A DNA stretch of 64,000 nucleotides. Origin: Thermococcus radiotolerans (GTDB lineage Archaea; Methanobacteriota_B; Thermococci; Thermococcales; Thermococcaceae). A program made the position numbers and the translations under genes. Below are positions 1 through 64,000 of this stretch, piece by piece. Below the pieces are notes generated by a model that saw only the letters and a list, made by a program, of their open reading frames with translations, was not told where the DNA came from and did no database searches. Location: the NCBI RefSeq assembly GCF_002214565.1, contig NZ_CP015106.1, positions 1,240,001 through 1,304,000 of the forward strand, written 5' to 3'. How positions within the stretch are numbered: position 1 is the first letter of the stretch; each line of letters starts with the position of its first letter.

Positions 1-1260
1 GGTGGCGTTGGAGCCGTCATGGGCAGCAAGAAGCTCAAGGCGATAGTAGTCCGCGGCCACAAGCGCGTTGAGGTCGCCGACAGGGCGAAGTTCACGAGCG
101 TCGTCAAGGAGAAGACCGACAAGCTGAGGAACGACCCCGTTGCCGGTGGCGGTCTGCCGAAGTACGGAACGGCAGTTCTCGTCAACATCATCAACCAGAA
201 CGGCCTGTATCCGACGAGAAACTTCCAGTACAGCCAGTTTGAGTACGCGGAGGAGCAGAGCGGTGAGGCCATGACCGCGAAGTACCTCATCAGGAACAAG
301 CCGTGTTACGCCTGTCCGATCGGCTGTGGAAGGGTCAACAAGCTCCCAACCCTCGGAATAACCGAAGGGCCAGAGTATGAGAGCATCTGGGCGCTTGGAG
401 CACACAACGGCATAAACGACCTTGCGAGCATAATCCACGCCAACCACATGGCGGACGAGTACGGTCTGGACACCATAAGCCTCGGTGGAACCCTCGCAAC
501 GGCCATGGAGCTCTATGAGAAGGGTATTCTCAAGCAGGAAGACCTCGGAGAGGAGGCTCCCCCGTTCAGGTGGAGCAACAGCGAGGTTCTCCACTACTAC
601 ATCGAGAAGATCGCCAAGAGGGAGGGCTTCGGTGACAAGCTGGCTGAAGGCGGCTACCGCCTCGCCGAGATGTACGGCCACACCGAGTACTTCATGGGCG
701 TCAAGAAGCAGGAGCTTCCGGCTTACGACCCGCGCGGAGCTGAAGGCCACGGCCTCGGTTACGCCACCAACAACCGTGGCGGCTGTCACATCAAGCAGTA
801 CATGATCAGCCCCGAGATTCTCGGTTACCCGTACAAGATGGATCCGCACGACATCGGCGACGAGAAGGTCAAGATGGTCATCCTCTTCCAAGACTTAACC
901 GCTTTGATAGACGCCGCGGGAATGTGCGTCTTCACGACCTTCGGTCTCGGGGCGGACGACTACCGCGACCTGCTGAACGCGGCTATGGGCTGGGACCTCT
1001 CGACCGAGGACTACCTAAAGATAGGCGAGCGCATCTGGAACGCCGAGAGGCTCTTCAACCTGAAGGCAGGCCTCGACCCGCTCAAGGAGGACACCCTGCC
1101 GAAGAGACTCCTCGAGGAGCCCGTCAGGAACGGTCCGAACAAGGGGCACGTCGTCAGACTGCACCTGATGCTTCCGAAGTACTACAAGTTCCGCGGCTGG
1201 ACCGAGGACGGAAAGATAACCGAGGAGAAGATGAAGGAACTCGGAATCGAAGAATTCTGA
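1..1260 (+). CDS. aor: Aldehyde:ferredoxin oxidoreductase (AOR), 5' end outside window
   Basis: Tungsten-pterin enzyme that oxidises aldehydes to acids with ferredoxin as acceptor, in the cytoplasm. The visible 419 residues cover about the last two thirds of the ~605-residue family. The frame is open from base 1 and begins with the GGVGAVMGSK segment that lies near residue 190 of the Pyrococcus enzyme. The Cys cluster CYACPIGCG binds the 4Fe-4S centre, and a distal Cys lies in the segment MCVFTTFGLG. EGPEYESIWALGA and YDPRGAEGHGLGYATNNRGG match AOR itself rather than the FOR, GAPOR or WOR paralogs, judged from memory of the P. furiosus AOR sequence. The Met at base 19 is internal, not the start. 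The stop lies 4 bases before the convergent nucleotidyltransferase gene. Confidence 0.95.
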   Translation, partial: GGVGAVMGSKKLKAIVVRGHKRVEVADRAKFTSVVKEKTDKLRNDPVAGGGLPKYGTAVLVNIINQNGLYPTRNFQYSQFEYAEEQSGEAMTAKYLIRNKPCYACPIGCGRVNKLPTLGITEGPEYESIWALGAHNGINDLASIIHANHMADEYGLDTISLGGTLATAMELYEKGILKQEDLGEEAPPFRWSNSEVLHYYIEKIAKREGFGDKLAEGGYRLAEMYGHTEYFMGVKKQELPAYDPRGAEGHGLGYATNNRGGCHIKQYMISPEILGYPYKMDPHDIGDEKVKMVILFQDLTALIDAAGMCVFTTFGLGADDYRDLLNAAMGWDLSTEDYLKIGERIWNAERLFNLKAGLDPLKEDTLPKRLLEEPVRNGPNKGHVVRLHLMLPKYYKFRGWTEDGKITEEKMKELGIEEF

Positions 1261-1263
1261 TTC

Positions 1264-1941
1264 CTATTTTCTTACCTTTTCTGCCATTTTCTTCACCCTG
1301 GATAGCACGAACTCCCTGAGGAAGCGCTCGTCGAACCCCGTCTTCCTGCCGTCGAGGTAGGCGCTGTATATCCTCACGGCGTCCTCGTCCCTGAGTTTCC
1401 GCAGGGTGCTCAGCACGTCCTCCTTCGTGAGGCTGGAGCCGTTCAGAAAGGCCATCAACCTTGCCGTTTCGCCGGCCAGGATGTGGAGCATCTTCCGGTT
1501 CCCCGAAAAGCGCTCGAGGTTTCTCAAAATGCACTCCAGCCTTCCAGGGAGGAGTTCGTCCAAGGGGTACTCCGGAATGATGTCAACCACGTCCTCCCCG
1601 AGCAGGACAACGTGATTTTCTCTGAAATCCCGCTGGTAGACCGTCAGAAACTTGTAGGGATAGCCCAAGTTGATGGGGTCGCTTAGATTTGAGAGCCATT
1701 CCCAGGCGACGTCAACCTCCACCGGGTTGAGGGACGATGAGCACTCCTCGAGAACCGGCTTTATCTCCAGGAGAACGGACTCCGGGTCGGTTCCGTCCTC
1801 AAGGACCACAAAGAAGTCCACGTCGCTCGTTCCAGGAACGAAGTCGCCCCTAACGAGGGAACCGTACAGAATGAGGGAATGGAGGCCGGAGACCCGGCCG
1901 AGCTTCTCCCGTATGCAGTCCGCGAGCCTTTTGGCCCTCAT
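1264..1941 (-). CDS. Nucleotidyltransferase-domain protein
   Basis: 225 residues. The N-terminal third has the polymerase-beta type nucleotidyltransferase core: LILYGSLVRGDF (GS motif) at about residues 22-33, followed by SDVDFFVVL with the paired catalytic aspartates. The C-terminal half is helical and could be a HEPN-like or substrate-binding part, but I see no diagnostic motif. The start chosen is the ATG at 1941, which overlaps the bpsA stop as ATGA; this implies translational coupling in a bpsA operon. The substrate is unknown. Relatives include aminoglycoside adenylyltransferase-like proteins and minimal nucleotidyltransferases of toxin-antitoxin pairs, but no partner gene of that kind is next to it. 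Confidence 0.75.
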   Translation of the reverse strand: MRAKRLADCIREKLGRVSGLHSLILYGSLVRGDFVPGTSDVDFFVVLEDGTDPESVLLEIKPVLEECSSSLNPVEVDVAWEWLSNLSDPINLGYPYKFLTVYQRDFRENHVVLLGEDVVDIIPEYPLDELLPGRLECILRNLERFSGNRKMLHILAGETARLMAFLNGSSLTKEDVLSTLRKLRDEDAVRIYSAYLDGRKTGFDERFLREFVLSRVKKMAEKVRK

Positions 1942-2993
1942 GTGGTCGAGGCCTCTTCGTCGTTGTAGAGCTCGTCGCCGACCGTAATCCTCTCCTCGAA
2001 GCCCTTCGAGCCCTCGAGGGTCTGAATCCTGAACATGTAGCTCTTGTACCAGTTGTATGACGGCTTGACCTTGACCGGCAGGAGCTTCCAGGCTCTGGTT
2101 TCCTCCTCGTAGCCCCAGTTGACGTACTCGTTGAAGTTCCTGATGATGTCGGTGATGACGACCCCGAACTCGTTGATGAGGACCTTCTGGATCTCCTTCC
2201 ACTTGTCGAGAGAGCTCTCGCGCCTCGTTATGCCGAAGTAGCCGGCACAGCCGGGCCCTTTGAGGGTCGCTATTCCCCTGCCGACGAACGCCCTTATGGC
2301 GTCAACCGTCTCGGGCGGGTCGGTGATGAAGGTGTCGAACTTGTGGAGCGCGTAGTCCGGGAGCGGCTCCCTCAAATCGAAGGTGAACATCTCGATGTTC
2401 TCGTAGCCGAGCTCGTCGGCGGTCTTCTCGATGAACTTCACGAGGCGCTCGTCTATGTCGAGGACCGCTATCCTCTTGGGAAGGCCGCTGAGCATGAGGG
2501 CTATGCTGGTCAGATCGTCGTCGCCAAGGACGAAGACCTCCTTGTTCTCAAGGTCCCCGCGCGTGTGCATGAGGGCTATCCTGGCGACGGTGGTCTCGGG
2601 GGTAACGTAGGCCTGGTCGAAGTCGTGCTTGGGCTGCGGGCGGTCTTTGACTATCTCCTTGAACTGCTCAAGGAGGTCGCTGAACGCTGAAAGCTCGACG
2701 GTCTTGCCCTCGCAGTGGGAGCAGGTGTAGTCCTTCCTGGCGCCTATTCCATACTTCTCCACCAGCTTCCTGCCGCTCTGGGTGAGGACGACGCTCGGGC
2801 CGTCGAAGGCCACGTAGCCGAGCTCATGGAGTGCAGTGACAACGGCAACGACGAGCGGGAGCGGCTCCTCGCTGAGGTCAACGATTCTCCAGACGTCTCC
2901 ACTCGCCTGGATGGCGCTCAGAACGTTCTCGACGGTTCTCTCGTAAACGGGGATGCTCGTCTTCTCCCTAACCTTTTCCACTATCTCCCTCAT
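1938..2993 (-). CDS. bpsA: N4-bis(aminopropyl)spermidine synthase BpsA
   Basis: Transfers aminopropyl groups from decarboxylated S-adenosylmethionine to spermidine to make the branched polyamine N4-bis(aminopropyl)spermidine, needed for growth at the upper temperature limit. At 351 residues it has the length of the T. kodakarensis enzyme and matches it along its length. Features seen: an N-terminal winged-helix-like part, a CSHC pair near residue 95, a Rossmann core with FVLGDDDLTS and AVLDIDERL, and the FITDPPETV motif at the active site. The ATG at 2993 was preferred to an ATG 7 codons upstream because the protein then starts MREIVEKVREKT, as in the known enzyme. It is translationally coupled to the downstream nucleotidyltransferase. 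Confidence 0.93.
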   Translation of the reverse strand: MREIVEKVREKTSIPVYERTVENVLSAIQASGDVWRIVDLSEEPLPLVVAVVTALHELGYVAFDGPSVVLTQSGRKLVEKYGIGARKDYTCSHCEGKTVELSAFSDLLEQFKEIVKDRPQPKHDFDQAYVTPETTVARIALMHTRGDLENKEVFVLGDDDLTSIALMLSGLPKRIAVLDIDERLVKFIEKTADELGYENIEMFTFDLREPLPDYALHKFDTFITDPPETVDAIRAFVGRGIATLKGPGCAGYFGITRRESSLDKWKEIQKVLINEFGVVITDIIRNFNEYVNWGYEEETRAWKLLPVKVKPSYNWYKSYMFRIQTLEGSKGFEERITVGDELYNDEEASTT

Positions 2994-3101
2994 CGCAAGC
3001 ACCTCCAGAAGCATTTTAGGTTCGTGAACGGGGTTAGGGTGGGTCTCTTTTAAGGTTTTCCCAGCGGCAAGTTTAATAAGTGGGGCGTTTAGTGGCCTTC
3101 G

Positions 3102-3842
3102 ATGATAAAGCCAGTGGGAGACGAGTTCGTCAAGCGCTACCGCCTCGAGTACAACCTAGAGGCCCTTGAGAGGGTTAGAGGGGAAATCGGCGAAGAAGCT
3201 TACTCCCGCCTGAAGGCCTTGATAGAATACCGACTGAGCGGGAAGGACTTCGACCGCTCTCCGGTCGGCGTTAAGATGGCCCTGGCCTTCTCCGCTGGTT
3301 CCGACAGCACGGCCGCGCTCAAAATACTCCGCTGGGCGGGCTTTGAGGTGGTGCCCGTAACGGTCAGGCTTCCCCAGATGAACGAGGCGGTCGTAGAGAG
3401 GGCAGAGCGGCTGGGGGCTGTCTTCGTCGAGGTTCCCGGATACCTTGAGGTCATCACCGCCCAGATGGAGAAGGGCGCGCCGATCTGCGGCAAGTGCCAC
3501 TCGATGGTAATGGCCGCCGTGGAGGGGTACGCGAAGGAAAACGGGATAAAAATCCTCGCCAGCGGCGATCTGCTCAGCTCGGGCCTCATCTCGATCTACG
3601 AAACCGAGGAAATCATTATCTTGAACCTTCCAGCGTTCTTAGCCCTGGACAAGGCCGAGATAATCGAGATCATCGGGGGCAGATACGACCTCAAATTCGG
3701 CTGTCCCATCCTCTGGGAGACATTCAGGAAAGCACCGAGCGTAAAGCGCTTCGCCATGCAGAGGATTCTCCGGGAGCTCCGCGCCAGGGCAATAACCCCC
3801 GAGATGGCCGAGGCGCTGATACTGGACGTGCTGTCCAGATAG
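3102..3842 (+). CDS. PP-loop superfamily ATP pyrophosphatase
   Basis: 246 residues. The PP-loop reads AFSAGSDSTAALK near residues 62-74, the adenylating motif of the N-type ATP pyrophosphatases (QueC, TtuA, TilS, ThiI classes). A pair of Cys in PICGKCH near residue 127 and another Cys in KFGCPILWETF could hold a metal or take part in sulfur transfer. The N-terminal 60 residues are an extra helical region. The combination suggests a nucleoside-modifying or sulfur-transfer enzyme, but the exact product cannot be named. The frame opens 11 bases after a TTTAATAAG promoter-like box near 3072-3080 and upstream of the DUF59 gene. Confidence 0.7.
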   Translation: MIKPVGDEFVKRYRLEYNLEALERVRGEIGEEAYSRLKALIEYRLSGKDFDRSPVGVKMALAFSAGSDSTAALKILRWAGFEVVPVTVRLPQMNEAVVERAERLGAVFVEVPGYLEVITAQMEKGAPICGKCHSMVMAAVEGYAKENGIKILASGDLLSSGLISIYETEEIIILNLPAFLALDKAEIIEIIGGRYDLKFGCPILWETFRKAPSVKRFAMQRILRELRARAITPEMAEALILDVLSR

Positions 3843-3865
3843 TTACTCATTTCTGACCCAAAAGG

Positions 3866-3872
3866 TTTAAAT
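3866..3872 (+). promoter_or_regulatory. TATA box of the DUF59 gene
   Basis: TTTAAAT lies 34 bases before the ATG at 3906. The ribosome binding site AGGTGGTG ends a few bases before that ATG. Confidence 0.6.
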
Positions 3873-3905
3873 CTGTCATCCGGAACTTCACCCAGGTGGT
3901 GAATA

Positions 3906-4771
<866 letters not shown>

Positions 4772-4773
4772 AG

Positions 4774-4838
4774 CCTCTTCTTTTTCCCCTTCATTGGGCT
4801 CGCTTTTCTGAAAGTCCTGGAAGATTTAAAAGAAGAGG
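4774..4838. terminator. Bidirectional T-rich terminator between convergent genes
   Basis: Between the ferredoxin stop and the pncB stop there is an 11-base inverted repeat (arms 4774-4784 and 4828-4838, core CCTCTTCTTTT). Each arm gives a T-rich run on the strand of the gene it follows, as expected for archaeal termination in both directions. Confidence 0.5.
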
Positions 4839-4841
4839 AAG

Positions 4842-6014
4842 TCACTCCAGGCCAAGTCCAAACTTCTCGGCCTGCTCGAGCACGTACTCCCTTATCTCCC
4901 TCGCCTTCGGCAGCTCCGCCACTATCTCTCCGTTCTCGATAAGCGGCCTGAGGAGCGGCTCAACCTTCGCCCCGCAGACCGGGCAGCGTTCGAGCTTTTT
5001 GCCCGCTGGAACGCGGTGGTAGTGGCCGTTCTCGCAGCGGTATATCTGCTTCCTTCCGCTGAGCTTGCCGCGCTTCGTTATCGGCTTCCCCTCTATCTCA
5101 ACTATGTCGAGCGAGAAGTCAACGGGCTTGGCGCTCGCTATCGAGCCGCCAACGCCGAAGGCATCCGCAACGTCCACTATCTCCCTTATACTCTCCTCGT
5201 CGAGACCGCCGCTCACGAAGATTTTGACGTTCTCATGACCCCTGAGGTCGAGCTCCCAGCGGACCTCCTCGATTATCCTCCTGAAGTTGCCCCTCCTGGA
5301 GCTCGGGGTGTCGAGCCTGACCGCGGTGAGCCTCTCGCCCAGGGCTTCTGCAGCCATCAGGGCCTCGAACTTCTCGTCACAGAGCGTATCCACCAAAGCG
5401 GTTCTCGGAACCTCGGGCTCAATGACCTCGTCGAAGTACTTCCAGGCTTTCACCTGGTCGCCAACGACGAGGATGAGCGCGTGGGGCATCGTGCCGACGG
5501 GCTTCTCCCCCATCATCTCAGCACCCAGAACGCCGCTGACACCGTCGCAGCCGCCTATGAATGCCGAGCGGTCTATCATCGGCGCTATTGCCGGATGCAT
5601 GTGCCTTATGCCGAAGGAGTAGACAGGTTTGAAGTCCGCCGCTATCTTCGTTCTGAGTGCGGCGGTGGCTATTCCCGTGGCCTGGCTGAGCATTCCCAGC
5701 AAAGCGGTCTCGTAGATTCCAAACTCCTTGTAATAGCCCTCTACCTGGAGGACGGGCTCGTAGGGGTGGAATATCGTTCCCTCCGGCATCGCATAGACGT
5801 TTATGGGGAGCCCCTCAAGGAGCTTTGCGACCTCTTCAATACCAGCCAGAACCCCCCACTTCCAGCCCTTCGGAAGGGAAGTCGTTGTCACGTCGGCGAA
5901 AACCTTCCTGTGGATGCCCTTCTCGACGAGTATCTTCTTCGTCCTGATGAAGTAAACGTCAGTGGTCTTTCCGGCTTTGATATCCTCCTCGTGGGCGATG
6001 TAGAAGTCTCTCAT
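4842..6014 (-). CDS. pncB: Nicotinate phosphoribosyltransferase
   Basis: 390 residues; makes nicotinate mononucleotide from nicotinate and PRPP for NAD salvage. Seen: MRDFYIAHEEDIKAGKTTDVYF at the N-terminus, the central FGIRHMHPAI and FIGGCDGVSG segments, VRLDTPSSRRGN and the phosphate-binding KIFVSGGLDEESI, ending in GVGGSIASAK. A C-terminal zinc ribbon (YRCENGH ... ERCPVCGAK, about residues 325-350) is typical of the archaeal type. The start at 6014 is preceded by GGTGAGGAG. Its TATA box (CCTTAAATCG, 6045-6054, minus strand) lies close to the divergent flavodoxin promoter. Confidence 0.92.
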   Translation of the reverse strand: MRDFYIAHEEDIKAGKTTDVYFIRTKKILVEKGIHRKVFADVTTTSLPKGWKWGVLAGIEEVAKLLEGLPINVYAMPEGTIFHPYEPVLQVEGYYKEFGIYETALLGMLSQATGIATAALRTKIAADFKPVYSFGIRHMHPAIAPMIDRSAFIGGCDGVSGVLGAEMMGEKPVGTMPHALILVVGDQVKAWKYFDEVIEPEVPRTALVDTLCDEKFEALMAAEALGERLTAVRLDTPSSRRGNFRRIIEEVRWELDLRGHENVKIFVSGGLDEESIREIVDVADAFGVGGSIASAKPVDFSLDIVEIEGKPITKRGKLSGRKQIYRCENGHYHRVPAGKKLERCPVCGAKVEPLLRPLIENGEIVAELPKAREIREYVLEQAEKFGLGLE

Positions 6015-6070
6015 TTCTCCTCACCTGATAGGGAGTTCTCGCCATCCGATTTAAGGCTTTCCGGGAAAAG

Positions 6071-6080
6071 GCTTATAAGA
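6071..6080 (+). promoter_or_regulatory. TATA box of the flavodoxin-TetR-SDR operon
   Basis: GCTTATAAGA preceded by an A/G-rich BRE-like stretch. The expected transcription start is near 6100, right at the operator palindrome. Confidence 0.65.
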
Positions 6081-6086
6081 CTAAAA

Positions 6087-6100
6087 ACCGACCGGTCGGT
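6087..6100. promoter_or_regulatory. Perfect 14-bp operator palindrome, TetR type
   Basis: ACCGACCGGTCGGT is a perfect palindrome placed between the TATA box and the flavodoxin start, at the expected transcription start. The operon encodes a TetR-family repressor as its second gene, so autorepression is the simplest reading. The motif resembles operators known for bacterial TetR-family regulators. Confidence 0.75.
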
Positions 6101-6110
6101 AGGTGAAATA

Positions 6111-6587
6111 ATGAAGGTCTGCATAGTCTACGACTCCAAGAGGGGCTCGACCGAGAGGGTGGCGCGGGCGATGGAAATGGCCCTCCGGGAGAGAGGCTTC
6201 GAAGCCCGTGCATGGAACGCGGGGCAGAATCCGGACGTTGATGACTGCGACCTCGTGGTCATCGGGGCGCCCATCTACTACGAACGTCCCCTACCGGGAA
6301 TCGGGAGGTTCATCGCATCGAAGAACGGCCTGAAAGGAAAGAAGGTCGCGGTCTTCATACTCTGCATAGCCGACAGGTTCGGGAAGCTCGGTAGGAGATA
6401 CACCGAGCGGAGGTACCTCAGGATGATGACCGAGCCCATCAAGGGGAGGATAATCGCCGCCCGGGTCTTCGACGGCTGGATACTGGGTGAGAACGAAGGG
6501 ACGATAGACGAAGCCAGGGGCTGGATAATGCGGGTCGTTGAGGCCTTCGAAGATGGAAGAGGGCTCGGAATCGAGCATCCGGGGTGA
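6111..6587 (+). CDS. Flavodoxin family protein
   Basis: 158 residues. The N-terminus KVCIVYDSKRGSTERVA is the FMN phosphate-binding loop of flavodoxins; VVIGAPIYYERPLPGI and KVAVFILCI follow as in flavodoxin-domain proteins related to protoporphyrinogen oxidase-like HemG. The start is the ATG at 6111 after AGGTGAAATA; a much longer open frame upstream is a shadow of pncB. It is the first gene of an operon with a TetR regulator and an SDR dehydrogenase; the stop overlaps the next gene's ribosome binding site. A redox role under the control of a small ligand sensed by the TetR protein is an inference. Confidence 0.85.
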   Translation: MKVCIVYDSKRGSTERVARAMEMALRERGFEARAWNAGQNPDVDDCDLVVIGAPIYYERPLPGIGRFIASKNGLKGKKVAVFILCIADRFGKLGRRYTERRYLRMMTEPIKGRIIAARVFDGWILGENEGTIDEARGWIMRVVEAFEDGRGLGIEHPG

Positions 6588-6592
6588 TGGGG

Positions 6593-7141
6593 ATGAAGGG
6601 AGAGGAAACCAGGAGAAGGATAGTGGAATCTGCCCTCGAACTGTTCAGTGAGAAGTCCTACCACGACGTCTCCATGGAGGAGATAGCGAAAAAAGCAGGC
6701 CTCTCAAAGGGCGGCCTCTTCCACCACTTCCCGAGCAAGTACGACCTCGCCAGAACCGTCCTGTTCACGCTCCTCGACGAGTGGCTGGAGAACCTCACGG
6801 CGAGGCTGGAGGGACTCTCGGGCAGGGAGAAGCTTGAAACCCTCGTGGATGCGGCGTTTGAGCTGATAACGACCAGTCCAAAGCTTTCACGCTTTTTCCT
6901 GGAGCTGTATGAGGAGAGCCTGAGACTGAACAAAACCGCCGACTGGGACGAGTTCTACGGGCGGTACCTAGGCTCTGTGTCCAGCATTCTCAGGGATGCG
7001 GGCGCGAGGGATCCGGAGAAGAAGGCCCTGCTCCTGGGGGCGCTGGTGGACGGCCTCGCCCTTCACCACCTCCTCTCGGGGGGGAAGCTCTTCGAAGTCG
7101 AGGACATGAAGGAAGAGGTTCTGAGGATTATGGAGGGATGA
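6593..7141 (+). CDS. TetR/AcrR family transcriptional regulator
   Basis: 182 residues. The N-terminal 50 residues are a clear TetR helix-turn-helix: TRRRIVESALELFSEKSYHD, then VSMEEIAKKAGLSKGG, then LFHHFPSKYDLA. The C-terminal ~120 residues are the variable, helical ligand-binding and dimer domain; no known ligand signature is visible. The ATG at 6593 has a GGTGAT ribosome binding site 4 bases away, the spacing used throughout this window; an ATG at 6587 is the alternative. It very likely binds the 14-bp palindrome at 6087-6100 ahead of the operon. TetR proteins are less common in archaea than in bacteria, and an operator this regular is unusual. Confidence 0.9.
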   Translation: MKGEETRRRIVESALELFSEKSYHDVSMEEIAKKAGLSKGGLFHHFPSKYDLARTVLFTLLDEWLENLTARLEGLSGREKLETLVDAAFELITTSPKLSRFFLELYEESLRLNKTADWDEFYGRYLGSVSSILRDAGARDPEKKALLLGALVDGLALHHLLSGGKLFEVEDMKEEVLRIMEG

Positions 7142-7145
7142 GTTT

Positions 7146-7937
7146 ATGGAAAGGCCTCTGGGCGATCTCATCTCCCTGGAGGGGAGGAAAGCCCTGATAA
7201 CAGGCGCGGCATCGGGAATAGGCCGCGCGACGGCGCTTCGCTTCGCCGAGGCTGGGGCAGACCTGGAACTCGTGGATATAGACGAGTTTGGGCTGAGGGA
7301 GACCAAGTCGCTCGCCGAGGAGTTCGGCGTCGAGGTCGGTATTCACCGCGTTGACCTCTCGAAGAAGATTGAGGTGGACGCGCTCTGGGAGGCCCTGAGG
7401 GGCAGGGAGCCAGATATCCTGGTTAACAACGCCGGTGTATACTGGTTCAAGGACTTCACGGAGGTCGACGAGGGGTTCTACGAGAGGGTCATGGCGATAA
7501 ACCTTGACTCCGTCTTCTGGATGTGTCAGCACTTCGTCAGGGCAAGGAAGGACAGGGGAGGCGTGATAATCAACGTGAGCTCGATAGAAGCTTTTCTCCC
7601 CTTTGCCAAGGGTCTTGCCCACTACGACGCGGCCAAGCTTGGCGTGGTTGCCCTCACCAGGGCGATAGCCAGGGACTACGGCAAGAAAATCCGGGCCAAC
7701 GTAGTGGTTCCGGGGGGCATAGAGACAGAGGGCGTGAAGAGGCTCAAGAAGGAGGCGATAATGAAGTTCGACATGGAGAAGATAAGCATCTCGTTCAACT
7801 TCAACGCGCGCCTCCCGATGGGCCGCTTCGGCCAGCCGGATGAGGTAGCCAGGGTCATGCTGTTCCTGGCGAGCGACCTGGCGAGCTACGTCAACGGGGC
7901 GGTGATTCCAGTTGATGGTGGGTTCCTCTCAACCTAA
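7146..7937 (+). CDS. Short-chain dehydrogenase/reductase (SDR)
   Basis: 263 residues, classical SDR. Nucleotide-binding TGAASGIG near residue 20, acidic VDIDE after beta-2 (NAD preference likely), NNAG near residue 90, and the catalytic Ser-Tyr-Lys set in NVSSIE and YDAAK. The C-terminus PMGRFGQPDEVARVMLFLAS ... VNGAVIPVDGGF is the standard family end. The substrate cannot be told from sequence; 3-oxoacyl reductase-like and alcohol or sugar dehydrogenases share this form. It is the last gene of the flavodoxin-TetR operon, 4 bases after the regulator, and its 3' end overlaps the convergent UPF0282 gene by 9 bases. Confidence 0.88.
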   Translation: MERPLGDLISLEGRKALITGAASGIGRATALRFAEAGADLELVDIDEFGLRETKSLAEEFGVEVGIHRVDLSKKIEVDALWEALRGREPDILVNNAGVYWFKDFTEVDEGFYERVMAINLDSVFWMCQHFVRARKDRGGVIINVSSIEAFLPFAKGLAHYDAAKLGVVALTRAIARDYGKKIRANVVVPGGIETEGVKRLKKEAIMKFDMEKISISFNFNARLPMGRFGQPDEVARVMLFLASDLASYVNGAVIPVDGGFLST

Positions 7938-8828
7938 CCTGAAGGGCAGCTCGACGCTTTCTCCGCTTTCCCTTTTATGAAGCTCCCGCCTGTAGGCCTC
8001 CAGTGGTTTGTCCTCAACCTTCAGGTAAGCGGCGAACGTCTTTGGAGTTTCCTCCAGCTCATCGAAGAACTCCGGATAGCGTTTGTCCCTGATGATGTGG
8101 TGGTCGAGTATTACCTCAGCCCCCGTTTCGCGGATTATCTCGTTGAGGTTCTTGATGCCAGTTTCCCAGCTGCCCTCGGCGCGTTTTCCGAGGTAGGTCG
8201 GCGGGCCACCTGTGATGAGCAGGTCCGGATTCTTCTCCACTATCCATTCAACGGCCTTCCTGTTGAGGAGCTGAATGTCGCTGGCGTGGATTAAGCGGAA
8301 GCCGTCGTCAATCATGACCATGACAACGAAACCAAGCTTCGAACCCTCGCTTCCGTGAGGAACAGCAGGGGAGAACTCCAGCGTAACGCCGCCGAGGTCG
8401 AAGCTCCCCCCGTCCGCGAACTCTATCCTCTCCGCTATCGGCTCGGCGTTCTTCATGAAGGCCCAAGCGCGCTTCCTCTGGCTGAAGTTGATGTTCTCCC
8501 TCGGGTGTTTTATGAGGAGGAGCTTTCCGGAGTAGATTTCTCCCGCGTATTCCTCGCTGGAGCTCTCGTAGAGGCCCTCGAAGAAAGGCGTGTGGTGATC
8601 GTAGTGGTAGTGGGAGATGGTGACAACGTCCGCCCTTCGGGCGTAGCCCTGAAGCTTGCGGCGCATCCTGTGAAGAGTCTCTATCTCGACCCTTGCGGGA
8701 GGAAGGCCGTAGCGCTTAGGGCCGAGGGCAACGCCGGGGTCTATGAGGGCTTTTATCCCGGATGCTTCAACGAAGGTTGCCAGGCTCCTCACGCCAAGGC
8801 TTTCGGAGGCGAGTGGAATGATCCTCAT
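7929..8828 (-). CDS. UPF0282 family metallo-beta-lactamase-fold protein
   Basis: 299 residues. The metal site motif SHYHYDHHTPF near residue 75 is the HxHxDH signature. Further ligands are probably in PAVPHGSEGS, HASDIQ and LDHHIIRD. The family is found mainly in archaea and its substrate is not known. The start at 8828 gives MRIIPLASESLGVRSLATF, the conserved family N-terminus; an ATG 4 codons upstream is the alternative. It is divergent from the sRNA and the gene at 8958. Confidence 0.82.
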   Translation of the reverse strand: MRIIPLASESLGVRSLATFVEASGIKALIDPGVALGPKRYGLPPARVEIETLHRMRRKLQGYARRADVVTISHYHYDHHTPFFEGLYESSSEEYAGEIYSGKLLLIKHPRENINFSQRKRAWAFMKNAEPIAERIEFADGGSFDLGGVTLEFSPAVPHGSEGSKLGFVVMVMIDDGFRLIHASDIQLLNRKAVEWIVEKNPDLLITGGPPTYLGKRAEGSWETGIKNLNEIIRETGAEVILDHHIIRDKRYPEFFDELEETPKTFAAYLKVEDKPLEAYRRELHKRESGESVELPFRLG

Positions 8829-8860
8829 GATTCTCCCCATGTTAGACTTCCATGCTAAAC

Positions 8861-8869
8861 CTTAATAAG
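8861..8869 (+). promoter_or_regulatory. TATA box of the C/D sRNA and gene 8958
   Basis: CTTAATAAG; a start about 26 bases downstream falls near 8891, at the 5' end of the sRNA. Confidence 0.55.
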
Positions 8870-8890
8870 TCCTGCCCGTTAGTGGAAGTT

Positions 8891-8952
8891 GACCGATGAA
8901 GAGTGTCATCCCTCCTGATGCCAAGATGATGACATTATCCCCACCTGAGGTG
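8891..8952 (+). ncRNA. C/D box sRNA (2'-O-methylation guide) with two 23S targets
   Basis: Boxes in order: C CCGATGA (8893-8899), D' CTGA (8915-8918), C' ATGATGA (8926-8932), D CTGA (8945-8948). The D guide is exactly 12 nt. The D' guide shares TGTCATCCCT with the antisense of the 23S rRNA at 35160-35169, giving 10 bp. The D guide shares TTATCCCCA with 35139-35147, giving 9 bp. By the N+5 rule the methylated residues would be the rRNA guanosines at 35166 and 35144 (minus strand), 22 nt apart. Two guides that hit neighbouring sites make chance unlikely. The C to D' distance is 15 nt, longer than the usual 12. The 3' end overlaps the ribosome binding site of gene 8958. Confidence 0.75.
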
Positions 8953-8957
8953 GTTTC

Positions 8958-9422
8958 ATGCTTGGATTCTTCAAGAAAAAGAAGAAGGAAACCTACGGCC
9001 CGCTCGTCTACCTGAGCGAGCCGACGATACTCTACCACACCCACACCGAGCGGGCGCTCCTTGAGATACTCGAGGAAAAGCTCGGCTCCAACAACTTTGT
9101 AATCCCCTCCGACTACGGCCTCAGAACCACCGACCACCTGATACCAGAGGCCGAGATATTCGTGGCGATAGCCATAGTCGGCAAGTTCACTTCCCTGGTC
9201 GTCAGGGAGATTGAGATAGCCAGGAAACACGGGAAGAAGATCTACACCCTAGACGTGGCCAGAAAGGACGACGAGATACTCTACCTCTTCGAGGAGGGAA
9301 TTCCAGAGAGGATCGAGTGGCTAACCCCGGAGGAAACCCAGAGCCTCTACGCGGCATTCCGCGGTGAGGACTTCTCGGGCTTCATGAAGTTCTTCGTGGG
9401 GGATAGAAAAAGGCAGTGGTAA
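8958..9422 (+). CDS. Conserved hypothetical protein, alpha-beta fold
   Basis: 154 residues, not recognised. It begins with a basic stretch (FKKKKKE), then a alternating alpha-beta pattern: LVYLSEPTILYHTHTERALL, an acidic DYGLRTTDHLIPEAEIFVAIAIVG, and REIEIARKHGKKIYTLDVAR. The layout of a hydrophobic strand followed by a helix and a second strand near residues 65-100 recalls the nucleoside deoxyribosyltransferase or TIR-like folds, but no catalytic motif is evident. The ATG at 8958 follows GGTGG. The 5' leader of this mRNA is the C/D box sRNA described above. Confidence 0.65.
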   Translation: MLGFFKKKKKETYGPLVYLSEPTILYHTHTERALLEILEEKLGSNNFVIPSDYGLRTTDHLIPEAEIFVAIAIVGKFTSLVVREIEIARKHGKKIYTLDVARKDDEILYLFEEGIPERIEWLTPEETQSLYAAFRGEDFSGFMKFFVGDRKRQW

Positions 9423-9433
9423 AAAGAAAGGAA

Positions 9434-10870
<1,437 letters not shown>

Positions 10871-11713
10871 TCAGACCACCCCCCTGGACTCGAGGTAGTG
10901 CTTTTTGGCTATCTCCTGTTCGCGAACGAACCTGCTGTCACGCCTTATGACGTCGTCCCAGTCCACCTTGTGGGCGTCGAACATCGGCCCATCGCGGCAG
11001 GCGAACTTTATCTCGCCGTCGTAGAGTATCCTGCAGGAGCCGCACATGCCGGTTCCGTCCACCATTATCTGCCTGACGGTGACTATGGTCGGGATTCCGT
11101 ACTCCCTGGTCAGCTCGGCGAGCTTCTTGAGCGAGCCCAGCTTTCCGCCGCCGAAGACTATGTCGACCTTGTCCTTCTCGATGAGCTCCTTCAGAACGTC
11201 GAGGTAGTGTCCCTTGATTCCACGCGAGCCGTCCTCCGTGGTGAGGTAGTACTCATCGGCGACGGGCTTTGCCAGGAACTTCTCGGGGTAGGAGTGGGCC
11301 CTGTCCTCGAAGGTCTGGATGGAGATCGTGTAGTTTCCGGCCTCTTTCATCGCCTTGAGGGTGGCGTAGTTCTCGGCCTGACCGCAGACGGCGTCGGAGA
11401 CGAAGACGACGTTTCCGTAGTACTTGACCTCGATTGGCGTTCCGAGCGGGCCCGCGACCGCGTAGAGGGAATCGCCAACGTCGAAGTTGTCCCAGAGGTC
11501 AAAGCTGGTCTTTCCGTGCCTCCTGATGAACATTCCTATCCTTCCGGTCTCCCTGTCGGCGTAGTAAATGGACATTGGAATTCTCTCACCCTTCTTGTGT
11601 ATCAGCAAAACAACGAACTGACCCGGCTTCCAGGCCCTTGCCACGTGCGGTGCCTCGACCTCCATAAAGAAATCCCTAACATCCAGTTCTTCTTTTGCAG
11701 TAATTCGGTACAT
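10871..11713 (-). CDS. nfnS: Nfn small subunit NfnS (SudB/ferredoxin:NADP oxidoreductase)
   Basis: 280 residues; binds FAD and a 2Fe-2S cluster and takes NAD(H). The N-terminal FAD domain ends in IPMSIYYADRETG, the NAD domain has VFVSDAVCGQAENYATLKAM, and DIVFGGGKLGSLKKLAELT precedes the cluster-binding GMCGSCRILYDG ... FACRDGPMFD. In dihydroorotate dehydrogenase K-type relatives these Cys hold the 2Fe-2S centre. It is the first gene of the operon with nfnL. Its promoter region contains three GTTnnnAAC sites, two of them spaced as an extended SurR site. Confidence 0.88.
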   Translation of the reverse strand: MYRITAKEELDVRDFFMEVEAPHVARAWKPGQFVVLLIHKKGERIPMSIYYADRETGRIGMFIRRHGKTSFDLWDNFDVGDSLYAVAGPLGTPIEVKYYGNVVFVSDAVCGQAENYATLKAMKEAGNYTISIQTFEDRAHSYPEKFLAKPVADEYYLTTEDGSRGIKGHYLDVLKELIEKDKVDIVFGGGKLGSLKKLAELTREYGIPTIVTVRQIMVDGTGMCGSCRILYDGEIKFACRDGPMFDAHKVDWDDVIRRDSRFVREQEIAKKHYLESRGVV

Positions 11714-11756
11714 GGATGAAACCTCCCGTGCTAGTGAACAGCTTTGTTCACCTTTA

Positions 11757-11805
11757 GTTCTGAACTTTAGGTTTATAACAGTTTTTTAAACCAAAGGTTT
11801 AGAAC
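11757..11805. promoter_or_regulatory. Extended SurR-type binding sites upstream of nfnSL
   Basis: Three copies of GTTnnnAAC: GTTCTGAAC (11757-11765), GTTTATAAC (11771-11779) and GTTTAGAAC (11797-11805). The first two are separated by exactly 5 bases (TTTAG), which matches the extended SurR motif GTTn3AACn5GTT. The second overlaps the likely minus-strand TATA box (TTATAAAC). SurR is the redox and sulfur response regulator of Thermococcales. Confidence 0.7.
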
Positions 11806-11917
11806 TCCTTTTCGCCCAAAACAAGGCCGGAGCGTCCCCCTTTAGAGCCCGATGAGGGCGTCTTTTGCTTTGGGAAGCCTTTTTAGCATGAGTGCGTAAC
11901 TTCAATAGGTGATAGGA

Positions 11918-12703
11918 ATGGTGGAGATACCGAAGAGCCACCCGCGCTACTGGAGCCTGTACTACAGGGAGAAGATCATCGAGGGAATGGAGAAGGGCAT
12001 GACGGCCAAGGCCGGGCTGATAGCCCACGGCCGCGGTGAGGCCTTCGACTACCTCATAGGGGAAAGGACGATAGAGCCTGCCGAGAGGGCGATGAAAGCC
12101 GCCGTCGCTAAGCTAATCCTGGCGAAGCACCCAGTTATCTCGGTCAACGGCAACGTCGCGGCACTCGTTCCAAAGGAGACGATAGAGCTGGCAAAAGCGC
12201 TAAACGCCAAGCTCGAGATAAACCTATTCTACCGCACGGAAGAGCGCGTTAGGGCGATAGCGGAGGAGCTGAGGAAGCACGACCCCGATGTGGAGCTCCT
12301 GGGAATAAACCCCACGAAGCGCATCCCCGGCTTGGAGCACGAGCGCGGAAAGGTTGACGAGGAGGGCATATGGAAGGCCGACGTGGTGGTCGTCCCGCTG
12401 GAGGACGGCGACAGAACGGAGGCCCTCGTCAGAATGGGTAAGTTCGTGATCACCGTTGACCTCAACCCGCTTTCCCGCTCGGCGAGGATGGCGGACATAA
12501 CGATAGTTGACAACATAGTCCGCGCGTATCCGAGAATGACTGAACTGGCCAGGGAGATGAAGGATTACAGCAGGGAGGAGCTTCTCGCGATACTGGAGGA
12601 ATACGACAACGGAAAAACGCTGAGCGACGTACTCGCACACATACGGGATAGGTTAACCAGGCTAGCCCAGGGTGGGGTGTGGCGCAAGGAGAGGTTGGAG
12701 TGA
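11918..12703 (+). CDS. 4-phosphopantoate--beta-alanine ligase (archaeal phosphopantothenate synthetase)
   Basis: 261 residues. Joins 4-phosphopantoate and beta-alanine with ATP in archaeal coenzyme A synthesis. The family signature is seen in [63 protein letters not shown] and [13 protein letters not shown]-like [10 protein letters not shown]. The ATG at 11918 follows AGGTGAT by 4 bases and fits the family N-terminus; a GTG 3 codons upstream is not needed. It reads away from nfnSL with its own TATA-like TTTTTAGC near 11881. Confidence 0.92.
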
Positions 12704-12705
12704 GC

Positions 12706-13437
12706 TCATAGCTCCTTCTCAGTTTTTTCGACGAGCCTTCTGAGGCCGGTTATGAGCTCCGCCTCACTTGACGCGTGAGAGATGACCAGTGGGACTCTCT
12801 CGCGCTCGGCTAGCTTCACTGCAAGCTCATCGAGCTTCTTGACTCCGTGGAGAACCACAACGGCCGGTTTGAGCCCCTGAACACGGACCGCTATCATCGG
12901 GCTCCTTCCGGTGGTGACCTTGGTGAATATCAGCGCCCTCTCCGTCGTCCAGCCGTAGAGCTTGAGGAACTCCTCGCTGCTCATCTCGAGGATCGCTTTT
13001 ATGCTGTCAACGACGGTGTAGCCGTATATGCGCCTGTCTATGAGGTGCATGTTGGCGACAACGTCCCCCTTTACGGCCCCGACCAGGTCCCTAATCGTGA
13101 GGGGCAGTGCGAACTCTCTGATGTCGAGTATCGCGCTCGTCGGAAGCTCGCTGCCGATGGTCTTGCTGAACGCCTTGATGACGTTTCCACCGCGACGCTC
13201 GTCGATCTCCAGGAGGGCCTCCACGAACTTCCTTATGGTCGACGCACCTGGACTCTTCCTCCTGCCGCCCTCGTAGTCGCTTATGACCGAAGAAGAGACG
13301 CCGAGGTATTCGGCGAGTTCTGTCTGACTGATTCCGAAGATTTCGCGCCATTTGCGCATTGTTTTGCCGGGGTCGGAGGAGAGGGTTATTTCTCCTGCGA
13401 TTCTCTTGGCTAGGGCTTCTTTCTCCTTTTCAAGCAT
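12706..13437 (-). CDS. HTH (XRE-type) transcriptional regulator
   Basis: 243 residues. A Cro/CI helix-turn-helix covers about residues 27-62 (MRKWREIFGISQTELAEYLG, then SSSVISDYEGGRRKSPGAST). The rest is an archaeal-specific regulatory domain with IRDLVGAVKGDVVANMHLID, TVVDSIKAILEMSSEEFLKLYGWTTER and VVVLHGVKKLDELAVKLAERE, a set found in a conserved archaeal regulator family of unknown ligand. Monocistronic: it converges with the phosphopantothenate synthetase gene. A palindrome upstream of its TATA box is a possible self-regulation site. Confidence 0.82.
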   Translation of the reverse strand: MLEKEKEALAKRIAGEITLSSDPGKTMRKWREIFGISQTELAEYLGVSSSVISDYEGGRRKSPGASTIRKFVEALLEIDERRGGNVIKAFSKTIGSELPTSAILDIREFALPLTIRDLVGAVKGDVVANMHLIDRRIYGYTVVDSIKAILEMSSEEFLKLYGWTTERALIFTKVTTGRSPMIAVRVQGLKPAVVVLHGVKKLDELAVKLAERERVPLVISHASSEAELITGLRRLVEKTEKEL

Positions 13438-13459
13438 GTTGGTAAAATATTCGTCAATC

Positions 13460-13483
13460 GTTATAAGCTTTTCGGCAATTGCC
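13460..13483 (-). promoter_or_regulatory. Promoter of the XRE regulator with upstream palindrome
   Basis: On the minus strand the TATA-like GCTTATAAC (13460-13468) is preceded by the 10-bp perfect palindrome GGCAATTGCC (13474-13483), just outside the BRE. Its position fits an activator or autoregulation site. Confidence 0.45.
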
Positions 13484-13540
13484 TAACATCCCCGCCCTCA
13501 AGCTTAAAAACTCCTCGCCCTACGCTCCCCGGTGAGGCTC

Positions 13541-14335
13541 ATGGCGATATACTTCATAGGACTCGGCCTTTACGACGAGAGGGACATCACGCTCAAAGGA
13601 CTTGAAACCGCCAGAAAATGCGACCTGGTCTTCGCGGAATTTTATACCTCCCTCCTGGCGGGTACTACCCTGGATAAGGTGGAGGAGCTTATCGGGAAGC
13701 CCATCCGGCGGCTGAGCAGGGAGGAGGTTGAGCTCCATTTTGAGAGAATAGTCCTCAGCGAGGCCCGGGAGAAGGACGTGGCTTTTCTGACCGCCGGCGA
13801 TCCGATGGTGGCGACGACGCATTCTGACCTCCGCATAAGGGCCAAGGAGCTCGGAATCGAGAGCTACGTCATCCACGCCCCGAGCATCTACTCTGCGATA
13901 GCGGTAACCGGACTGCAGATATACAAGTTCGGCAAGAGCGCAACCGTCGCCTACCCGGAGAAGAACTGGTTTCCAACGAGCCACTACGATGTAATAAAGG
14001 AGAATATGGAAAGAAACCTTCACACGATGCTCTTCCTCGACATAAAGGCCGAGCAGAACCGCTACATGACGGCCAACGAGGCAATGGAGATACTCCTCCA
14101 AGTGGAGGACATGAAGAAGGAAAACGTCTTCACCCCGAACACGCTGGTCGTGGTTCTGGCGAGGGCGGGCTCGCTGAACCCGACGCTCAGGGCCGGCTAC
14201 GTTCGGGACATGATCCAGGAGGACTTCGGGAGACAGCCCCACGTGATGGTCGTTCCTGGCAGGCTCCACATAGTGGAGGCGGAGTACCTGGTGGCCTTCG
14301 CGGGGGCCCCAAAAGAGATACTCGACGGAATCTAG
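13541..14335 (+). CDS. dphB: Diphthine synthase
   Basis: 264 residues; SAM-dependent trimethylation of the 3-amino-3-carboxypropyl group on the modified His of elongation factor 2, on the way to diphthamide. The tetrapyrrole-methylase type fold is visible: YFIGLGLYDERDITLKGLE at the N-terminus, VAFLTAGDPMVATTHSDL, HAPSIYSAIAVTGLQIYKFG, and late VVVLARAGSLNPTLRAGYV. Length equals that of the P. horikoshii enzyme. The ATG at 13541 follows GGTGAGG; an in-frame GTG at 13532 lies within that ribosome binding site and is unlikely. Confidence 0.95.
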   Translation: MAIYFIGLGLYDERDITLKGLETARKCDLVFAEFYTSLLAGTTLDKVEELIGKPIRRLSREEVELHFERIVLSEAREKDVAFLTAGDPMVATTHSDLRIRAKELGIESYVIHAPSIYSAIAVTGLQIYKFGKSATVAYPEKNWFPTSHYDVIKENMERNLHTMLFLDIKAEQNRYMTANEAMEILLQVEDMKKENVFTPNTLVVVLARAGSLNPTLRAGYVRDMIQEDFGRQPHVMVVPGRLHIVEAEYLVAFAGAPKEILDGI

Positions 14336-14342
14336 CGAAAGC

Positions 14343-14350
14343 TTTATATT
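14343..14350 (+). promoter_or_regulatory. TATA box of tRNA-Val
   Basis: TTTATATT lies 28 bases before the first base of the mature tRNA and just after the dphB stop. Confidence 0.65.
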
Positions 14351-14377
14351 TTCCCCTCCGCCCACTAATTCCGGGAA

Positions 14378-14455
14378 GGGCCCGTGGTCTAGCCTGGTTA
14401 TGACGCCGCCCTCACACGGCGGAGGTCCGGGGTTCGAACCCCCGCGGGCCCACCA
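14378..14455 (+). tRNA. tRNA-Val (anticodon CAC), CCA encoded
   Basis: Acceptor strands GGGCCCG and CGGGCCC close the cloverleaf. The anticodon stem CCGCC/GGCGG encloses the loop CTCACAC, so the anticodon is CAC and reads GUG. The T arm has GGTTCGAACCC. The discriminator is A at 14452 and CCA is encoded (14453-14455). No intron. Confidence 0.96.
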
Positions 14456-14557
14456 CATCAACCCTTTCTAACGAAAGCGTTGACGGAAAGAGTGCGTGCA
14501 GTTCTAAAAAACACTTGTTTTCCAAGTGGTTTACTCTCCAATCAGTCATTTTACAGT

Positions 14558-14606
14558 GTTTCACTCTCCACAAGGCGTCCAGCGGGCGCCAGAATGAGAG
14601 TGAAAC
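14558..14606. repeat. 11-bp perfect inverted repeat with nested GC-rich stem
   Basis: GTTTCACTCTC (14558-14568) and its exact reverse complement (14596-14606) flank 27 bases that hold a second imperfect stem (GGCGTCC and GGGCGCC). A related GTTTACTCTCC occurs at 14529-14539. It could be a relic of a mobile or integrated element, or a structured RNA; nothing in the sequence decides this. Confidence 0.6.
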
Positions 14607-14749
14607 CTGATTAATGGCTTATTCTAAACTCAAACCCCCTTCACGGGCAAGTTTTAGAGCACGCGCTCTGATTCCTGCCAATCTGACGAAAAGAGGCTCT
14701 TTTGGTTAAGCTTCTTCAAAAGTTTGCCTTCAAGGTTCTTCGGGGGTGT

Positions 14750-14892
14750 GGGGGTAGCCCCCCGGAGGATTAAGGAGTAAGGAAGGTGGGGAAACGTAGT
14801 TTCCCAGGTTTTTAGAGAAGAACGGGGTTGTGGGGTGGAACCCCACTACGGGGGTTTGAGAGTACAGAGAGATAAGGGGGCAGAGCCCCCTT
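14750..14892. repeat. Array of four triloop hairpins at 41-45 base spacing
   Basis: Hairpins at 14750-14763 (GGGGG-TAG-CCCCC), 14789-14805 (GGGAAAC-GTA-GTTTCCC), 14830-14846 (GTGGGGT-GGA-ACCCCAC) and 14874-14892 (AAGGGGGC-AGA-GCCCCCTT). Each stem is perfect and each loop is 3 nt. The stems differ in sequence, but the centres are about 41, 41 and 45 bases apart, with purine-rich spacers. Confidence 0.7.
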
Positions 14893-14903
14893 GTCTTTCG
14901 TTG

Positions 14904-14981
14904 TGGCGGGCCGGGCGGGATTTGAACCCGCGACCTTCGGCTCCGGAGGCCGACGCCCTGTCCTGACTAGGCCACCGGCCC
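14904..14981 (-). tRNA. tRNA-Arg (anticodon CCG), CCA encoded
   Basis: On the minus strand the acceptor GGGCCGG (14981-14975) pairs with CCGGCCC ending at 14908; the discriminator is G and CCA is encoded (14906-14904). The anticodon stem TCGGC/GCCGA encloses CTCCGGA, so the anticodon is CCG. The T arm has GGGTTCAAATCCC. No intron. Confidence 0.95.
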
Positions 14982-14998
14982 ACGCCCATAGGTATTCC

Positions 14999-15028
14999 CT
15001 GGGTGAATTTAAAAACCTAATCACCCAG
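14999..15028 (-). promoter_or_regulatory. tRNA-Arg promoter inside an 8-bp inverted repeat
   Basis: The A/T-rich TATA region (15007-15020, TTTTTAAAT on the minus strand) is flanked by CTGGGTGA and TCACCCAG, a perfect 8-bp inverted repeat with a 14-base spacer. Confidence 0.5.
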
Positions 15029-15123
15029 ACGGATGGACCATAATGTTCATCAAGGCATCGAAAAGCACAAAAACTTTTTAGCCTGGGCACCCTACATAGA
15101 ACAGGACGAAGGAGGAATGAACC

Positions 15124-15489
15124 ATGGAACCGCATGAATTCAAGCTCACCGAGGAGGGTATAAAGGCTGTTCTTCCACCCCTCGAAGCCGAGATAATGGA
15201 GCACATGTGGAAGGTCCAGGTTGCCACCGCCGGCCAGGTATACGAGTACATGAAGGTGAAGCACCCGGACATAAGGCGCTCCACCATAAGCATCCTCATG
15301 AACCGCCTGTGCGAGCGCGGCCTTCTCAAGAGGAGCGTTGAGAAAGGCAGGGGCGGAATGAGATACGTCTACTCCATAACGACAACCAGGGAGGAGTTCG
15401 AGGAGCGGGTCGTCCAGAGCATCCTAGACGCACTAATGACGAATTTCAAGGAGGCGACCTACGCGTACCTGTCCAAAATCAAGAAGTGA
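15124..15489 (+). CDS. BlaI/MecI/CopY family transcriptional regulator
   Basis: 121 residues. The winged-helix domain covers most of the protein: LPPLEAEIMEHMWKVQVATA, GQVYEYMKVKHPDIRRST, ISILMNRLCERGLLKRS and the wing GRGGMRYVYSITTTREEFEE. In bacteria BlaI and MecI repress beta-lactam resistance genes and are cleaved after a signal from the membrane protease-sensor BlaR1 (M56). Here the next gene, 6 bases on, encodes a membrane-bound M48 zinc protease, so the pair resembles that arrangement with another protease family. A TATA-like AACTTTTTAG lies near 15069. Ligand and target genes are unknown. Confidence 0.85.
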   Translation: MEPHEFKLTEEGIKAVLPPLEAEIMEHMWKVQVATAGQVYEYMKVKHPDIRRSTISILMNRLCERGLLKRSVEKGRGGMRYVYSITTTREEFEERVVQSILDALMTNFKEATYAYLSKIKK

Positions 15490-15495
15490 TGAGAA

Positions 15496-16281
15496 ATGCT
15501 GTTCATCATCGTGGCCCTCGAGGTCTTGCTGGCGGTGATAGCCCTAAGGGAGCTGGGCCTTAAGATAGCCATGGCTGCCTTCGGCTCCATAGTGCTCCTC
15601 TACTTCTGGGTCTCAACCAGGGACGTCAAGGGCAACTACGTAACCCTCCAGAGGAGCGAGATGCCTTGGCTCTACGACGGCATAGCCGAGATGGCCAGCA
15701 AGGCCGGAATCCCAATGCCCCGGATATACATCCTGGACGACTACATACCGAACGCGTACTCGTTCAAAAACACGATAGTACTCTCCCTCGGCCTCTTCGA
15801 GGTGCTCGACAGGGAGGAGATACTCGCAGTTGCTGCCCACGAGCTGGGCCACATAAAGAACGGTGACACCAAGGTATTCCCCGTACTGGCGTACGGCAGG
15901 TACCTGATGATGGTCTTCACGGGAGTACTGGTACTCCTTGCCCACAGGCCGAGCGTTACACTGGCGGCGCTGCTCCTCTACGCCCTCTACGAGGTCGCCA
16001 GGGCGAACTTCCTCAAGGGCAGGGAGTTCCTGGCGGATGAATCGGCACTCAGGCTGCTGGACGTGCCCATGAGTCTGAAGCATGCCCTGGAAGAGCTCAA
16101 GTACTACGAGGACCTCAGGGCCGATGTGAGGCTGAGCGCCGTGCCTAGCATAGAGCCGTCCATAGAGAGGCGCCAGAAGGTCCCGAGGATAGAAACCCAC
16201 CCGAGCTACGATGAGAGGATATTCAGGATACTCGTCGAGATTCACGGCAACAACATGTTTAACCAGCGCATGATGCAGTGA
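15496..16281 (+). CDS. M48 family membrane zinc metalloprotease (HtpX-like)
   Basis: 261 residues. Two N-terminal membrane segments (about 2-18 and 22-39), the zinc motif HELGH at about residues 115-119, two further hydrophobic segments near 130-175, and the third zinc ligand in REFLADESALRLL. MPRIYILDDYIPNAYSFKN is the pre-catalytic family segment. The arrangement equals HtpX/Ste24-like proteases, which cut membrane or misfolded proteins at the inner face of the membrane. It follows a BlaI-like regulator and is 6 bases ahead of the dCMP deaminase gene. A role in sensing and in cutting the regulator is possible but only inferred from context. Confidence 0.9.
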   Translation: MLFIIVALEVLLAVIALRELGLKIAMAAFGSIVLLYFWVSTRDVKGNYVTLQRSEMPWLYDGIAEMASKAGIPMPRIYILDDYIPNAYSFKNTIVLSLGLFEVLDREEILAVAAHELGHIKNGDTKVFPVLAYGRYLMMVFTGVLVLLAHRPSVTLAALLLYALYEVARANFLKGREFLADESALRLLDVPMSLKHALEELKYYEDLRADVRLSAVPSIEPSIERRQKVPRIETHPSYDERIFRILVEIHGNNMFNQRMMQ

Positions 16282-16287
16282 TGCCTT

Positions 16288-16824
16288 ATGGCGGTGGAGA
16301 TAGTACTGGACAGGGAAAGGGCTGAAAGGATAAAGCGCATACGGCCCACCAAGGACGAGTACTTTATGCTCATAGCCAAGCTCGTATCGCTCAGGGCTAC
16401 CTGTCCGCGCCTGAGGGTTGGGGCCGTGGCCGTAAAGGACGGTTACATCCTTGCAACTGGCTACAACGGTGCACCGAGGGGCATGGAGCACTGTATAGAC
16501 GCCGGATGCATCATCGTCGACGGCCACTGCCACAGGGCCGTCCATGCGGAGCAGAACGTCATAGCGATGGCGGCTAGAAAGGGCATAAGCCTCGAGGGGG
16601 CGACGCTCTACGTCACCCACTTCCCCTGCGACACCTGTTTCAAGCTGGTCATCAACGCCGGAATCCGGGAGATAGTCTACGAGGAGATGTACCCCAACGA
16701 GGCGACTGAGATTCTCCTGAAGGAAGCGCAGGAAAAAGGAATAGTCAGGATAAGACAGTTCAGGCTCCCGAAGGAGAGGGTACGGGTCTTTCTGGAGGAG
16801 CTTTTCGGGGAGTTCGTGGATTAG
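16288..16824 (+). CDS. dCMP deaminase family protein
   Basis: 178 residues, zinc-dependent deaminase of the dCMP deaminase/ComEB group, making dUMP for thymidylate synthesis. Motifs: PRLRVGAVAVKDGYILATGYNGAPRG, then AVHAEQNVI (zinc His and catalytic Glu) and THFPCDTCFKLVINAGI (two Cys zinc ligands). The start at 16288 follows GTGATGCCTT closely after the protease stop, so it is probably cotranscribed with the BlaI-M48 pair. The stop overlaps the convergent DUF2304 gene by 4 bases. Substrate specificity for dCMP rather than a related deaminase is inferred from overall family likeness. Confidence 0.88.
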   Translation: MAVEIVLDRERAERIKRIRPTKDEYFMLIAKLVSLRATCPRLRVGAVAVKDGYILATGYNGAPRGMEHCIDAGCIIVDGHCHRAVHAEQNVIAMAARKGISLEGATLYVTHFPCDTCFKLVINAGIREIVYEEMYPNEATEILLKEAQEKGIVRIRQFRLPKERVRVFLEELFGEFVD

Positions 16825-17186
16825 AGCTTCTCCTCGATTTTCTCCAGTCTTCTGTTCATCTCCTCAAGTTCGATGGCGATTTTCCTCGTCAGTTCGGTTA
16901 TCTCCCTCTCCGTTTTGTCCACTGCCACGTAAACCTTCAGTATCATAAGATATGACAAAGCTATTCCAATGACAAAGAGGGCATCTAGTCCCCTTCCAAG
17001 GCCGAGAAGGTTCTTTATTTCCTCAGCTATCTTAAGGGGGAATAGTGCGATTATCAAGAGACCCAGAAGGATAGCCTCCCAAAAGAGGAAATCGCCCCAC
17101 TCAAACTCCTTCTTCCCGTACTTCCCCATAACGTAGAGCATCAGGGCCAGCACAACGACTATGGCTATGTACTGAACGGCGTACAT
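16821..17186 (-). CDS. DUF2304 membrane protein
   Basis: 121 residues with three membrane segments (about 3-20, 38-55 and 70-86) and a C-terminal coiled coil (TEREITELTRKIAIELEEMN). DUF2304 proteins are often encoded with family 2 glycosyltransferases, as here, and are thought to assist lipid-linked sugar handling. The start at 17186 follows GAGGTGAT by 4 bases; an ATG at 17192 that overlaps the previous stop is the alternative. Translationally coupled to the upstream HAD-glycosyltransferase gene. Confidence 0.7.
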   Translation of the reverse strand: MYAVQYIAIVVVLALMLYVMGKYGKKEFEWGDFLFWEAILLGLLIIALFPLKIAEEIKNLLGLGRGLDALFVIGIALSYLMILKVYVAVDKTEREITELTRKIAIELEEMNRRLEKIEEKL

Positions 17187-17191
17187 CCCCA

Positions 17192-18514
17192 TCACCTCAG
17201 CTTATCAAACAGCAGGTTGAGGGCTATCTTAACTCCCTCCAAGATGTTCGTCCCCTTCTTCATCGAGTACTCCGTGTAGACGGCGCGGATGGGCACCTCA
17301 ACGATGCGGCATCGGTTCCTGGCGGCCTCGATTATGATCTCGCTCGAAACCGCGTAGCGGTCGCACGTTATTCTAATCTTGGACGCACATTCCCTGCTGA
17401 GGCAGCGCAGACCGCTCTGGCTGTCGCTCACATACTTCCGGGCAAAGACGGCCGTTATTGCGTCGAGAACGAAGTTTCCAAAGCGCTTCACGAAGGGCAT
17501 CTGGCTGGTGTCGCCCTTGAGCCTCGAACCAACCGCAAAGTCAGCCCCTCCCTCGGCGACGGGCTTCATGACGCGCAGGGCGTCGCTCACGAGGTGCTGT
17601 CCGTCGGCATCGAACGTCAGTATGAGCCTGGCCTTCTGCCTGAGGGCGTAGGCGATTCCAGTTCCGAGCGCACCGCCCAGCCCCCTGTTGACGAGGTGGG
17701 TGAGAACGTGAACGCCCTTCGAGCGGGCTATCTCCCTCGTCATGTCCCCGGAGCCGTCGTTGACCACCACTATCTCTTCCCGCCTGAAGTACCTGAGCAG
17801 GTCGTCCAGGACGCCTCCAAGGGTTTTCTCCTCGTTGTAGGCCGGGACGACAACGTAGGCATCCAGAATGTTCTCCAGGAGGAGCAGGAGCCCCTTCATA
17901 TCCTGGACTTCAAAATCCGGCGTAGAATCCACCGAAAAGCTCATCCTCCCCGCGGTATGCCCCGTTATCATGACGCTCAACGCACCGAGCTCCCTAGCGG
18001 GGAGTATGTCGTAGCCATGGTCGCCCACCACCAGAACCTTGGTGGGCTCTGTGCCAAAGGACTCAATTATCCTCCTCAACTGCCCGGCGTTTGGTTTGAG
18101 CCCATCTGGAGGAACGTCGTCCCTCGTCGAGATTATCCGGAAGTACTCCCTTATTCCGTGCATCTCCAGCGCCTTCAGGGTCGCCTCCCGGGAGCTCCTG
18201 GTCATTATCGCCATCTCAATGCCCCTTTTCCTCAGAAAATCCAGAACGTCCAGAACCCCTTCAAAGAGGAAACTATCCCCAATCCTCTCGACCTCAAGCT
18301 CGACCAAGATTGAATAAAGCTCCCCGAAGTCCCTCCCGGTCTCGCGTGATATTCTGAGCAGGCTCTCGTACATCGGTGTCAGGTCGCCGAGGGTTTCCTC
18401 GGGTATTCCCATCTCGGAGAGCCTGGATTTAAGCTCCTCCTTGAGTTCCGCGAAGGGCTTGGGCGCGCCGACCAGCGTCCCGTCGAGGTCAAAGACCACA
18501 AGTTTTACGTCCAT
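17192..18514 (-). CDS. Fusion of HAD-superfamily phosphatase and GT2 glycosyltransferase
   Basis: 440 residues. Residues 1-215 are a HAD hydrolase: VVFDLDGTLVG at the start (nucleophile and acid/base Asp), MTRSSREATLKALEMHG, and LVVGDHGYDILPARELG (loop 4). Residues 225-440 are a GT2 domain like dolichyl-phosphate mannosyltransferase: YVVVPAYNEEKTLGGVLDDL, VVVNDGSGDMT, LVNRGLGGALGTGI, LTFDADGQHL and VGSRLKG. No C-terminal membrane segment, but a membrane partner (DUF2304) follows. The fusion could transfer a sugar to a lipid carrier and dephosphorylate a related intermediate. The start at 18514 follows GGTGGATACC; the GTG upstream lies in the ribosome binding site. Confidence 0.88.
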   Translation of the reverse strand: MDVKLVVFDLDGTLVGAPKPFAELKEELKSRLSEMGIPEETLGDLTPMYESLLRISRETGRDFGELYSILVELEVERIGDSFLFEGVLDVLDFLRKRGIEMAIMTRSSREATLKALEMHGIREYFRIISTRDDVPPDGLKPNAGQLRRIIESFGTEPTKVLVVGDHGYDILPARELGALSVMITGHTAGRMSFSVDSTPDFEVQDMKGLLLLLENILDAYVVVPAYNEEKTLGGVLDDLLRYFRREEIVVVNDGSGDMTREIARSKGVHVLTHLVNRGLGGALGTGIAYALRQKARLILTFDADGQHLVSDALRVMKPVAEGGADFAVGSRLKGDTSQMPFVKRFGNFVLDAITAVFARKYVSDSQSGLRCLSRECASKIRITCDRYAVSSEIIIEAARNRCRIVEVPIRAVYTEYSMKKGTNILEGVKIALNLLFDKLR

Positions 18515-18570
18515 GGTATCCACCGAAGGGTTTATTTTTGGCCAGTCCTAAGGGATTTGGGTGTCCAAAT

Positions 18571-19479
18571 ATGATAGCGGCCGCTCCGCTTATAGGTTTA
18601 ACCCTGACGCTCATTCTTACCCCCTACATAGCCGCGAGGATGAAGAGGGCTGGAATCATCGGGAAGGACATCCACAAGATGGGCCGTCCGGAAGTGGCTG
18701 AGATGGGGGGAGTAGCAATCCTCCTCGCCCTTCCCGTGGCGCTCTCGCCCTTCATGAGCGAGGAGATCGCGAGAGTTCTCATGGTTTTCCTGCTCTTCGG
18801 GGTCGTTGGAATCATAGACGACCTGACGAATTTGAGACAGCTCCACAAGGTCATCCTCTCGCTCATAGTCTCCTTTCCGGTGGCGTTCTTCGGCCTCGCG
18901 CCGGAGGTTAACGTCTTCGGCTACACGCTCAACCTCGGCATCCTGTACCCCGTCTTCGCGGTACTCTTCGTCACGGGCTCGGCAAACCTGGTGAACCTGC
19001 TGGCCGGCTTCAACGGGCTGGAGATGGGCACTTCCGCCATAATCCTCGGTGTTTTAGCGGCCATAACCGATGGGGAAGCGAGGCTCCTCGCCCTCGCTGG
19101 CATGGGGGCGGCCCTCGGGTTCCTCTGGTGGAACAGGTATCCTGCGAAGGTTTTTCCGGGCGACACCGGAACGCTCAGCGCAGGCGCCCTGATAGGCCTC
19201 GTCGCTATCACCGGAAAGGTAGAGGCCTACGCGGCGTTGCTCTTGGTTCCCCACTTCCTGGACTTCGTTATAAAGGCAACGAGCGTCCGTTTTGGCGTGA
19301 GGAGGCACGGAAGAACGAGGGTTCTGCCGGACGGGACGCTTCAGGCGCCGCCGTACCCCAGCTTCCTGGGGACAATAATGAGAAGGGCCAGGGTGACGGA
19401 GCCCAAGCTGGTTGCGATTGTGTGGCTGATAGAGCTCACTCTTGGTCTTCTCGTTTGGGCTCTTCATCGATCACTTTGA
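18571..19479 (+). CDS. Glycosyltransferase family 4 (MraY/WecA/AglH-like, UDP-sugar:dolichyl-phosphate transferase)
   Basis: 302 residues, about ten membrane segments. It attaches a sugar-1-phosphate, probably N-acetylglucosamine-1-phosphate, to a dolichyl phosphate at the membrane. Motifs: KDIHKMGRPEVAEMGGVAIL (binding of the nucleotide sugar), VVGIIDDLTNLRQ (Asp pair for Mg), NLLAGFNGLEMG, WNRYPAKVFPGDTGTL and the late RRHGRTR. The ATG at 18571 starts the first membrane helix. It is divergent from the HAD-GT2 fusion with overlapping promoters, so the two genes may form one N-glycan or glycolipid module. The 3' end overlaps cas6 on the other strand by 44 bases. Confidence 0.87.
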   Translation: MIAAAPLIGLTLTLILTPYIAARMKRAGIIGKDIHKMGRPEVAEMGGVAILLALPVALSPFMSEEIARVLMVFLLFGVVGIIDDLTNLRQLHKVILSLIVSFPVAFFGLAPEVNVFGYTLNLGILYPVFAVLFVTGSANLVNLLAGFNGLEMGTSAIILGVLAAITDGEARLLALAGMGAALGFLWWNRYPAKVFPGDTGTLSAGALIGLVAITGKVEAYAALLLVPHFLDFVIKATSVRFGVRRHGRTRVLPDGTLQAPPYPSFLGTIMRRARVTEPKLVAIVWLIELTLGLLVWALHRSL

Positions 19480-20185
19480 CCATTCCAAAGCCGTAGCGGG
19501 TCTTCTCACCGAAGCCGTTCTCGTAGCCGAAGCGGGCTATCTCGAGGGAGCCATGGTAGCGGAATATCATGAGGGAGCCGCGGTAGTAGGTGTCCCTGAC
19601 GAGAATCCTGACCGGCTTGAACTTTATGACATCTATCGTAAAGTCCTTCTCCTCGGGCATGGCCCCGACTATGGCAGAGTAGCGCATCAGCATTACCTTG
19701 CGGAGCTTGTCGAAGAAGGCCTCCTCGCTCGGATAGAGGTCCCATATCTTCATCTTGTTGCCGCTGAGCTTGACCGTTCTGACCATTATTGGACTGAGCG
19801 TCGAAAAGAGCGCCCCATCCCGTATCCTGGGCTCCTTCAGTATTTTGATGTCGTCCGCTATGAAAGCCGCATCGCCCAGCTGGAGAACCGGGCTGTCAAT
19901 AAAGCCCTCCACAACGGCCTTTATCAACTCGCTGGAAGACGAGGAGACGTAGAGGGAAACATCGTCGGAGAGCACCTTTATTCCCTTATCTGGTATCAGT
20001 TCGCGCTTCCTGACCATGATGCGGGAGAATGTGAAGTAATCAACGTGACTCACCTCGGCCTCCCGGGCTATTTCGGGCGAGACAATGGCCATTTTCTCAA
20101 GAAGCTGAGCGTAAACGTCATAGTTATAATTGAACGGGAGAATCGTGCCCTCCTTTGCGGGCCTGAACTTTATCTCAACTCTCAT
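19436..20185 (-). CDS. cas6: CRISPR-associated Cas6-like protein, not near other cas genes
   Basis: 249 residues. The RAMP fold and Cas6 family are shown by RIMVRKRELIP, LKEPRIRDGALFSTLSPIMVR, IDVIKFKPVRI and the C-terminal glycine-rich loop GFGEKTRYGFGMVKV. Active Cas6 cuts pre-crRNA repeats. In P. furiosus Cas6 the catalytic residues are Y31, H46 and K52; aligning by the PFNYNY and FTFSRIMV segments I find Leu, Glu and no clear Lys at these places, although a His lies at residue 47. It may therefore be a non-catalytic Cas6 like one known from P. horikoshii, or use another residue. There is no CRISPR array or other cas gene in the window. Confidence 0.85.
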   Translation of the reverse strand: MRVEIKFRPAKEGTILPFNYNYDVYAQLLEKMAIVSPEIAREAEVSHVDYFTFSRIMVRKRELIPDKGIKVLSDDVSLYVSSSSSELIKAVVEGFIDSPVLQLGDAAFIADDIKILKEPRIRDGALFSTLSPIMVRTVKLSGNKMKIWDLYPSEEAFFDKLRKVMLMRYSAIVGAMPEEKDFTIDVIKFKPVRILVRDTYYRGSLMIFRYHGSLEIARFGYENGFGEKTRYGFGMVKVIDEEPKREDQE

Positions 20186-20313
20186 TACATCCCACCCCTT
20201 GCTATAACCCCTTTATACTTGGTACTCGAAGTTAATAAGAATTTCGCAGATAAACCATGGTTCCATTACTTCAAAATTAAGTCAGGAAAAATTCGCACAT
20301 CCCGTACCAAAGA

Positions 20314-20320
20314 TATATAA
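20314..20320 (+). promoter_or_regulatory. TATA box of pan
   Basis: TATATAA lies 84 bases before the pan start and predicts a 5' leader of about 60 bases, longer than most in this window. Confidence 0.6.
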
Positions 20321-20404
20321 AGCCGGGTGCCCCAAAGCATGCATGGAAAAGATAGAGTTAAAAAGACCCTTCTACACAGTTTGAAATGTGAGAGGTGAAA
20401 GATT

Positions 20405-21601
20405 ATGAGCGTTGAAGACGTCGGAGTTAAACCATCGGACGAGTACGATGATTACATCATGTACCTCAAGAGGAGGATTAGGCAGCTTGAACTCCAGGTG
20501 AGAACCCTTGAGGCCGATAAGGAGAGGCTGGAGAGGGAGCTCTCTCGCCTTAGGATGGAGATGTCCCGGCTGAGGCAGCCCCCGGCCTTCGCGGGCACAC
20601 TCCTCGAGCTACTCGACGAGGACAGGGCGATAGTCCAGAACTACAACGGACCGCGCTTCGTTGTCAGAATAGCCCCGTGGATAGAGCGGGAGGACCTGAA
20701 GCCCGGAGCGAGGGTTGCCCTCGACCAGAGAACGATGGCGGTTGTGGAGCTCCTCCCCAGCGAGAAGGACCCGAGCGTTCTCGGCTTCGAGGTCATCGAG
20801 AGGCCAGAGGTCAGCTACAAAGACGTTGGCGGTCTGGACAAACAGCTGCAGGAGCTGAGGGAGGCAGTGGAGCTTCCGCTCAGGCACCCTGAGCTCTTCG
20901 AGAAGGTGGGAATTGAGCCGCCGAAGGGAGTCCTCCTCTACGGCCCGCCGGGCTGTGGAAAGACCCTCATGGCCAAGGCGCTCGCCCACGAGGTCAACGC
21001 CACCTTCATAAAGGTCGTCGGCAGCGAGCTGGTGAGGAAGTTCATAGGCGAAGGGGCAAGGCTGGTTCACGAGCTCTTTGAACTGGCCAAGGAGAAGGCC
21101 CCGACGATAATATTCATCGACGAAATTGACGCAATAGGTGCAAAGAGGATGGACGAGACGACCGGCGGCGAGAGAGAGGTCAACAGGACCTTGATGCAGC
21201 TTCTGGCCGAGATGGACGGCTTCGATCCGAGCGGAAACGTCAAGGTGATAGCGGCAACGAACAGGCCCGACATTCTCGATCCGGCCCTGCTGAGGCCCGG
21301 ACGCTTTGACAGGCTGATAGAGGTTCCGCTTCCGGACTTCAAGGGCAGGCTGGAAATACTCAGGGTCCACACGAGGAAGATGAACCTCAAGGGCGTTGAC
21401 CTGCGCATAATAGCGGAGATGACCGAGGGAGCAAGCGGAGCGGACCTCAAGGCCATAGCCACCGAGGCCGGAATGTTCGCCATAAGGGCAAGGCGCGAGT
21501 ACGTTACCCAGGACGACTTCCTCAAGGCAATAGAGAAGGTCTTCAGCTCTGAACAGAAGCTGGCACAACAGATAGCCATGCACGAAGTCATGTACGGCTG
21601 A
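20405..21601 (+). CDS. pan: Proteasome-activating nucleotidase PAN
   Basis: 398 residues; hexameric AAA ATPase that unfolds substrates for the 20S proteasome. Coiled coil at about residues 15-58 ([20 protein letters not shown]), an OB domain to about 135, Walker [13 protein letters not shown] near 180, Walker [15 protein letters not shown] near 235, the arginine-finger region [17 protein letters not shown], and a C-terminus EVMYG that is a form of the HbYX motif that docks on the 20S ring. The start follows GAGGTGAAAG. The 3' end overlaps the convergent MFS gene by 14 bases. Confidence 0.96.
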
Positions 21602-22712
21602 TTTCCTTCTTTTCCAGCTTTTCTTCCACCCGGATTATCCCCCACGCCAGCAGGTACATGGCGGGTATTGAGAGAAACGCCTTCTCATAGCCGAAGCCGT
21701 CAATGAGGAGCCCAACGAGGTACGGACCGACGGTTGCGCCAAAGAACCCAATCATGTTGACGAAGCCCATGACCGAACCCAAGTTCTCCCCGGTGGCCTT
21801 TTCCGATGTGTATGCGGTGACTATGGCACCGACCGAATAGAACGCCAGTCCCAGGGGAATTATCACCCAGGGAGAAGCCGTGAGGGCAAGAATCAGTGTG
21901 AGAAGGGCGTTGAGACCGAAGACCACCGCTATGCTTCTCCTTCCGATTCTGTCGTAGAGGCCGCCGCCGAAGAGGGAACCTGCTATTCCGATAACCGAGA
22001 GAAGGGAGAACAGCAGGGACGCGGTCTCAAGGGAGACGCCCGAGTTCACAAGGAAAGATACCAGGAACGTGAGGAGGCCGAAGAAAGCCGCCAGGACTAT
22101 GAAGTTCGCCGCGCTGAGCAGAAAAACGTTCCGAGGGATGGAGAACGTGACCCTCAAAGGTTTTGAGACCTCCCCCTTGATGGCGAAGGCCAGGGCTATT
22201 CCGATTGCCAGGCTCATTGCCGCGAGCGCGGGGAAGGCGTAGCGCCATTCGAGGCTCATCGCTATGGGGACGACTATCAGGGGGGCTATTCCGCTGCCAA
22301 CGGGCGGGCCGACCATGAAGACGCCCAGCGCGGAGCCCTTCCTCTCGCGGTAGACCTCACTTATCAGAGCCGTTGCGGGGGCGTAGTAGAGGCCGGAGAA
22401 GAGGCCATACAGTGCTCGAACCGCGAGCAGTTCCCAGTACCCGCGGGCAAAGATTATGAGGGCGGATGAGAGCGAGTAGCCGATTATGCTGAGGACAAGG
22501 AGCCTCTTCCGCCCAAAGCGGTCACCGATGTACCCGGCTGGAACCTGTATGAGCGCGTAGGGTAGAAGCAGGGCCGTCATCAAAAGTCCGGCCTCGGCAT
22601 TGTTTATCCCCAGCTCGGCCTTTATCATCGGAATAAGGGGCGGAATTGCCATCCTGTGGGCGTAGTTGAAGACCCAGCCGAGCGAGACCAGCAGGAGGAG
22701 CCTCTTCCGCAT
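21588..22712 (-). CDS. MFS transporter
   Basis: 374 residues, 12 predicted membrane helices. The loop 2-3 signature [13 protein letters not shown] near residue 60 and the repeat [12 protein letters not shown] after helix 6-7 are the MFS marks. The pattern of helices with small residues resembles the drug or sugar-phosphate type exporters, but the substrate cannot be named. A TATA-like CTTTTAAACGC (22733-22741) places the transcription start near the ATG, so the mRNA may be leaderless. Divergent from the RIO2 gene. Confidence 0.88.
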
Positions 22713-22745
22713 GGTTTCGATAAAGGACTAAGCGTTTAAAAGCAT

Positions 22746-22765
22746 GTTGGAGGGGAGCGTCCAAC
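22746..22765. promoter_or_regulatory. Inverted repeat between divergent MFS and RIO2 promoters
   Basis: GTTGGA (22746-22751) and TCCAAC (22760-22765) with an 8-base spacer lie between the two TATA boxes (22733-22741 minus; CTTTATAAAT 22769-22778 plus). It may be an operator for one or both genes. Confidence 0.35.
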
Positions 22766-22809
22766 TACCTTTATAAATGCAGGCCGGAAACCGACTTCAG
22801 GGAAGAGAG

Positions 22810-23736
22810 ATGGTGAGCAAGCTGCTGGCACTCGAGGCCTATCCCAACCTGCGGGACCTGGACTTCAGGATACTCAGAGGGGTAGAGCTGAATATGCGGC
22901 ACCACAGGTGGGTTCCGCTCGAGGACATAGCTAGGTTCGCGAGGGTTGACGTGGAAACCGCATCCTTCAGGCTGGGCAAGCTGGACGACCTGTCCCTCGT
23001 CAGGCGGAGGAGCGATATAGGCTACATCGGCTACCAGCTCACGATACACGGCTACGACGTCCTGGCGATAAGGGCGCTGGCGAAGAAGGGCGTTGTAGAG
23101 GCCATAAGCACCGCCCAGATAGGCGTTGGAAAGGACGCCGATGTGTACGTGGGAGTAACGCCGGCGGGGGAGAAGGTAGCAGTCAAGTTTAACCGCATAG
23201 GCGGCAGAACCGCCTCAAGAAAAGCGGCCTATCACGGGCACGTCTTCCAGGACAAAAGACACACGAGCTGGCTCTACGTTTCGAGGCTCATAGCGAAGAA
23301 GGAGTACGAGGCGCTGACCCTGTTGAGCCCAATAGCCCGGGTGCCGAGGCCGATAGCGTGGAACAGGCACGTCATCGTTATGGAGTTTATAGACGGAACC
23401 GAACTGGCGGAGCTGCGCGACACCGACCTCTCTATGGAGGAGGCGCGGGAGATACTCGACACCGTTCTGGATGAATACCTCAAGATAGTTCGCTTCGGCA
23501 TCGTTCACTCGGATATGAGCGAGTTCAACGTAGTCCTGACCCACGACGGGGGCATTCTCATAATTGACTGGGCCCAGTACGTCACGACCGACCGCCCGGA
23601 GAGTTACGAGCTTCTCAAAAGGGACATAATCGTGCTCCTCAACGCATTCAGAAGAAGGTGGCGCGTGGAGAAGAGGTTTGAAGATGTCTGGCCGGACTTT
23701 GAGAGAGCCTGGCTCGAGAGCAGGGGTGAGGTATGA
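22810..23736 (+). CDS. rio2: RIO2 family serine protein kinase/ATPase
   Basis: 308 residues. The N-terminal winged helix (about 1-90, with IARFARVDVETASFRLGKLD) marks RIO2 rather than RIO1. The kinase domain has the nucleotide loop STAQIGVGKDADVYVG, the Lys in KVAVKFNRIG, the catalytic loop GIVHSDMSEFNVVL and the metal-binding IIDWAQYV. RIO2 acts in late maturation of the small ribosomal subunit. The start at 22810 was chosen since it gives MVSKLLALEAYPNLRDLDF, the family N-terminus. The stop overlaps the next ATG (ATGA), showing coupling. Confidence 0.93.
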   Translation: MVSKLLALEAYPNLRDLDFRILRGVELNMRHHRWVPLEDIARFARVDVETASFRLGKLDDLSLVRRRSDIGYIGYQLTIHGYDVLAIRALAKKGVVEAISTAQIGVGKDADVYVGVTPAGEKVAVKFNRIGGRTASRKAAYHGHVFQDKRHTSWLYVSRLIAKKEYEALTLLSPIARVPRPIAWNRHVIVMEFIDGTELAELRDTDLSMEEAREILDTVLDEYLKIVRFGIVHSDMSEFNVVLTHDGGILIIDWAQYVTTDRPESYELLKRDIIVLLNAFRRRWRVEKRFEDVWPDFERAWLESRGEV

Positions 23737-24227
23737 TGGTGATAAAGTACGAGCCGCTGAACCGGCGCGAGAGGATCATGAGGCTCTTCCGGGAGGCCAT
23801 AGAGGCGGAGAACGCCAGGGATCTCGAGACCGCCAAGCGAAAGCTCGACGAGATAATGGAGCTGGCGAGGGACGAGGAGCCGGAGTTCTACTTCGAGGCC
23901 TGCTTCAGACTCGCGGAGATTTTCCTTCAGGAGGACAACTACAGGGGAGCCGTGAAGTGCGCGGTACGTGGAATAGGCCGCGCGCCCAACGAAGACCTCT
24001 ACCGGCTCGGGATAAAGAGGCTCGGGGACATTCTGTTCATCATGAAGGAGGAGAACCGGCTCGGCGAGATAGCGGAGGGCATGGACGTTACGCTGGGCCT
24101 GGTGAAGGACGACGAGGAGCTCCACCGCTTCGTTCAAACTCTCGTGAGGATAGCGAGGGGAGAAAAGGTCGAGGAGCGGTTCTCGCTGGAGGAGTTCAAT
24201 GAGATAATCGAGCTCCTCAGAGGATAG
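23733..24227 (+). CDS. Conserved hypothetical helical (TPR-like) protein
   Basis: 164 residues, all helical. The part [22 protein letters not shown] ... FYFEACFRLAEIFLQEDNYRGAVKCAVRG has the spacing of two tetratricopeptide-type helix pairs. No catalytic motif. It starts within the RIO2 stop (ATGA), so it is likely a partner in the same operon, possibly in ribosome assembly; that role is only inferred. The 3' end overlaps the convergent radical SAM gene by 11 bases. Confidence 0.72.
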   Translation: MMVIKYEPLNRRERIMRLFREAIEAENARDLETAKRKLDEIMELARDEEPEFYFEACFRLAEIFLQEDNYRGAVKCAVRGIGRAPNEDLYRLGIKRLGDILFIMKEENRLGEIAEGMDVTLGLVKDDEELHRFVQTLVRIARGEKVEERFSLEEFNEIIELLRG

Positions 24228-25164
24228 AGTCAAGGACGCGCATCACGTAGTCCCTCTCGGGACTTTCGGGGAAGTTGTAGGGTTCTTTTTTGGGTCTTTC
24301 ATTGTAGTACGGCCTGTTGCAGCCAGGGCAGCCGTGGGTGGCGAAAACCTCGGGTGGAATGAGTTCGGCAAGCTTTTCCCTCTCGATTCCAAAGCCAATG
24401 AGGGAGTCGCTCTCATCGAACTCGAAATCCTCCGGTGTGACAAGCCCCTCCTTTATGAGGTAATGCGCCACCTGGATTCTCCTGTACCTCGCGAGGCTCG
24501 GGGGCTTCGCGTTCTCAAGACGGGTTCCCCTTATGGGTGTGAAGGCGAAGAGGGAAACCCAGGCACCCATCGAGTACGCCCTCCAGATGGTCTCGACGGC
24601 TTCCCTGTCGGTCTCACCAAGTCCAATTATAAGATGAATGAAGGCCTTTCCATCGCCGAAGACCTCGATAACGTCTCTCGTGAAACGCCACATCTCGTCC
24701 CACGAGTAGAGGGAGTCCTTTATCCCAGGGTAGAGCCTCTCGCTGGCCACGTCGAGGCCGACACCGATGTAGTCAACTCCCCTCGATTTGAACTCCTCGA
24801 GGGTTTCCCTATCCACGGGGGTTATCGAGACCGAGACCGGAAGGCCCAGCGGATGGAAAAGGTCGAGGAGTTCAAGAACGTCGGAGACCAGGCCGGGATA
24901 GTCAACCGTCTGGAGGCATATCCTCGCGAAGCGGCCCGCAGGGAGGGCCTCAACGACCTCTTCCACGTCGAAGGCAGGCCAGGTTATCCTGGAGAGCTTC
25001 TTCAGGTCGGCCCTGCTCTTCCTCGCCTGGGGACAGAAGGCGCAGTTGTTGCGACAGCGGCCGTCGTGGTACGTCATGAGGTACGCGGTGGTTGGCCTGG
25101 CGAGCATCCTGGCCCTTACGAGTCCCATGGCTATGGCCGTTCCATAGGAGACCCTGACCTTCAT
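24217..25164 (-). CDS. Radical SAM protein, biotin synthase-like (possible archaeal lipoate synthase component)
   Basis: 315 residues. The radical SAM motif is CRNNCAFCPQ at residues 37-46, preceded by TTAYLMTYHDG. The TIM barrel follows, with RICLQTVDYPG, LPVSVSITPV, YIGVGLDVASERLYP and LIIGLGETDREAVETI. A second Cys pair lies in HGCPGCNRPYYNE (Cys 279 and 282) and may hold an auxiliary cluster. Overall form is like biotin synthase and like the two-protein lipoate synthase LipS1/LipS2 described for T. kodakarensis; assignment to that function is a guess from memory of this family. The upstream MFS gene overlaps its start by 4 bases, so the two may be cotranscribed. Confidence 0.72.
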   Translation of the reverse strand: MKVRVSYGTAIAMGLVRARMLARPTTAYLMTYHDGRCRNNCAFCPQARKSRADLKKLSRITWPAFDVEEVVEALPAGRFARICLQTVDYPGLVSDVLELLDLFHPLGLPVSVSITPVDRETLEEFKSRGVDYIGVGLDVASERLYPGIKDSLYSWDEMWRFTRDVIEVFGDGKAFIHLIIGLGETDREAVETIWRAYSMGAWVSLFAFTPIRGTRLENAKPPSLARYRRIQVAHYLIKEGLVTPEDFEFDESDSLIGFGIEREKLAELIPPEVFATHGCPGCNRPYYNERPKKEPYNFPESPERDYVMRVLDSIL

Positions 25165-26339
25165 CCCTTCCTACCTCCAAGTATGTGGGGCGCGTGGACT
25201 ATTATAAGTGATGCGCCCGCTATGAAGGGGAGCAGCGGAAAGACCCCGGCGTAACCCCTGATGCCGGCGACGTAGCCGAGGGTTACCTGGCCCCCGAGCA
25301 TCCCAAGGTCGAAGAACATCGTGTAAACGCTCGAACCCATCGTCCTTATCCTCGCGGGAAGGTTTCCAAGGGCCATAAGCTGCATCGCGGGAACGGAGAG
25401 GCCGAAGCCCGCGCCGATGAGGAGTGCGCTGGCGTAGGAGTAAGGTGGTAGGCTGTAAAGGATCAGCACGATGTAGCCGAGGATAACGAGGAGCATGCCG
25501 GCACGTATGACCGGAATCGGACCCATTCTGTCGGCACTCCTGCCGCCCACGAGCCTCATTACGAAGCTCGATATCCCGATGACCATCATGTAGAAGCCGA
25601 ACAGGCTCTGGGGCATCCCCAGTACCTTGTAGAGCGCGGGGAGGTACGTTATGATGCCGGCGTAGGAGAAGGAGAAGAAGAACAGGGCCAGCGACGCGGC
25701 AACGAAATAGCTCCTGAGGAGCTCGGAGTAGCTGACGTCCTCGTGCCTCTCCTCCCTCCTGGCAACGGCCTTTCTGCCATCGAGCCAGACCGGGACTACG
25801 AGGGCGAGGCCAACGAGGGAGAACGTCACGGTGAATGAGAAGGCCCCGACGAAGCCGAGGATGTCGGAGAGATAGCCTCCGAGGGCCGGGCCGATTATGT
25901 TGCCGAGGGAGAACATCATGCCCCTCCAGCCCAGAGTCTCGCCGACGCGTCCCTCCGGTGCGAGGTCAACTGCGGTGGAGAGGCTCGAGGGGAAGAATAT
26001 CCCCATGGAGAAGCCGTGGATCGCCCTGGCGAAGGCGAATATCCACAGGTTTCCGAGGAGCGCGGAGGTTATGTAGAGGAGCCCGGCCAGCATTCCAAGG
26101 GCGTTGCCGGCCATCATGGCCTGGAACCGATAACCTCTATCCCCTATGAGGCCGCCGATGGGCTTTGAGAACAGGGAGACGACGGAGGCAACCCCTGCGA
26201 CCAGGCCAACGAGAAAAGGCGTGGCGTTGAGGGTTATCGCGAAGGGCGATATTATGGGGTTGACTACGCTTATTCCCAGGAAGAAAAAGAAGGTCGAGAA
26301 GTTGAGGAGCCAGATGTCCCGGAGCGCTCTGTCGATGGC
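25161..26339 (-). CDS. MFS transporter; frame opens at the asparaginase stop without a normal start codon
   Basis: Twelve-helix MFS protein of up to 392 codons. The complete first helices are encoded: after the asparaginase stop the same frame reads AIDRALRDIWLLNFSTFFFF, then NATPFLVGLVAGVASVVSLF and the loop signature KPIGGLIGDRGYRF. There is no ATG, GTG or TTG in frame before the pair of Met at 26117, which would remove the first two helices. Possible readings are a rare start (ATC at codon 2 after the stop), readthrough of the TGA, or a lesion that removed the start. The later RLVGGRSADRMGPI marks the second half. Substrate unknown. Confidence 0.75.
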   Translation of the reverse strand, partial: AIDRALRDIWLLNFSTFFFFLGISVVNPIISPFAITLNATPFLVGLVAGVASVVSLFSKPIGGLIGDRGYRFQAMMAGNALGMLAGLLYITSALLGNLWIFAFARAIHGFSMGIFFPSSLSTAVDLAPEGRVGETLGWRGMMFSLGNIIGPALGGYLSDILGFVGAFSFTVTFSLVGLALVVPVWLDGRKAVARREERHEDVSYSELLRSYFVAASLALFFFSFSYAGIITYLPALYKVLGMPQSLFGFYMMVIGISSFVMRLVGGRSADRMGPIPVIRAGMLLVILGYIVLILYSLPPYSYASALLIGAGFGLSVPAMQLMALGNLPARIRTMGSSVYTMFFDLGMLGGQVTLGYVAGIRGYAGVFPLLPFIAGASLIIVHAPHILGGRKG

Positions 26340-27260
26340 TCAAACCCCCGCTACGGGTTCGTCCATTCCCTCCCTCATGAAGGCGTGGCTCATGTGCTTC
26401 GTATTCTTCGCGAAGCCCACGTTGCCCTTGGCATCAACCATTATTATGCCCATCGTATCGGCGCCGAAGTACTTCGTGGCGAGGCTTATCGCGGCCTCGC
26501 TGGCTGCCTGGGCGTCCATTCCGAGGCGGACGAAGTCGGTGGCGCTCTTGGCCAGGGCGAGCTTTATCGCCACTTCGCCGAGACCTGTGCAGGAAGCACC
26601 CGCAACTTCGTTGGCGTAGGTTCCACCGCCGATTATCGGGGTGTCGCCAACCCTGCCGAACATCTTGAGGAACACCCCACCGGTGGAGGTTCCGGCGACG
26701 ACCTCCTCGCCGTCGAAGGCAACCGCTCCGACCGTGCTCCTAAGGACTTCGGGATACTCCTTTATCAGCTCGTTGAGCTTCTTCCAGTGTCTCGTCTCAC
26801 CGGTTTCAACGAGCTTCTTCCTCAGCTCCTCCCACTGCTTCAGCCTCTCGTCGGTCACCGGGTTGTACTCCTCGAAGCCCATAAGCCTGGCAAACTTAAC
26901 CGCGCCCTCACCGTTGAGGAGCACGTGGTCGGTCTTCTCCATAACCTTCCTCGCGACGCTTATGGGATTCTTGACGCCCCAGATTCCGGCAACGGCGCCG
27001 GCTTCGAGGGTTCTTCCGCGCATTATCGCCGCGTCCATCTCGACCTTGCCGTCGAGGGTAAGAACGCTCCCAGTTCCTGCGTTGAAGAGCGGGTTGTCCT
27101 CGAGGGCTTTGACTGCCTCTTCCACTGCATCCAGCGCAGAACCCCGCTTGAGCTCGCGCCAGCCGGCCAGAACAGCCTCTCTAACGCCCTCGATGACCTT
27201 TGGAATGCGCTCCTCCTTCCTTATCGTGCCGGCACCGCCGTGAACTATTATCGCGACCAT
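26340..27260 (-). CDS. Plant-type L-asparaginase / isoaspartyl peptidase (T2 family)
   Basis: 306 residues; Ntn-hydrolase made as a precursor that cuts itself. The N-terminus VAIIVHGGAGTIR and the segment DNPLFNAGTGSVLTLDGKVEMDAAIM are family marks. The nucleophile is the Thr in STVGAVAFD at about residue 175, which becomes N-terminal in the beta subunit; TSTGGVFLKMFGRVGDTPIIGGGTYA forms the substrate pocket. It hydrolyses L-asparagine and isoaspartyl peptides. The ATG at 27260 follows GGTGGTTCTC. The MFS gene continues in the same frame right after its TGA. Confidence 0.93.
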   Translation of the reverse strand: MVAIIVHGGAGTIRKEERIPKVIEGVREAVLAGWRELKRGSALDAVEEAVKALEDNPLFNAGTGSVLTLDGKVEMDAAIMRGRTLEAGAVAGIWGVKNPISVARKVMEKTDHVLLNGEGAVKFARLMGFEEYNPVTDERLKQWEELRKKLVETGETRHWKKLNELIKEYPEVLRSTVGAVAFDGEEVVAGTSTGGVFLKMFGRVGDTPIIGGGTYANEVAGASCTGLGEVAIKLALAKSATDFVRLGMDAQAASEAAISLATKYFGADTMGIIMVDAKGNVGFAKNTKHMSHAFMREGMDEPVAGV

Positions 27261-27326
27261 GAGAACCACCGTAATAAAAAGTCCTCGAACGGTTAAAAGG
27301 GTTATGGAAACGAAAAGATAGGAACT

Positions 27327-28241
27327 TCAGCTCAGCGCCATGTTGATTATCGTCTCACCGATGTTCTCGAGGTACTCGAGGATCCTGCGGTAGCTCTCGA
27401 GGGCTATCGACTGACGGTAGTCTATCGAGCGTATCTCCTCCTTCAGCTCAAGCATCAGCCTGTCGATCTTCGTGAGGTCGCGCTCCTCGATCTGGGCCAT
27501 CATCCCCTCAAACTTCTCCTTGAGATACGGAACGTTCACCTCGCCCGGATTCTCGGCGATCCTCGTTATGTGGTCGCCTATGCGCTCGATGTTCCTGACT
27601 ATGAAGAGTATGCCGAGCAGGTCGAAGGTTCTCCTGATTATGCCACTCTCCTCCGTGACGCCGCGCTTGCTCAGAAGCCGGTTGACGGCCCGGATTATGA
27701 GGAAGTAGAACCTGTCCAGCTCGTTCTCAAGGTCGTTTATGTCGCGCAGAATCTCGTCGTCCCCGGGCGAGACTATCAGCAGCTCGAGGTCCCCGAGCAT
27801 CGAGATGATGAGCGAGCGAATCCTGTTGAGGAGCTCCGCGAGGTTCACTTCCTCCTCGTCGAGCAAACTCTTGGCGACTATCCTCTGGGGCTCGTCGAGT
27901 ATTATCTCGACCCCGGGAAGGCTCTGGAGGACCTTTCTTATCTTGACCTTGTATATCGGCATCTCCTCGACGAGGTGAATCTCAAGGACGTCATAGCCCT
28001 GGATGTAGGCAGAGATGACGAGCCTGACCGCCATGTCGGGGGAATACTCCTTCGAGATGTTCAGTATCTTCTTCTCGCTTACCTCCCTCGGCTCCTTGGG
28101 GAATATGGTTATGCTCCCGTCGGGGTTTATGAGGAGCGGAACGACATCGCCCTGGGCAAGCCCATGCTCCCTGACCCACTTCTTGGGGAGGGAGATTATG
28201 TATGAACTCCTGCCGGTAAATTGAATTTTTCTGAACTCCAT
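27327..28241 (-). CDS. PhoU-domain phosphate regulator with N-terminal AbrB-like domain
   Basis: 304 residues. Residues 1-52 are an AbrB/SpoVT-type swapped-hairpin domain (FRKIQFTGRSSYIISLPKKW, VREHGLAQGDVVPLLINPDG), likely for DNA or protein binding. The rest has two three-helix PhoU repeats, with the metal-binding-like IERIGDHITRIAE near residue 225. Such archaeal proteins are thought to link phosphate state to gene control. No pst transport genes are adjacent. The ATG at 28241 follows GGTGGTATCT. Its TATA box (TTTTATAC, 28275-28282) faces that of the divergent MFS gene. Confidence 0.85.
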   Translation of the reverse strand: MEFRKIQFTGRSSYIISLPKKWVREHGLAQGDVVPLLINPDGSITIFPKEPREVSEKKILNISKEYSPDMAVRLVISAYIQGYDVLEIHLVEEMPIYKVKIRKVLQSLPGVEIILDEPQRIVAKSLLDEEEVNLAELLNRIRSLIISMLGDLELLIVSPGDDEILRDINDLENELDRFYFLIIRAVNRLLSKRGVTEESGIIRRTFDLLGILFIVRNIERIGDHITRIAENPGEVNVPYLKEKFEGMMAQIEERDLTKIDRLMLELKEEIRSIDYRQSIALESYRRILEYLENIGETIINMALS

Positions 28242-28300
28242 AGATACCACCGCTGGTATATAGACGAACGACGACGTATAAAAGGCTTCGGTTCGATACG

Positions 28301-28309
28301 CTTATAAAC
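28301..28309 (+). promoter_or_regulatory. TATA box of MFS gene 28330; probable leaderless mRNA
   Basis: CTTATAAAC centred 25-26 bases before the ATG at 28330, so transcription should begin at or next to the start codon. No ribosome binding site is seen before this ATG. Confidence 0.55.
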
Positions 28310-28329
28310 GCTAAGATTAATATTGGTAC

Positions 28330-29496
28330 ATGCTCCAGGACTACGGCAGGGACGCGAAAATACTCATAGCAGCTAACGCGGCGGGCCAGCTCTTCCTCCA
28401 GTTCTCGATATTCATCATGCCGTTCTATCTGGCCGTTTTGGGCTACGATATGGCCGCCATGGGGACGTTCTTTTCGATACAGACTTTTACGGGAGGGCTT
28501 TTCTTTTTGATGGCAGGTCAGATATCACTCAGGATTGGTTATCGAAGAGCATTGATTCTAAGCGCCTTCCTCGGACTAATCGGAAGAATTCTCCAAGTCC
28601 TGGCTTTAAACTGGTATATCCTTGCCCTCGGCTTCTTCTTAGTCGGTGCGAACATGGGACTGAGGCAGCCGAACTTTACCGCCCTTCTCAGCGAAGAAGT
28701 GGAGGAGACTCAACGCCACCACGCCTTCTCGATAAGCTTTGGAATAGGAACGATATTCAACGCCCTCGGAGTCCTCATAGCCGGCTTTGCTCCGGGCTTT
28801 TTCGTGGGGCTTGGACTGAGTGAGGGAATAGCCTACAGACTGGTCATATCCCTGGCGCTTCTCCAGTTTGCCCTCGTGATCCCGGCGCTGCTCATGATAA
28901 GCGATGTTCCAGTGAAGAACCCGAGGATAAACTGGAACCGCGAGCTGGTCGTCAAGATACTCAAGTTCTCCCTCCCGAGCGCGCTGATAGGCTTTGGAGC
29001 CGGGATAACTATACCCTACATGAGCCTCTACTTCAAGCTCCAGTTCGGACAAACTTTGGCGGCAATAAGCGGGATATTCTTCTTCCAGCAGCTGGCAATG
29101 GGCCTCGGCTCCTTCGGCCTTCCAAAGCTGGTTCACAGGATAGGACCTGTGAAGGTGATAACGTCCTTCCAGAGCATAGCGGCATTTCTCTTCGCGATAT
29201 TCCCCTCGATAGAGACCTTCCTGGTAGCGGCACTGCTCTACGTCGTCCGCTCCATCCTCATGAACATAGTCTGGCCCATAAATGACTCCTTCATGATGGG
29301 CTTCTTCTCGACCGAGGAGAAGGCCACCGCGGCGGGGATAAGGAGGGCCTTCTCAACCTTTATGCGCGGAGGAGGGAACTACGTCGGCGGCCTACTGTTT
29401 GGAATGTCCCTGAGCTATCCGTTCTATGCGACGGCGGCGCTCTACGTCATTGCAACGGCTATATTCTACGCCTTCTTCATAAAACACAACGAGTGA
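28330..29496 (+). CDS. MFS transporter
   Basis: 388 residues, 12 membrane helices. Signature LMAGQISLRIGYRRALILS in loop 2-3, an RQPNFTALLSEEVEETQRHHAF segment between helix 4 and 5, and a late MRGGGNYVGGLL. The overall pattern resembles the archaeal/bacterial YjiJ- or efflux-like MFS group without a known substrate. Expected to be translated from a leaderless mRNA. It is divergent from the PhoU gene and its stop is 9 bases from the convergent iorB-like gene. Confidence 0.87.
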   Translation: MLQDYGRDAKILIAANAAGQLFLQFSIFIMPFYLAVLGYDMAAMGTFFSIQTFTGGLFFLMAGQISLRIGYRRALILSAFLGLIGRILQVLALNWYILALGFFLVGANMGLRQPNFTALLSEEVEETQRHHAFSISFGIGTIFNALGVLIAGFAPGFFVGLGLSEGIAYRLVISLALLQFALVIPALLMISDVPVKNPRINWNRELVVKILKFSLPSALIGFGAGITIPYMSLYFKLQFGQTLAAISGIFFFQQLAMGLGSFGLPKLVHRIGPVKVITSFQSIAAFLFAIFPSIETFLVAALLYVVRSILMNIVWPINDSFMMGFFSTEEKATAAGIRRAFSTFMRGGGNYVGGLLFGMSLSYPFYATAALYVIATAIFYAFFIKHNE

Positions 29497-29505
29497 AAAG
29501 GAAAG

Positions 29506-30090
29506 TCAACCCTTTGCGAGCTCGATTCCCCGCTCAAGGGCCCTGAAGTTGATCTCCCAGAGCTTCTCCCTGAGGGTGAGCCTTATTCCCTCAAGCAGGG
29601 AGTCCTTCTTGAGGGGCACGAGGCCCTTTCCGTAGGCGTAGCCGAGCATCAGGACGCCGAGGGTCCTGGGGTTTATCCTGTCCGCCTCGCGCTGGAAGTC
29701 CATCATGTACACGGGGCAGATTCTTCCCAGGGCGGCCTCTATTTCGTCCAGCCCCGGATACTTCTCCTTCCCGACGAGGGTCGTTGCCGTGTGGATCGGG
29801 TAGGCGTTGATCACTGCGTGGCTGTCCTTTCCCAAGAAGCGGGCGTTTCTCAGCGCCTCAGCGGGTTCAAGGGCGAGCATGAGGTTTGCTTCCCCTTCCT
29901 CGATGAGGGGTGAGTAGACCTCCTCTCCAAACCTGAGATAGCTGAGAACACTTCCATAGCGCTGGCTCATCCCGAGGGTTTCACCTATCCTGACGTTGTA
30001 GCCCTCGTGCATGGCAGCGTTCCCAACGATCCTCGAAAGCGTCAATCCACCCTGACCGCCAACACCGGTGATTATGAGGTTGAACTCCAT
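29506..30090 (-). CDS. iorB: Indolepyruvate ferredoxin oxidoreductase beta subunit (IorB-type), without adjacent iorA
   Basis: 194 residues; the gamma-type domain of 2-oxoacid:ferredoxin oxidoreductases. Seen: NLIITGVGGQGGLTLSRIVGNAA, RIGETLGMSQRYGSVLSYLRFG, EANLMLALEPAEALRNARFL and VYMMDFQREAD. It normally pairs with IorA, which carries thiamine diphosphate and 4Fe-4S clusters, to oxidise aromatic 2-oxoacids to acyl-CoA. In Pyrococcus iorA and iorB adjoin; here LysRS lies upstream and an MFS gene downstream. It may serve an iorA elsewhere, or be a paralog. The ATG at 30090 follows GGTGGTACAG. Confidence 0.85.
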   Translation of the reverse strand: MEFNLIITGVGGQGGLTLSRIVGNAAMHEGYNVRIGETLGMSQRYGSVLSYLRFGEEVYSPLIEEGEANLMLALEPAEALRNARFLGKDSHAVINAYPIHTATTLVGKEKYPGLDEIEAALGRICPVYMMDFQREADRINPRTLGVLMLGYAYGKGLVPLKKDSLLEGIRLTLREKLWEINFRALERGIELAKG

Positions 30091-30210
30091 CTGTACCACC
30101 GAGATGCATTGGAGGGAGCGGATAAAAACCTGTTGTCAAGAAAATTCGGCCGGCTGGAGTGAGACTCGAAAATACCACAGGGAAAGGGCAGAAAAAGTTG
30201 AAGAACTAAA

Positions 30211-31791
30211 TCAGCCCTCCAGGCGGAGGCGCCTAATGACGAAGTCCCTGTCGAGGGAAGCCAGGAAGCTCGCGAGCCTTGGACCACGGTCCTTGCCGAT
30301 GAAGACGTTGTAGAGCGCCTTGAACCACTCCTTGCTCGGGATTTCACGCTTCTTGGCGATATCAAAGAGCGCGTTGTTGAGTTCCTCAACGGTGAAGCCC
30401 TCGTGGGCCTCGAGCCACTCGGCGACCTCGAGCATGGCATCCCGGATTTCAGGCCTAAGCTCGATCTCCGGGGGCTCTTCCAGGATGCTGAATTTTACGT
30501 TGTCGGGGGCGTACTTCTCAACCCAGTTCTTGGCGAGCCCTATGCGGAGCCTTATGCGCTCTATGTCGTCTTCGCCGAGCTCCCTAGGAACGTGACCCTG
30601 CTCCTGGAGAACGCGGATTATGCCGCTTTCGTCGAGGTGCGGCATCTGGACGAGCGTAACCAGGAACCTGAAGGGCGCCTGCGCGGTCAGCCTGTCGGGA
30701 ACCTTCGGCATCGAGAGCTCGTAGGTTCTCTTGAGCTCCTCTTCCTCCTCAGGGTTCTTGGCCTGCTCAATGCCGAAGTAGATGCGCTCCACCTTGTCGA
30801 ACTCGTCGTAGAGGTTGAGCAGGCCCAGGCCGAGGTCTATCTTGAGCTCCTTGTTCGGCCTCGCCTTCGCGTATATGAAGCGGATTATTCCCGGCTCGAG
30901 CACCTCGTAGAGATCGCTGAGGAGTATAACGTTGCCCTTTGAACCGCTCATCTTGCCCTTCTGCCCCTTGATTCCGACGAACTCGTACATCAGGTCTATG
31001 GGTGAAGGCCAGCCGAATATCTTCTCAACTATCTCCCTGCCGGTGTCGTACGAGCCGCCGGCTGCCAGGTGGTCCTTTCCGGCCGGCTCGAAGTCCACCT
31101 TGAAGTGAGCCCAGCGCATCGGCCAGTCAACTCTCCACCTGAGCTTGACGTTGCCGTCCCTTATGTCGGTCTCGCCCTCGCTACCGCAGTGGGGGCACTT
31201 GTAGGAAACCTTCCACTCGCCGTCCCATGAAACGAACTCCGCCTCCTTTCTGCACTTCGGGCAGTAAACCATAACCGGCTGCCAGTCCTCCTCAAGGGGC
31301 GGCTGCTTGGCCCTCTCGCGGTATTTGTCGAGTATGGCCTTTATCTCTTCGCGCTTGGCCAGGGCGAGCTTTATCTCCTCGGCGTACTCACCGGACTTGT
31401 ACAGTTCGTAGGCGTGGAGAAAGTCCACCTCTATGCCAAGCCTCTCCACCTCGCTCTCGAAGAGCTCCATGAAGTGCTCCGCGTAGCTCTCGTGGCAACC
31501 CCAAGGGTCCGGAACCTCGCGAACCGGCTTCGTGAGGTGCTCCTTCCACTCGGGCGGGACGTTCTTTGGAACCTTCCTAAAGCGGTCGTAGTCGTCCCAC
31601 ATGTGAATGTGCCTGACCTTCTTTCCCCTGTCCCTCAAAGCGTGGCCCACTATATAGGCCGTGAAGAACTCGCGGAAGTTTCCGATGTGAACGTAACCGC
31701 TCGGCGTTATTCCGCTCTCCACAACGTATTCATCCTTGTCGCCGCGCTCCCTGATGATTTTCTCGGCCATGTAATCCGCCCAGTGAACCAT
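30211..31791 (-). CDS. lysS: Lysyl-tRNA synthetase, class I
   Basis: 526 residues. The archaeal class I form: [20 protein letters not shown] contains the HIGH-type motif, [10 protein letters not shown] the KMSKS-type motif. A zinc-binding insert with [11 protein letters not shown] and [11 protein letters not shown] lies near residues 180-205. The C-terminus is the helical anticodon-binding domain. The ATG at 31791 gives [21 protein letters not shown], the family start; the longer frame upstream includes the promoter (CTTTTTAAG, 31822-31830). Confidence 0.95.
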
Positions 31792-31923
31792 TTTCACCAC
31801 CGGGTTTAGCTCCGCTGAGGGCTTTTTAAGCTTAAGCTCGGCCAACTGATGACAACTCAAAGAGGGAAAATTTTATAAGCTATGATAGTAAAACTACTCG
31901 TAAAAGTAACGGGAGGCGTCCCC

Positions 31924-32808
31924 ATGGAGCTGGAACCCTTGAGGATGCAGGTGTTCTTCCCGGCCTCGCTGGAGATTCAGGAGGAGCTGCTCAAGGCTGG
32001 CTTCAGGGTACCCTACGATAAGGAGAGCGGGAGAAAAACACCGATTCCAGTGGTGGTGAGCTCGCGGGAGGAGAGACGGATTCGTAGGAGCCGCCTATTG
32101 AAGGCCCGGGACTTTGAAAGCGATGGCAAATTTGCCATGCTATCCGGAGAAAAAACGTCCATCGAGTTTGAGCTCACGGAAAGGGGCTTTCTGGTGCTCA
32201 GGCCAAAGCCGATCGAGTACCACCTCGAGGAAATGGGCTTCGTCTCCGTCCCTCCCAGGGTCTGGGGAACGTGGGCGAGCTTTTCGCTGCCCTTTTCGGC
32301 GTACGATGAACTGGTGAATTTCCTGGCCGATTTCAGGAACGATGATGGAAACGGATTCTACACCGCCTCCAGGGGCTCCGGCGGAAGGATAGAGGTCTAC
32401 GCCTACAAGGGGAGGAAGGGAAAAGACCTGGGGATTCCAGTTTTCGGCTACTCCCTCGGGCTCCACGGCCTGACGCTTGCGGAAGAGTACTTTTTGGAGA
32501 GGGCCAGGGAGAACGGAGTTCCAGAGGAAAGGCTCCGCTACATCAAGCTCGGCCTGAGAAAGAGGAGAGAAACCAAGGCGGGCCTCAAGGTTGGCCTCAT
32601 CTGGGAGAACGGGAGACCGGTCGAAATAACGCTCAAGCTCTCAACGACGGAGCCAAGGGTTAGAATTCAGGGACTCTACGGTGAGCTGGTCGGCAAGTCC
32701 CGGGGAGAACTCGCGAGAACAGAGGGATGGTACATCGTCGTCCACGCGGGCGATTTTATCACCGCACTGGAGACCGTGGGGAGGGCCTTCGGGGGCAAGC
32801 CATATTAA
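31924..32808 (+). CDS. Conserved hypothetical protein
   Basis: 294 residues, not recognised. No signal peptide or membrane segment. It is rich in Arg, Lys and Glu with a mixed alpha-beta pattern. Segments likely to be conserved: VFFPASLEIQEELLKAGFRVPYD, IEVYAYKGRKGKDLGIPVFG and RIQGLYGELVGKSRGELART. The ATG at 31924 follows GGAGGCGTCCCC; an in-frame ATG 14 codons upstream would fall on the expected transcription start (TTTTATAAGC near 31871). It lies between LysRS (divergent) and a dolichol kinase-like gene 32 bases downstream. Confidence 0.65.
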   Translation: MELEPLRMQVFFPASLEIQEELLKAGFRVPYDKESGRKTPIPVVVSSREERRIRRSRLLKARDFESDGKFAMLSGEKTSIEFELTERGFLVLRPKPIEYHLEEMGFVSVPPRVWGTWASFSLPFSAYDELVNFLADFRNDDGNGFYTASRGSGGRIEVYAYKGRKGKDLGIPVFGYSLGLHGLTLAEEYFLERARENGVPEERLRYIKLGLRKRRETKAGLKVGLIWENGRPVEITLKLSTTEPRVRIQGLYGELVGKSRGELARTEGWYIVVHAGDFITALETVGRAFGGKPY

Positions 32809-32840
32809 CCCCAACCCCCTCTCATTTTTTGGTGGAACGC

Positions 32841-33452
32841 ATGCTCCCTAGCTGGCTAATCTACGCGAGTGTGGCTGCTGCCTTCATACTGCTGGCGATC
32901 GGTGTAACCAAAAAACTCGGCGAGGAGTACGCCTGGGTGAACAGGAAGATAATCCACTTCAGCATAGTCCCTGCGGTTCTGATGTTCTACTACGGAAAAA
33001 TTCCAGCAGATGTCTTCGGCGTCTCGGCTTTTATCTTCGGTGTCTTCCAACTGTGGCCGCACCTCAAAAAGAGGGAGTTCTCGTGGTACCAGATAGAGCA
33101 CAACTACGGTGAGGTGTTCTTTGCCTTCTCGGCCTCGGTCGTTCCGATGGTTCTGCCGAGGGAGTACGCCACCGCCCTGCTCCTGGCAATGGCAATAAGC
33201 GACGGGGTGACCGGAATAATCAGACACTTTTACTTCAGGCGGCACGGCTTCAACGTCAAGCTGAGGAAGCACTGGACGGGAAGCCTTGGCTACCTGGCAA
33301 CGGCGCTGGCGATAGCGTTCCTTCTCCTCGATGCAGGTGCGATGGGAAAAATAGGATGGGCGGTCATCCTGACCCTGGCCGAGTACCAGGACAGGCTCGA
33401 CGATAACCTGGCGGTTCCTCTGGTGGGGAGTCTTCTCTTTCTCCTCTACTGA
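32841..33452 (+). CDS. SEC59/DGK1/VTE5-like membrane kinase or CTP-transferase
   Basis: 203 residues, about six membrane helices. NRKIIHFSIVPAVLMFYYG and [21 protein letters not shown] with a later KLRKHWTGSLGYLATALA correspond to the polyprenol kinase / CTP-dependent kinase group (dolichol kinase, phytol kinase). It could phosphorylate a polyprenol or geranylgeraniol-type lipid at the membrane. Exact substrate unknown. The ATG at 32841 follows GGTGGAACGC. The 3' end overlaps the convergent DUF366 gene by 7 bases. Confidence 0.65.
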   Translation: MLPSWLIYASVAAAFILLAIGVTKKLGEEYAWVNRKIIHFSIVPAVLMFYYGKIPADVFGVSAFIFGVFQLWPHLKKREFSWYQIEHNYGEVFFAFSASVVPMVLPREYATALLLAMAISDGVTGIIRHFYFRRHGFNVKLRKHWTGSLGYLATALAIAFLLLDAGAMGKIGWAVILTLAEYQDRLDDNLAVPLVGSLLFLLY

Positions 33453-34012
33453 GCCCACCTAACCTTCAGGCTGTCCTTCTTCACCTTGTTGAACTCCTCT
33501 ACGAGGGCCTTTCCGGTCCTCTCCATGAAGTCCTCGATGTCGGTAATGCCGAGCTCCTTCAGGCCCATGGCGTTCACACCTTCGGGGATTCCTTTCGCTT
33601 CCACGTTTATCCCGATGTGGATTTTGACGCTGACCGGCGAAACGGTGGCTATCGAGATGCTGAGCTTCTTGCCGTCCACGTATATGTCGTCGCCCTTTCT
33701 CTCAGTCTTCACGCCGTATTCTCCCAAAACCTCGCAGAGCTTGGCTATGAAAAGCTTCTGAAGCGTTGAGGCGAAGAGGGTGTTGACAAGGTCGAAGACC
33801 TCGATGATGTAGTGAACCATGTCGTCGCTCTTGATTTCCTTGCTCGCTCGGAGGTCTTCGATGTCAATCATCTCTTCAACCTTGACGTCGCACTTTCCGC
33901 GGAAGACGACGAGCGAATTCCCGAGTATTCCGAAGTTCCTATATGCCCAGTGGCTCCCTATCGCGGAACCGTCGTAGTCTATGTGCCTATCCTTCACAAT
34001 GAGCAGCTCCAT
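33446..34012 (-). CDS. DUF366 family protein
   Basis: 188 residues. Archaeal conserved family with MELLIVKDRHIDYDGSAIGSHWAYRNFGILGNSLVVFRG-type N-terminus (residues 1-39), then VDIEDLRA-like MIDIEDLRASKEIKSDDMVHYIIE and ISIATVSPVSVKIHIGINVEAKGIP. It has a biotin/lipoate protein ligase-like fold by family description; no known substrate. It follows the MDP-1-like phosphatase gene by 4 bases on the same strand, so the two are probably cotranscribed. Confidence 0.8.
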   Translation of the reverse strand: MELLIVKDRHIDYDGSAIGSHWAYRNFGILGNSLVVFRGKCDVKVEEMIDIEDLRASKEIKSDDMVHYIIEVFDLVNTLFASTLQKLFIAKLCEVLGEYGVKTERKGDDIYVDGKKLSISIATVSPVSVKIHIGINVEAKGIPEGVNAMGLKELGITDIEDFMERTGKALVEEFNKVKKDSLKVRWAQ

Positions 34013-34016
34013 GCTA

Positions 34017-34493
34017 TCACCCCATCCTTTCCAAAAGTTCCCTCAACTCCTCAAAACCTTTGGCATCTTTCCACATGTGGATGAACCGAATAGCAGAGAC
34101 GGCGGTTTTAACCTCTTCGATGTGTATATCCCTGTCGTCCACGTAGATGACCATATCAACATCGTATCCAGAGAGCTCCAGCTCCCGGAGCGTTCTCGCT
34201 ATCATGTCCGCCTTGTCCGGGTGGTTCTCAATTTTTGGAAACATGAAGTAGTCCCAGAGACCAAATCCCTCAAGGATCGGCCTGACCCTCTCCTCAACGT
34301 TCCAGCTCGCTATGCTCAGAATGAACCTGCCACCCGCCCATTCGAGGAACTCCCTGACTCCCGGGAAGAGATGGAGTTCCTGCCCGGTAGAATCAATCAG
34401 ATAATCGCCGTGGAAATCGTATGGCGGCGTAAGCCGGGATGCATCCTCATGATCCCAGAGGGTACCGTCGAGATCGAGGACTAAAAGCTTCAT
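34017..34493 (-). CDS. HAD-superfamily phosphatase, magnesium-dependent phosphatase-1 type
   Basis: 158 residues. KLLVLDLDGTLWDHEDAS is the MDP-1 form of HAD motif I (DxDxTLW). FPGVREFLEWAGGRFILSIAS and IYVDDRDIHIEEVK (motif IV) follow; MFPKIENHPDKADMIAR is the MDP-type K/D region. Related eukaryotic MDP-1 acts on phosphotyrosine and on glycated amines. It is the first gene of a two-gene transcript with DUF366, reading away from the rRNA 3' end. Confidence 0.85.
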   Translation of the reverse strand: MKLLVLDLDGTLWDHEDASRLTPPYDFHGDYLIDSTGQELHLFPGVREFLEWAGGRFILSIASWNVEERVRPILEGFGLWDYFMFPKIENHPDKADMIARTLRELELSGYDVDMVIYVDDRDIHIEEVKTAVSAIRFIHMWKDAKGFEELRELLERMG

Positions 34494-34605
34494 TCAACCA
34501 CCAAGAAAAGCTCCGCTGGAGGGTTTTAACGATTGCGGAAAAGCACCATAACTGTAGGTTTAACACTGCGATGCAATCAATCAGACAGAAACGAGATTTA
34601 GGGCC

Positions 34606-34630
34606 AGGACCGTGCACAGGCCGATTGACC
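34606..34630 (-). other. 23S rRNA processing stem, 3' arm
   Basis: 25 bases exactly complementary to 37712-37736. After a 4-nt internal loop the pairing continues between 34635-34649 and 37693-37707, so 23S rRNA is enclosed in one long helix. This is the pre-rRNA processing stem. Confidence 0.85.
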
Positions 34631-34636
34631 TATCAA

Positions 34637-37704
<3,068 letters not shown>

Positions 37705-37711
37705 TTTTTTG

Positions 37712-37736
37712 GGTCAATCGGCCTGTGCACGGTCCT
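37712..37736 (-). other. 23S rRNA processing stem, 5' arm
   Basis: Exact complement of 34606-34630; lies between tRNA-Ala and the 23S 5' end in the transcript. Confidence 0.85.
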
Positions 37737-37805
37737 CATCGTGACCCCTGTTCGGGGCCTAGGACCCTTCCACCCCAAGCAGAGCTTGGGATGTGCACCT
37801 CTTCG

Positions 37806-37882
37806 TGGTGGACCGGCCGGGATTCGAACCCGGGGCCTTCGGCTTGCAAAGCCGACGCTCTCCCAGGCTGAGCTACCGGCCC
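37806..37882 (-). tRNA. tRNA-Ala (anticodon TGC) in the rRNA spacer, CCA encoded
   Basis: On the minus strand GGGCCGG (37882-37876) pairs with CCGGTCC with one G-U pair; discriminator A at 37809, CCA encoded (37808-37806). The anticodon loop TTTGCAA within TCGGC/GCCGA gives TGC. Position between 16S and 23S is the rule for Euryarchaeota. Confidence 0.97.
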
Positions 37883-37888
37883 ACGGAT

Positions 37889-37924
37889 GGCAGGCCCGAC
37901 ATCCCTTAGACCCCCCGGACGGAT
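37889..37924 (-). other. 16S processing stem, 3' arm, with bulge-helix-bulge
   Basis: Pairs with 39472-39507. In the transcript: a 17-bp outer stem, then a 3-nt bulge (TAA) on this arm, a 4-bp helix (GACT with GGTC, one G-U), a 3-nt bulge (AAA) on the other arm, and a 12-bp inner stem. This is the canonical bulge-helix-bulge substrate of the splicing endonuclease EndA, encoded at 54441. Confidence 0.88.
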
Positions 37925-37935
37925 TTTCCGGCGAT

Positions 37936-39421
<1,486 letters not shown>

Positions 39422-39803
39422 TGAGCAAGGAGTACGGCCGGTGGGACTTCCCTCGAGGGGAAGTACCAAATATCCGTCCGGGGTTTAGTCGGGATGTCGG
39501 GCCTGCCTTACCCCCGAGGGGTCCGCCTTTCGGCGTTTCCTCGGGAGCGCACATTGCTGTGCCCATGGTTGGAGGGCGGGGTTCATACTGGGTGCTTTGC
39601 ACCCGTTCCCCCCGACGCCGCCGTCTTGGCACCTGGGCTTTGTCGCGCCCTGTTCGGGCGCTCCACCCAATAGGGGTGAACCCCCACAGTGAAAAATTTT
39701 TGCAAAAGCCTTTCCAGGCCATATTTTTGAAAAAGAAGCTGTCAAAAAGCGCCGGTAGAATGCACAATTTTAGACATAAAAACGGCAAAAAATTTTTGCA
39801 AGG
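39422..39803 (-). promoter_or_regulatory. rRNA operon leader and promoter region
   Basis: 382 bases without a gene, upstream of 16S. It holds the 5' arm of the 16S processing stem (39472-39507), GC-rich leader sequence (39508-39690), then A/T-rich DNA. An exact 14-base direct repeat AAAAATTTTTGCAA occurs at 39692-39705 and 39788-39801, 96 bases apart, which may mark tandem promoters or regulator sites; the exact TATA boxes cannot be fixed by eye. Confidence 0.6.
39472..39507 (-). other. 16S processing stem, 5' arm
   Basis: Complement of 37889-37924 with the AAA bulge of the bulge-helix-bulge on this side. Confidence 0.88.
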
Positions 39804-40070
39804 TCAGAGGAGGAAAAAGACGAGGAGCAGAAAACCGGAGACCACGGAGACAACGACGCCCATGTTGACTGAATCATCATGACTCAGCCCGAGACCCCTT
39901 CCCGTTGCCCACCCAACGTAGCCGCCGAGTGCCACCATCGGAAGGGAGACCATGAACGGCAACCAGCGTCCCCCAAGCGGTATCAACCTGTCCACGAAGA
40001 GAACGAAATCGAGAGAGGCCAGGAGCGTCATGAGGATGAAGCCGATGGTATAGAGGACAATCCTCTTCAT
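39804..40070 (-). CDS. Small membrane protein, unknown
   Basis: 88 residues with three membrane segments (about 5-25, 35-58 and 68-88). Not recognised. The start at 40070 overlaps the stop of the upstream small membrane protein gene (TGATG), so both are made together. A TTG-initiated longer form is possible but lies inside the upstream gene. The downstream neighbour is the rRNA promoter region. Confidence 0.6.
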   Translation of the reverse strand: MKRIVLYTIGFILMTLLASLDFVLFVDRLIPLGGRWLPFMVSLPMVALGGYVGWATGRGLGLSHDDSVNMGVVVSVVSGFLLLVFFLL

Positions 40071-40363
40071 CAACGGCACCACCCGCAAGCCCTCGGTATG
40101 GTCATGTAGAACACCAAAACCGAGAGGAGACCGACCAGGAGGGCAAGCTTTCTGGCGTCCCCTTCACTCACACCAATGGAGATGAGGAGGCGCTTCGTCA
40201 GCGGGAGGAGAACTATGAGCGAGAGAACTATGGAGAAGCCGTCCGCGAAGGGAATCATCGAACCCAGGCCGCCAACCACGAGGAAGGAAACCACCATGAG
40301 AAGCCCGGCTCCAAAAAACGTCAGAAAGGTTAAGAGGGCGGCGAGGGAAGATGTCCTGACCAT
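40070..40363 (-). CDS. Small membrane protein, unknown
   Basis: 97 residues, about three membrane segments (7-30, 40-56 and 70-90), with a C-terminal PRACGWCR holding two Cys. Not recognised. It lies 9 bases after the prs stop and overlaps the next small membrane protein, giving a prs-membrane-membrane gene string. The two small proteins may form a complex; nothing in the sequence shows their role. Confidence 0.62.
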   Translation of the reverse strand: MVRTSSLAALLTFLTFFGAGLLMVVSFLVVGGLGSMIPFADGFSIVLSLIVLLPLTKRLLISIGVSEGDARKLALLVGLLSVLVFYMTIPRACGWCR

Positions 40364-40372
40364 ACTCCCGCC

Positions 40373-41212
40373 TCACAGCTTCAGTATCTCGGGCACAACG
40401 CTTATCTTCGAGACCGGCGTGGGTATCGTGTTGGTGACCGCCAGCTCGTCGACTGCATTGCTCACCTTTTCTATTGCTCCCTCGGCGAAGACACCGTGAG
40501 TGGCTGCGACGAAGACTTTCTCGGCCCCCATGTCCCTGAGCAGGTTTGCCGCCCTTATCATGGTCCCGCCGGTGCTTATGATGTCATCAACTATGAGCAC
40601 GTTCTTTCCCCTAACGTCCACATCCACCGGCTTCATCTGAACCTCGGTCGGAGAAATGCGGACCTTGTGGAAGTGGCTGTACTCAAGGCCAAGCCTCTCG
40701 GCAACGGCCTTGGCCCTCATCAGCGCCCCCTTGTCGGGGGCGAGAACGACGCCCTCACCGAGCTTCTCCCCGAAGTACTCAGCAATGGCCCGGGCGGGCG
40801 AGAGGTTGACGGCCTTCCCCGGGAAGAACCTTAGGGTCTCCGGATTGTGGAGGTCTAAGACATAGAGCTCATCGTAGTAAACGGCGAGGGTTCTCATCAC
40901 CGCCCTCACGCTCACCGGCTCGCCGTCCTTCGTGACCCTGTCCTGTCTCGAGTAGGCAAGGTACGGAACGACCGCCCTGAGCTTCTGAACCCCCCTCTCG
41001 CGCAGAGCATCCGCCATGAGGATCAGCTCAATCAGATGCTCGTCCTGTGGGGCGAACGTTGACTGCACGACCGTGACGTCTTTCGAGGAGCCCATGATTC
41101 TGACGTACTTCTCACCATCGGGGAACCTCTTTATCTCAGCATCGAGAACCTCGCCGCCGAGGGCCTTTATCTCATCCTCCAGATGCCTGGCACCGCTTCC
41201 AACCACGAACAT
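40373..41212 (-). CDS. prs: Ribose-phosphate pyrophosphokinase (PRPP synthetase)
   Basis: 279 residues; makes PRPP from ribose 5-phosphate and ATP for nucleotide, NAD and amino acid synthesis. Seen: [33 protein letters not shown] (flexible catalytic loop), [29 protein letters not shown] and the PRPP-binding [19 protein letters not shown]. Length is that of the short archaeal form. The ATG at 41212 follows GGTGGTGCTC. Confidence 0.95.
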
Positions 41213-41268
41213 GAGCACCACCCCTTTTTGCCGTTGGAATGTTCAATTCACGGCTTATAAACCCACCG

Positions 41269-41973
41269 TCATACCAGAAGGACGGCAATAATCCCCGCGA
41301 GGAATATGCCGTCAAAGGTTCCCGCGCCGCCTATACTCACCATCGGCGCGCCGAGGTTCTTAATCCTGTTCCAGTTCATCAGGTCAGCCCCTATGAGGAC
41401 CCCCATCGTTCCGCTGACGTAGGCCACGAGGTTGGGGTTTCCGTCGCCGAGGAGCCAGCCGAGGATTATGGCTATCAGAGGCGGGAGGAAGATAGGCATC
41501 GCTATGCCGAGACCCCTGACGGGTCTGGCAAAGGCGTGGCTGAAGAGGGCCGCTACGAGGGTCGCCAGGATGGTGTTGAAGAGCAGCCCGAATTGACCGA
41601 AGTAGAGGAGCCTGAAGATTTCGTACAGAACGATGCTGAGGGGAACCAGCGCCCCGCCGACGTTTATCGCTATTATCACCCTCTTCTCAGCCCAATCGAA
41701 GTAGGGGACGGGATAGGAGATGCCGAAGAAGCGAACCTCCCTAAGGGTGACGATGGGCTCGTACGAGACCTCCTCCGCTATGGGGATGTTGATGAAGCTT
41801 CCGAGGAGGGCGAAGAGGAAGAGGGCGTAGGCCACCTCGGGGGGTATTCCGAGCTTCTCAAAGGCTGCCATGACTATGCTCGAGAAGACTATGAAAACCG
41901 CCAAGAAGATGAAGAATATCAGAAGGAGCACGGGAAGTGAAACGGGTGGGATTATAAAGCGCCTCTTATTCAT
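41269..41973 (-). CDS. DUF1614 membrane protein
   Basis: 234 residues, about seven membrane segments. Family marks: EKRVIIAINVGGALVPLSIVLY near residue 105, HAFARPVRGLGIAMPIFLPPL, AYVSGTMGVLIGADLMNWNRI and the C-terminal SIGGAGTFDGIFLAGIIAVLL. Function not known. The Gly-rich GAGTFDGIF end with the Asp in a membrane segment could be catalytic. The start at 41973 overlaps the ASCH gene by 8 bases, so they form one transcript. Confidence 0.82.
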   Translation of the reverse strand: MNKRRFIIPPVSLPVLLLIFFIFLAVFIVFSSIVMAAFEKLGIPPEVAYALFLFALLGSFINIPIAEEVSYEPIVTLREVRFFGISYPVPYFDWAEKRVIIAINVGGALVPLSIVLYEIFRLLYFGQFGLLFNTILATLVAALFSHAFARPVRGLGIAMPIFLPPLIAIILGWLLGDGNPNLVAYVSGTMGVLIGADLMNWNRIKNLGAPMVSIGGAGTFDGIFLAGIIAVLLV

Positions 41974-42343
41974 CCTCCACCACCACGTTGGCCCAGATCT
42001 GGGCGCCTCTGGAGATGCGGACCTTCCTCGGTCCATCGAACTTCTTCGCGTTGCGGAAGACCCAGGCGTAGAGGGGCTTGCCTTTGGAGTATTCCCGCAG
42101 GAATTCCACGTCAACGAGGTGCTTGTCCCCGTGCTGGGCCAGCTCCTCCGGGGTGAACGGACCGAGGACGTCAACGAGTTCTGCACTGCCAACCGCCCTG
42201 CCGCCGCTGAGAATAAGAACCTCTCCCCTAACCCTCGTCCGAGATTTCCTAATCTCCCAGACCTTCTTTCCTTCCGCTATGAGGGTTGCGAAGGGTTCGC
42301 GAACTATCAGACCCTTCCTGAAGTTTGAATTCCCGGCGCACAT
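41966..42343 (-). CDS. ASCH-domain protein
   Basis: 125 residues. [36 protein letters not shown] is the ASCH fold entry (residues 10-45), with GxKxxEIRK as the conserved nucleic-acid or nucleotide-binding motif; [18 protein letters not shown] and [13 protein letters not shown] follow. ASCH proteins bind RNA or act on modified cytidine nucleosides. A TATA box (TTTTATATA, 42365-42373 minus strand) about 25 bases before the ATG at 42343 supports this start and a leaderless mRNA; an upstream ATG would lie before the transcription start. Confidence 0.78.
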
Positions 42344-42478
42344 CAGTATGGTGACGAAAGCGAAGTATATAAAATCTACGCCGGGCTTTCCGAAGCTAAC
42401 CGGGCGAGTTTCCAAAAAGAACCGCCAATGAAAAACTTTAAGTCCACCTCACCGAACCCATTGGAGGAGGTATCACCG

Positions 42479-43114
42479 ATGAAGATTATCTGGTACGGAC
42501 ACGCGTGCTTTTGGGTCGAGACGAATGGTGTGAGACTGCTCATCGACCCGTACCCGGATGTTGACGACGACAAAATCGGGGAAGTGGACTACATACTGAT
42601 AACCCACGAGCACGTTGACCACTACGGGAAGGTCGAGCTGCTCTCAAGGCTCCGCGACGCGACCGTCATAGGGCCGAAGCCGGTCTACATGATGGCCATC
42701 AGCGACGGGGTAACGAAGGTAAAGGAGATAGAGGAAGGCCAGACGATAGAGCTCGGGAACGGCGTTAAGGTCACCGCCGTCTACATGGAGCACCCCTCGA
42801 GCCAGTACCCTGTCGGCTACATCGTAGAGGGTGACAAGACCCTCTTCCACACAGGGGATACCTATTCGACGCCAACCCTCCAGAAGCTCAGGGGGAAGAT
42901 AGACGTGCTCATGGTGCCCATCAGCGGCCGCTCAACCGCCAACGAGCGCGAGGCGGCACAGATAATCGAGGACATAAGACCGAAGATCGTCATCCCGATG
43001 CACTACGGCATCTACGGCACGGGAAGCGTCGAAAAACTCCAGGACGAGCTGAAGAAGAAGCGCATATGGGTCATGGTTCGCCCCATGGAGCTCTACGAAG
43101 AGCTCACCCTCTAG
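42479..43114 (+). CDS. UPF0173 metal-dependent hydrolase (metallo-beta-lactamase fold)
   Basis: 211 residues. [26 protein letters not shown] and [13 protein letters not shown] (HxHxDH) with later HTGDTY and [10 protein letters not shown] are the metal ligand sites. The family corresponds to UlaG-like hydrolases; substrate unknown. The ATG at 42479 follows GGAGGT, with a TATA-like CTTTAAG near 42434. RadB follows 11 bases later, so both may be on one transcript. Confidence 0.87.
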
Positions 43115-43125
43115 CGGTGGGGCTG

Positions 43126-43791
43126 ATGCTCACCACGGGGGTAAAATCACTCGACGAGCTTCTCGGCGGCGGAATAGCCGAGGAGGTACTGACCCAGATT
43201 TACGGGAGCTTCGCCACCGGAAAGACGACGCTCGCCGTGCAGGTCGGCCTCCTGAGTCCCGGAAAGGTTGCCTACGTCGACACCGAGGGGGGCTTTTCTC
43301 CCGAGAGACTGAGCCAGATGGCCGAGGTGAGGGGTTTAGACCCCGAGGAGGCGCTCCAGAGGTTCATCCTCTTCACGCCATCGGACTTCAAGGAGCAGAG
43401 GCGCACCATCGGAAGCCTGAAGAAAATTGTTGACGACTCTTTTTCCCTCGTGGTCGTTGACTCCATAACGGCCCACTACCGCGTGGAGGAGCACAGAAGG
43501 AACCTCACCGTGGAACTCGGCAAACAGCTCCAGGTTCTCCTCTGGATAGCCAGGAGAAACCGCATTCCGGTGATAGTTATCAACCAGGTTCACTTCGACA
43601 GCCGGGCGGAGAGGATGAAGCCCGTTGCCGAGCACACCCTCAACTACCGGACCAAGGACATCCTCAGGCTCGACAAGCTCAACACGCCCGGAATGAGGGT
43701 GGCCGTGCTCGAGAGACACAGGTTCAGGCCCGAGGGAGGAATGGTCTACTTCAGGATAACGGAGAAGGGCATTGAGGAGGCTAACGAATGA
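43126..43791 (+). CDS. radB: DNA repair and recombination protein RadB
   Basis: 221 residues; RecA/Rad51-like paralog of Euryarchaeota without the N-terminal HhH domain of RadA. Walker A GSFATGKTTLAVQV near residue 27-40, Walker B LVVVDSITAHYR near 105, L2 region VINQVHFDSRAERMKPVAEHT and the C-terminal VLERHRFRPEGGMVYFRIT. It modulates RadA-mediated recombination. The ATG at 43126 follows GGTGGGGCTG. The 3' end overlaps the convergent ATPase gene by 11 bases. Confidence 0.93.
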   Translation: MLTTGVKSLDELLGGGIAEEVLTQIYGSFATGKTTLAVQVGLLSPGKVAYVDTEGGFSPERLSQMAEVRGLDPEEALQRFILFTPSDFKEQRRTIGSLKKIVDDSFSLVVVDSITAHYRVEEHRRNLTVELGKQLQVLLWIARRNRIPVIVINQVHFDSRAERMKPVAEHTLNYRTKDILRLDKLNTPGMRVAVLERHRFRPEGGMVYFRITEKGIEEANE

Positions 43792-45166
43792 GGTCATCAA
43801 GGTCAAAAGCTAAGAAGCCCTCTTCTCTGAGTCCTTCCTTATCCTCAAACTCCCTCGCTATGATGCCAAGCTTATAGTGTCCCCTCAAGGGGAGCAGTTG
43901 GGCCTTTCTATCAAGGGCTTTTAGAATACTCTTTACGTCCTTCAGGCTCAAGCTCTTCCATTTGACCTCAAAGAGGGCGATGTTCTCCCTATCGTATGCC
44001 ACCACGTCTATCTCCTCCCCCTTATGCCACCACCTACCCACGCGCTCCGGTTTAAAGCCAAGGTCCTGCTTTTTCACAAATTCCCTCGCGATTCTCTCGT
44101 AGGTCTCACCCACGAAGGCGGGGAACTCGGCCTTAAAGCGCTCAAAGACCCTCTCCGGATTCTCCTCAAGGGCCGTGTAGTTGTGGTAGATAAAGCGGAA
44201 CCAGAAGTTGAAAAACTCGTCGCTTATCCTGTATGCCACTTTCCTCGTCTTCAGCGGGTTCTCTGTAACGGGTACCTCCTTCGTCAGGTACTCGTAGTGA
44301 TTGGTCAGCTCGCTGAGGTATTTGCCCACCGTCAGAGGCTTTAATCCCGTTTTATCACTTATCTCCTTGGGCGTGACGCGACCGAGACTAACCGCTTCGA
44401 GGATCGAGAAGTAAGAGCGATAGAACCTGCCGAACTCAAGTTTGAGAATGTTCAGGCCCTCTTCCCTCAACGGTGCAAACTCGTCGAAGAAAAGACCCTT
44501 AACGGCATCAATCGAGTTCCCGCGGTAGTACCGAGGAATGTAAAGGAGATACCTCGGCATCCCGCCTAAAGCCGAATAAAGCTCAACGAAGTGCCTTGAA
44601 TCTATATCAACCAGAGAACGCACAAAGCCCCAGGCAGTCCAGAAGTCAAAGGGCTTGAGCTTTATCCACTCGTCAACCCTGCCGAAGAGGGGCTCCTTCT
44701 TGCCCATGAAGATTCGCTTAATCATGCCCACGTACGAGCCTACCGCGATGAGCATAACGTTTGAGCTATTCTTTTTCTCATCCCAAAGACGCTGAAGGGA
44801 GGAGAAGAAAGAGGGTTTAACAGTTCTGAAGTTCTGAAACTCGTCGAAGACGACAACCAGCGTTCTCTCCCGTGAGAAGTCGAGCAGGAACTCCATAAGC
44901 TCTTCCAGGGAGCCAAACTTTGGCTTCACGTATGGAGGGAGATGACTGGAAAGCCTCTCCTCGACCTCGCGCGACCACTCCTCAAGGAGAAGCGCCTCGT
45001 CCTTTTCGCCGACGAAGAAGTAGAGGGCAAGCTTGTCTTTGAGGAACTCCCGAACGAGGGTAGTCTTTCCAACCCGCCTGCGTCCGTAGATGACGATGAA
45101 GCTCGAACCCGGATAGGAGTACACTTCATTGAGCTTTTCGAGCTCGCGCCCTCTGTCGTAGAACAC
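43781..45166 (-). CDS. Archaeal ATPase with C-terminal DUF234 (nuclease-like) domain
   Basis: 461 residues. Archaeal-type ATPase: FYDRGRELEKLNEVY, Walker A YGRRRVGKTTLVREF near residue 28, Walker B TLVVVFDEFQNF near 100, sensor AVGSYVGM and a winged helix in TPKEISDKTGLKPLTVGKYLSEL. The C-terminal domain (about 330-460) has VAREFVKK-like IAREFVKKQDLG, GEEIDVVAYDRENIALFEVKWK, which is the D-ExK pattern of restriction-like nuclease folds. Such genes vary between Thermococcales strains and often sit at mobile loci. The GTG start at 45166 follows GGTGAG by 4 bases. A 7-bp inverted repeat lies in its promoter. Confidence 0.87.
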   Translation of the reverse strand: MFYDRGRELEKLNEVYSYPGSSFIVIYGRRRVGKTTLVREFLKDKLALYFFVGEKDEALLLEEWSREVEERLSSHLPPYVKPKFGSLEELMEFLLDFSRERTLVVVFDEFQNFRTVKPSFFSSLQRLWDEKKNSSNVMLIAVGSYVGMIKRIFMGKKEPLFGRVDEWIKLKPFDFWTAWGFVRSLVDIDSRHFVELYSALGGMPRYLLYIPRYYRGNSIDAVKGLFFDEFAPLREEGLNILKLEFGRFYRSYFSILEAVSLGRVTPKEISDKTGLKPLTVGKYLSELTNHYEYLTKEVPVTENPLKTRKVAYRISDEFFNFWFRFIYHNYTALEENPERVFERFKAEFPAFVGETYERIAREFVKKQDLGFKPERVGRWWHKGEEIDVVAYDRENIALFEVKWKSLSLKDVKSILKALDRKAQLLPLRGHYKLGIIAREFEDKEGLREEGFLAFDLDDLIR

Positions 45167-45180
45167 ATTACTCACCGAGT

Positions 45181-45206
45181 ATATTACTGATTTGGTAATA
45201 TTTAAG
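45181..45206 (-). promoter_or_regulatory. Promoter of the archaeal ATPase gene with inverted repeat
   Basis: ATATTAC (45181-45187) and GTAATAT (45195-45201) form a perfect 7-bp inverted repeat with a 7-base spacer, touching the minus-strand TATA box (CTTAAATATT, 45198-45207). It lies where a repressor would block transcription. The same A/T tract could also serve as TATA for the plus-strand small gene at 45277. Confidence 0.45.
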
Positions 45207-45276
45207 GCTTGCGGGATTCTAAGGTCTTGTCCAAAAACTTTGTGGCAGATTGCTGAGAACATCTACGGTGATTCCA

Positions 45277-45419
45277 ATGGGGACCAGACACCTCAAGAGT
45301 AATAGCAACCTAGAGCTTCCTCTCCTCCCGGGAGGAAAGAACTGCTCCCAGAGGATATTGAAAGGTTAATGGACCTCGGTCAAGGCTTGAATGTGAAAAA
45401 CGAGATAAAGAGAGGATAA
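45277..45419 (+). pseudogene. Small gene broken by a frameshift
   Basis: An ATG at 45277 has a good ribosome binding site (GGTGAT, 4-base spacing). The frame gives 30 residues, MGTRHLKSNSNLELPLLPGG and 10 more, ending at 45369. In the +1 register from about 45338 a protein-like tail continues, KELLPEDIERLMDLGQGLNV and a few residues, ending at a TAA at 45417-45419. The two halves join smoothly if one base is restored after the GGAAAG. I do not recognise the family. It may be the remnant of a small antitoxin-like or accessory protein next to the ATPase gene. Confidence 0.45.
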
Positions 45420-45437
45420 CGAAAGACCGCTAAGCCT

Positions 45438-46853
45438 TCAAACCCTCTCGTAGACCTCCTGAACTATTCTGAGAACCGCCTTGTAGAGCTTCTCGGTAAT
45501 GATGCCCTCCTCGTAGTGCTCGGTCAGCTTCTCCTTGTCTATTATCTCCTTCTTGCCGTCCGGCCACTTGACGATGTCCACCTCGAGGTCGATGTAGCGC
45601 GCCCTGTCCGGGTATATCTCCACCGGCGTGTTGATGTTGTAGTACTCGCCCTTGAGGTTGCCGTTGCGGTCGTAGTAGCGGTGCACGAACCACCACTTTC
45701 CGGCCTCTATCTCAGTTATGACGTAGTCTCCGAACTCTATGGGAATGTCCAGGCCGTCGTAGAACTTGCCGGGCTTGAGGTGGCGCTTGAAGGTTATCTT
45801 CAGCGGATTCATGGAAACCTCGGTTATCTCACCGGGCCCTATCTTTATCCTCTGCCCGTCGGGCTTGTAGTGCTCAAGGCTGAAGAGCCACCCCCTCTTG
45901 GGCCCCTTGTTGGTTATCAGGGCCTCCCAGAAGCCCGTCTTTACCTTTTCCCTCTGGGCAGGAACCTTCGAAAGGATTCCCTCCGCTATCTCCACCGCGA
46001 AGCTCAGCTCGGGATCGTAGGCCTTCAGCTGGTGGTGGCCCTCAACGGTCGGAACGACTTTGTTCCTTATCTCGTCGAGCTTTCTCTTTGCGCCCCCACC
46101 GAACTCAACCTCGTATATGTTCCTCCCCTCGATTATGAGGGAGGGGGCCGTGTAGGAGTCCGCCTTCTTGAGCCGGTCAGCAAGCTTGGAGAGGTTTATT
46201 ATCTCGTCGCGGAGGGTGTTCCAGTCTTTATAAGCTGCAGCCGTCCTCCAGAGGATCCCCCACTCACCCAGGTCTATGCTGAGGCCGAGGATGCGAAGCC
46301 TTTCGCGCTCACTCTGCTCCCTTATCTTTCTGGATATCTTGACGTGCCTCTGCGCCCCTATCGGCTTCGGAATGAGAACCGCGTAGTCACCCGGAATCGT
46401 GAGGACAACGCTCAGCTGGGGGAGGAGGTTGTGCTTCTTAACCTGAACGAGAACCTCGTCGCCCTCCATCGCGCGCGGCAGTTCGCTGGCGACCACGGTT
46501 CCGATGGCGCTTCCGATGTCTATGTAGACGTAGCGCTCGTCCCTCTTGACGACCATTCCCTTGTAGATTCCGTAGAGCTGGTAGGGGAGCTTCCTAAAGA
46601 AAACGTCTATGAGCTCGTCCTCAAGGGCAGCCTTAACTTCCTCAACCTTCGTTCCAACGAGGATTACCCCGTGGTGATCCTTCTTGTCGTAAACATCAAC
46701 ATCAAACTCGTCGTAGGTCTTTTCGAGGTTGAAGCGCTCGACGATCCTGTTGCTGGGCTGCGAGATTCCGAAGCCCCTGTCGAGGAAGAGCTTTGTAAGG
46801 GCCGTTGAGTAGATGCCCCTAACTCGAACTGAAACTCCTGTGTCTGTAGACAC
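45438..46853 (-). CDS. fau-1: FAU-1, AU-rich RNA-binding ribonuclease E/G-like protein
   Basis: 471 residues. Residues 1-190 carry an RNase E/G-type S1-like region ([56 protein letters not shown]) and the C-terminal ~150 residues a DUF402 domain ([40 protein letters not shown]). The Pyrococcus homolog binds AU-rich RNA and takes part in 5S rRNA processing. The start is the third of three in-frame GTG codons, at 46853, after GGTGGTGAAG; it then begins [14 protein letters not shown]. The upstream coiled-coil gene overlaps its start by 35 bases. Confidence 0.88.
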
Positions 46854-47565
46854 CTTCACCACCCCTCATCTTCTTTTCCACCACTCCGATGAGCGTGAGT
46901 CCCTCGAGTATATCCTCGGCGTCCTCGACGCCGCTGAGTTTCTCAACGTTTCTCGCCTCGACCCAGAGCAGTCCCCTGGAGTGCCAGTCTCTCAGCGCCT
47001 CTTCAACCTTATGCACATCACCGGGATGAGTGTAAAGCCTGAGCAGGAAAACCTTTAAGATTTCAAGCTCGGCCTCGAGTTTCTTAACTTTCCTGAGCTC
47101 CTCCATTATACCAACGGGTACCTTTTTCTCCTTTTCGCCCCCGGCCAAAAGGCTCAGCCCCTCGACCTCCCGGAGCATCTCGCCCAGTGCCTTTCTAACT
47201 GCATAGTCATAAACCCTGTGGAACTGGACGAGCCGGTCCAGGGCCGTTGAGAGCTTTATCCTGGTGTCGTAGTCGTGCTCCTTGACGAGAAGGGAAAGTA
47301 TCTCCTCAAGGCGAAACTTCATCTGGTACTCGTTGCGGTACAGCTCCTTCGCCTGCTCCTCTATGTGGCCGCCGAAGCTTCCCATCTCGCGGTACAGGGA
47401 CGAAGCTATCTCAAGCTTCTCCCTCGATATGTTGTACAGGGACTTCACCTTCTCCAGAAGAGCCTCTCCGTCCCGTTCCTCGTAGATGGTTGAAAACTGC
47501 CGCTCAAAAGTGGAGTGAAGCGACTCAAGGTGTGAAAGTTGGGCCTTAACCTCCTCAACGTTCAT
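46819..47565 (-). CDS. Conserved hypothetical coiled-coil protein
   Basis: 248 residues, almost all helical and rich in Glu, Leu and Lys. It has the heptad-like [20 protein letters not shown] and [19 protein letters not shown], and a C-terminal part, [20 protein letters not shown], that looks like a small winged-helix or wing. Not recognised. It overlaps the 5' end of fau-1 by 35 bases in another frame, which suggests tight coupling and a shared role in RNA handling; this is an inference from position only. Confidence 0.68.
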
Positions 47566-47692
47566 GCGGAAAACCCCCTGGGCTTAATCTTGCGCCTCCC
47601 CCTACTTGTAGTTTTCGATGGGAATGAGTTAAACAAAAACGCTTATCCAAAACCTTTTTTTAAGCCAAAAAACTAATCACCCCGGTGGTTGA

Positions 47693-48619
47693 ATGACTCT
47701 CTACGACCGCTTTGGCCGGCCAGTAACGAACCTCAGGATTTCGCTCACCCAGGACTGCAACTTCCGCTGCTTCTTCTGCCACAGAGAGGGGCAGCACTTC
47801 AACGCGAGGCGCGAACTGACCCCGGAGGAGATAGAGAGAATCGTGAGGATAGCCTCGCGCCTTGGAATAAGGAAGGTCAAGCTTACCGGCGGTGAGCCAA
47901 CCGTAAGGGACGATATAATCGAGATAGTCGGGCGAATCAAGCCGTACGTGGTGGACCTCTCCATGACGACCAACGGAAGCCGCTTGAAGGAGCTGGCAAA
48001 GCCCCTCGCAAAAGCCGGTCTTGATCGAGTCAACGTCTCCCTCCACAGCCTGAGGCCGGAGGTTTACAGGAGAATCACCGGCGTTGACATGCTCGACGTC
48101 GTTATCGAGGGAATCGAGGAGGCCGTGAAGTACCTCAGTCCAGTAAAGCTCAACATGACGGTGATGAAGGGACTGAACGACGACGAGATATGGGACATGG
48201 TCGACTTTGCGGCGAAGACCGGGACGATCCTTCAGCTCATAGAACTCGAGGCCCCGAGGGAGTTCACGGAGACGAGATTCTTCAGGAAGTACTTCTACCC
48301 TCTCAAACCGGTTGAAAAGAAGCTCGAGGAGATGGCGGTGGAGACCAGGGAGAGACGGATGCACAGGCGGAAGAAGTATTTCATCCCGACCGACTACGGC
48401 ATCGCCGAGGTTGAGGTCGTCAGGGCGATGCACAACACGGTCTTCTGCGCCAACTGCACCCGCCTAAGGGTCACCTCCGACGGCAAGTTCAAGACCTGCC
48501 TGCTGAGGAAGAACGACCTGATAGACTTCGCCACTGCTCTGAGGAACGGGGCAAGCGATGCCGAACTCGTCGAGATATTCAAACAGGCCGTTCTCATGCG
48601 CGAGCCCTACTGGAGGTAA
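47693..48619 (+). CDS. moaA: GTP 3',8-cyclase MoaA
   Basis: 308 residues; radical SAM enzyme of the first step of pyranopterin cofactor synthesis, here for tungsten enzymes such as AOR. N-terminal cluster [15 protein letters not shown] (CxxxCxxC), then [12 protein letters not shown] and [13 protein letters not shown]. The C-terminal 4Fe-4S site is [23 protein letters not shown] (Cys x 3, residues about 255-275) which binds GTP. The ATG at 47693 follows GGTGGTTGA. TATA-like TTTTTTTAAG lies near 47658. Confidence 0.95.
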
Positions 48620-48629
48620 GCGTTTTTAA

Positions 48630-49676
<1,047 letters not shown>

Positions 49677-49685
49677 CGAAGGCCA

Positions 49686-51170
49686 TCACTTCTTCCCCAA
49701 AAAGTCGAACAGCGTCGCCTGCTTGCCCTTCTTCTTGGGTTTGTCTATCTTCTCCCCGCTTTCCTCGACGGCTTCCATTTCCTCCTCGGCCTTCTCAAGC
49801 TCCTCCTCGCTTATCTCTTCTTCGGCCTCTTCCTCGGCTTCTTCCTCTTCCGTGGGCTCAATTTCTTCTCCCTTCTCAGCGGCAACCCTCACGTGCTCCT
49901 CAAGCTCGCCGCGCTCCTTAAGCCTCTTCTCGATGTTCATGCTCTTGCCCCATATCGTTCTGGCCTTCTCCTTGTCCCCGACTATGAACTCGACCTCCTT
50001 GAGGTCAAGGTCGAGGTAGACGACGAAGTGCGCCGCCATGTCCGGGTTGTACTCGAATATTGCCTTCAGGACGTTGAGGGTCTCCAGGGCTTCGAGCTTC
50101 GCCATGTGCATCTCCTTCATTATCTTCTTGAGCACCGAGTCCCTCAGTCCCCTCTCCGCTTTGCTCTCCGTGAGGAGCTTTATGGTCTTGGGCGGGTAGA
50201 TCCTCACGAAGCCCTTCCGCTTCACACCAGCAACAGCAACCCCCGCGGTCATCATGTCCGTGGCGTACTTCCAGAGGCCGTAGTTTCCGGTTCTCTGCGC
50301 CCTGCCGAGATATATGTCCGCCCTGCTCAGAGCCTCGTAGGCCCTCGCTATGTCCTCGGGCTTGTAGTAGACGTAGGGAAGGTTCTCGTCTATCCACTGG
50401 AGGAGCTCGTGGGGGAACATATCAACGCCGAGAACGACCAGCTTGGCCTTCTTGGCGTTGTCAGTTGCGAAGAGCTGAGCCAAAGCCTGGAAGACGCTCT
50501 TTTCCGTGTCGCGGTAGGCGAGAACGTCGACGGCATCCTCTATCCCGCCGGACACAACCGTCTGGAGGTCGTTGATAGCGGCCCTCAGATCACCGTTGGC
50601 GCGCTTGGCTATCTCGTAGAGAACCTCCTTAGGAACCGTCAGGCCCTCCGCGTGGAGGATCCTCACGAGCCCCTTTATGATGTCCCTCTGGGTCAGGCGC
50701 TTGTACTCGACTATCTGGGCCTTGTTTCTTATCTCCCTCGGGACCTCCCAGTAGTGGTTGGCGCTCATGATTATCGGGTTTCTGGCCCGGTCTATCAGCT
50801 TAGCTATCTCCCTCGCCCCGCTCGGCTCCATGTTGTCGGCCTCATCGAGGAATATGAGCTTCCTCCTCTTCCCAAGGATGTCGAGGGTGTAGGCAGCCTG
50901 AACGTAGCGCTCAACCTTCTCGTATGTCCTCTCATCGCTGGCGTTGAGCTCGATTATTTCGAAGCCGTACTCTCTGGCTATGGCGTAGACCGTCGCCGTC
51001 TTACCTGTTCCCGGAGGACCTGCCAGAATCAGCGCCTTCTTCTTCGGCGGACTGCCCTGGAGCCACGCCTCTATCCATGCCTTCACCTGCCCCAGGGCCT
51101 TGATCTGGTTTATCAGCTCCCCCAGGCGTCTCGGCCGGTACTTCTCAACCCAAGGAACGTCCCGCGGCAT
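49686..51170 (-). CDS. rfcL: Replication factor C large subunit
   Basis: 494 residues; with RfcS loads the PCNA clamp. [18 protein letters not shown], Walker [18 protein letters not shown] near 48, Walker [11 protein letters not shown] near 107 and sensor [13 protein letters not shown] long acidic tail (about 420-475, mostly Glu) precedes the PCNA-interacting C-terminus [12 protein letters not shown]. The ATG at 51170 follows GTGAT by 4 bases; an ATG at 51176 is the alternative. It is coupled to rfcS, whose stop lies within the overlap. Confidence 0.96.
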
Positions 51171-51175
51171 GGCCA

Positions 51176-52156
51176 TCACTTACCCATCAGGGTGAACTGG
51201 GCCAGCAGAGCCTCAAGCTGTATCATCTCGTTCGCTCCTTCCACGAGCCTGAAGTTGTACTCTCCGATCTTGTCGGCCAGGGCAACTTTCCTGTCCTCGG
51301 GTATGGTCAGGTTGAAGACCTCCTTGTGCATCTGGATGAGCACGTCCTCGCCGCTCAGGCCCTGCTTGAGGAGTATCTCCCTGAGCTTTTCCCTGGCCTT
51401 GAGGAAGTTGCCTTCCAGAGCCAGCTGCATCATCTGTCTGACGTCCTCCGGACGAGCTCTGCTGGCGACCAAGAAGACGTTCTCATCGGTTATCTTGGTG
51501 TCAAGGGCGGCAGCAGCCTGCAGGACGTTTATGGCCCTCCTGAGATCGCCCTCTGCAACGTAGAGGAGCGCCTGGAGTCCCTCCTCCGTCAGTTCGAGCC
51601 CCTCGTTCTCGGCTATGAGCTCTATACGCCTCGCTATGTCTTCGTCCCTCAGAGGTCTGAAGCGGAAGATGGCGCACCTCGACTGTATCGGCTCGATTAT
51701 CTTTGAGGAGTAGTTGCAGCTCAGGATGAAGCGGACGTTGTTCGAGAACATCTCCATCGTTCTCCTCAGCGCCTGCTGGGCATCTTGGGTCAAAGCGTCC
51801 GCCTCATCGAGGAAGATTATCTTGAAGCTCGCCCCGCCAATCGGCTTGGTTCTCGCGAACTCCTTAACCTTCTCGCGGATGACGTTTATTCCACGCTCGT
51901 CGCTCGCGTTCAGCTCAAGGAAGTTGTGTCTCCAGCCCTCGCCGAAGAGCTCCCTCGCGAGACACAGAGCGGCTGTGGTCTTTCCAACGCCCGGGGGTCC
52001 GGCAAACAGAAGGTGCGGCATGGAACCGGTTTTAACGTAGTGCTTGAGCCTCTTGACTATGTGATCCTGCCCGACCATGTCGTCGAGCTTTTGAGGCCTG
52101 TACTTCTCAACCCAAGGCTTCTCGAGGATTTTAACCTCCTTAACTTCCTCCGGCAT
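51176..52156 (-). CDS. rfcS: Replication factor C small subunit
   Basis: 326 residues, no intein. [20 protein letters not shown], Walker [18 protein letters not shown] near 56, Walker [24 protein letters not shown] motif [20 protein letters not shown] and [13 protein letters not shown]. Forms the RFC pentamer with RfcL. The ATG at 52156 follows GGTGATAGCT; the longer upstream frame runs through the promoter region. Divergent from the oxoamine synthase gene. Confidence 0.96.
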
Positions 52157-52221
52157 AGCTATCACCCTACCTAAAGGCTTATGAGCCTTTGAGGTATTAA
52201 GCCTTTTGCCATGTGCAAAAC

Positions 52222-52230
52222 TTTTATACC
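52222..52230 (+). promoter_or_regulatory. TATA box of the glycine C-acetyltransferase-like gene
   Basis: TTTTATACC lies 38 bases before the first base of the ATG at 52260, which follows GGTGGTTCTC. Confidence 0.6.
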
Positions 52231-52259
52231 TCGATGTCCAAGAATCACCGGTGGTTCTC

Positions 52260-53447
52260 ATGGCGAAGCTCGACTGGATTAGGGAAGAGCTCAAGGAGCT
52301 CAAGGAGAAAGGCCTTTACGTGACCATTAGAAAGCTTGAGAGCTCCCAGGGTCCCTGGGTCGTCGTTGACGGAAAGCGCGTTCTCAACATGTGTTCGAAC
52401 AACTACCTCGGCCTGGCCGCACATCCCAAGATAAAGGAGGCCGCTATAAGGGCAATCCTCGACTACGGCGTCGGTGCCGGAGCGGTAAGAACCATCGCCG
52501 GCACCATGGAGCTTCACGTGGAGCTCGAGGAGAAGCTCGCCAAGTTCAAGAAGAGAGAAGCTGCCATACTATTCCAGAGCGGCTACAACGCCAACCTCGG
52601 CGCTCTAAGTGCTCTACTCACCAAGAAGGACAACGGCGTGTTCATCAGCGAGGAGCTCAACCACGCGAGCATCATAGACGGAATGCGCCTCAGCGGTGCT
52701 CCAAAGGTCATCTACAAGCACCTCGATATGGAGGACCTCAAGAAGCGCCTCGAGGAGAACAAGGATAAGGAGAAGAAGATAATCGTCAGCGACGGTGTCT
52801 TCTCGATGGACGGTGACCTCGCGCCGGTCCCGGAGATGGCGGAGCTGGCAGAGCAGTACGATGCCATGCTCTACATAGACGACGCCCACGGTGAGGGTGT
52901 CCTCGGAGACAGTGGAAGGGGTATAGTCGACCACTTCAAGCTCCACGACAAGGTTGACTTCGAGATGGGTACGCTGAGCAAGGCCTTCGGTGTCATCGGC
53001 GGCTACGTCGCCGGACCGGAGGAGGCCATCGAGTACCTCAGGCAGAGGGGAAGGCCGTTCCTCTTCTCAAGCGCCCCGAACCCGCCTGACGTTGCGGCGG
53101 CCATTGCAGCCGTCGAGATACTCCAAAAGAGCGACGAGCTCGTCAGGAAGCTCTGGGACAACACCCACTTCCTCCAGAACGGGTTGAGGGACCTCGGCTA
53201 CGACCTCGGCAACACCAAGCACCCGATAACCCCGGTCATGCTCTACGACGAAAAGACCGCACAGGAGTTCTCAAGGAGGCTCTACGACGAGTACAACATC
53301 TTCGCCCAGGCAATAGTCTACCCGACCGTCCCGCTCGGAACTGCTCGCATAAGGCTTGAGCCCTCCGCGGCCCACAGCAAGGAGGACCTCCAGTACGTTC
53401 TGGATGCCTTCGAGGACCTCGGAAAGAAGACCGGCTTCCTGAAGTGA
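52260..53447 (+). CDS. kbl: Alpha-oxoamine synthase, glycine C-acetyltransferase (2-amino-3-ketobutyrate CoA ligase)
   Basis: 395 residues, PLP enzyme. [85 protein letters not shown] (the PLP Lys is in SKAFG) and [14 protein letters not shown] all agree with KBL. It cleaves 2-amino-3-ketobutyrate from threonine dehydrogenase to glycine and acetyl-CoA. The related 8-amino-7-oxononanoate and serine palmitoyl transferases share the fold and cannot be fully excluded. No threonine dehydrogenase gene is adjacent. The gene is strongly codon-biased with a good promoter, suggesting high expression. Confidence 0.88.
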
Positions 53448-53631
53448 TCCGGGCCCTTCAATTTTCACATTTTTCATCAAAACCGGTTCTTTGTTCGAAC
53501 ATTATCTCCGATTCATGTTAAAAATTAGAACTTACGGTGTCCAATTACTTCGAAGCACCACCGAAAAATATAATTTATTGGAGAGAAGACAACATGTTAG
53601 GGAATAACCGGGTTATCAGCGGTGGTGGCCG

Positions 53632-54444
53632 ATGTCGATAATCATCGCGGTGCTCGCGGAGGCTGCATTCATAGGCCTGTTCCTCATAACCGTCGGCCAC
53701 AGAAAACGGTTCATCTCACACTACCCGGAGCTTAAGCGGTTCTACGACTACGCGATGCTCTCCTTCTTTGTGGGCGCCCTTGGCAAGTCCGTTTTCCTGC
53801 TCCTCGACCTCAGGAGCAACAACCTCATTCTCATGACCCCTGAGCAGGTGGACTTGGTGAACTCGATAGGCAACCTTCTGGCCCTCCTGGCCGCGGTAAT
53901 CTTCATCGCGGGATGGTGGAGCCTCCTCACAGTCCTCATGGAGAGGTACGAACTCATTCCGGTTATAGAATTTGCAGGAAAAGAAGAGCAGGAGTCCCTC
54001 AAGCCCGGACTGTACCTGTGCAACCTTCCCAACTGCTACCCAGTGATAGAGAGGCTCCTTCGCGGAAGGGCAGGGCTCATAGTGTCCAGGCATCCCCCGG
54101 AAGTCATCAGGGAGCATCTGAACATCGAAAAGACCCCTGTACTGTGGCTGACCACGGTCAGGGACAGAAACGCCGTTTCCCCCACGCGCTTGGAGTTCCT
54201 CCTCCAGGCGATGGTTGACTTCATGAGAAAGACAGACAATCCGAAGATAATCTTCCTCGATGGGGTCGAGTACCTCATCCTCGAGAACGGTTTCGCCCCG
54301 GTCTTCAAGTTCCTCACGACCCTGAAGGACTACACAACCATCTACAACACCGTGGTGATAGTCCCCATTGACGCGAAAAGCCTTGACGAGAAGACCGTGA
54401 ACCTCATGTACCGAGAGTTCGAGCGGATGAAGCCCCAGCCCTAA
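53632..54444 (+). CDS. DUF835 membrane protein
   Basis: 270 residues. Three N-terminal membrane segments (about 3-21, 40-60 and 80-105) carry a cytoplasmic DUF835 domain (about 120-270), whose marks are GLIVSRHPPEVIRE, IIFLDGVEYLILENGFAPVF, KFLTTLKDYT and IVPIDAKSLDEKTVNLM. DUF835 proteins are numerous in Thermococcales and related archaea; some are next to sensor or chemotaxis-like genes, but the function is open. It has its own promoter (AATATAATTTATTG near 53567), and its 3' end meets endA with a 4-base overlap. Confidence 0.8.
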   Translation: MSIIIAVLAEAAFIGLFLITVGHRKRFISHYPELKRFYDYAMLSFFVGALGKSVFLLLDLRSNNLILMTPEQVDLVNSIGNLLALLAAVIFIAGWWSLLTVLMERYELIPVIEFAGKEEQESLKPGLYLCNLPNCYPVIERLLRGRAGLIVSRHPPEVIREHLNIEKTPVLWLTTVRDRNAVSPTRLEFLLQAMVDFMRKTDNPKIIFLDGVEYLILENGFAPVFKFLTTLKDYTTIYNTVVIVPIDAKSLDEKTVNLMYREFERMKPQP

Positions 54445-54971
54445 AACTTCACCCACTCTATCTTGTAGTACACCACGTCGTTGTCCTCGTCGACGACGGC
54501 CATCACCATGTTCTTTCTGACGCCGTGGGCGACCCTCACGCGGGCGGTGATGTCGTTCGGGGAAAAGCGGAGGTTCTCGGGAACCACCCATATCAGCCAC
54601 TGGGAATGCTCGTCCATTCCGCGCCTGTAAACGCGAAAGTGGGAGCCGAACTTTAGGGCAGACTTAACTGTGTAGCCCCTGTCACGCAGGTCGGTGTAGA
54701 CGAGGAGCTTTATGTCGAACTGGTCGTCGCGCTTCCTTCCGAGCTCGACCAGTTCCTTGAAAGAAAGCTCCCTTTCGCCATCAAAAACCCTTATCTTGCC
54801 CTTCTCCATCAGGTAGGCAGCTTCTATGAGCGAGAGAAAGAGCTTTCCGTTCACGACCTCGCCGAAATACCTCTTGTTGTAGAACTGGTTTATCGCCTTT
54901 TCGCGCTCGCTGAAGACCCTGTCCCCGCTGAGCTGAAAGACTATCGGCTCCTTCAATTCCTCCCACCCCAC
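54441..54971 (-). CDS. endA: tRNA-splicing endonuclease EndA
   Basis: 176 residues, homodimeric archaeal form. Catalytic Tyr in SHFRVYRRG, His in DEHSQWLIWVV and Lys in GVRKNMVMAVV; the C-terminus DDVVYYKIEWVKF-like NDVVYYKIEWVKF is the dimer strand. It cuts bulge-helix-bulge structures in pre-tRNA and pre-rRNA, such as the one around 16S in this window. It overlaps the 3' end of rimI by 19 bases, so the two are cotranscribed. Confidence 0.94.
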   Translation of the reverse strand: MGWEELKEPIVFQLSGDRVFSEREKAINQFYNKRYFGEVVNGKLFLSLIEAAYLMEKGKIRVFDGERELSFKELVELGRKRDDQFDIKLLVYTDLRDRGYTVKSALKFGSHFRVYRRGMDEHSQWLIWVVPENLRFSPNDITARVRVAHGVRKNMVMAVVDEDNDVVYYKIEWVKF

Positions 54972-55456
54972 TCGTCGGCAGGCATCAGCATGTAGTAGGC
55001 ATCCTCGCCGTCGGCGTAGTAGCCGATTATGCGCTTGATGCGCTTGAAACCGAAGCGCTCGTAGAGCCTTATGGCCTTTTCGTTGCTCACGCGAACCTCC
55101 AGACCGATGTAGCGGGCGCCCTTCTTTATGAGTCTTTCGATGACCTCGCTCAGCAGGGCCGAACCAATGCCGCTGCCCCTGTACTCGGGGTCAACGGCGA
55201 TGCTCATTATATGCCCCTCCAGGTCGGGACGGAGATAGGCCATCACGTAGCCGATGACCCTCCCGCGGTACTCGGCCACTAGGAAAGTATCGGGGTTGTT
55301 CTCGAGGAAGACCAGAAAAACGCCACGCGGGTACTGCTCCCGGAACGAGAGCCGCTCTATCCTGACGACGTCGGGTATGTCGAACAGCTTCGCAGGCCTT
55401 ATAACGACCATCGCCAGGGGAATCCTCCCACCGGCTTCCCTCACGGACACGCTCAT
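54953..55456 (-). CDS. rimI: Ribosomal protein alanine N-acetyltransferase RimI / archaeal NAT
   Basis: 167 residues, GNAT fold. RPAKLFDIPDVVRIERLSF, VAEYRGRVIGYVMAYLRP, IMSIAVDPEYRGSGIGSALL (acetyl-CoA site RGSGIG) and NEKAIRLYERFGFKRIK. Archaeal members acetylate protein N-termini broadly. The ATG at 55456 is close to the transcription start predicted from the TATA box (CTTAAAAGC, 55478-55486 minus), giving a leaderless mRNA; an internal ATG 15 codons on, after GGTGGGAGG, is the alternative. Confidence 0.88.
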   Translation of the reverse strand: MSVSVREAGGRIPLAMVVIRPAKLFDIPDVVRIERLSFREQYPRGVFLVFLENNPDTFLVAEYRGRVIGYVMAYLRPDLEGHIMSIAVDPEYRGSGIGSALLSEVIERLIKKGARYIGLEVRVSNEKAIRLYERFGFKRIKRIIGYYADGEDAYYMLMPADEWGGRN

Positions 55457-55478
55457 GTTATAGACTACGCGCCAAAGC

Positions 55479-55486
55479 TTTTAAGA
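55479..55486. promoter_or_regulatory. Shared A/T-rich promoter between rimI and C/D sRNA 2
   Basis: The sequence CTTTTAAG (55478-55485) is nearly palindromic and can serve as TATA box on both strands: toward rimI (minus) and toward the sRNA at 55514 (plus). Confidence 0.4.
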
Positions 55487-55513
55487 CTTGAGGAAGACTT
55501 CATCCGGGGTGGC

Positions 55514-55580
55514 CACCCCGCGTGATGAGCACTCTCGAACCTGACGGCGGGATGATGACCGGATTCCTGGCTGATTCTCC
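55514..55580 (+). ncRNA. C/D box sRNA 2 (2'-O-methylation guide)
   Basis: Canonical layout: C GTGATGA (55522-55528), 12-nt guide, D' CTGA (55541-55544), 7-nt spacer, C' ATGATGA (55552-55558), 12-nt guide, D CTGA (55571-55574). The D guide shares CGGATTCCTG with the antisense of 23S rRNA at 35276-35285, a 10-bp duplex that includes the N+5 position; the predicted methylated residue is the rRNA G at 35282 (minus strand). The D' guide GCACTCTCGAAC has no good rRNA target in the window. It lies between rimI and herA, upstream of the herA TATA box. Confidence 0.85.
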
Positions 55581-55643
55581 CCCCCTACTTTCCGGAGTAA
55601 AGTTTAAAGCCCCCGAAAACCAAGTCAACCGATAGGTGATGTT

Positions 55644-57413
55644 ATGCGCATAGCCGAAGACCTTAACAACCCGGTTGGAATCGTGACTGGTGAAGCCACG
55701 GTTAACTCCTTCCAGTTCTACGCTCATCCCGATAGCGACCTCAAGTTTGGAGACTTCGTCGTTGCAAGGCTGTGCAAAGAGGCGAAGGACAGGAACTGCC
55801 GGTGGGGCGACGACGTTGAGTGGGTGATAGGCACCATCAGAGGGATTAAAAACATCAACTGGCTCCTCAGCGAGGGGAAGAGCACTTTCGCGAGCCTTGA
55901 CCTAGATCTGAGGGAGTACGGAGAGAGCATAGGCGAGAACGAGGCACTGATAGTCACCGTTCATGTGCTGGGGAGAATAGAGTTTAGAGGCGACAGGGCC
56001 GAGATAGTCCCCAACCGCGTCCCGGTTCCCAACGGAAACAAGGTCTACATAGCCAGCTCCGACCTCCTCAGGGCGATCTACTACGGTGGGGAGGGCTTCA
56101 TTGAGGTGGGAACCCTGCTCCTGAGGGACGACGTGCCGATATACCTCAACGCCAACGAGCTGGTTTCGAGGCACTTCGCGGTTTTAGCCGTTACCGGAGC
56201 GGGCAAGAGCAACACCGTTTCGGTCATGCTCTGGAAGATGGTGGAGGATCTCAGAGGAACGGTCGTCGTCCTCGACCCCCACGGCGATTACATGCGCCTG
56301 AGCCTCCCCAACACGGGCACAAAGTACGTCAACCTCATCGAGGCGAGAATCCAGCCCGAGACGATGGACGGCGAGGAACTGGCTGACCTAATGGAGATAC
56401 AGAGCAACGCAACCATACAGCGCTCCTACCTGCTGCGAGCCTGGGACACCGTTCTCCACGAGAACCCAAACCTTGGTGGGAGGGAGATAGTCAAGGCCGT
56501 CCTCGACCTGCTCCAGAACTGGGTGGCCAACGCTGGGGGGAGCTACTGGGACCCCCACGCAAACAAGTACCGCGACCTCGGCGAGATAAAGGCAACCGAG
56601 AGGGAAACGATAACGAGGCTCACGATGAAGATATCCCGCTTCCTGAGGAACTACGGCCATCTGCTCTCCGGGGAGGACATAGTGGCATCCGTCAGGGCGG
56701 GAATGGTAAACGTCATAGACCTCGGCCCCCTGGACGAGGGCCAGATGAAGTTGGTAGCTGCGAAGCTCCTCGAAAAGATGTTCGAAACCAGGATGGACTA
56801 CGAGAAGGCCAGGAAGAGGCTCGAATACCTCAAGAGAAAGTACGGAAGCAGAATCTCGGCCGTTTCGGAAGAGGTGGAGGAGCTTGAGAAGTTCATCCGC
56901 TCTGTCGAGGCGAGCTATCCGGCCCTCTCGGAACCTATACTCATAATAGTAGAAGAGGCCCACATCTTCGCACCCCACGGCGAGAAGGGTGGAACCGTGA
57001 GGATACTTGGAAGGATAGCCAGGGAGGGCAGGAAGTTCGGAGTCGGCATGGGGCTCGTATCCCAGAGGCCGAGCAGGCTCAACGAGGACGTGCTGAGCCA
57101 GACGAACACGAAAATCATAATGCGCATCGTGAACCCGAACGACCAGAACTACGTTATAAAAGCCAGCGAACAGCTGAGCGGGGAGCTGATGGGGGACATA
57201 GCCGGCCTCGGCAAGGGCGAGGCGGTGATAGTTGGCCAGGCCATAAGCCTGCCGGCGCTGGTGAAGGTCTACAACTTCAAGGCCCTCGGCGGTGACTACG
57301 GGGGCGAGGACATAGGCGTCGTGAGGCGCTGGAGGGAAAGGGCGGAGCGCGAGAGGGCAGAGGAGAAGAAGGAGGAGCTCTACGAGGAGGAGGGCATAGA
57401 GCTGGACTTCTGA
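55644..57413 (+). CDS. herA: HerA DNA translocase/helicase
   Basis: 589 residues; hexameric FtsK/HerA-type ATPase that works with the NurA nuclease in resection of DNA ends. N-terminal HAS-barrel domain ([27 protein letters not shown]), Walker [17 protein letters not shown] near residue 185, Walker [14 protein letters not shown] near 433, then [23 protein letters not shown] and the arginine finger region [22 protein letters not shown]-like AGTTTAAAG near 55601. First gene of herA-mre11-rad50-nurA. Confidence 0.96.
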
Positions 57414-57423
57414 GGTGTTTCAT

Positions 57424-58770
57424 ATGAAGTTCGCCCACATGGCCGATGTCCACCTCGGCTTCGAGCAGTACCGCCTTCCCTACCGCGCCGAGGAATTTGC
57501 CCAGGCTTTCAGGGAGGCAATGGAAAGGGCTGTAGGGGAGGAAGTGGACTTCATTCTCATAGCCGGCGACCTGTTCCACTCAAGCCGGCCCAGTCCAGAA
57601 ACCATAAAGACCGCGATAGAGGTACTGGAAAAGCCGAGGGAAGCCGGAATTCCCGTCTTTGCGATAGAGGGAAACCACGACAGAACGCAGAGGAAGGTCT
57701 CCGCGTACCATCTCCTCGAGGGGCTCGGTCTGCTCCACCTCGTCGGTCTGAGGGACGAGAAGGTTGAGAATGAATACCTGACGAGCGAGAGGCTTGGGGG
57801 CAAATACCTCGTTAAGGGCGTCTTTGAGAGGGGTGGGAAGACCGTCGAGATTCACGGGCTGAAGTACATGAGCGCCGCCTGGCTTGAGCGCAACCATCTG
57901 GAGGAAATCTTCAAGCCGGAGGGAGACGCCATCTTGATGCTCCATCAGGGGATAAAGGAGCTCATAGAGAAGATGATGGGGGTAATCCCCGAGAGCCAGC
58001 GCGACTACTTCGAGCTGAGGATGGAAGACCTGCCAAAGGGCTACGTCTACTACGCGCTCGGCCACATCCACAGGGAGTTCGTCACGAGCTACGACATAGG
58101 GACGCTGGTCTATCCTGGATCGCTCCAGCGATGGGACTTCGGGGACTACGAGCTCAGGTACCGTTGGAACGGGAGGAGCTTCACCCCGGAAGCCGGCACG
58201 AGGAAGGGCTTCTACATAGTCGAGGACTGGAAGCCCAGGTTTATCGAGCTGAACGTGAGGCCCTTCATAGACATTAAAATGAAAGCCGACGAGGAAACCG
58301 CCAAGAGGGAACTGAAGCGCCTTAGGAGCAAGATACCAAGAGAAGCCTTCGTAAGGCTCGACCTGCGCTGGGAAAAGCCCTACGACGTTTCCCACTTCCA
58401 GGAGATTCTGGAGGTTAAGTACCTCTACCTGAGAACGCGCTTCGAGAGGAGGCTGAAAACTGCCGCCGGCGGAGAGGTGCCCAAGCCGGCTGAGTACTTC
58501 ACCCCAGCGGAGCTAAGGGCGATAGAGCTGACCGGTGAGAAGAAGTTCGAGGCCCTCGATGCCGTCGTCGAGCTGTTCCTGGGCGAGTGGGAAGGGAAGA
58601 AGCCGGAAGAGCCGGGAGAGGAGAAGCGCGAAGAGCCCGCCCCGGCCAAGGAGGAAAAACCCCTGAAGAAAGAGAGGAAGCCCGAAAAGGCCCAGAAGGC
58701 GAAGAGACCCAGGCCAAAGGGCAAGCCGACGAGCATTCTCGCCTGGATCGGTGGTGGAGATGAAGATTGA
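57424..58770 (+). CDS. mre11: DNA double-strand break repair nuclease Mre11
   Basis: 448 residues. Phosphoesterase motifs: FAHMADVHLGF (motif I), LIAGDLFHSSRPS, AIEGNHDRTQRK, MLHQGIK and YYALGHIHREFV. A capping domain follows, then a Rad50-binding part and a highly charged Lys/Glu/Pro tail (about 395-440), ending [12 protein letters not shown]. The ATG at 57424, 10 bases after the herA stop, follows GAGGTG; a GTG 3 codons upstream is in the ribosome binding site. The 3' end overlaps rad50 by 11 bases. Confidence 0.96.
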   Translation: MKFAHMADVHLGFEQYRLPYRAEEFAQAFREAMERAVGEEVDFILIAGDLFHSSRPSPETIKTAIEVLEKPREAGIPVFAIEGNHDRTQRKVSAYHLLEGLGLLHLVGLRDEKVENEYLTSERLGGKYLVKGVFERGGKTVEIHGLKYMSAAWLERNHLEEIFKPEGDAILMLHQGIKELIEKMMGVIPESQRDYFELRMEDLPKGYVYYALGHIHREFVTSYDIGTLVYPGSLQRWDFGDYELRYRWNGRSFTPEAGTRKGFYIVEDWKPRFIELNVRPFIDIKMKADEETAKRELKRLRSKIPREAFVRLDLRWEKPYDVSHFQEILEVKYLYLRTRFERRLKTAAGGEVPKPAEYFTPAELRAIELTGEKKFEALDAVVELFLGEWEGKKPEEPGEEKREEPAPAKEEKPLKKERKPEKAQKAKRPRPKGKPTSILAWIGGGDED

Positions 58771-61417
58771 AAAGCTCATAATCAAGGACTTCCGCTCCCA
58801 CGGGCTGACCAAGGTTAACTTCACGAGCGGGATAAACCTCATAATCGGACAGAACGGCTCTGGAAAGAGCTCCCTTCTCGATGCACTCCTCGTCGGCCTC
58901 TACTGGCCGAGCAAGCCCAAAGACCTCAGAAAGGAGGACATACTCAGGGTGGACGGAAAGTCCACGGAGATAACGGTCTTCTTCGAGAAGGACGGCATCA
59001 AATACCAGCTCCACAGGAACATAACCAGGGGAATGGCCTTCGCCAAGTACCACGACGGAAGCTCCTGGAAGCACGCCACGGAGACGAGCCAGAAGGCCGT
59101 GAGGGACTGGATGGAGAAGCTCGTTCCGTACGACGTCTTCCTCAACGCGATTTACATAAGGCAGGGGGAGATCGATGCCATCCTTGAGAGCGACGAGAGC
59201 AGGGAGAAGGTCGTCCGCCAGGTTCTCGGCCTCGACAGGTATGAAAACGCCTACAAGAACCTCCTCGAAGTGAGGAAAGAGATAGAACGCAGGATAAAAT
59301 CGACGGAGGACTACCTGAAGAGCACGGAAAACCTCGACGAGTTGATTGGGGAGATGGAAAGGGAGCTCTCAAACGCCCTCAAAGAGATAAACGAGCTCTC
59401 CCCCCAGATTCCAAAGCTGGAGAAGGAACTGGAAAGGGTGGAGAAAAAGCTCGGGGAGCTTGATGCCCTGGAGAAGGAGATAAACTCCCTCAGACTTGAG
59501 GCCAAGGAGAGGGAAGGGAACCGAAAGCGGCTTGAGACGAAGCTGGAGGGGCTTGAGAAACGCATAGCCGAGAGCAAACAAAGATTGCGTGAGCTGGAGG
59601 AGCGGGTGAAGGAGTTCCGTAAGTTGAAGGAGAAAGCCGAGCTCTACCTGAAGCTCTCGAACTTCAGGAAGCGCTATGTGGACGAGAAGGCCAGAAACGA
59701 GAAGCTCGCCGAGAACTACAGGGCACAGATTTCGGCGATAGAGGAGCGCCTCGCCGAGCTGAGTGAACTGGAGAAGCGCCTTAAGGAGCTGGAGAAAGAG
59801 AGGGGCAAGCTCGAAAGGAAACTCAAGAGGCTCGAAAAGGACGCCCGGGCATACGAAGATGCCAGATCTATGTCGTCGCAGCTGGAAGGCCTCAGAAAAC
59901 GCCTCAAGCTCTCCAGAGAAGAGATAGAAAAGCTCTCCGCCGAGGTCGAGGGTGCAAAGAGGAGGAAGGAGGAGATACAGGTTGAGTTAAACGAGATAAA
60001 CGAGGAGCGCGGTGGACTGAAAAACCTGGCCAAGGAAAGGAACAAGGCCATAATGGAGCTCAAGAAGGCCAAGGGCAAATGTCCCGTCTGCGGCAGAAAG
60101 CTGACCGAGAAGCACAGGAAGGAGATAATCGAGAAGTACCAGGCCGAGCTTAAGAATGTCTCCCAGTCTCTGAAGGAACTCGACGAGAGGGAGAGGAAGC
60201 TCAGGAGCGAGCTTGTCAGGATAGAGAAGGTTCTGAAGAGGGAGCACGAGCTGATAGCCGCCAAGGAGCTCCTCGACCAGATAGCCGGCCTTGAGGAGAA
60301 GCTGAAGGGACACGACCTTGAGAAGCTCAGGAAAAAGGCGGAGGAATACGAGGGAGTGAAGAGCGAACTGAGCAGGCTCGAGGGTGAGCTGGAGAGCACG
60401 AAGGCCGAGCTTGAGAAGGCGAAGGCCCTCGAAAAGAAGAGGACACTCACCGAGGGAAAACTCAAGTCGATCGAGGAGAAGCTGAGGAAGCTCGATGAAG
60501 AGCTCGAGGGGATGGGCTTCTCCAAGATAGAGGAGCTCGACGAAAAGCTTGCCGAGCTTGAACCGTCCTACAAGCGCTACCTCGAACTGAAGAACTCCGA
60601 GAAAGAGTTCGAGAGGGAGAAGAATAACTTGGAGCGGCTCACGCTGGAGCTTGAGGAGGTAAAACGCAGCCTGGATGCCGAGAGCAGAGCCCTGAAGGCG
60701 CTGATGGATGAGCTGGCAAAGAAAGAGAAGCTTTACAGCAGGGAGGAGCACGAAAAGACCCGGGAAGCCTTCGCCTCGCTCAGGGAAGAGCTGGCCGGAA
60801 AGAAGGCCCAGCTGGAGGCCCTAGAGAAGAAGCGCGACGAGACCATGGCGAACCTCAGGAAGCTCAAGGAGGAGAAGGACCGCAGAAAGGAGAAGGCAAA
60901 GGAACTTGAGGAGCTTAAGAAGGCCCGCGAGAGGGTTCAGGAGCTCAGGGAGAAGGTGAGGCGCTACAAGGCCATGCTCAAGGAGGGGGCACTGGCAAAG
61001 GTCGGCGAGATAGCCAGCGAGATATTCGAGGAGCTGACCGAGGAGAAGTACTCCGGGGTTACCGTGAAGGCGGAGGAGAACAAGATAAGGCTCGGGGTGC
61101 TGTACAACGGCAGGGAATACGGCCTCGGATTCCTCAGCGGTGGGGAGAGGATAGCCCTAGGCTTGGCCTTCCGGCTGGCGCTCTCGCTTTATCTCGCGGG
61201 AGAGATAAGCCTGCTCATCCTGGACGAGCCAACACCTTACCTCGACGACGAGAGGAGGAGAAGGCTCGTCGACATAATGCAGCGCTACCTGAGGAAGATA
61301 CCGCAGGTCATAGTCGTTTCGCACGACGAAGAGCTGAAAGACGCCGCCGACAGGGTAATACGGGTGAGCCTTGAGAACGGCGTCTCGGTGGTCAAAGAGG
61401 TCGAGCTGGGGGTGTGA
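58760..61417 (+). CDS. rad50: DNA double-strand break repair ATPase Rad50
   Basis: 885 residues. Walker [19 protein letters not shown] near 31, a long coiled coil (about 150-725) broken by the zinc hook [13 protein letters not shown] near residue 441, signature [20 protein letters not shown] near 790 and Walker [17 protein letters not shown] near 818. Forms the Mre11-Rad50 complex that opens and trims breaks. The ATG at 58760 follows GGTGGTGG and lies inside the mre11 end. The coiled coil makes the region rich in GAG and AAG codons. Confidence 0.97.
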
Positions 61418-61419
61418 CG

Positions 61420-62730
61420 ATGGGGTACAGGCTCATAGACAGGGCGAGCGTTGACAGGATAAAGCGGATGCTCCAGAGGGGCTACGCCGATGCGCAGGAG
61501 AAGCTGAAAACCATAGAGTGGCGCGAGCTGCCGGAGAGAAGGGGGAGCAAAGTCTATGCCATCGATGGAAGCCAGGGAAAGCAGAGGCTCAGCGGAACGA
61601 TTTTCTACGCCGTCTCAAGTTACGCCTTCGGCAACGGTCCGGCATACAGGCTGGTCTACACCAACGCCATGCTCTACAACCAGGGTATATCCGACCAGAT
61701 AATCCGCCTCCAGATGGAGACCCTTGAGAACAAGCTGGGCTACCTTGCGGCGAAGATTGGCAGTGTGGACTACGTCATGATGGACGGAACGCTGACCGGC
61801 TCGCTCACGAGGCCGCCCGTTTATCCGGAGAGTGTGAGGGGGATAACGACCATAAAGAGTGCCCTCGGGGACGAGCGCCTTGAGGAGCTTATAGAGCGCT
61901 TCGTTGGGGAGCTGAGAGAACATTACGGGGAGCTGGAAAGAAAACTGACGAGGGACGGCAGGATAAACGGCGACGTGATCCTGGCCGACAGGGTTCTTGA
62001 AGAGTACGCCGAGTACTACAGGGCCATGGAGGGGAAGGAGATCGTCAACTACGACGGCGCGTTCAGGGAAATCAGGAAAGCCCTCAAAGAGGAAGACACC
62101 GTAAAGGCCACGGAGATACTCGAAAACCTCGAGGAGTACGCCGAGAGCAAGCGCCTCTCCCTCGACGACGCCAGAAACGCCGTCCACGTCGTTCTCGGCT
62201 ACCTGGAGTACCTGTATTCCCTGGAGAAGCTCCTGCACCTGAACCTCGTCTACGTGGCGAAGAGCTTCTACAACAGAAAGCTGACCCAAAAGCTCGGCAT
62301 AGACATCGTTGACGTACCGTACCTCGACGCATACCTCAGAAAGACCTACGGCGAGGAGAGGGCGGGCTACTACGTGATAACCCAGGGAGGGAAGGCCATA
62401 AGCCACAGGATGCCCAAGGTTCTGAGGAAGCGGTTCCCCAAGGTCGAGCACTTCATAGAAAACGGCGTTCCAATGGCCTACATCCGCACCATGAAGGGCG
62501 GCGTCATATACCTCCTCCAGAGCAACAGGGAGATAGACGACGACCTGCTGGCTGAGATACTCTGGCACGAGAGGAACGGCTACTTCAGGCCGCTCCAGAG
62601 GGCCCACGAGGGAGTGAAAATCGAGAAGAAGGCCTTCGAGGCAGAGCTGGCTGCGCTGCTCAACATAATAAAGGCGGAAAGTCCAGAGCTGAGGGTATTC
62701 CTGAAGTACGGAAGGAGCCCGCTGGAGTAA
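61420..62730 (+). CDS. nurA: NurA 5'-3' nuclease
   Basis: 436 residues; Mn-dependent nuclease partner of HerA. Metal-binding [14 protein letters not shown] near residue 45 and [14 protein letters not shown] near 125, then late [21 protein letters not shown] and [24 protein letters not shown]. RNase H-like fold by family. The ATG at 61420 is two codons after a GTG at 61414 that overlaps the rad50 stop; either start gives coupling to rad50. Last gene of the repair operon. Confidence 0.95.
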
Positions 62731-62741
62731 AAAAAGAAAGC

Positions 62742-64000
62742 TCAGGAAACCGAGGCACTGAAGGTCGCCAGGATTCTCAGATACGACTGGTCGAGGCCGT
62801 TCATGTAGTCCCTTGTTTTTCCTCCAGTCCCCCATCTATCCTGTCCCGCGAGGACTACGACCACCTGGCCCTCGGTCCAGACGTTGGTCTTGACGAACAT
62901 GCCCCTCTCTCCGTTTCTCACCGCACTCTGCTCGCCGGGACTGAGAACCTGCCTGACGTAGCCGCCAACACCGTCGTAGGCGTCCGGACCGCCGAGGATT
63001 ACGATGATCCTCGAGTCCTTGTAGGCCTCGAAATCGTCGGCGGTGACGTGCCTCACCGAGAGGCCAAATGCACCGAGCTCCGCCGCCAGCAGGTTGCCCT
63101 TGATGCCCCAGTCAATGTCGTTGGCGAGGATAACGACCTCTGGCATCTGAACGGGCTCGTAGTTCAGGGTCCAGTCCACCAGTTCCTTGAGAACCGAGAG
63201 CTCCTCCGCACTACCGGCCTCAAGCTCAACGGAGCTGTAGACTGCGCGGTAGTCGCCCTCGGTGGCAAGTATTCCACCGCTGTAGTCGCTGGTGCGGGCC
63301 AGAAGCATCGGGGCGTAACCCTTGAGGGCATGGAGGAGCCTGACGCGCTCGAGGAGCTTCCTCTCGACGGGAATCTCCGCCACCATGCCGTTGTGGCTCA
63401 TCACAACGCCTTTATCAGTAACCTCCATGGAAGCGAGGACTTCCGGAAGTACCATTGACGCTGACAGCGAGAAGTTGAACTGCACGCCAGTGAGGTTCTT
63501 GATGGACTCGCCCATCTCGCGCATCCTGAGGCCGTTCTCCGAGGCGAAGCGTGAGACGCTCCTCTTGGCTATCCCAAAGTGTGTGGACGAGAGGACGTAC
63601 TGCCATCCAACCGTTGAATAAGTGTCGACATCCACGGTGCCGCCGTGGAAGGGTCCCTCCTCCGACAGCACGAGGGAGTAGCCGGTGCTTATGAAGGGAA
63701 CCATGGCAGAGGCCTGGGTGAGGTTGAGTTCGCCCTTGGCCGCGTCGGCGAGGATCAGCGGGTCGAGACCGAGGAGTTTCGCCAGGCCCGGCTCGTCCAC
63801 GCTCCCGATGTGCTGCGGGTTGGTGGCGTCGAACAGGGTCCCTGACGTGACCACAAGCCCGGCGTGGTGAGTCTCAAGGTAGTCCTCAAGGGCCGAAATC
63901 TGATCCTCGGAGAGGCCCCACTCCGGGAGCCAGAGGTTCGAGAGTATTACCACCTGGGGCTGGAAGCTCTGCAGGGCGTCGGAAAGCTCATCCGGGGAGA
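62742..64000 (-). CDS. Thermococcal surface/envelope-type protein, N-terminal part outside window
   Basis: 418 residues visible; the frame is open to the window edge, so the start lies beyond it. Two alpha-beta units are seen. The N-terminal visible part (ALEDYLETHHAGLVVTSGTL, PFHGGTVDVDTYST) recalls class I amidotransferase-like or ThuA-like folds. The C-terminal part has RIIVILGGPDAYDGVGGYVR, FVKTNVWTEGQVVVVLAGQDR and ends TFSASVS; this domain recurs in thermococcal S-layer and other exported proteins, as far as I recall. No membrane segment is visible in the part present. Function not known. Confidence 0.6.
   Translation of the reverse strand, partial: SPDELSDALQSFQPQVVILSNLWLPEWGLSEDQISALEDYLETHHAGLVVTSGTLFDATNPQHIGSVDEPGLAKLLGLDPLILADAAKGELNLTQASAMVPFISTGYSLVLSEEGPFHGGTVDVDTYSTVGWQYVLSSTHFGIAKRSVSRFASENGLRMREMGESIKNLTGVQFNFSLSASMVLPEVLASMEVTDKGVVMSHNGMVAEIPVERKLLERVRLLHALKGYAPMLLARTSDYSGGILATEGDYRAVYSSVELEAGSAEELSVLKELVDWTLNYEPVQMPEVVILANDIDWGIKGNLLAAELGAFGLSVRHVTADDFEAYKDSRIIVILGGPDAYDGVGGYVRQVLSPGEQSAVRNGERGMFVKTNVWTEGQVVVVLAGQDRWGTGGKTRDYMNGLDQSYLRILATFSASVS

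Follow-up and report, generated by a model that had tools for sequence, protein, structure and literature searches.

A candidate two-sided SurR operator in the promoter of an nfnSL-type operon of Thermococcus radiotolerans

Results

The nfnSL-type locus and its promoter

We analyzed a stretch of 64,000 nucleotides from the genome of Thermococcus radiotolerans (hereafter, the window), in which two adjacent minus-strand genes form an nfnSL-type operon (Table 1). The nfnS-like product scored 330 bits against NCBIfam NF004862 (cut-off 220); against structures in the Protein Data Bank (PDB) it scored 229 bits with 5jca_S (NfnI) and 198 bits with 5vj7_B. The nfnL-like product scored 726 bits against TIGR01316 (cut-off 472) and matched 5vj7_A (839 bits) better than 5jca_L (751 bits). 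The 204-base gap between nfnS and the divergent ligase gene holds three exact matches to the SurR motif GTTnnnAAC, located by a scan of the window at 11757-11765, 11771-11779, and 11797-11805, that is, within 49 bases, exactly as the initial annotation had reported.

Table 1. Genes and promoter features of the nfnSL-type locus, in window coordinates.
Feature	Position	Strand	Remarks
nfnL-like large subunit	9434..10870	(-)	478 aa; directly 3' of nfnS
nfnS-like small subunit	10871..11713	(-)	280 aa; ATG at 11713; first gene of the operon
Second element, TGAACAAAGCTGTTCACTAGCAC	11728..11750	(-)	one mismatch to TGnnCAn4TGnnCAn2TGnnC; approximately from the start site to the ribosome-binding site
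Downstream SurR site, GTTCAGAAC	11757..11765	(-)	5 bp after the TATA box
BRE (A-rich) and TATA box	11771..11788	(-)	TATAAAC at 11771-11777; assigned by eye
Upstream SurR site, extended, GTTCTAAACCTTTGGTT	11789..11805	(-)	spacer CTTTG; just upstream of BRE/TATA, activator position
Divergent 4-phosphopantoate--beta-alanine ligase	11918..12703	(+)	ATG at 11918; NF041123 336 bits (cut-off 300)

Read toward nfnS on the minus strand, the promoter comprises the extended SurR site (11805-11789), the BRE, the TATA box (11777-11771), 5 bases, the downstream SurR site (11765-11757), a second conserved element (11750-11728), the ribosome-binding site, and the ATG; the BRE, TATA box, and ribosome-binding site were assigned by eye. 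The sites at 11757-11765 and 11771-11779 are separated by 5 bases, the n5 spacing that had been annotated for this pair, and the AAC of the TATA box together with the downstream site forms a reversed extended motif (11757-11773). The third match, 11797-11805, which had been listed as a third copy, lies inside the extended upstream site, so that all three GTTnnnAAC sites of the promoter are parts of extended matches. The middle site does overlap the TATA box as annotated, but it is the TATA box preceded by GT (GTTATAAAC), and the anatomy of the promoter had been inverted. Published data for T. kodakarensis give a median TATA-to-start distance of 23 bp, which would place the nfnS start near 11750 and therefore the downstream site between the TATA box and the start.

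The small subunit belongs to neither the NfnI nor the Xfn group

To place this paralog, we used 94 Thermococcaceae genomes, 86 of which hold an NfnS relative at E <= 1e-40; the family was chosen because only one Thermococcus locus (L031) was found among the 80 matches listed for named genomes. The NfnS tree contained 109 rows: 61 genes in group A, which includes the NfnS of the window, 25 in group X, and 23 in group I. Xfn-type matches numbered more than 25, of which 25 were used. L194 was left out since no start codon was found, leaving 23 of the 24 nfnI-type rows, and L031 was left out since its upstream sequence is the same as that of L125.

Group A formed a branch of its own with support of 100/99. 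The group X branch (100/100) did not include the NfnS of the window, which also fell outside group I, itself weakly supported (75/63) and accompanied by a warning of long branches from the tree program. Bit scores were consistent with this placement: a group I NfnS (L174) reached 567 bits with 5jca_S and the group X copy of the same T. radiotolerans genome (L196) reached 535 bits with 5vj7_B, against 229 and 198 bits for the NfnS of the window. We take 5vj7 to be Xfn (NfnII) of P. furiosus. The small subunit is thus neither NfnI nor Xfn, and the large subunit has 5vj7_A rather than 5jca_L as its closer match. Since NfnS falls in neither group, electron bifurcation by this paralog is an assumption. 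No NfnI-type copy was found in the same genome at E <= 1e-40. The xfn-type paralog L196 (G000:C1:1166109-1166948) has SurR sites of its own, including one at 1166021-1166037.

The operon is probably the ortholog of T. kodakarensis FNOR2 (TK1684/TK1685), NfnIII. In T. kodakarensis the neighboring ligase gene is presumably TK1686, and one member of group A (L127, genome G024) is what we take to be the candidate FNOR2 locus; its promoter contains exactly one upstream and one downstream SurR site, and the ligase gene adjoins it. The T. radiotolerans promoter resembles this arrangement, with a SurR site on each side of the BRE/TATA and a ligase neighbor, and differs from it by a GT before the TATA box, which creates a third match and a second extended match across the TATA box.

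The upstream site is the best conserved

Lone GTTnnnAAC matches in the window are uninformative, as they are not enriched: 13 were found against 8.35 expected, and at least 13 occurred in 14 of 100 shuffles. This could suggest that the cluster also consists of chance matches to a short palindrome in AT-rich DNA. However, neither three GTTnnnAAC within 49 bp nor the arrangement GTTn3AACn5GTTn3AAC appeared in any of 100 first-order Markov sequences of window length, and none of 20,000 single-base shuffles of the 125-bp promoter contained three sites. Across the whole genome (1,868,990 bases), the extended SurR motif matched 32 times and the reversed pattern 7 times, and the nfnS promoter holds 3 of these 32 matches. 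Among the 61 group A promoters, 117 short SurR sites were present against a shuffle mean of 2.5. With the simulations, the shuffles, and the conservation of the sites across the family all against it, a chance origin of the cluster is ruled out to near certainty.

Comparison of the orthologous promoters, which the initial annotation had suggested as a check, showed that the extended upstream site is exact in 59 of the 61 group A promoters and carries one mismatch in the other two (L147 and L156); L147 was left out of the promoter alignment (60 of 61 rows) and of nothing else. For the downstream site, 46 promoters match exactly, 10 differ at one position, and 5 at more; 38 show it in the form AACn5GTTn3AAC. 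These counts come from related genomes and are not independent. The copy that had been treated as a spare is therefore the best-conserved site, just upstream of the BRE/TATA. SurR sites precede this ferredoxin:NADP oxidoreductase across the Thermococcaceae examined, and their conservation reveals which of them evolution has preserved. On one strand or the other, 18 of the 23 promoters of group I and 18 of the 25 of group X likewise hold an extended site.

Six loci (L113, L114, and L120-L123) encode NfnS proteins 94-97% identical to that of the window; their downstream site carries one mismatch (GTCCTAAAC or GTCATAAAC) and their upstream site is intact. These loci offer a natural test of the roles of the two sites. 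Since the upstream site is exact in nearly all promoters and remains intact in these relatives, the strongest constraint falls on the site in the activator position.

The middle site is less widespread. TATAA is present in 59 of the 61 promoters and TATAAAC in 44, and the GT-prefixed form GTTATAAAC occurs in 12, which belong to two separate sets of rows. We slightly favor the view that the middle site is a mere TATA box that happens to follow GT, and that SurR acts through the outer pair, as in T. kodakarensis; two extra bases suffice to create the match, and the candidate T. kodakarensis locus has just the two outer sites. Against this, every one of the 6 rows in the subgroup of the window retains the prefix, as does each of the 6 group A rows from genus g4, although two chance gains are possible because the prefix is only two bases long.

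The ligase gene adjoins nfnS at 46 of the 61 group A loci, which raises the question of whether the SurR sites serve this divergent gene, or both genes. In the 15 loci without a ligase gene in the fetched flank, the upstream site is kept in all 15, and the distance from the site to nfnS is nearly constant. A main role for the ligase gene was rejected on the ligase-less loci, and we regard this explanation as very improbable; judging from these loci, the ligase neighbor is not needed for the SurR sites.

SurR is present and the spacer of its extended motif is constrained

The genome encodes SurR itself. An open reading frame (ORF) starting at about 791623, 49 bp after an extended site at 791557, scored 405 bits against NF047699 (cut-off 250), matched PDB entry 2qlz (PF0095), and carries the motif CTEC. 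A SurR with CxxC in the same genome, GTTn3AAC or GTTn3AACn5GTT in the promoter, and conservation in orthologs at a similar distance to the BRE/TATA (59 of 61 extended upstream sites exact) are thus all found together; the sites, their positions, their conservation, and the presence of SurR are direct observations. Other extended sites in the genome precede sulfhydrogenase II beta, hypA, hypC, a HypF-like ORF that we named by eye, thioredoxin reductase, three antiporter-E-like genes, and, at 1166021, the xfn-type paralog. Several of the extended matches fall inside ORFs, and some precede genes left unnamed.

Strong support for SurR control of the nfnSL operon comes from the conserved sites, the SurR gene, and published statements on the probable ortholog, FNOR2. 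The annotated link to the sulfur and redox switch holds on the basis of the sites, their conservation, and the SurR gene, but it was already known for FNOR2. SurR control of this operon is in print (Hidese et al. 2017; PMC8595942 Table 2), and T. radiotolerans is another member.

In the upstream sites of group A, the spacer of the extended motif has the form CnnnG in 53 of 61 promoters, 44 of which have CTTTG. Family-wide, the sharper motif GTTnnnAACCnnnGGTT matched 834 times in 94 genomes against 59 for the reversed control, with more matches than the control in 90 genomes and fewer in 2. Extended motifs with a spacer that neither begins with C nor ends with G matched 929 times against 762 (more in 54 genomes, fewer in 33). 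Only these two spacer classes were compared, and orthologous promoters were counted once per genome. The published n5 spacer thus behaves as CnnnG, and spacers with neither base are near background. In the nfnS promoter, the sharper form is found only at 11789-11805; the spacers of the downstream matches are TTTAG and CTAAA. A limited literature search, with subscription papers mostly outside it, found no earlier report of the CnnnG spacer. Searching with GTTnnnAACCnnnGGTT would spare genome annotations many false 'long' SurR sites.

Direction of SurR control

We propose that positions 11757-11805 form a two-sided SurR operator for this nfnSL-type, FNOR2-orthologous operon, acting on its minus-strand promoter. 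Without sulfur, reduced SurR would bind the extended site upstream of the BRE/TATA and stimulate transcription, and the site between the TATA box and the start, which borrows the end of the TATA box as a third half-site, would damp it. With sulfur, oxidised SurR would release the DNA. The net expectation is more NfnSL without sulfur, and the GT before the TATA box may strengthen the damping in T. radiotolerans. SurR binding, the direction of control, and the start site are inferred here from the sequence, and we consider upstream activation with downstream damping, and a net gain of NfnSL without sulfur, to be likely.

This scheme resembles what Hidese et al. (2017) are said to have described: each FNOR promoter reportedly has one upstream and one downstream SurR site, and in FNOR2 the upstream site enhances and the downstream site represses. 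In PMC12162507, SurR upstream of the TATA box is stated to activate and SurR downstream of it to repress, and in some cases, citing Hidese 2017, repression requires both upstream and downstream sites. In a table of PMC12016516, FNOR2 (TK1684/5) reaches higher abundance without sulfur, and FNOR1 (TK1325/6) shows the opposite response. According to PMC12401011, again citing Hidese 2017, FNOR2 is activated by reduced SurR bound at its promoter sites; part of the reduced SurR and FNOR2 activation persist even when sulfur is added, so the sulfur contrast may be small. PMC8595942 counts Nfn among the genes under negative control by SurR, which disagrees with the activation of FNOR2.

The opposite outcome, in which SurR mainly represses through a site on the TATA box and the operon is induced by sulfur, has several points in its favor: two matches lie at or downstream of the TATA box, the form overlapping the TATA box is found in 12 of 61 promoters, from two separate groups, PMC8595942 names Nfn as negatively controlled, and PMC12162507 describes promoters that need both sites for repression. 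On the other hand, the site in the activator position is better conserved (59 vs 46 of 61), the close relatives L113, L114, and L120-L123 lack only an exact downstream site, and FNOR2 is reported as activated (PMC12016516; PMC12401011). We therefore consider sulfur-induced expression through repression unlikely. The repression proposed in the initial annotation is at best half of the picture: negative control of Nfn in PMC8595942 speaks for it, and FNOR2 activation with more protein in the absence of sulfur speaks against it.

A two-sided operator with net activation can also be compared with other SurR promoters. As described in PMC12401011, SurR-activated mbh promoters likewise carry the motif upstream of the BRE/TATA and are activated when SurR is reduced; the nfnSL promoter adds a downstream site beside the TATA box. 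Table 2 of PMC8595942 lists SurR motifs for NfnI, NfnII/Xfn, and NfnIII of T. piezophilus, the same gene families as here. We tentatively identify genome G029 as T. piezophilus because the listed distances for NfnIII (42) and Xfn (44 and 72) fit its group A and group X genes, with two misfits to the table: the NfnI distance of 72 was not reproduced with the same counting, and the Xfn promoter of G029 has a third site. The NfnIII promoter of G029 (L140) also has an extended upstream SurR site, which is missing from the table, where NfnIII has one short motif.

A second conserved element shared with other metabolic genes

The second element follows the pattern TGnnCAn4TGnnCAn2TGnnC. It is exact in 31 of the 61 group A promoters and has at most one mismatch in 46; in the 25 group X promoters, the corresponding counts are 7 and 22. 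None of the 23 group I promoters contains it with up to two mismatches, a level reached by about 0.1 to 0.3% of shuffles. Across the 94 genomes, the element matched 130 times against 18 for the reversed pattern, with more matches in 66 genomes and fewer in 3. A variant with both spacers lengthened by one base also exceeded its reversed control (36 vs 15), so part of the excess is not specific to the spacing.

Of the 130 matches, 38 are nfn/xfn promoters in the tree set (31 group A, 7 group X), and we inspected 80 further stretches, covering most, not all, of the other 92. In these 80, 49 matches lie beside recurring genes: glyA (9), formate dehydrogenase alpha (8), a KaiC-like ATPase (5), an aminotransferase (4), a peptide-transporter-type permease (4), an ABC-type lipoprotein (3), xfn (3), an amino-acid-permease-like protein (3, with the L297 match inside the gene), hydrogenase I beta (2), gcvPA (2), and three other pairs (L233/L287, L238/L281, and L286/L294). 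Several of these sets are drawn from closely related genomes, whose common sequence adds no independent evidence. The other 31 matches lie inside an ORF or before no recurring gene; as they outnumber the 18 control matches, the control may underestimate the background. glyA and gcvPA pass the NCBIfam cut-offs, incomplete fdhA and hydB pieces score below them, and the aminotransferase, KaiC, permease, and lipoprotein names were given by eye. The element stands before the TATA box in glyA and after it in nfn, xfn, and fdh.

Its half-sites, TGnnCA, resemble those of Tar (TK0271), whose operator in PMC6737238 is TGGACA-N8-TGTCCA, upstream of the BRE/TATA of aromatic amino acid genes. Start to start, the Tar half-sites are 14 bases apart (PMC6737238), against 10 and 8 in the second element, and a Tar site at 11728-11750 was rejected on this difference in spacing. 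We give roughly even odds to the possibility that a second regulator acts on the nfnSL promoter through TGnnCAn4TGnnCAn2TGnnC, alongside the SurR sulfur switch. If so, this regulator would tie the NADPH/ferredoxin balance to amino-acid and one-carbon metabolism in Thermococcaceae, with xfn, formate dehydrogenase alpha, NADPH-dependent hydrogenase I, glyA, gcvPA, the aminotransferase, and peptide/amino-acid transport as candidate targets. No earlier report of the element was found in the same kind of limited literature search, with subscription papers mostly outside it. Other copies of the second element lie at G000:C1:1166073-1166095 and in L223, L231, and L239-L241.
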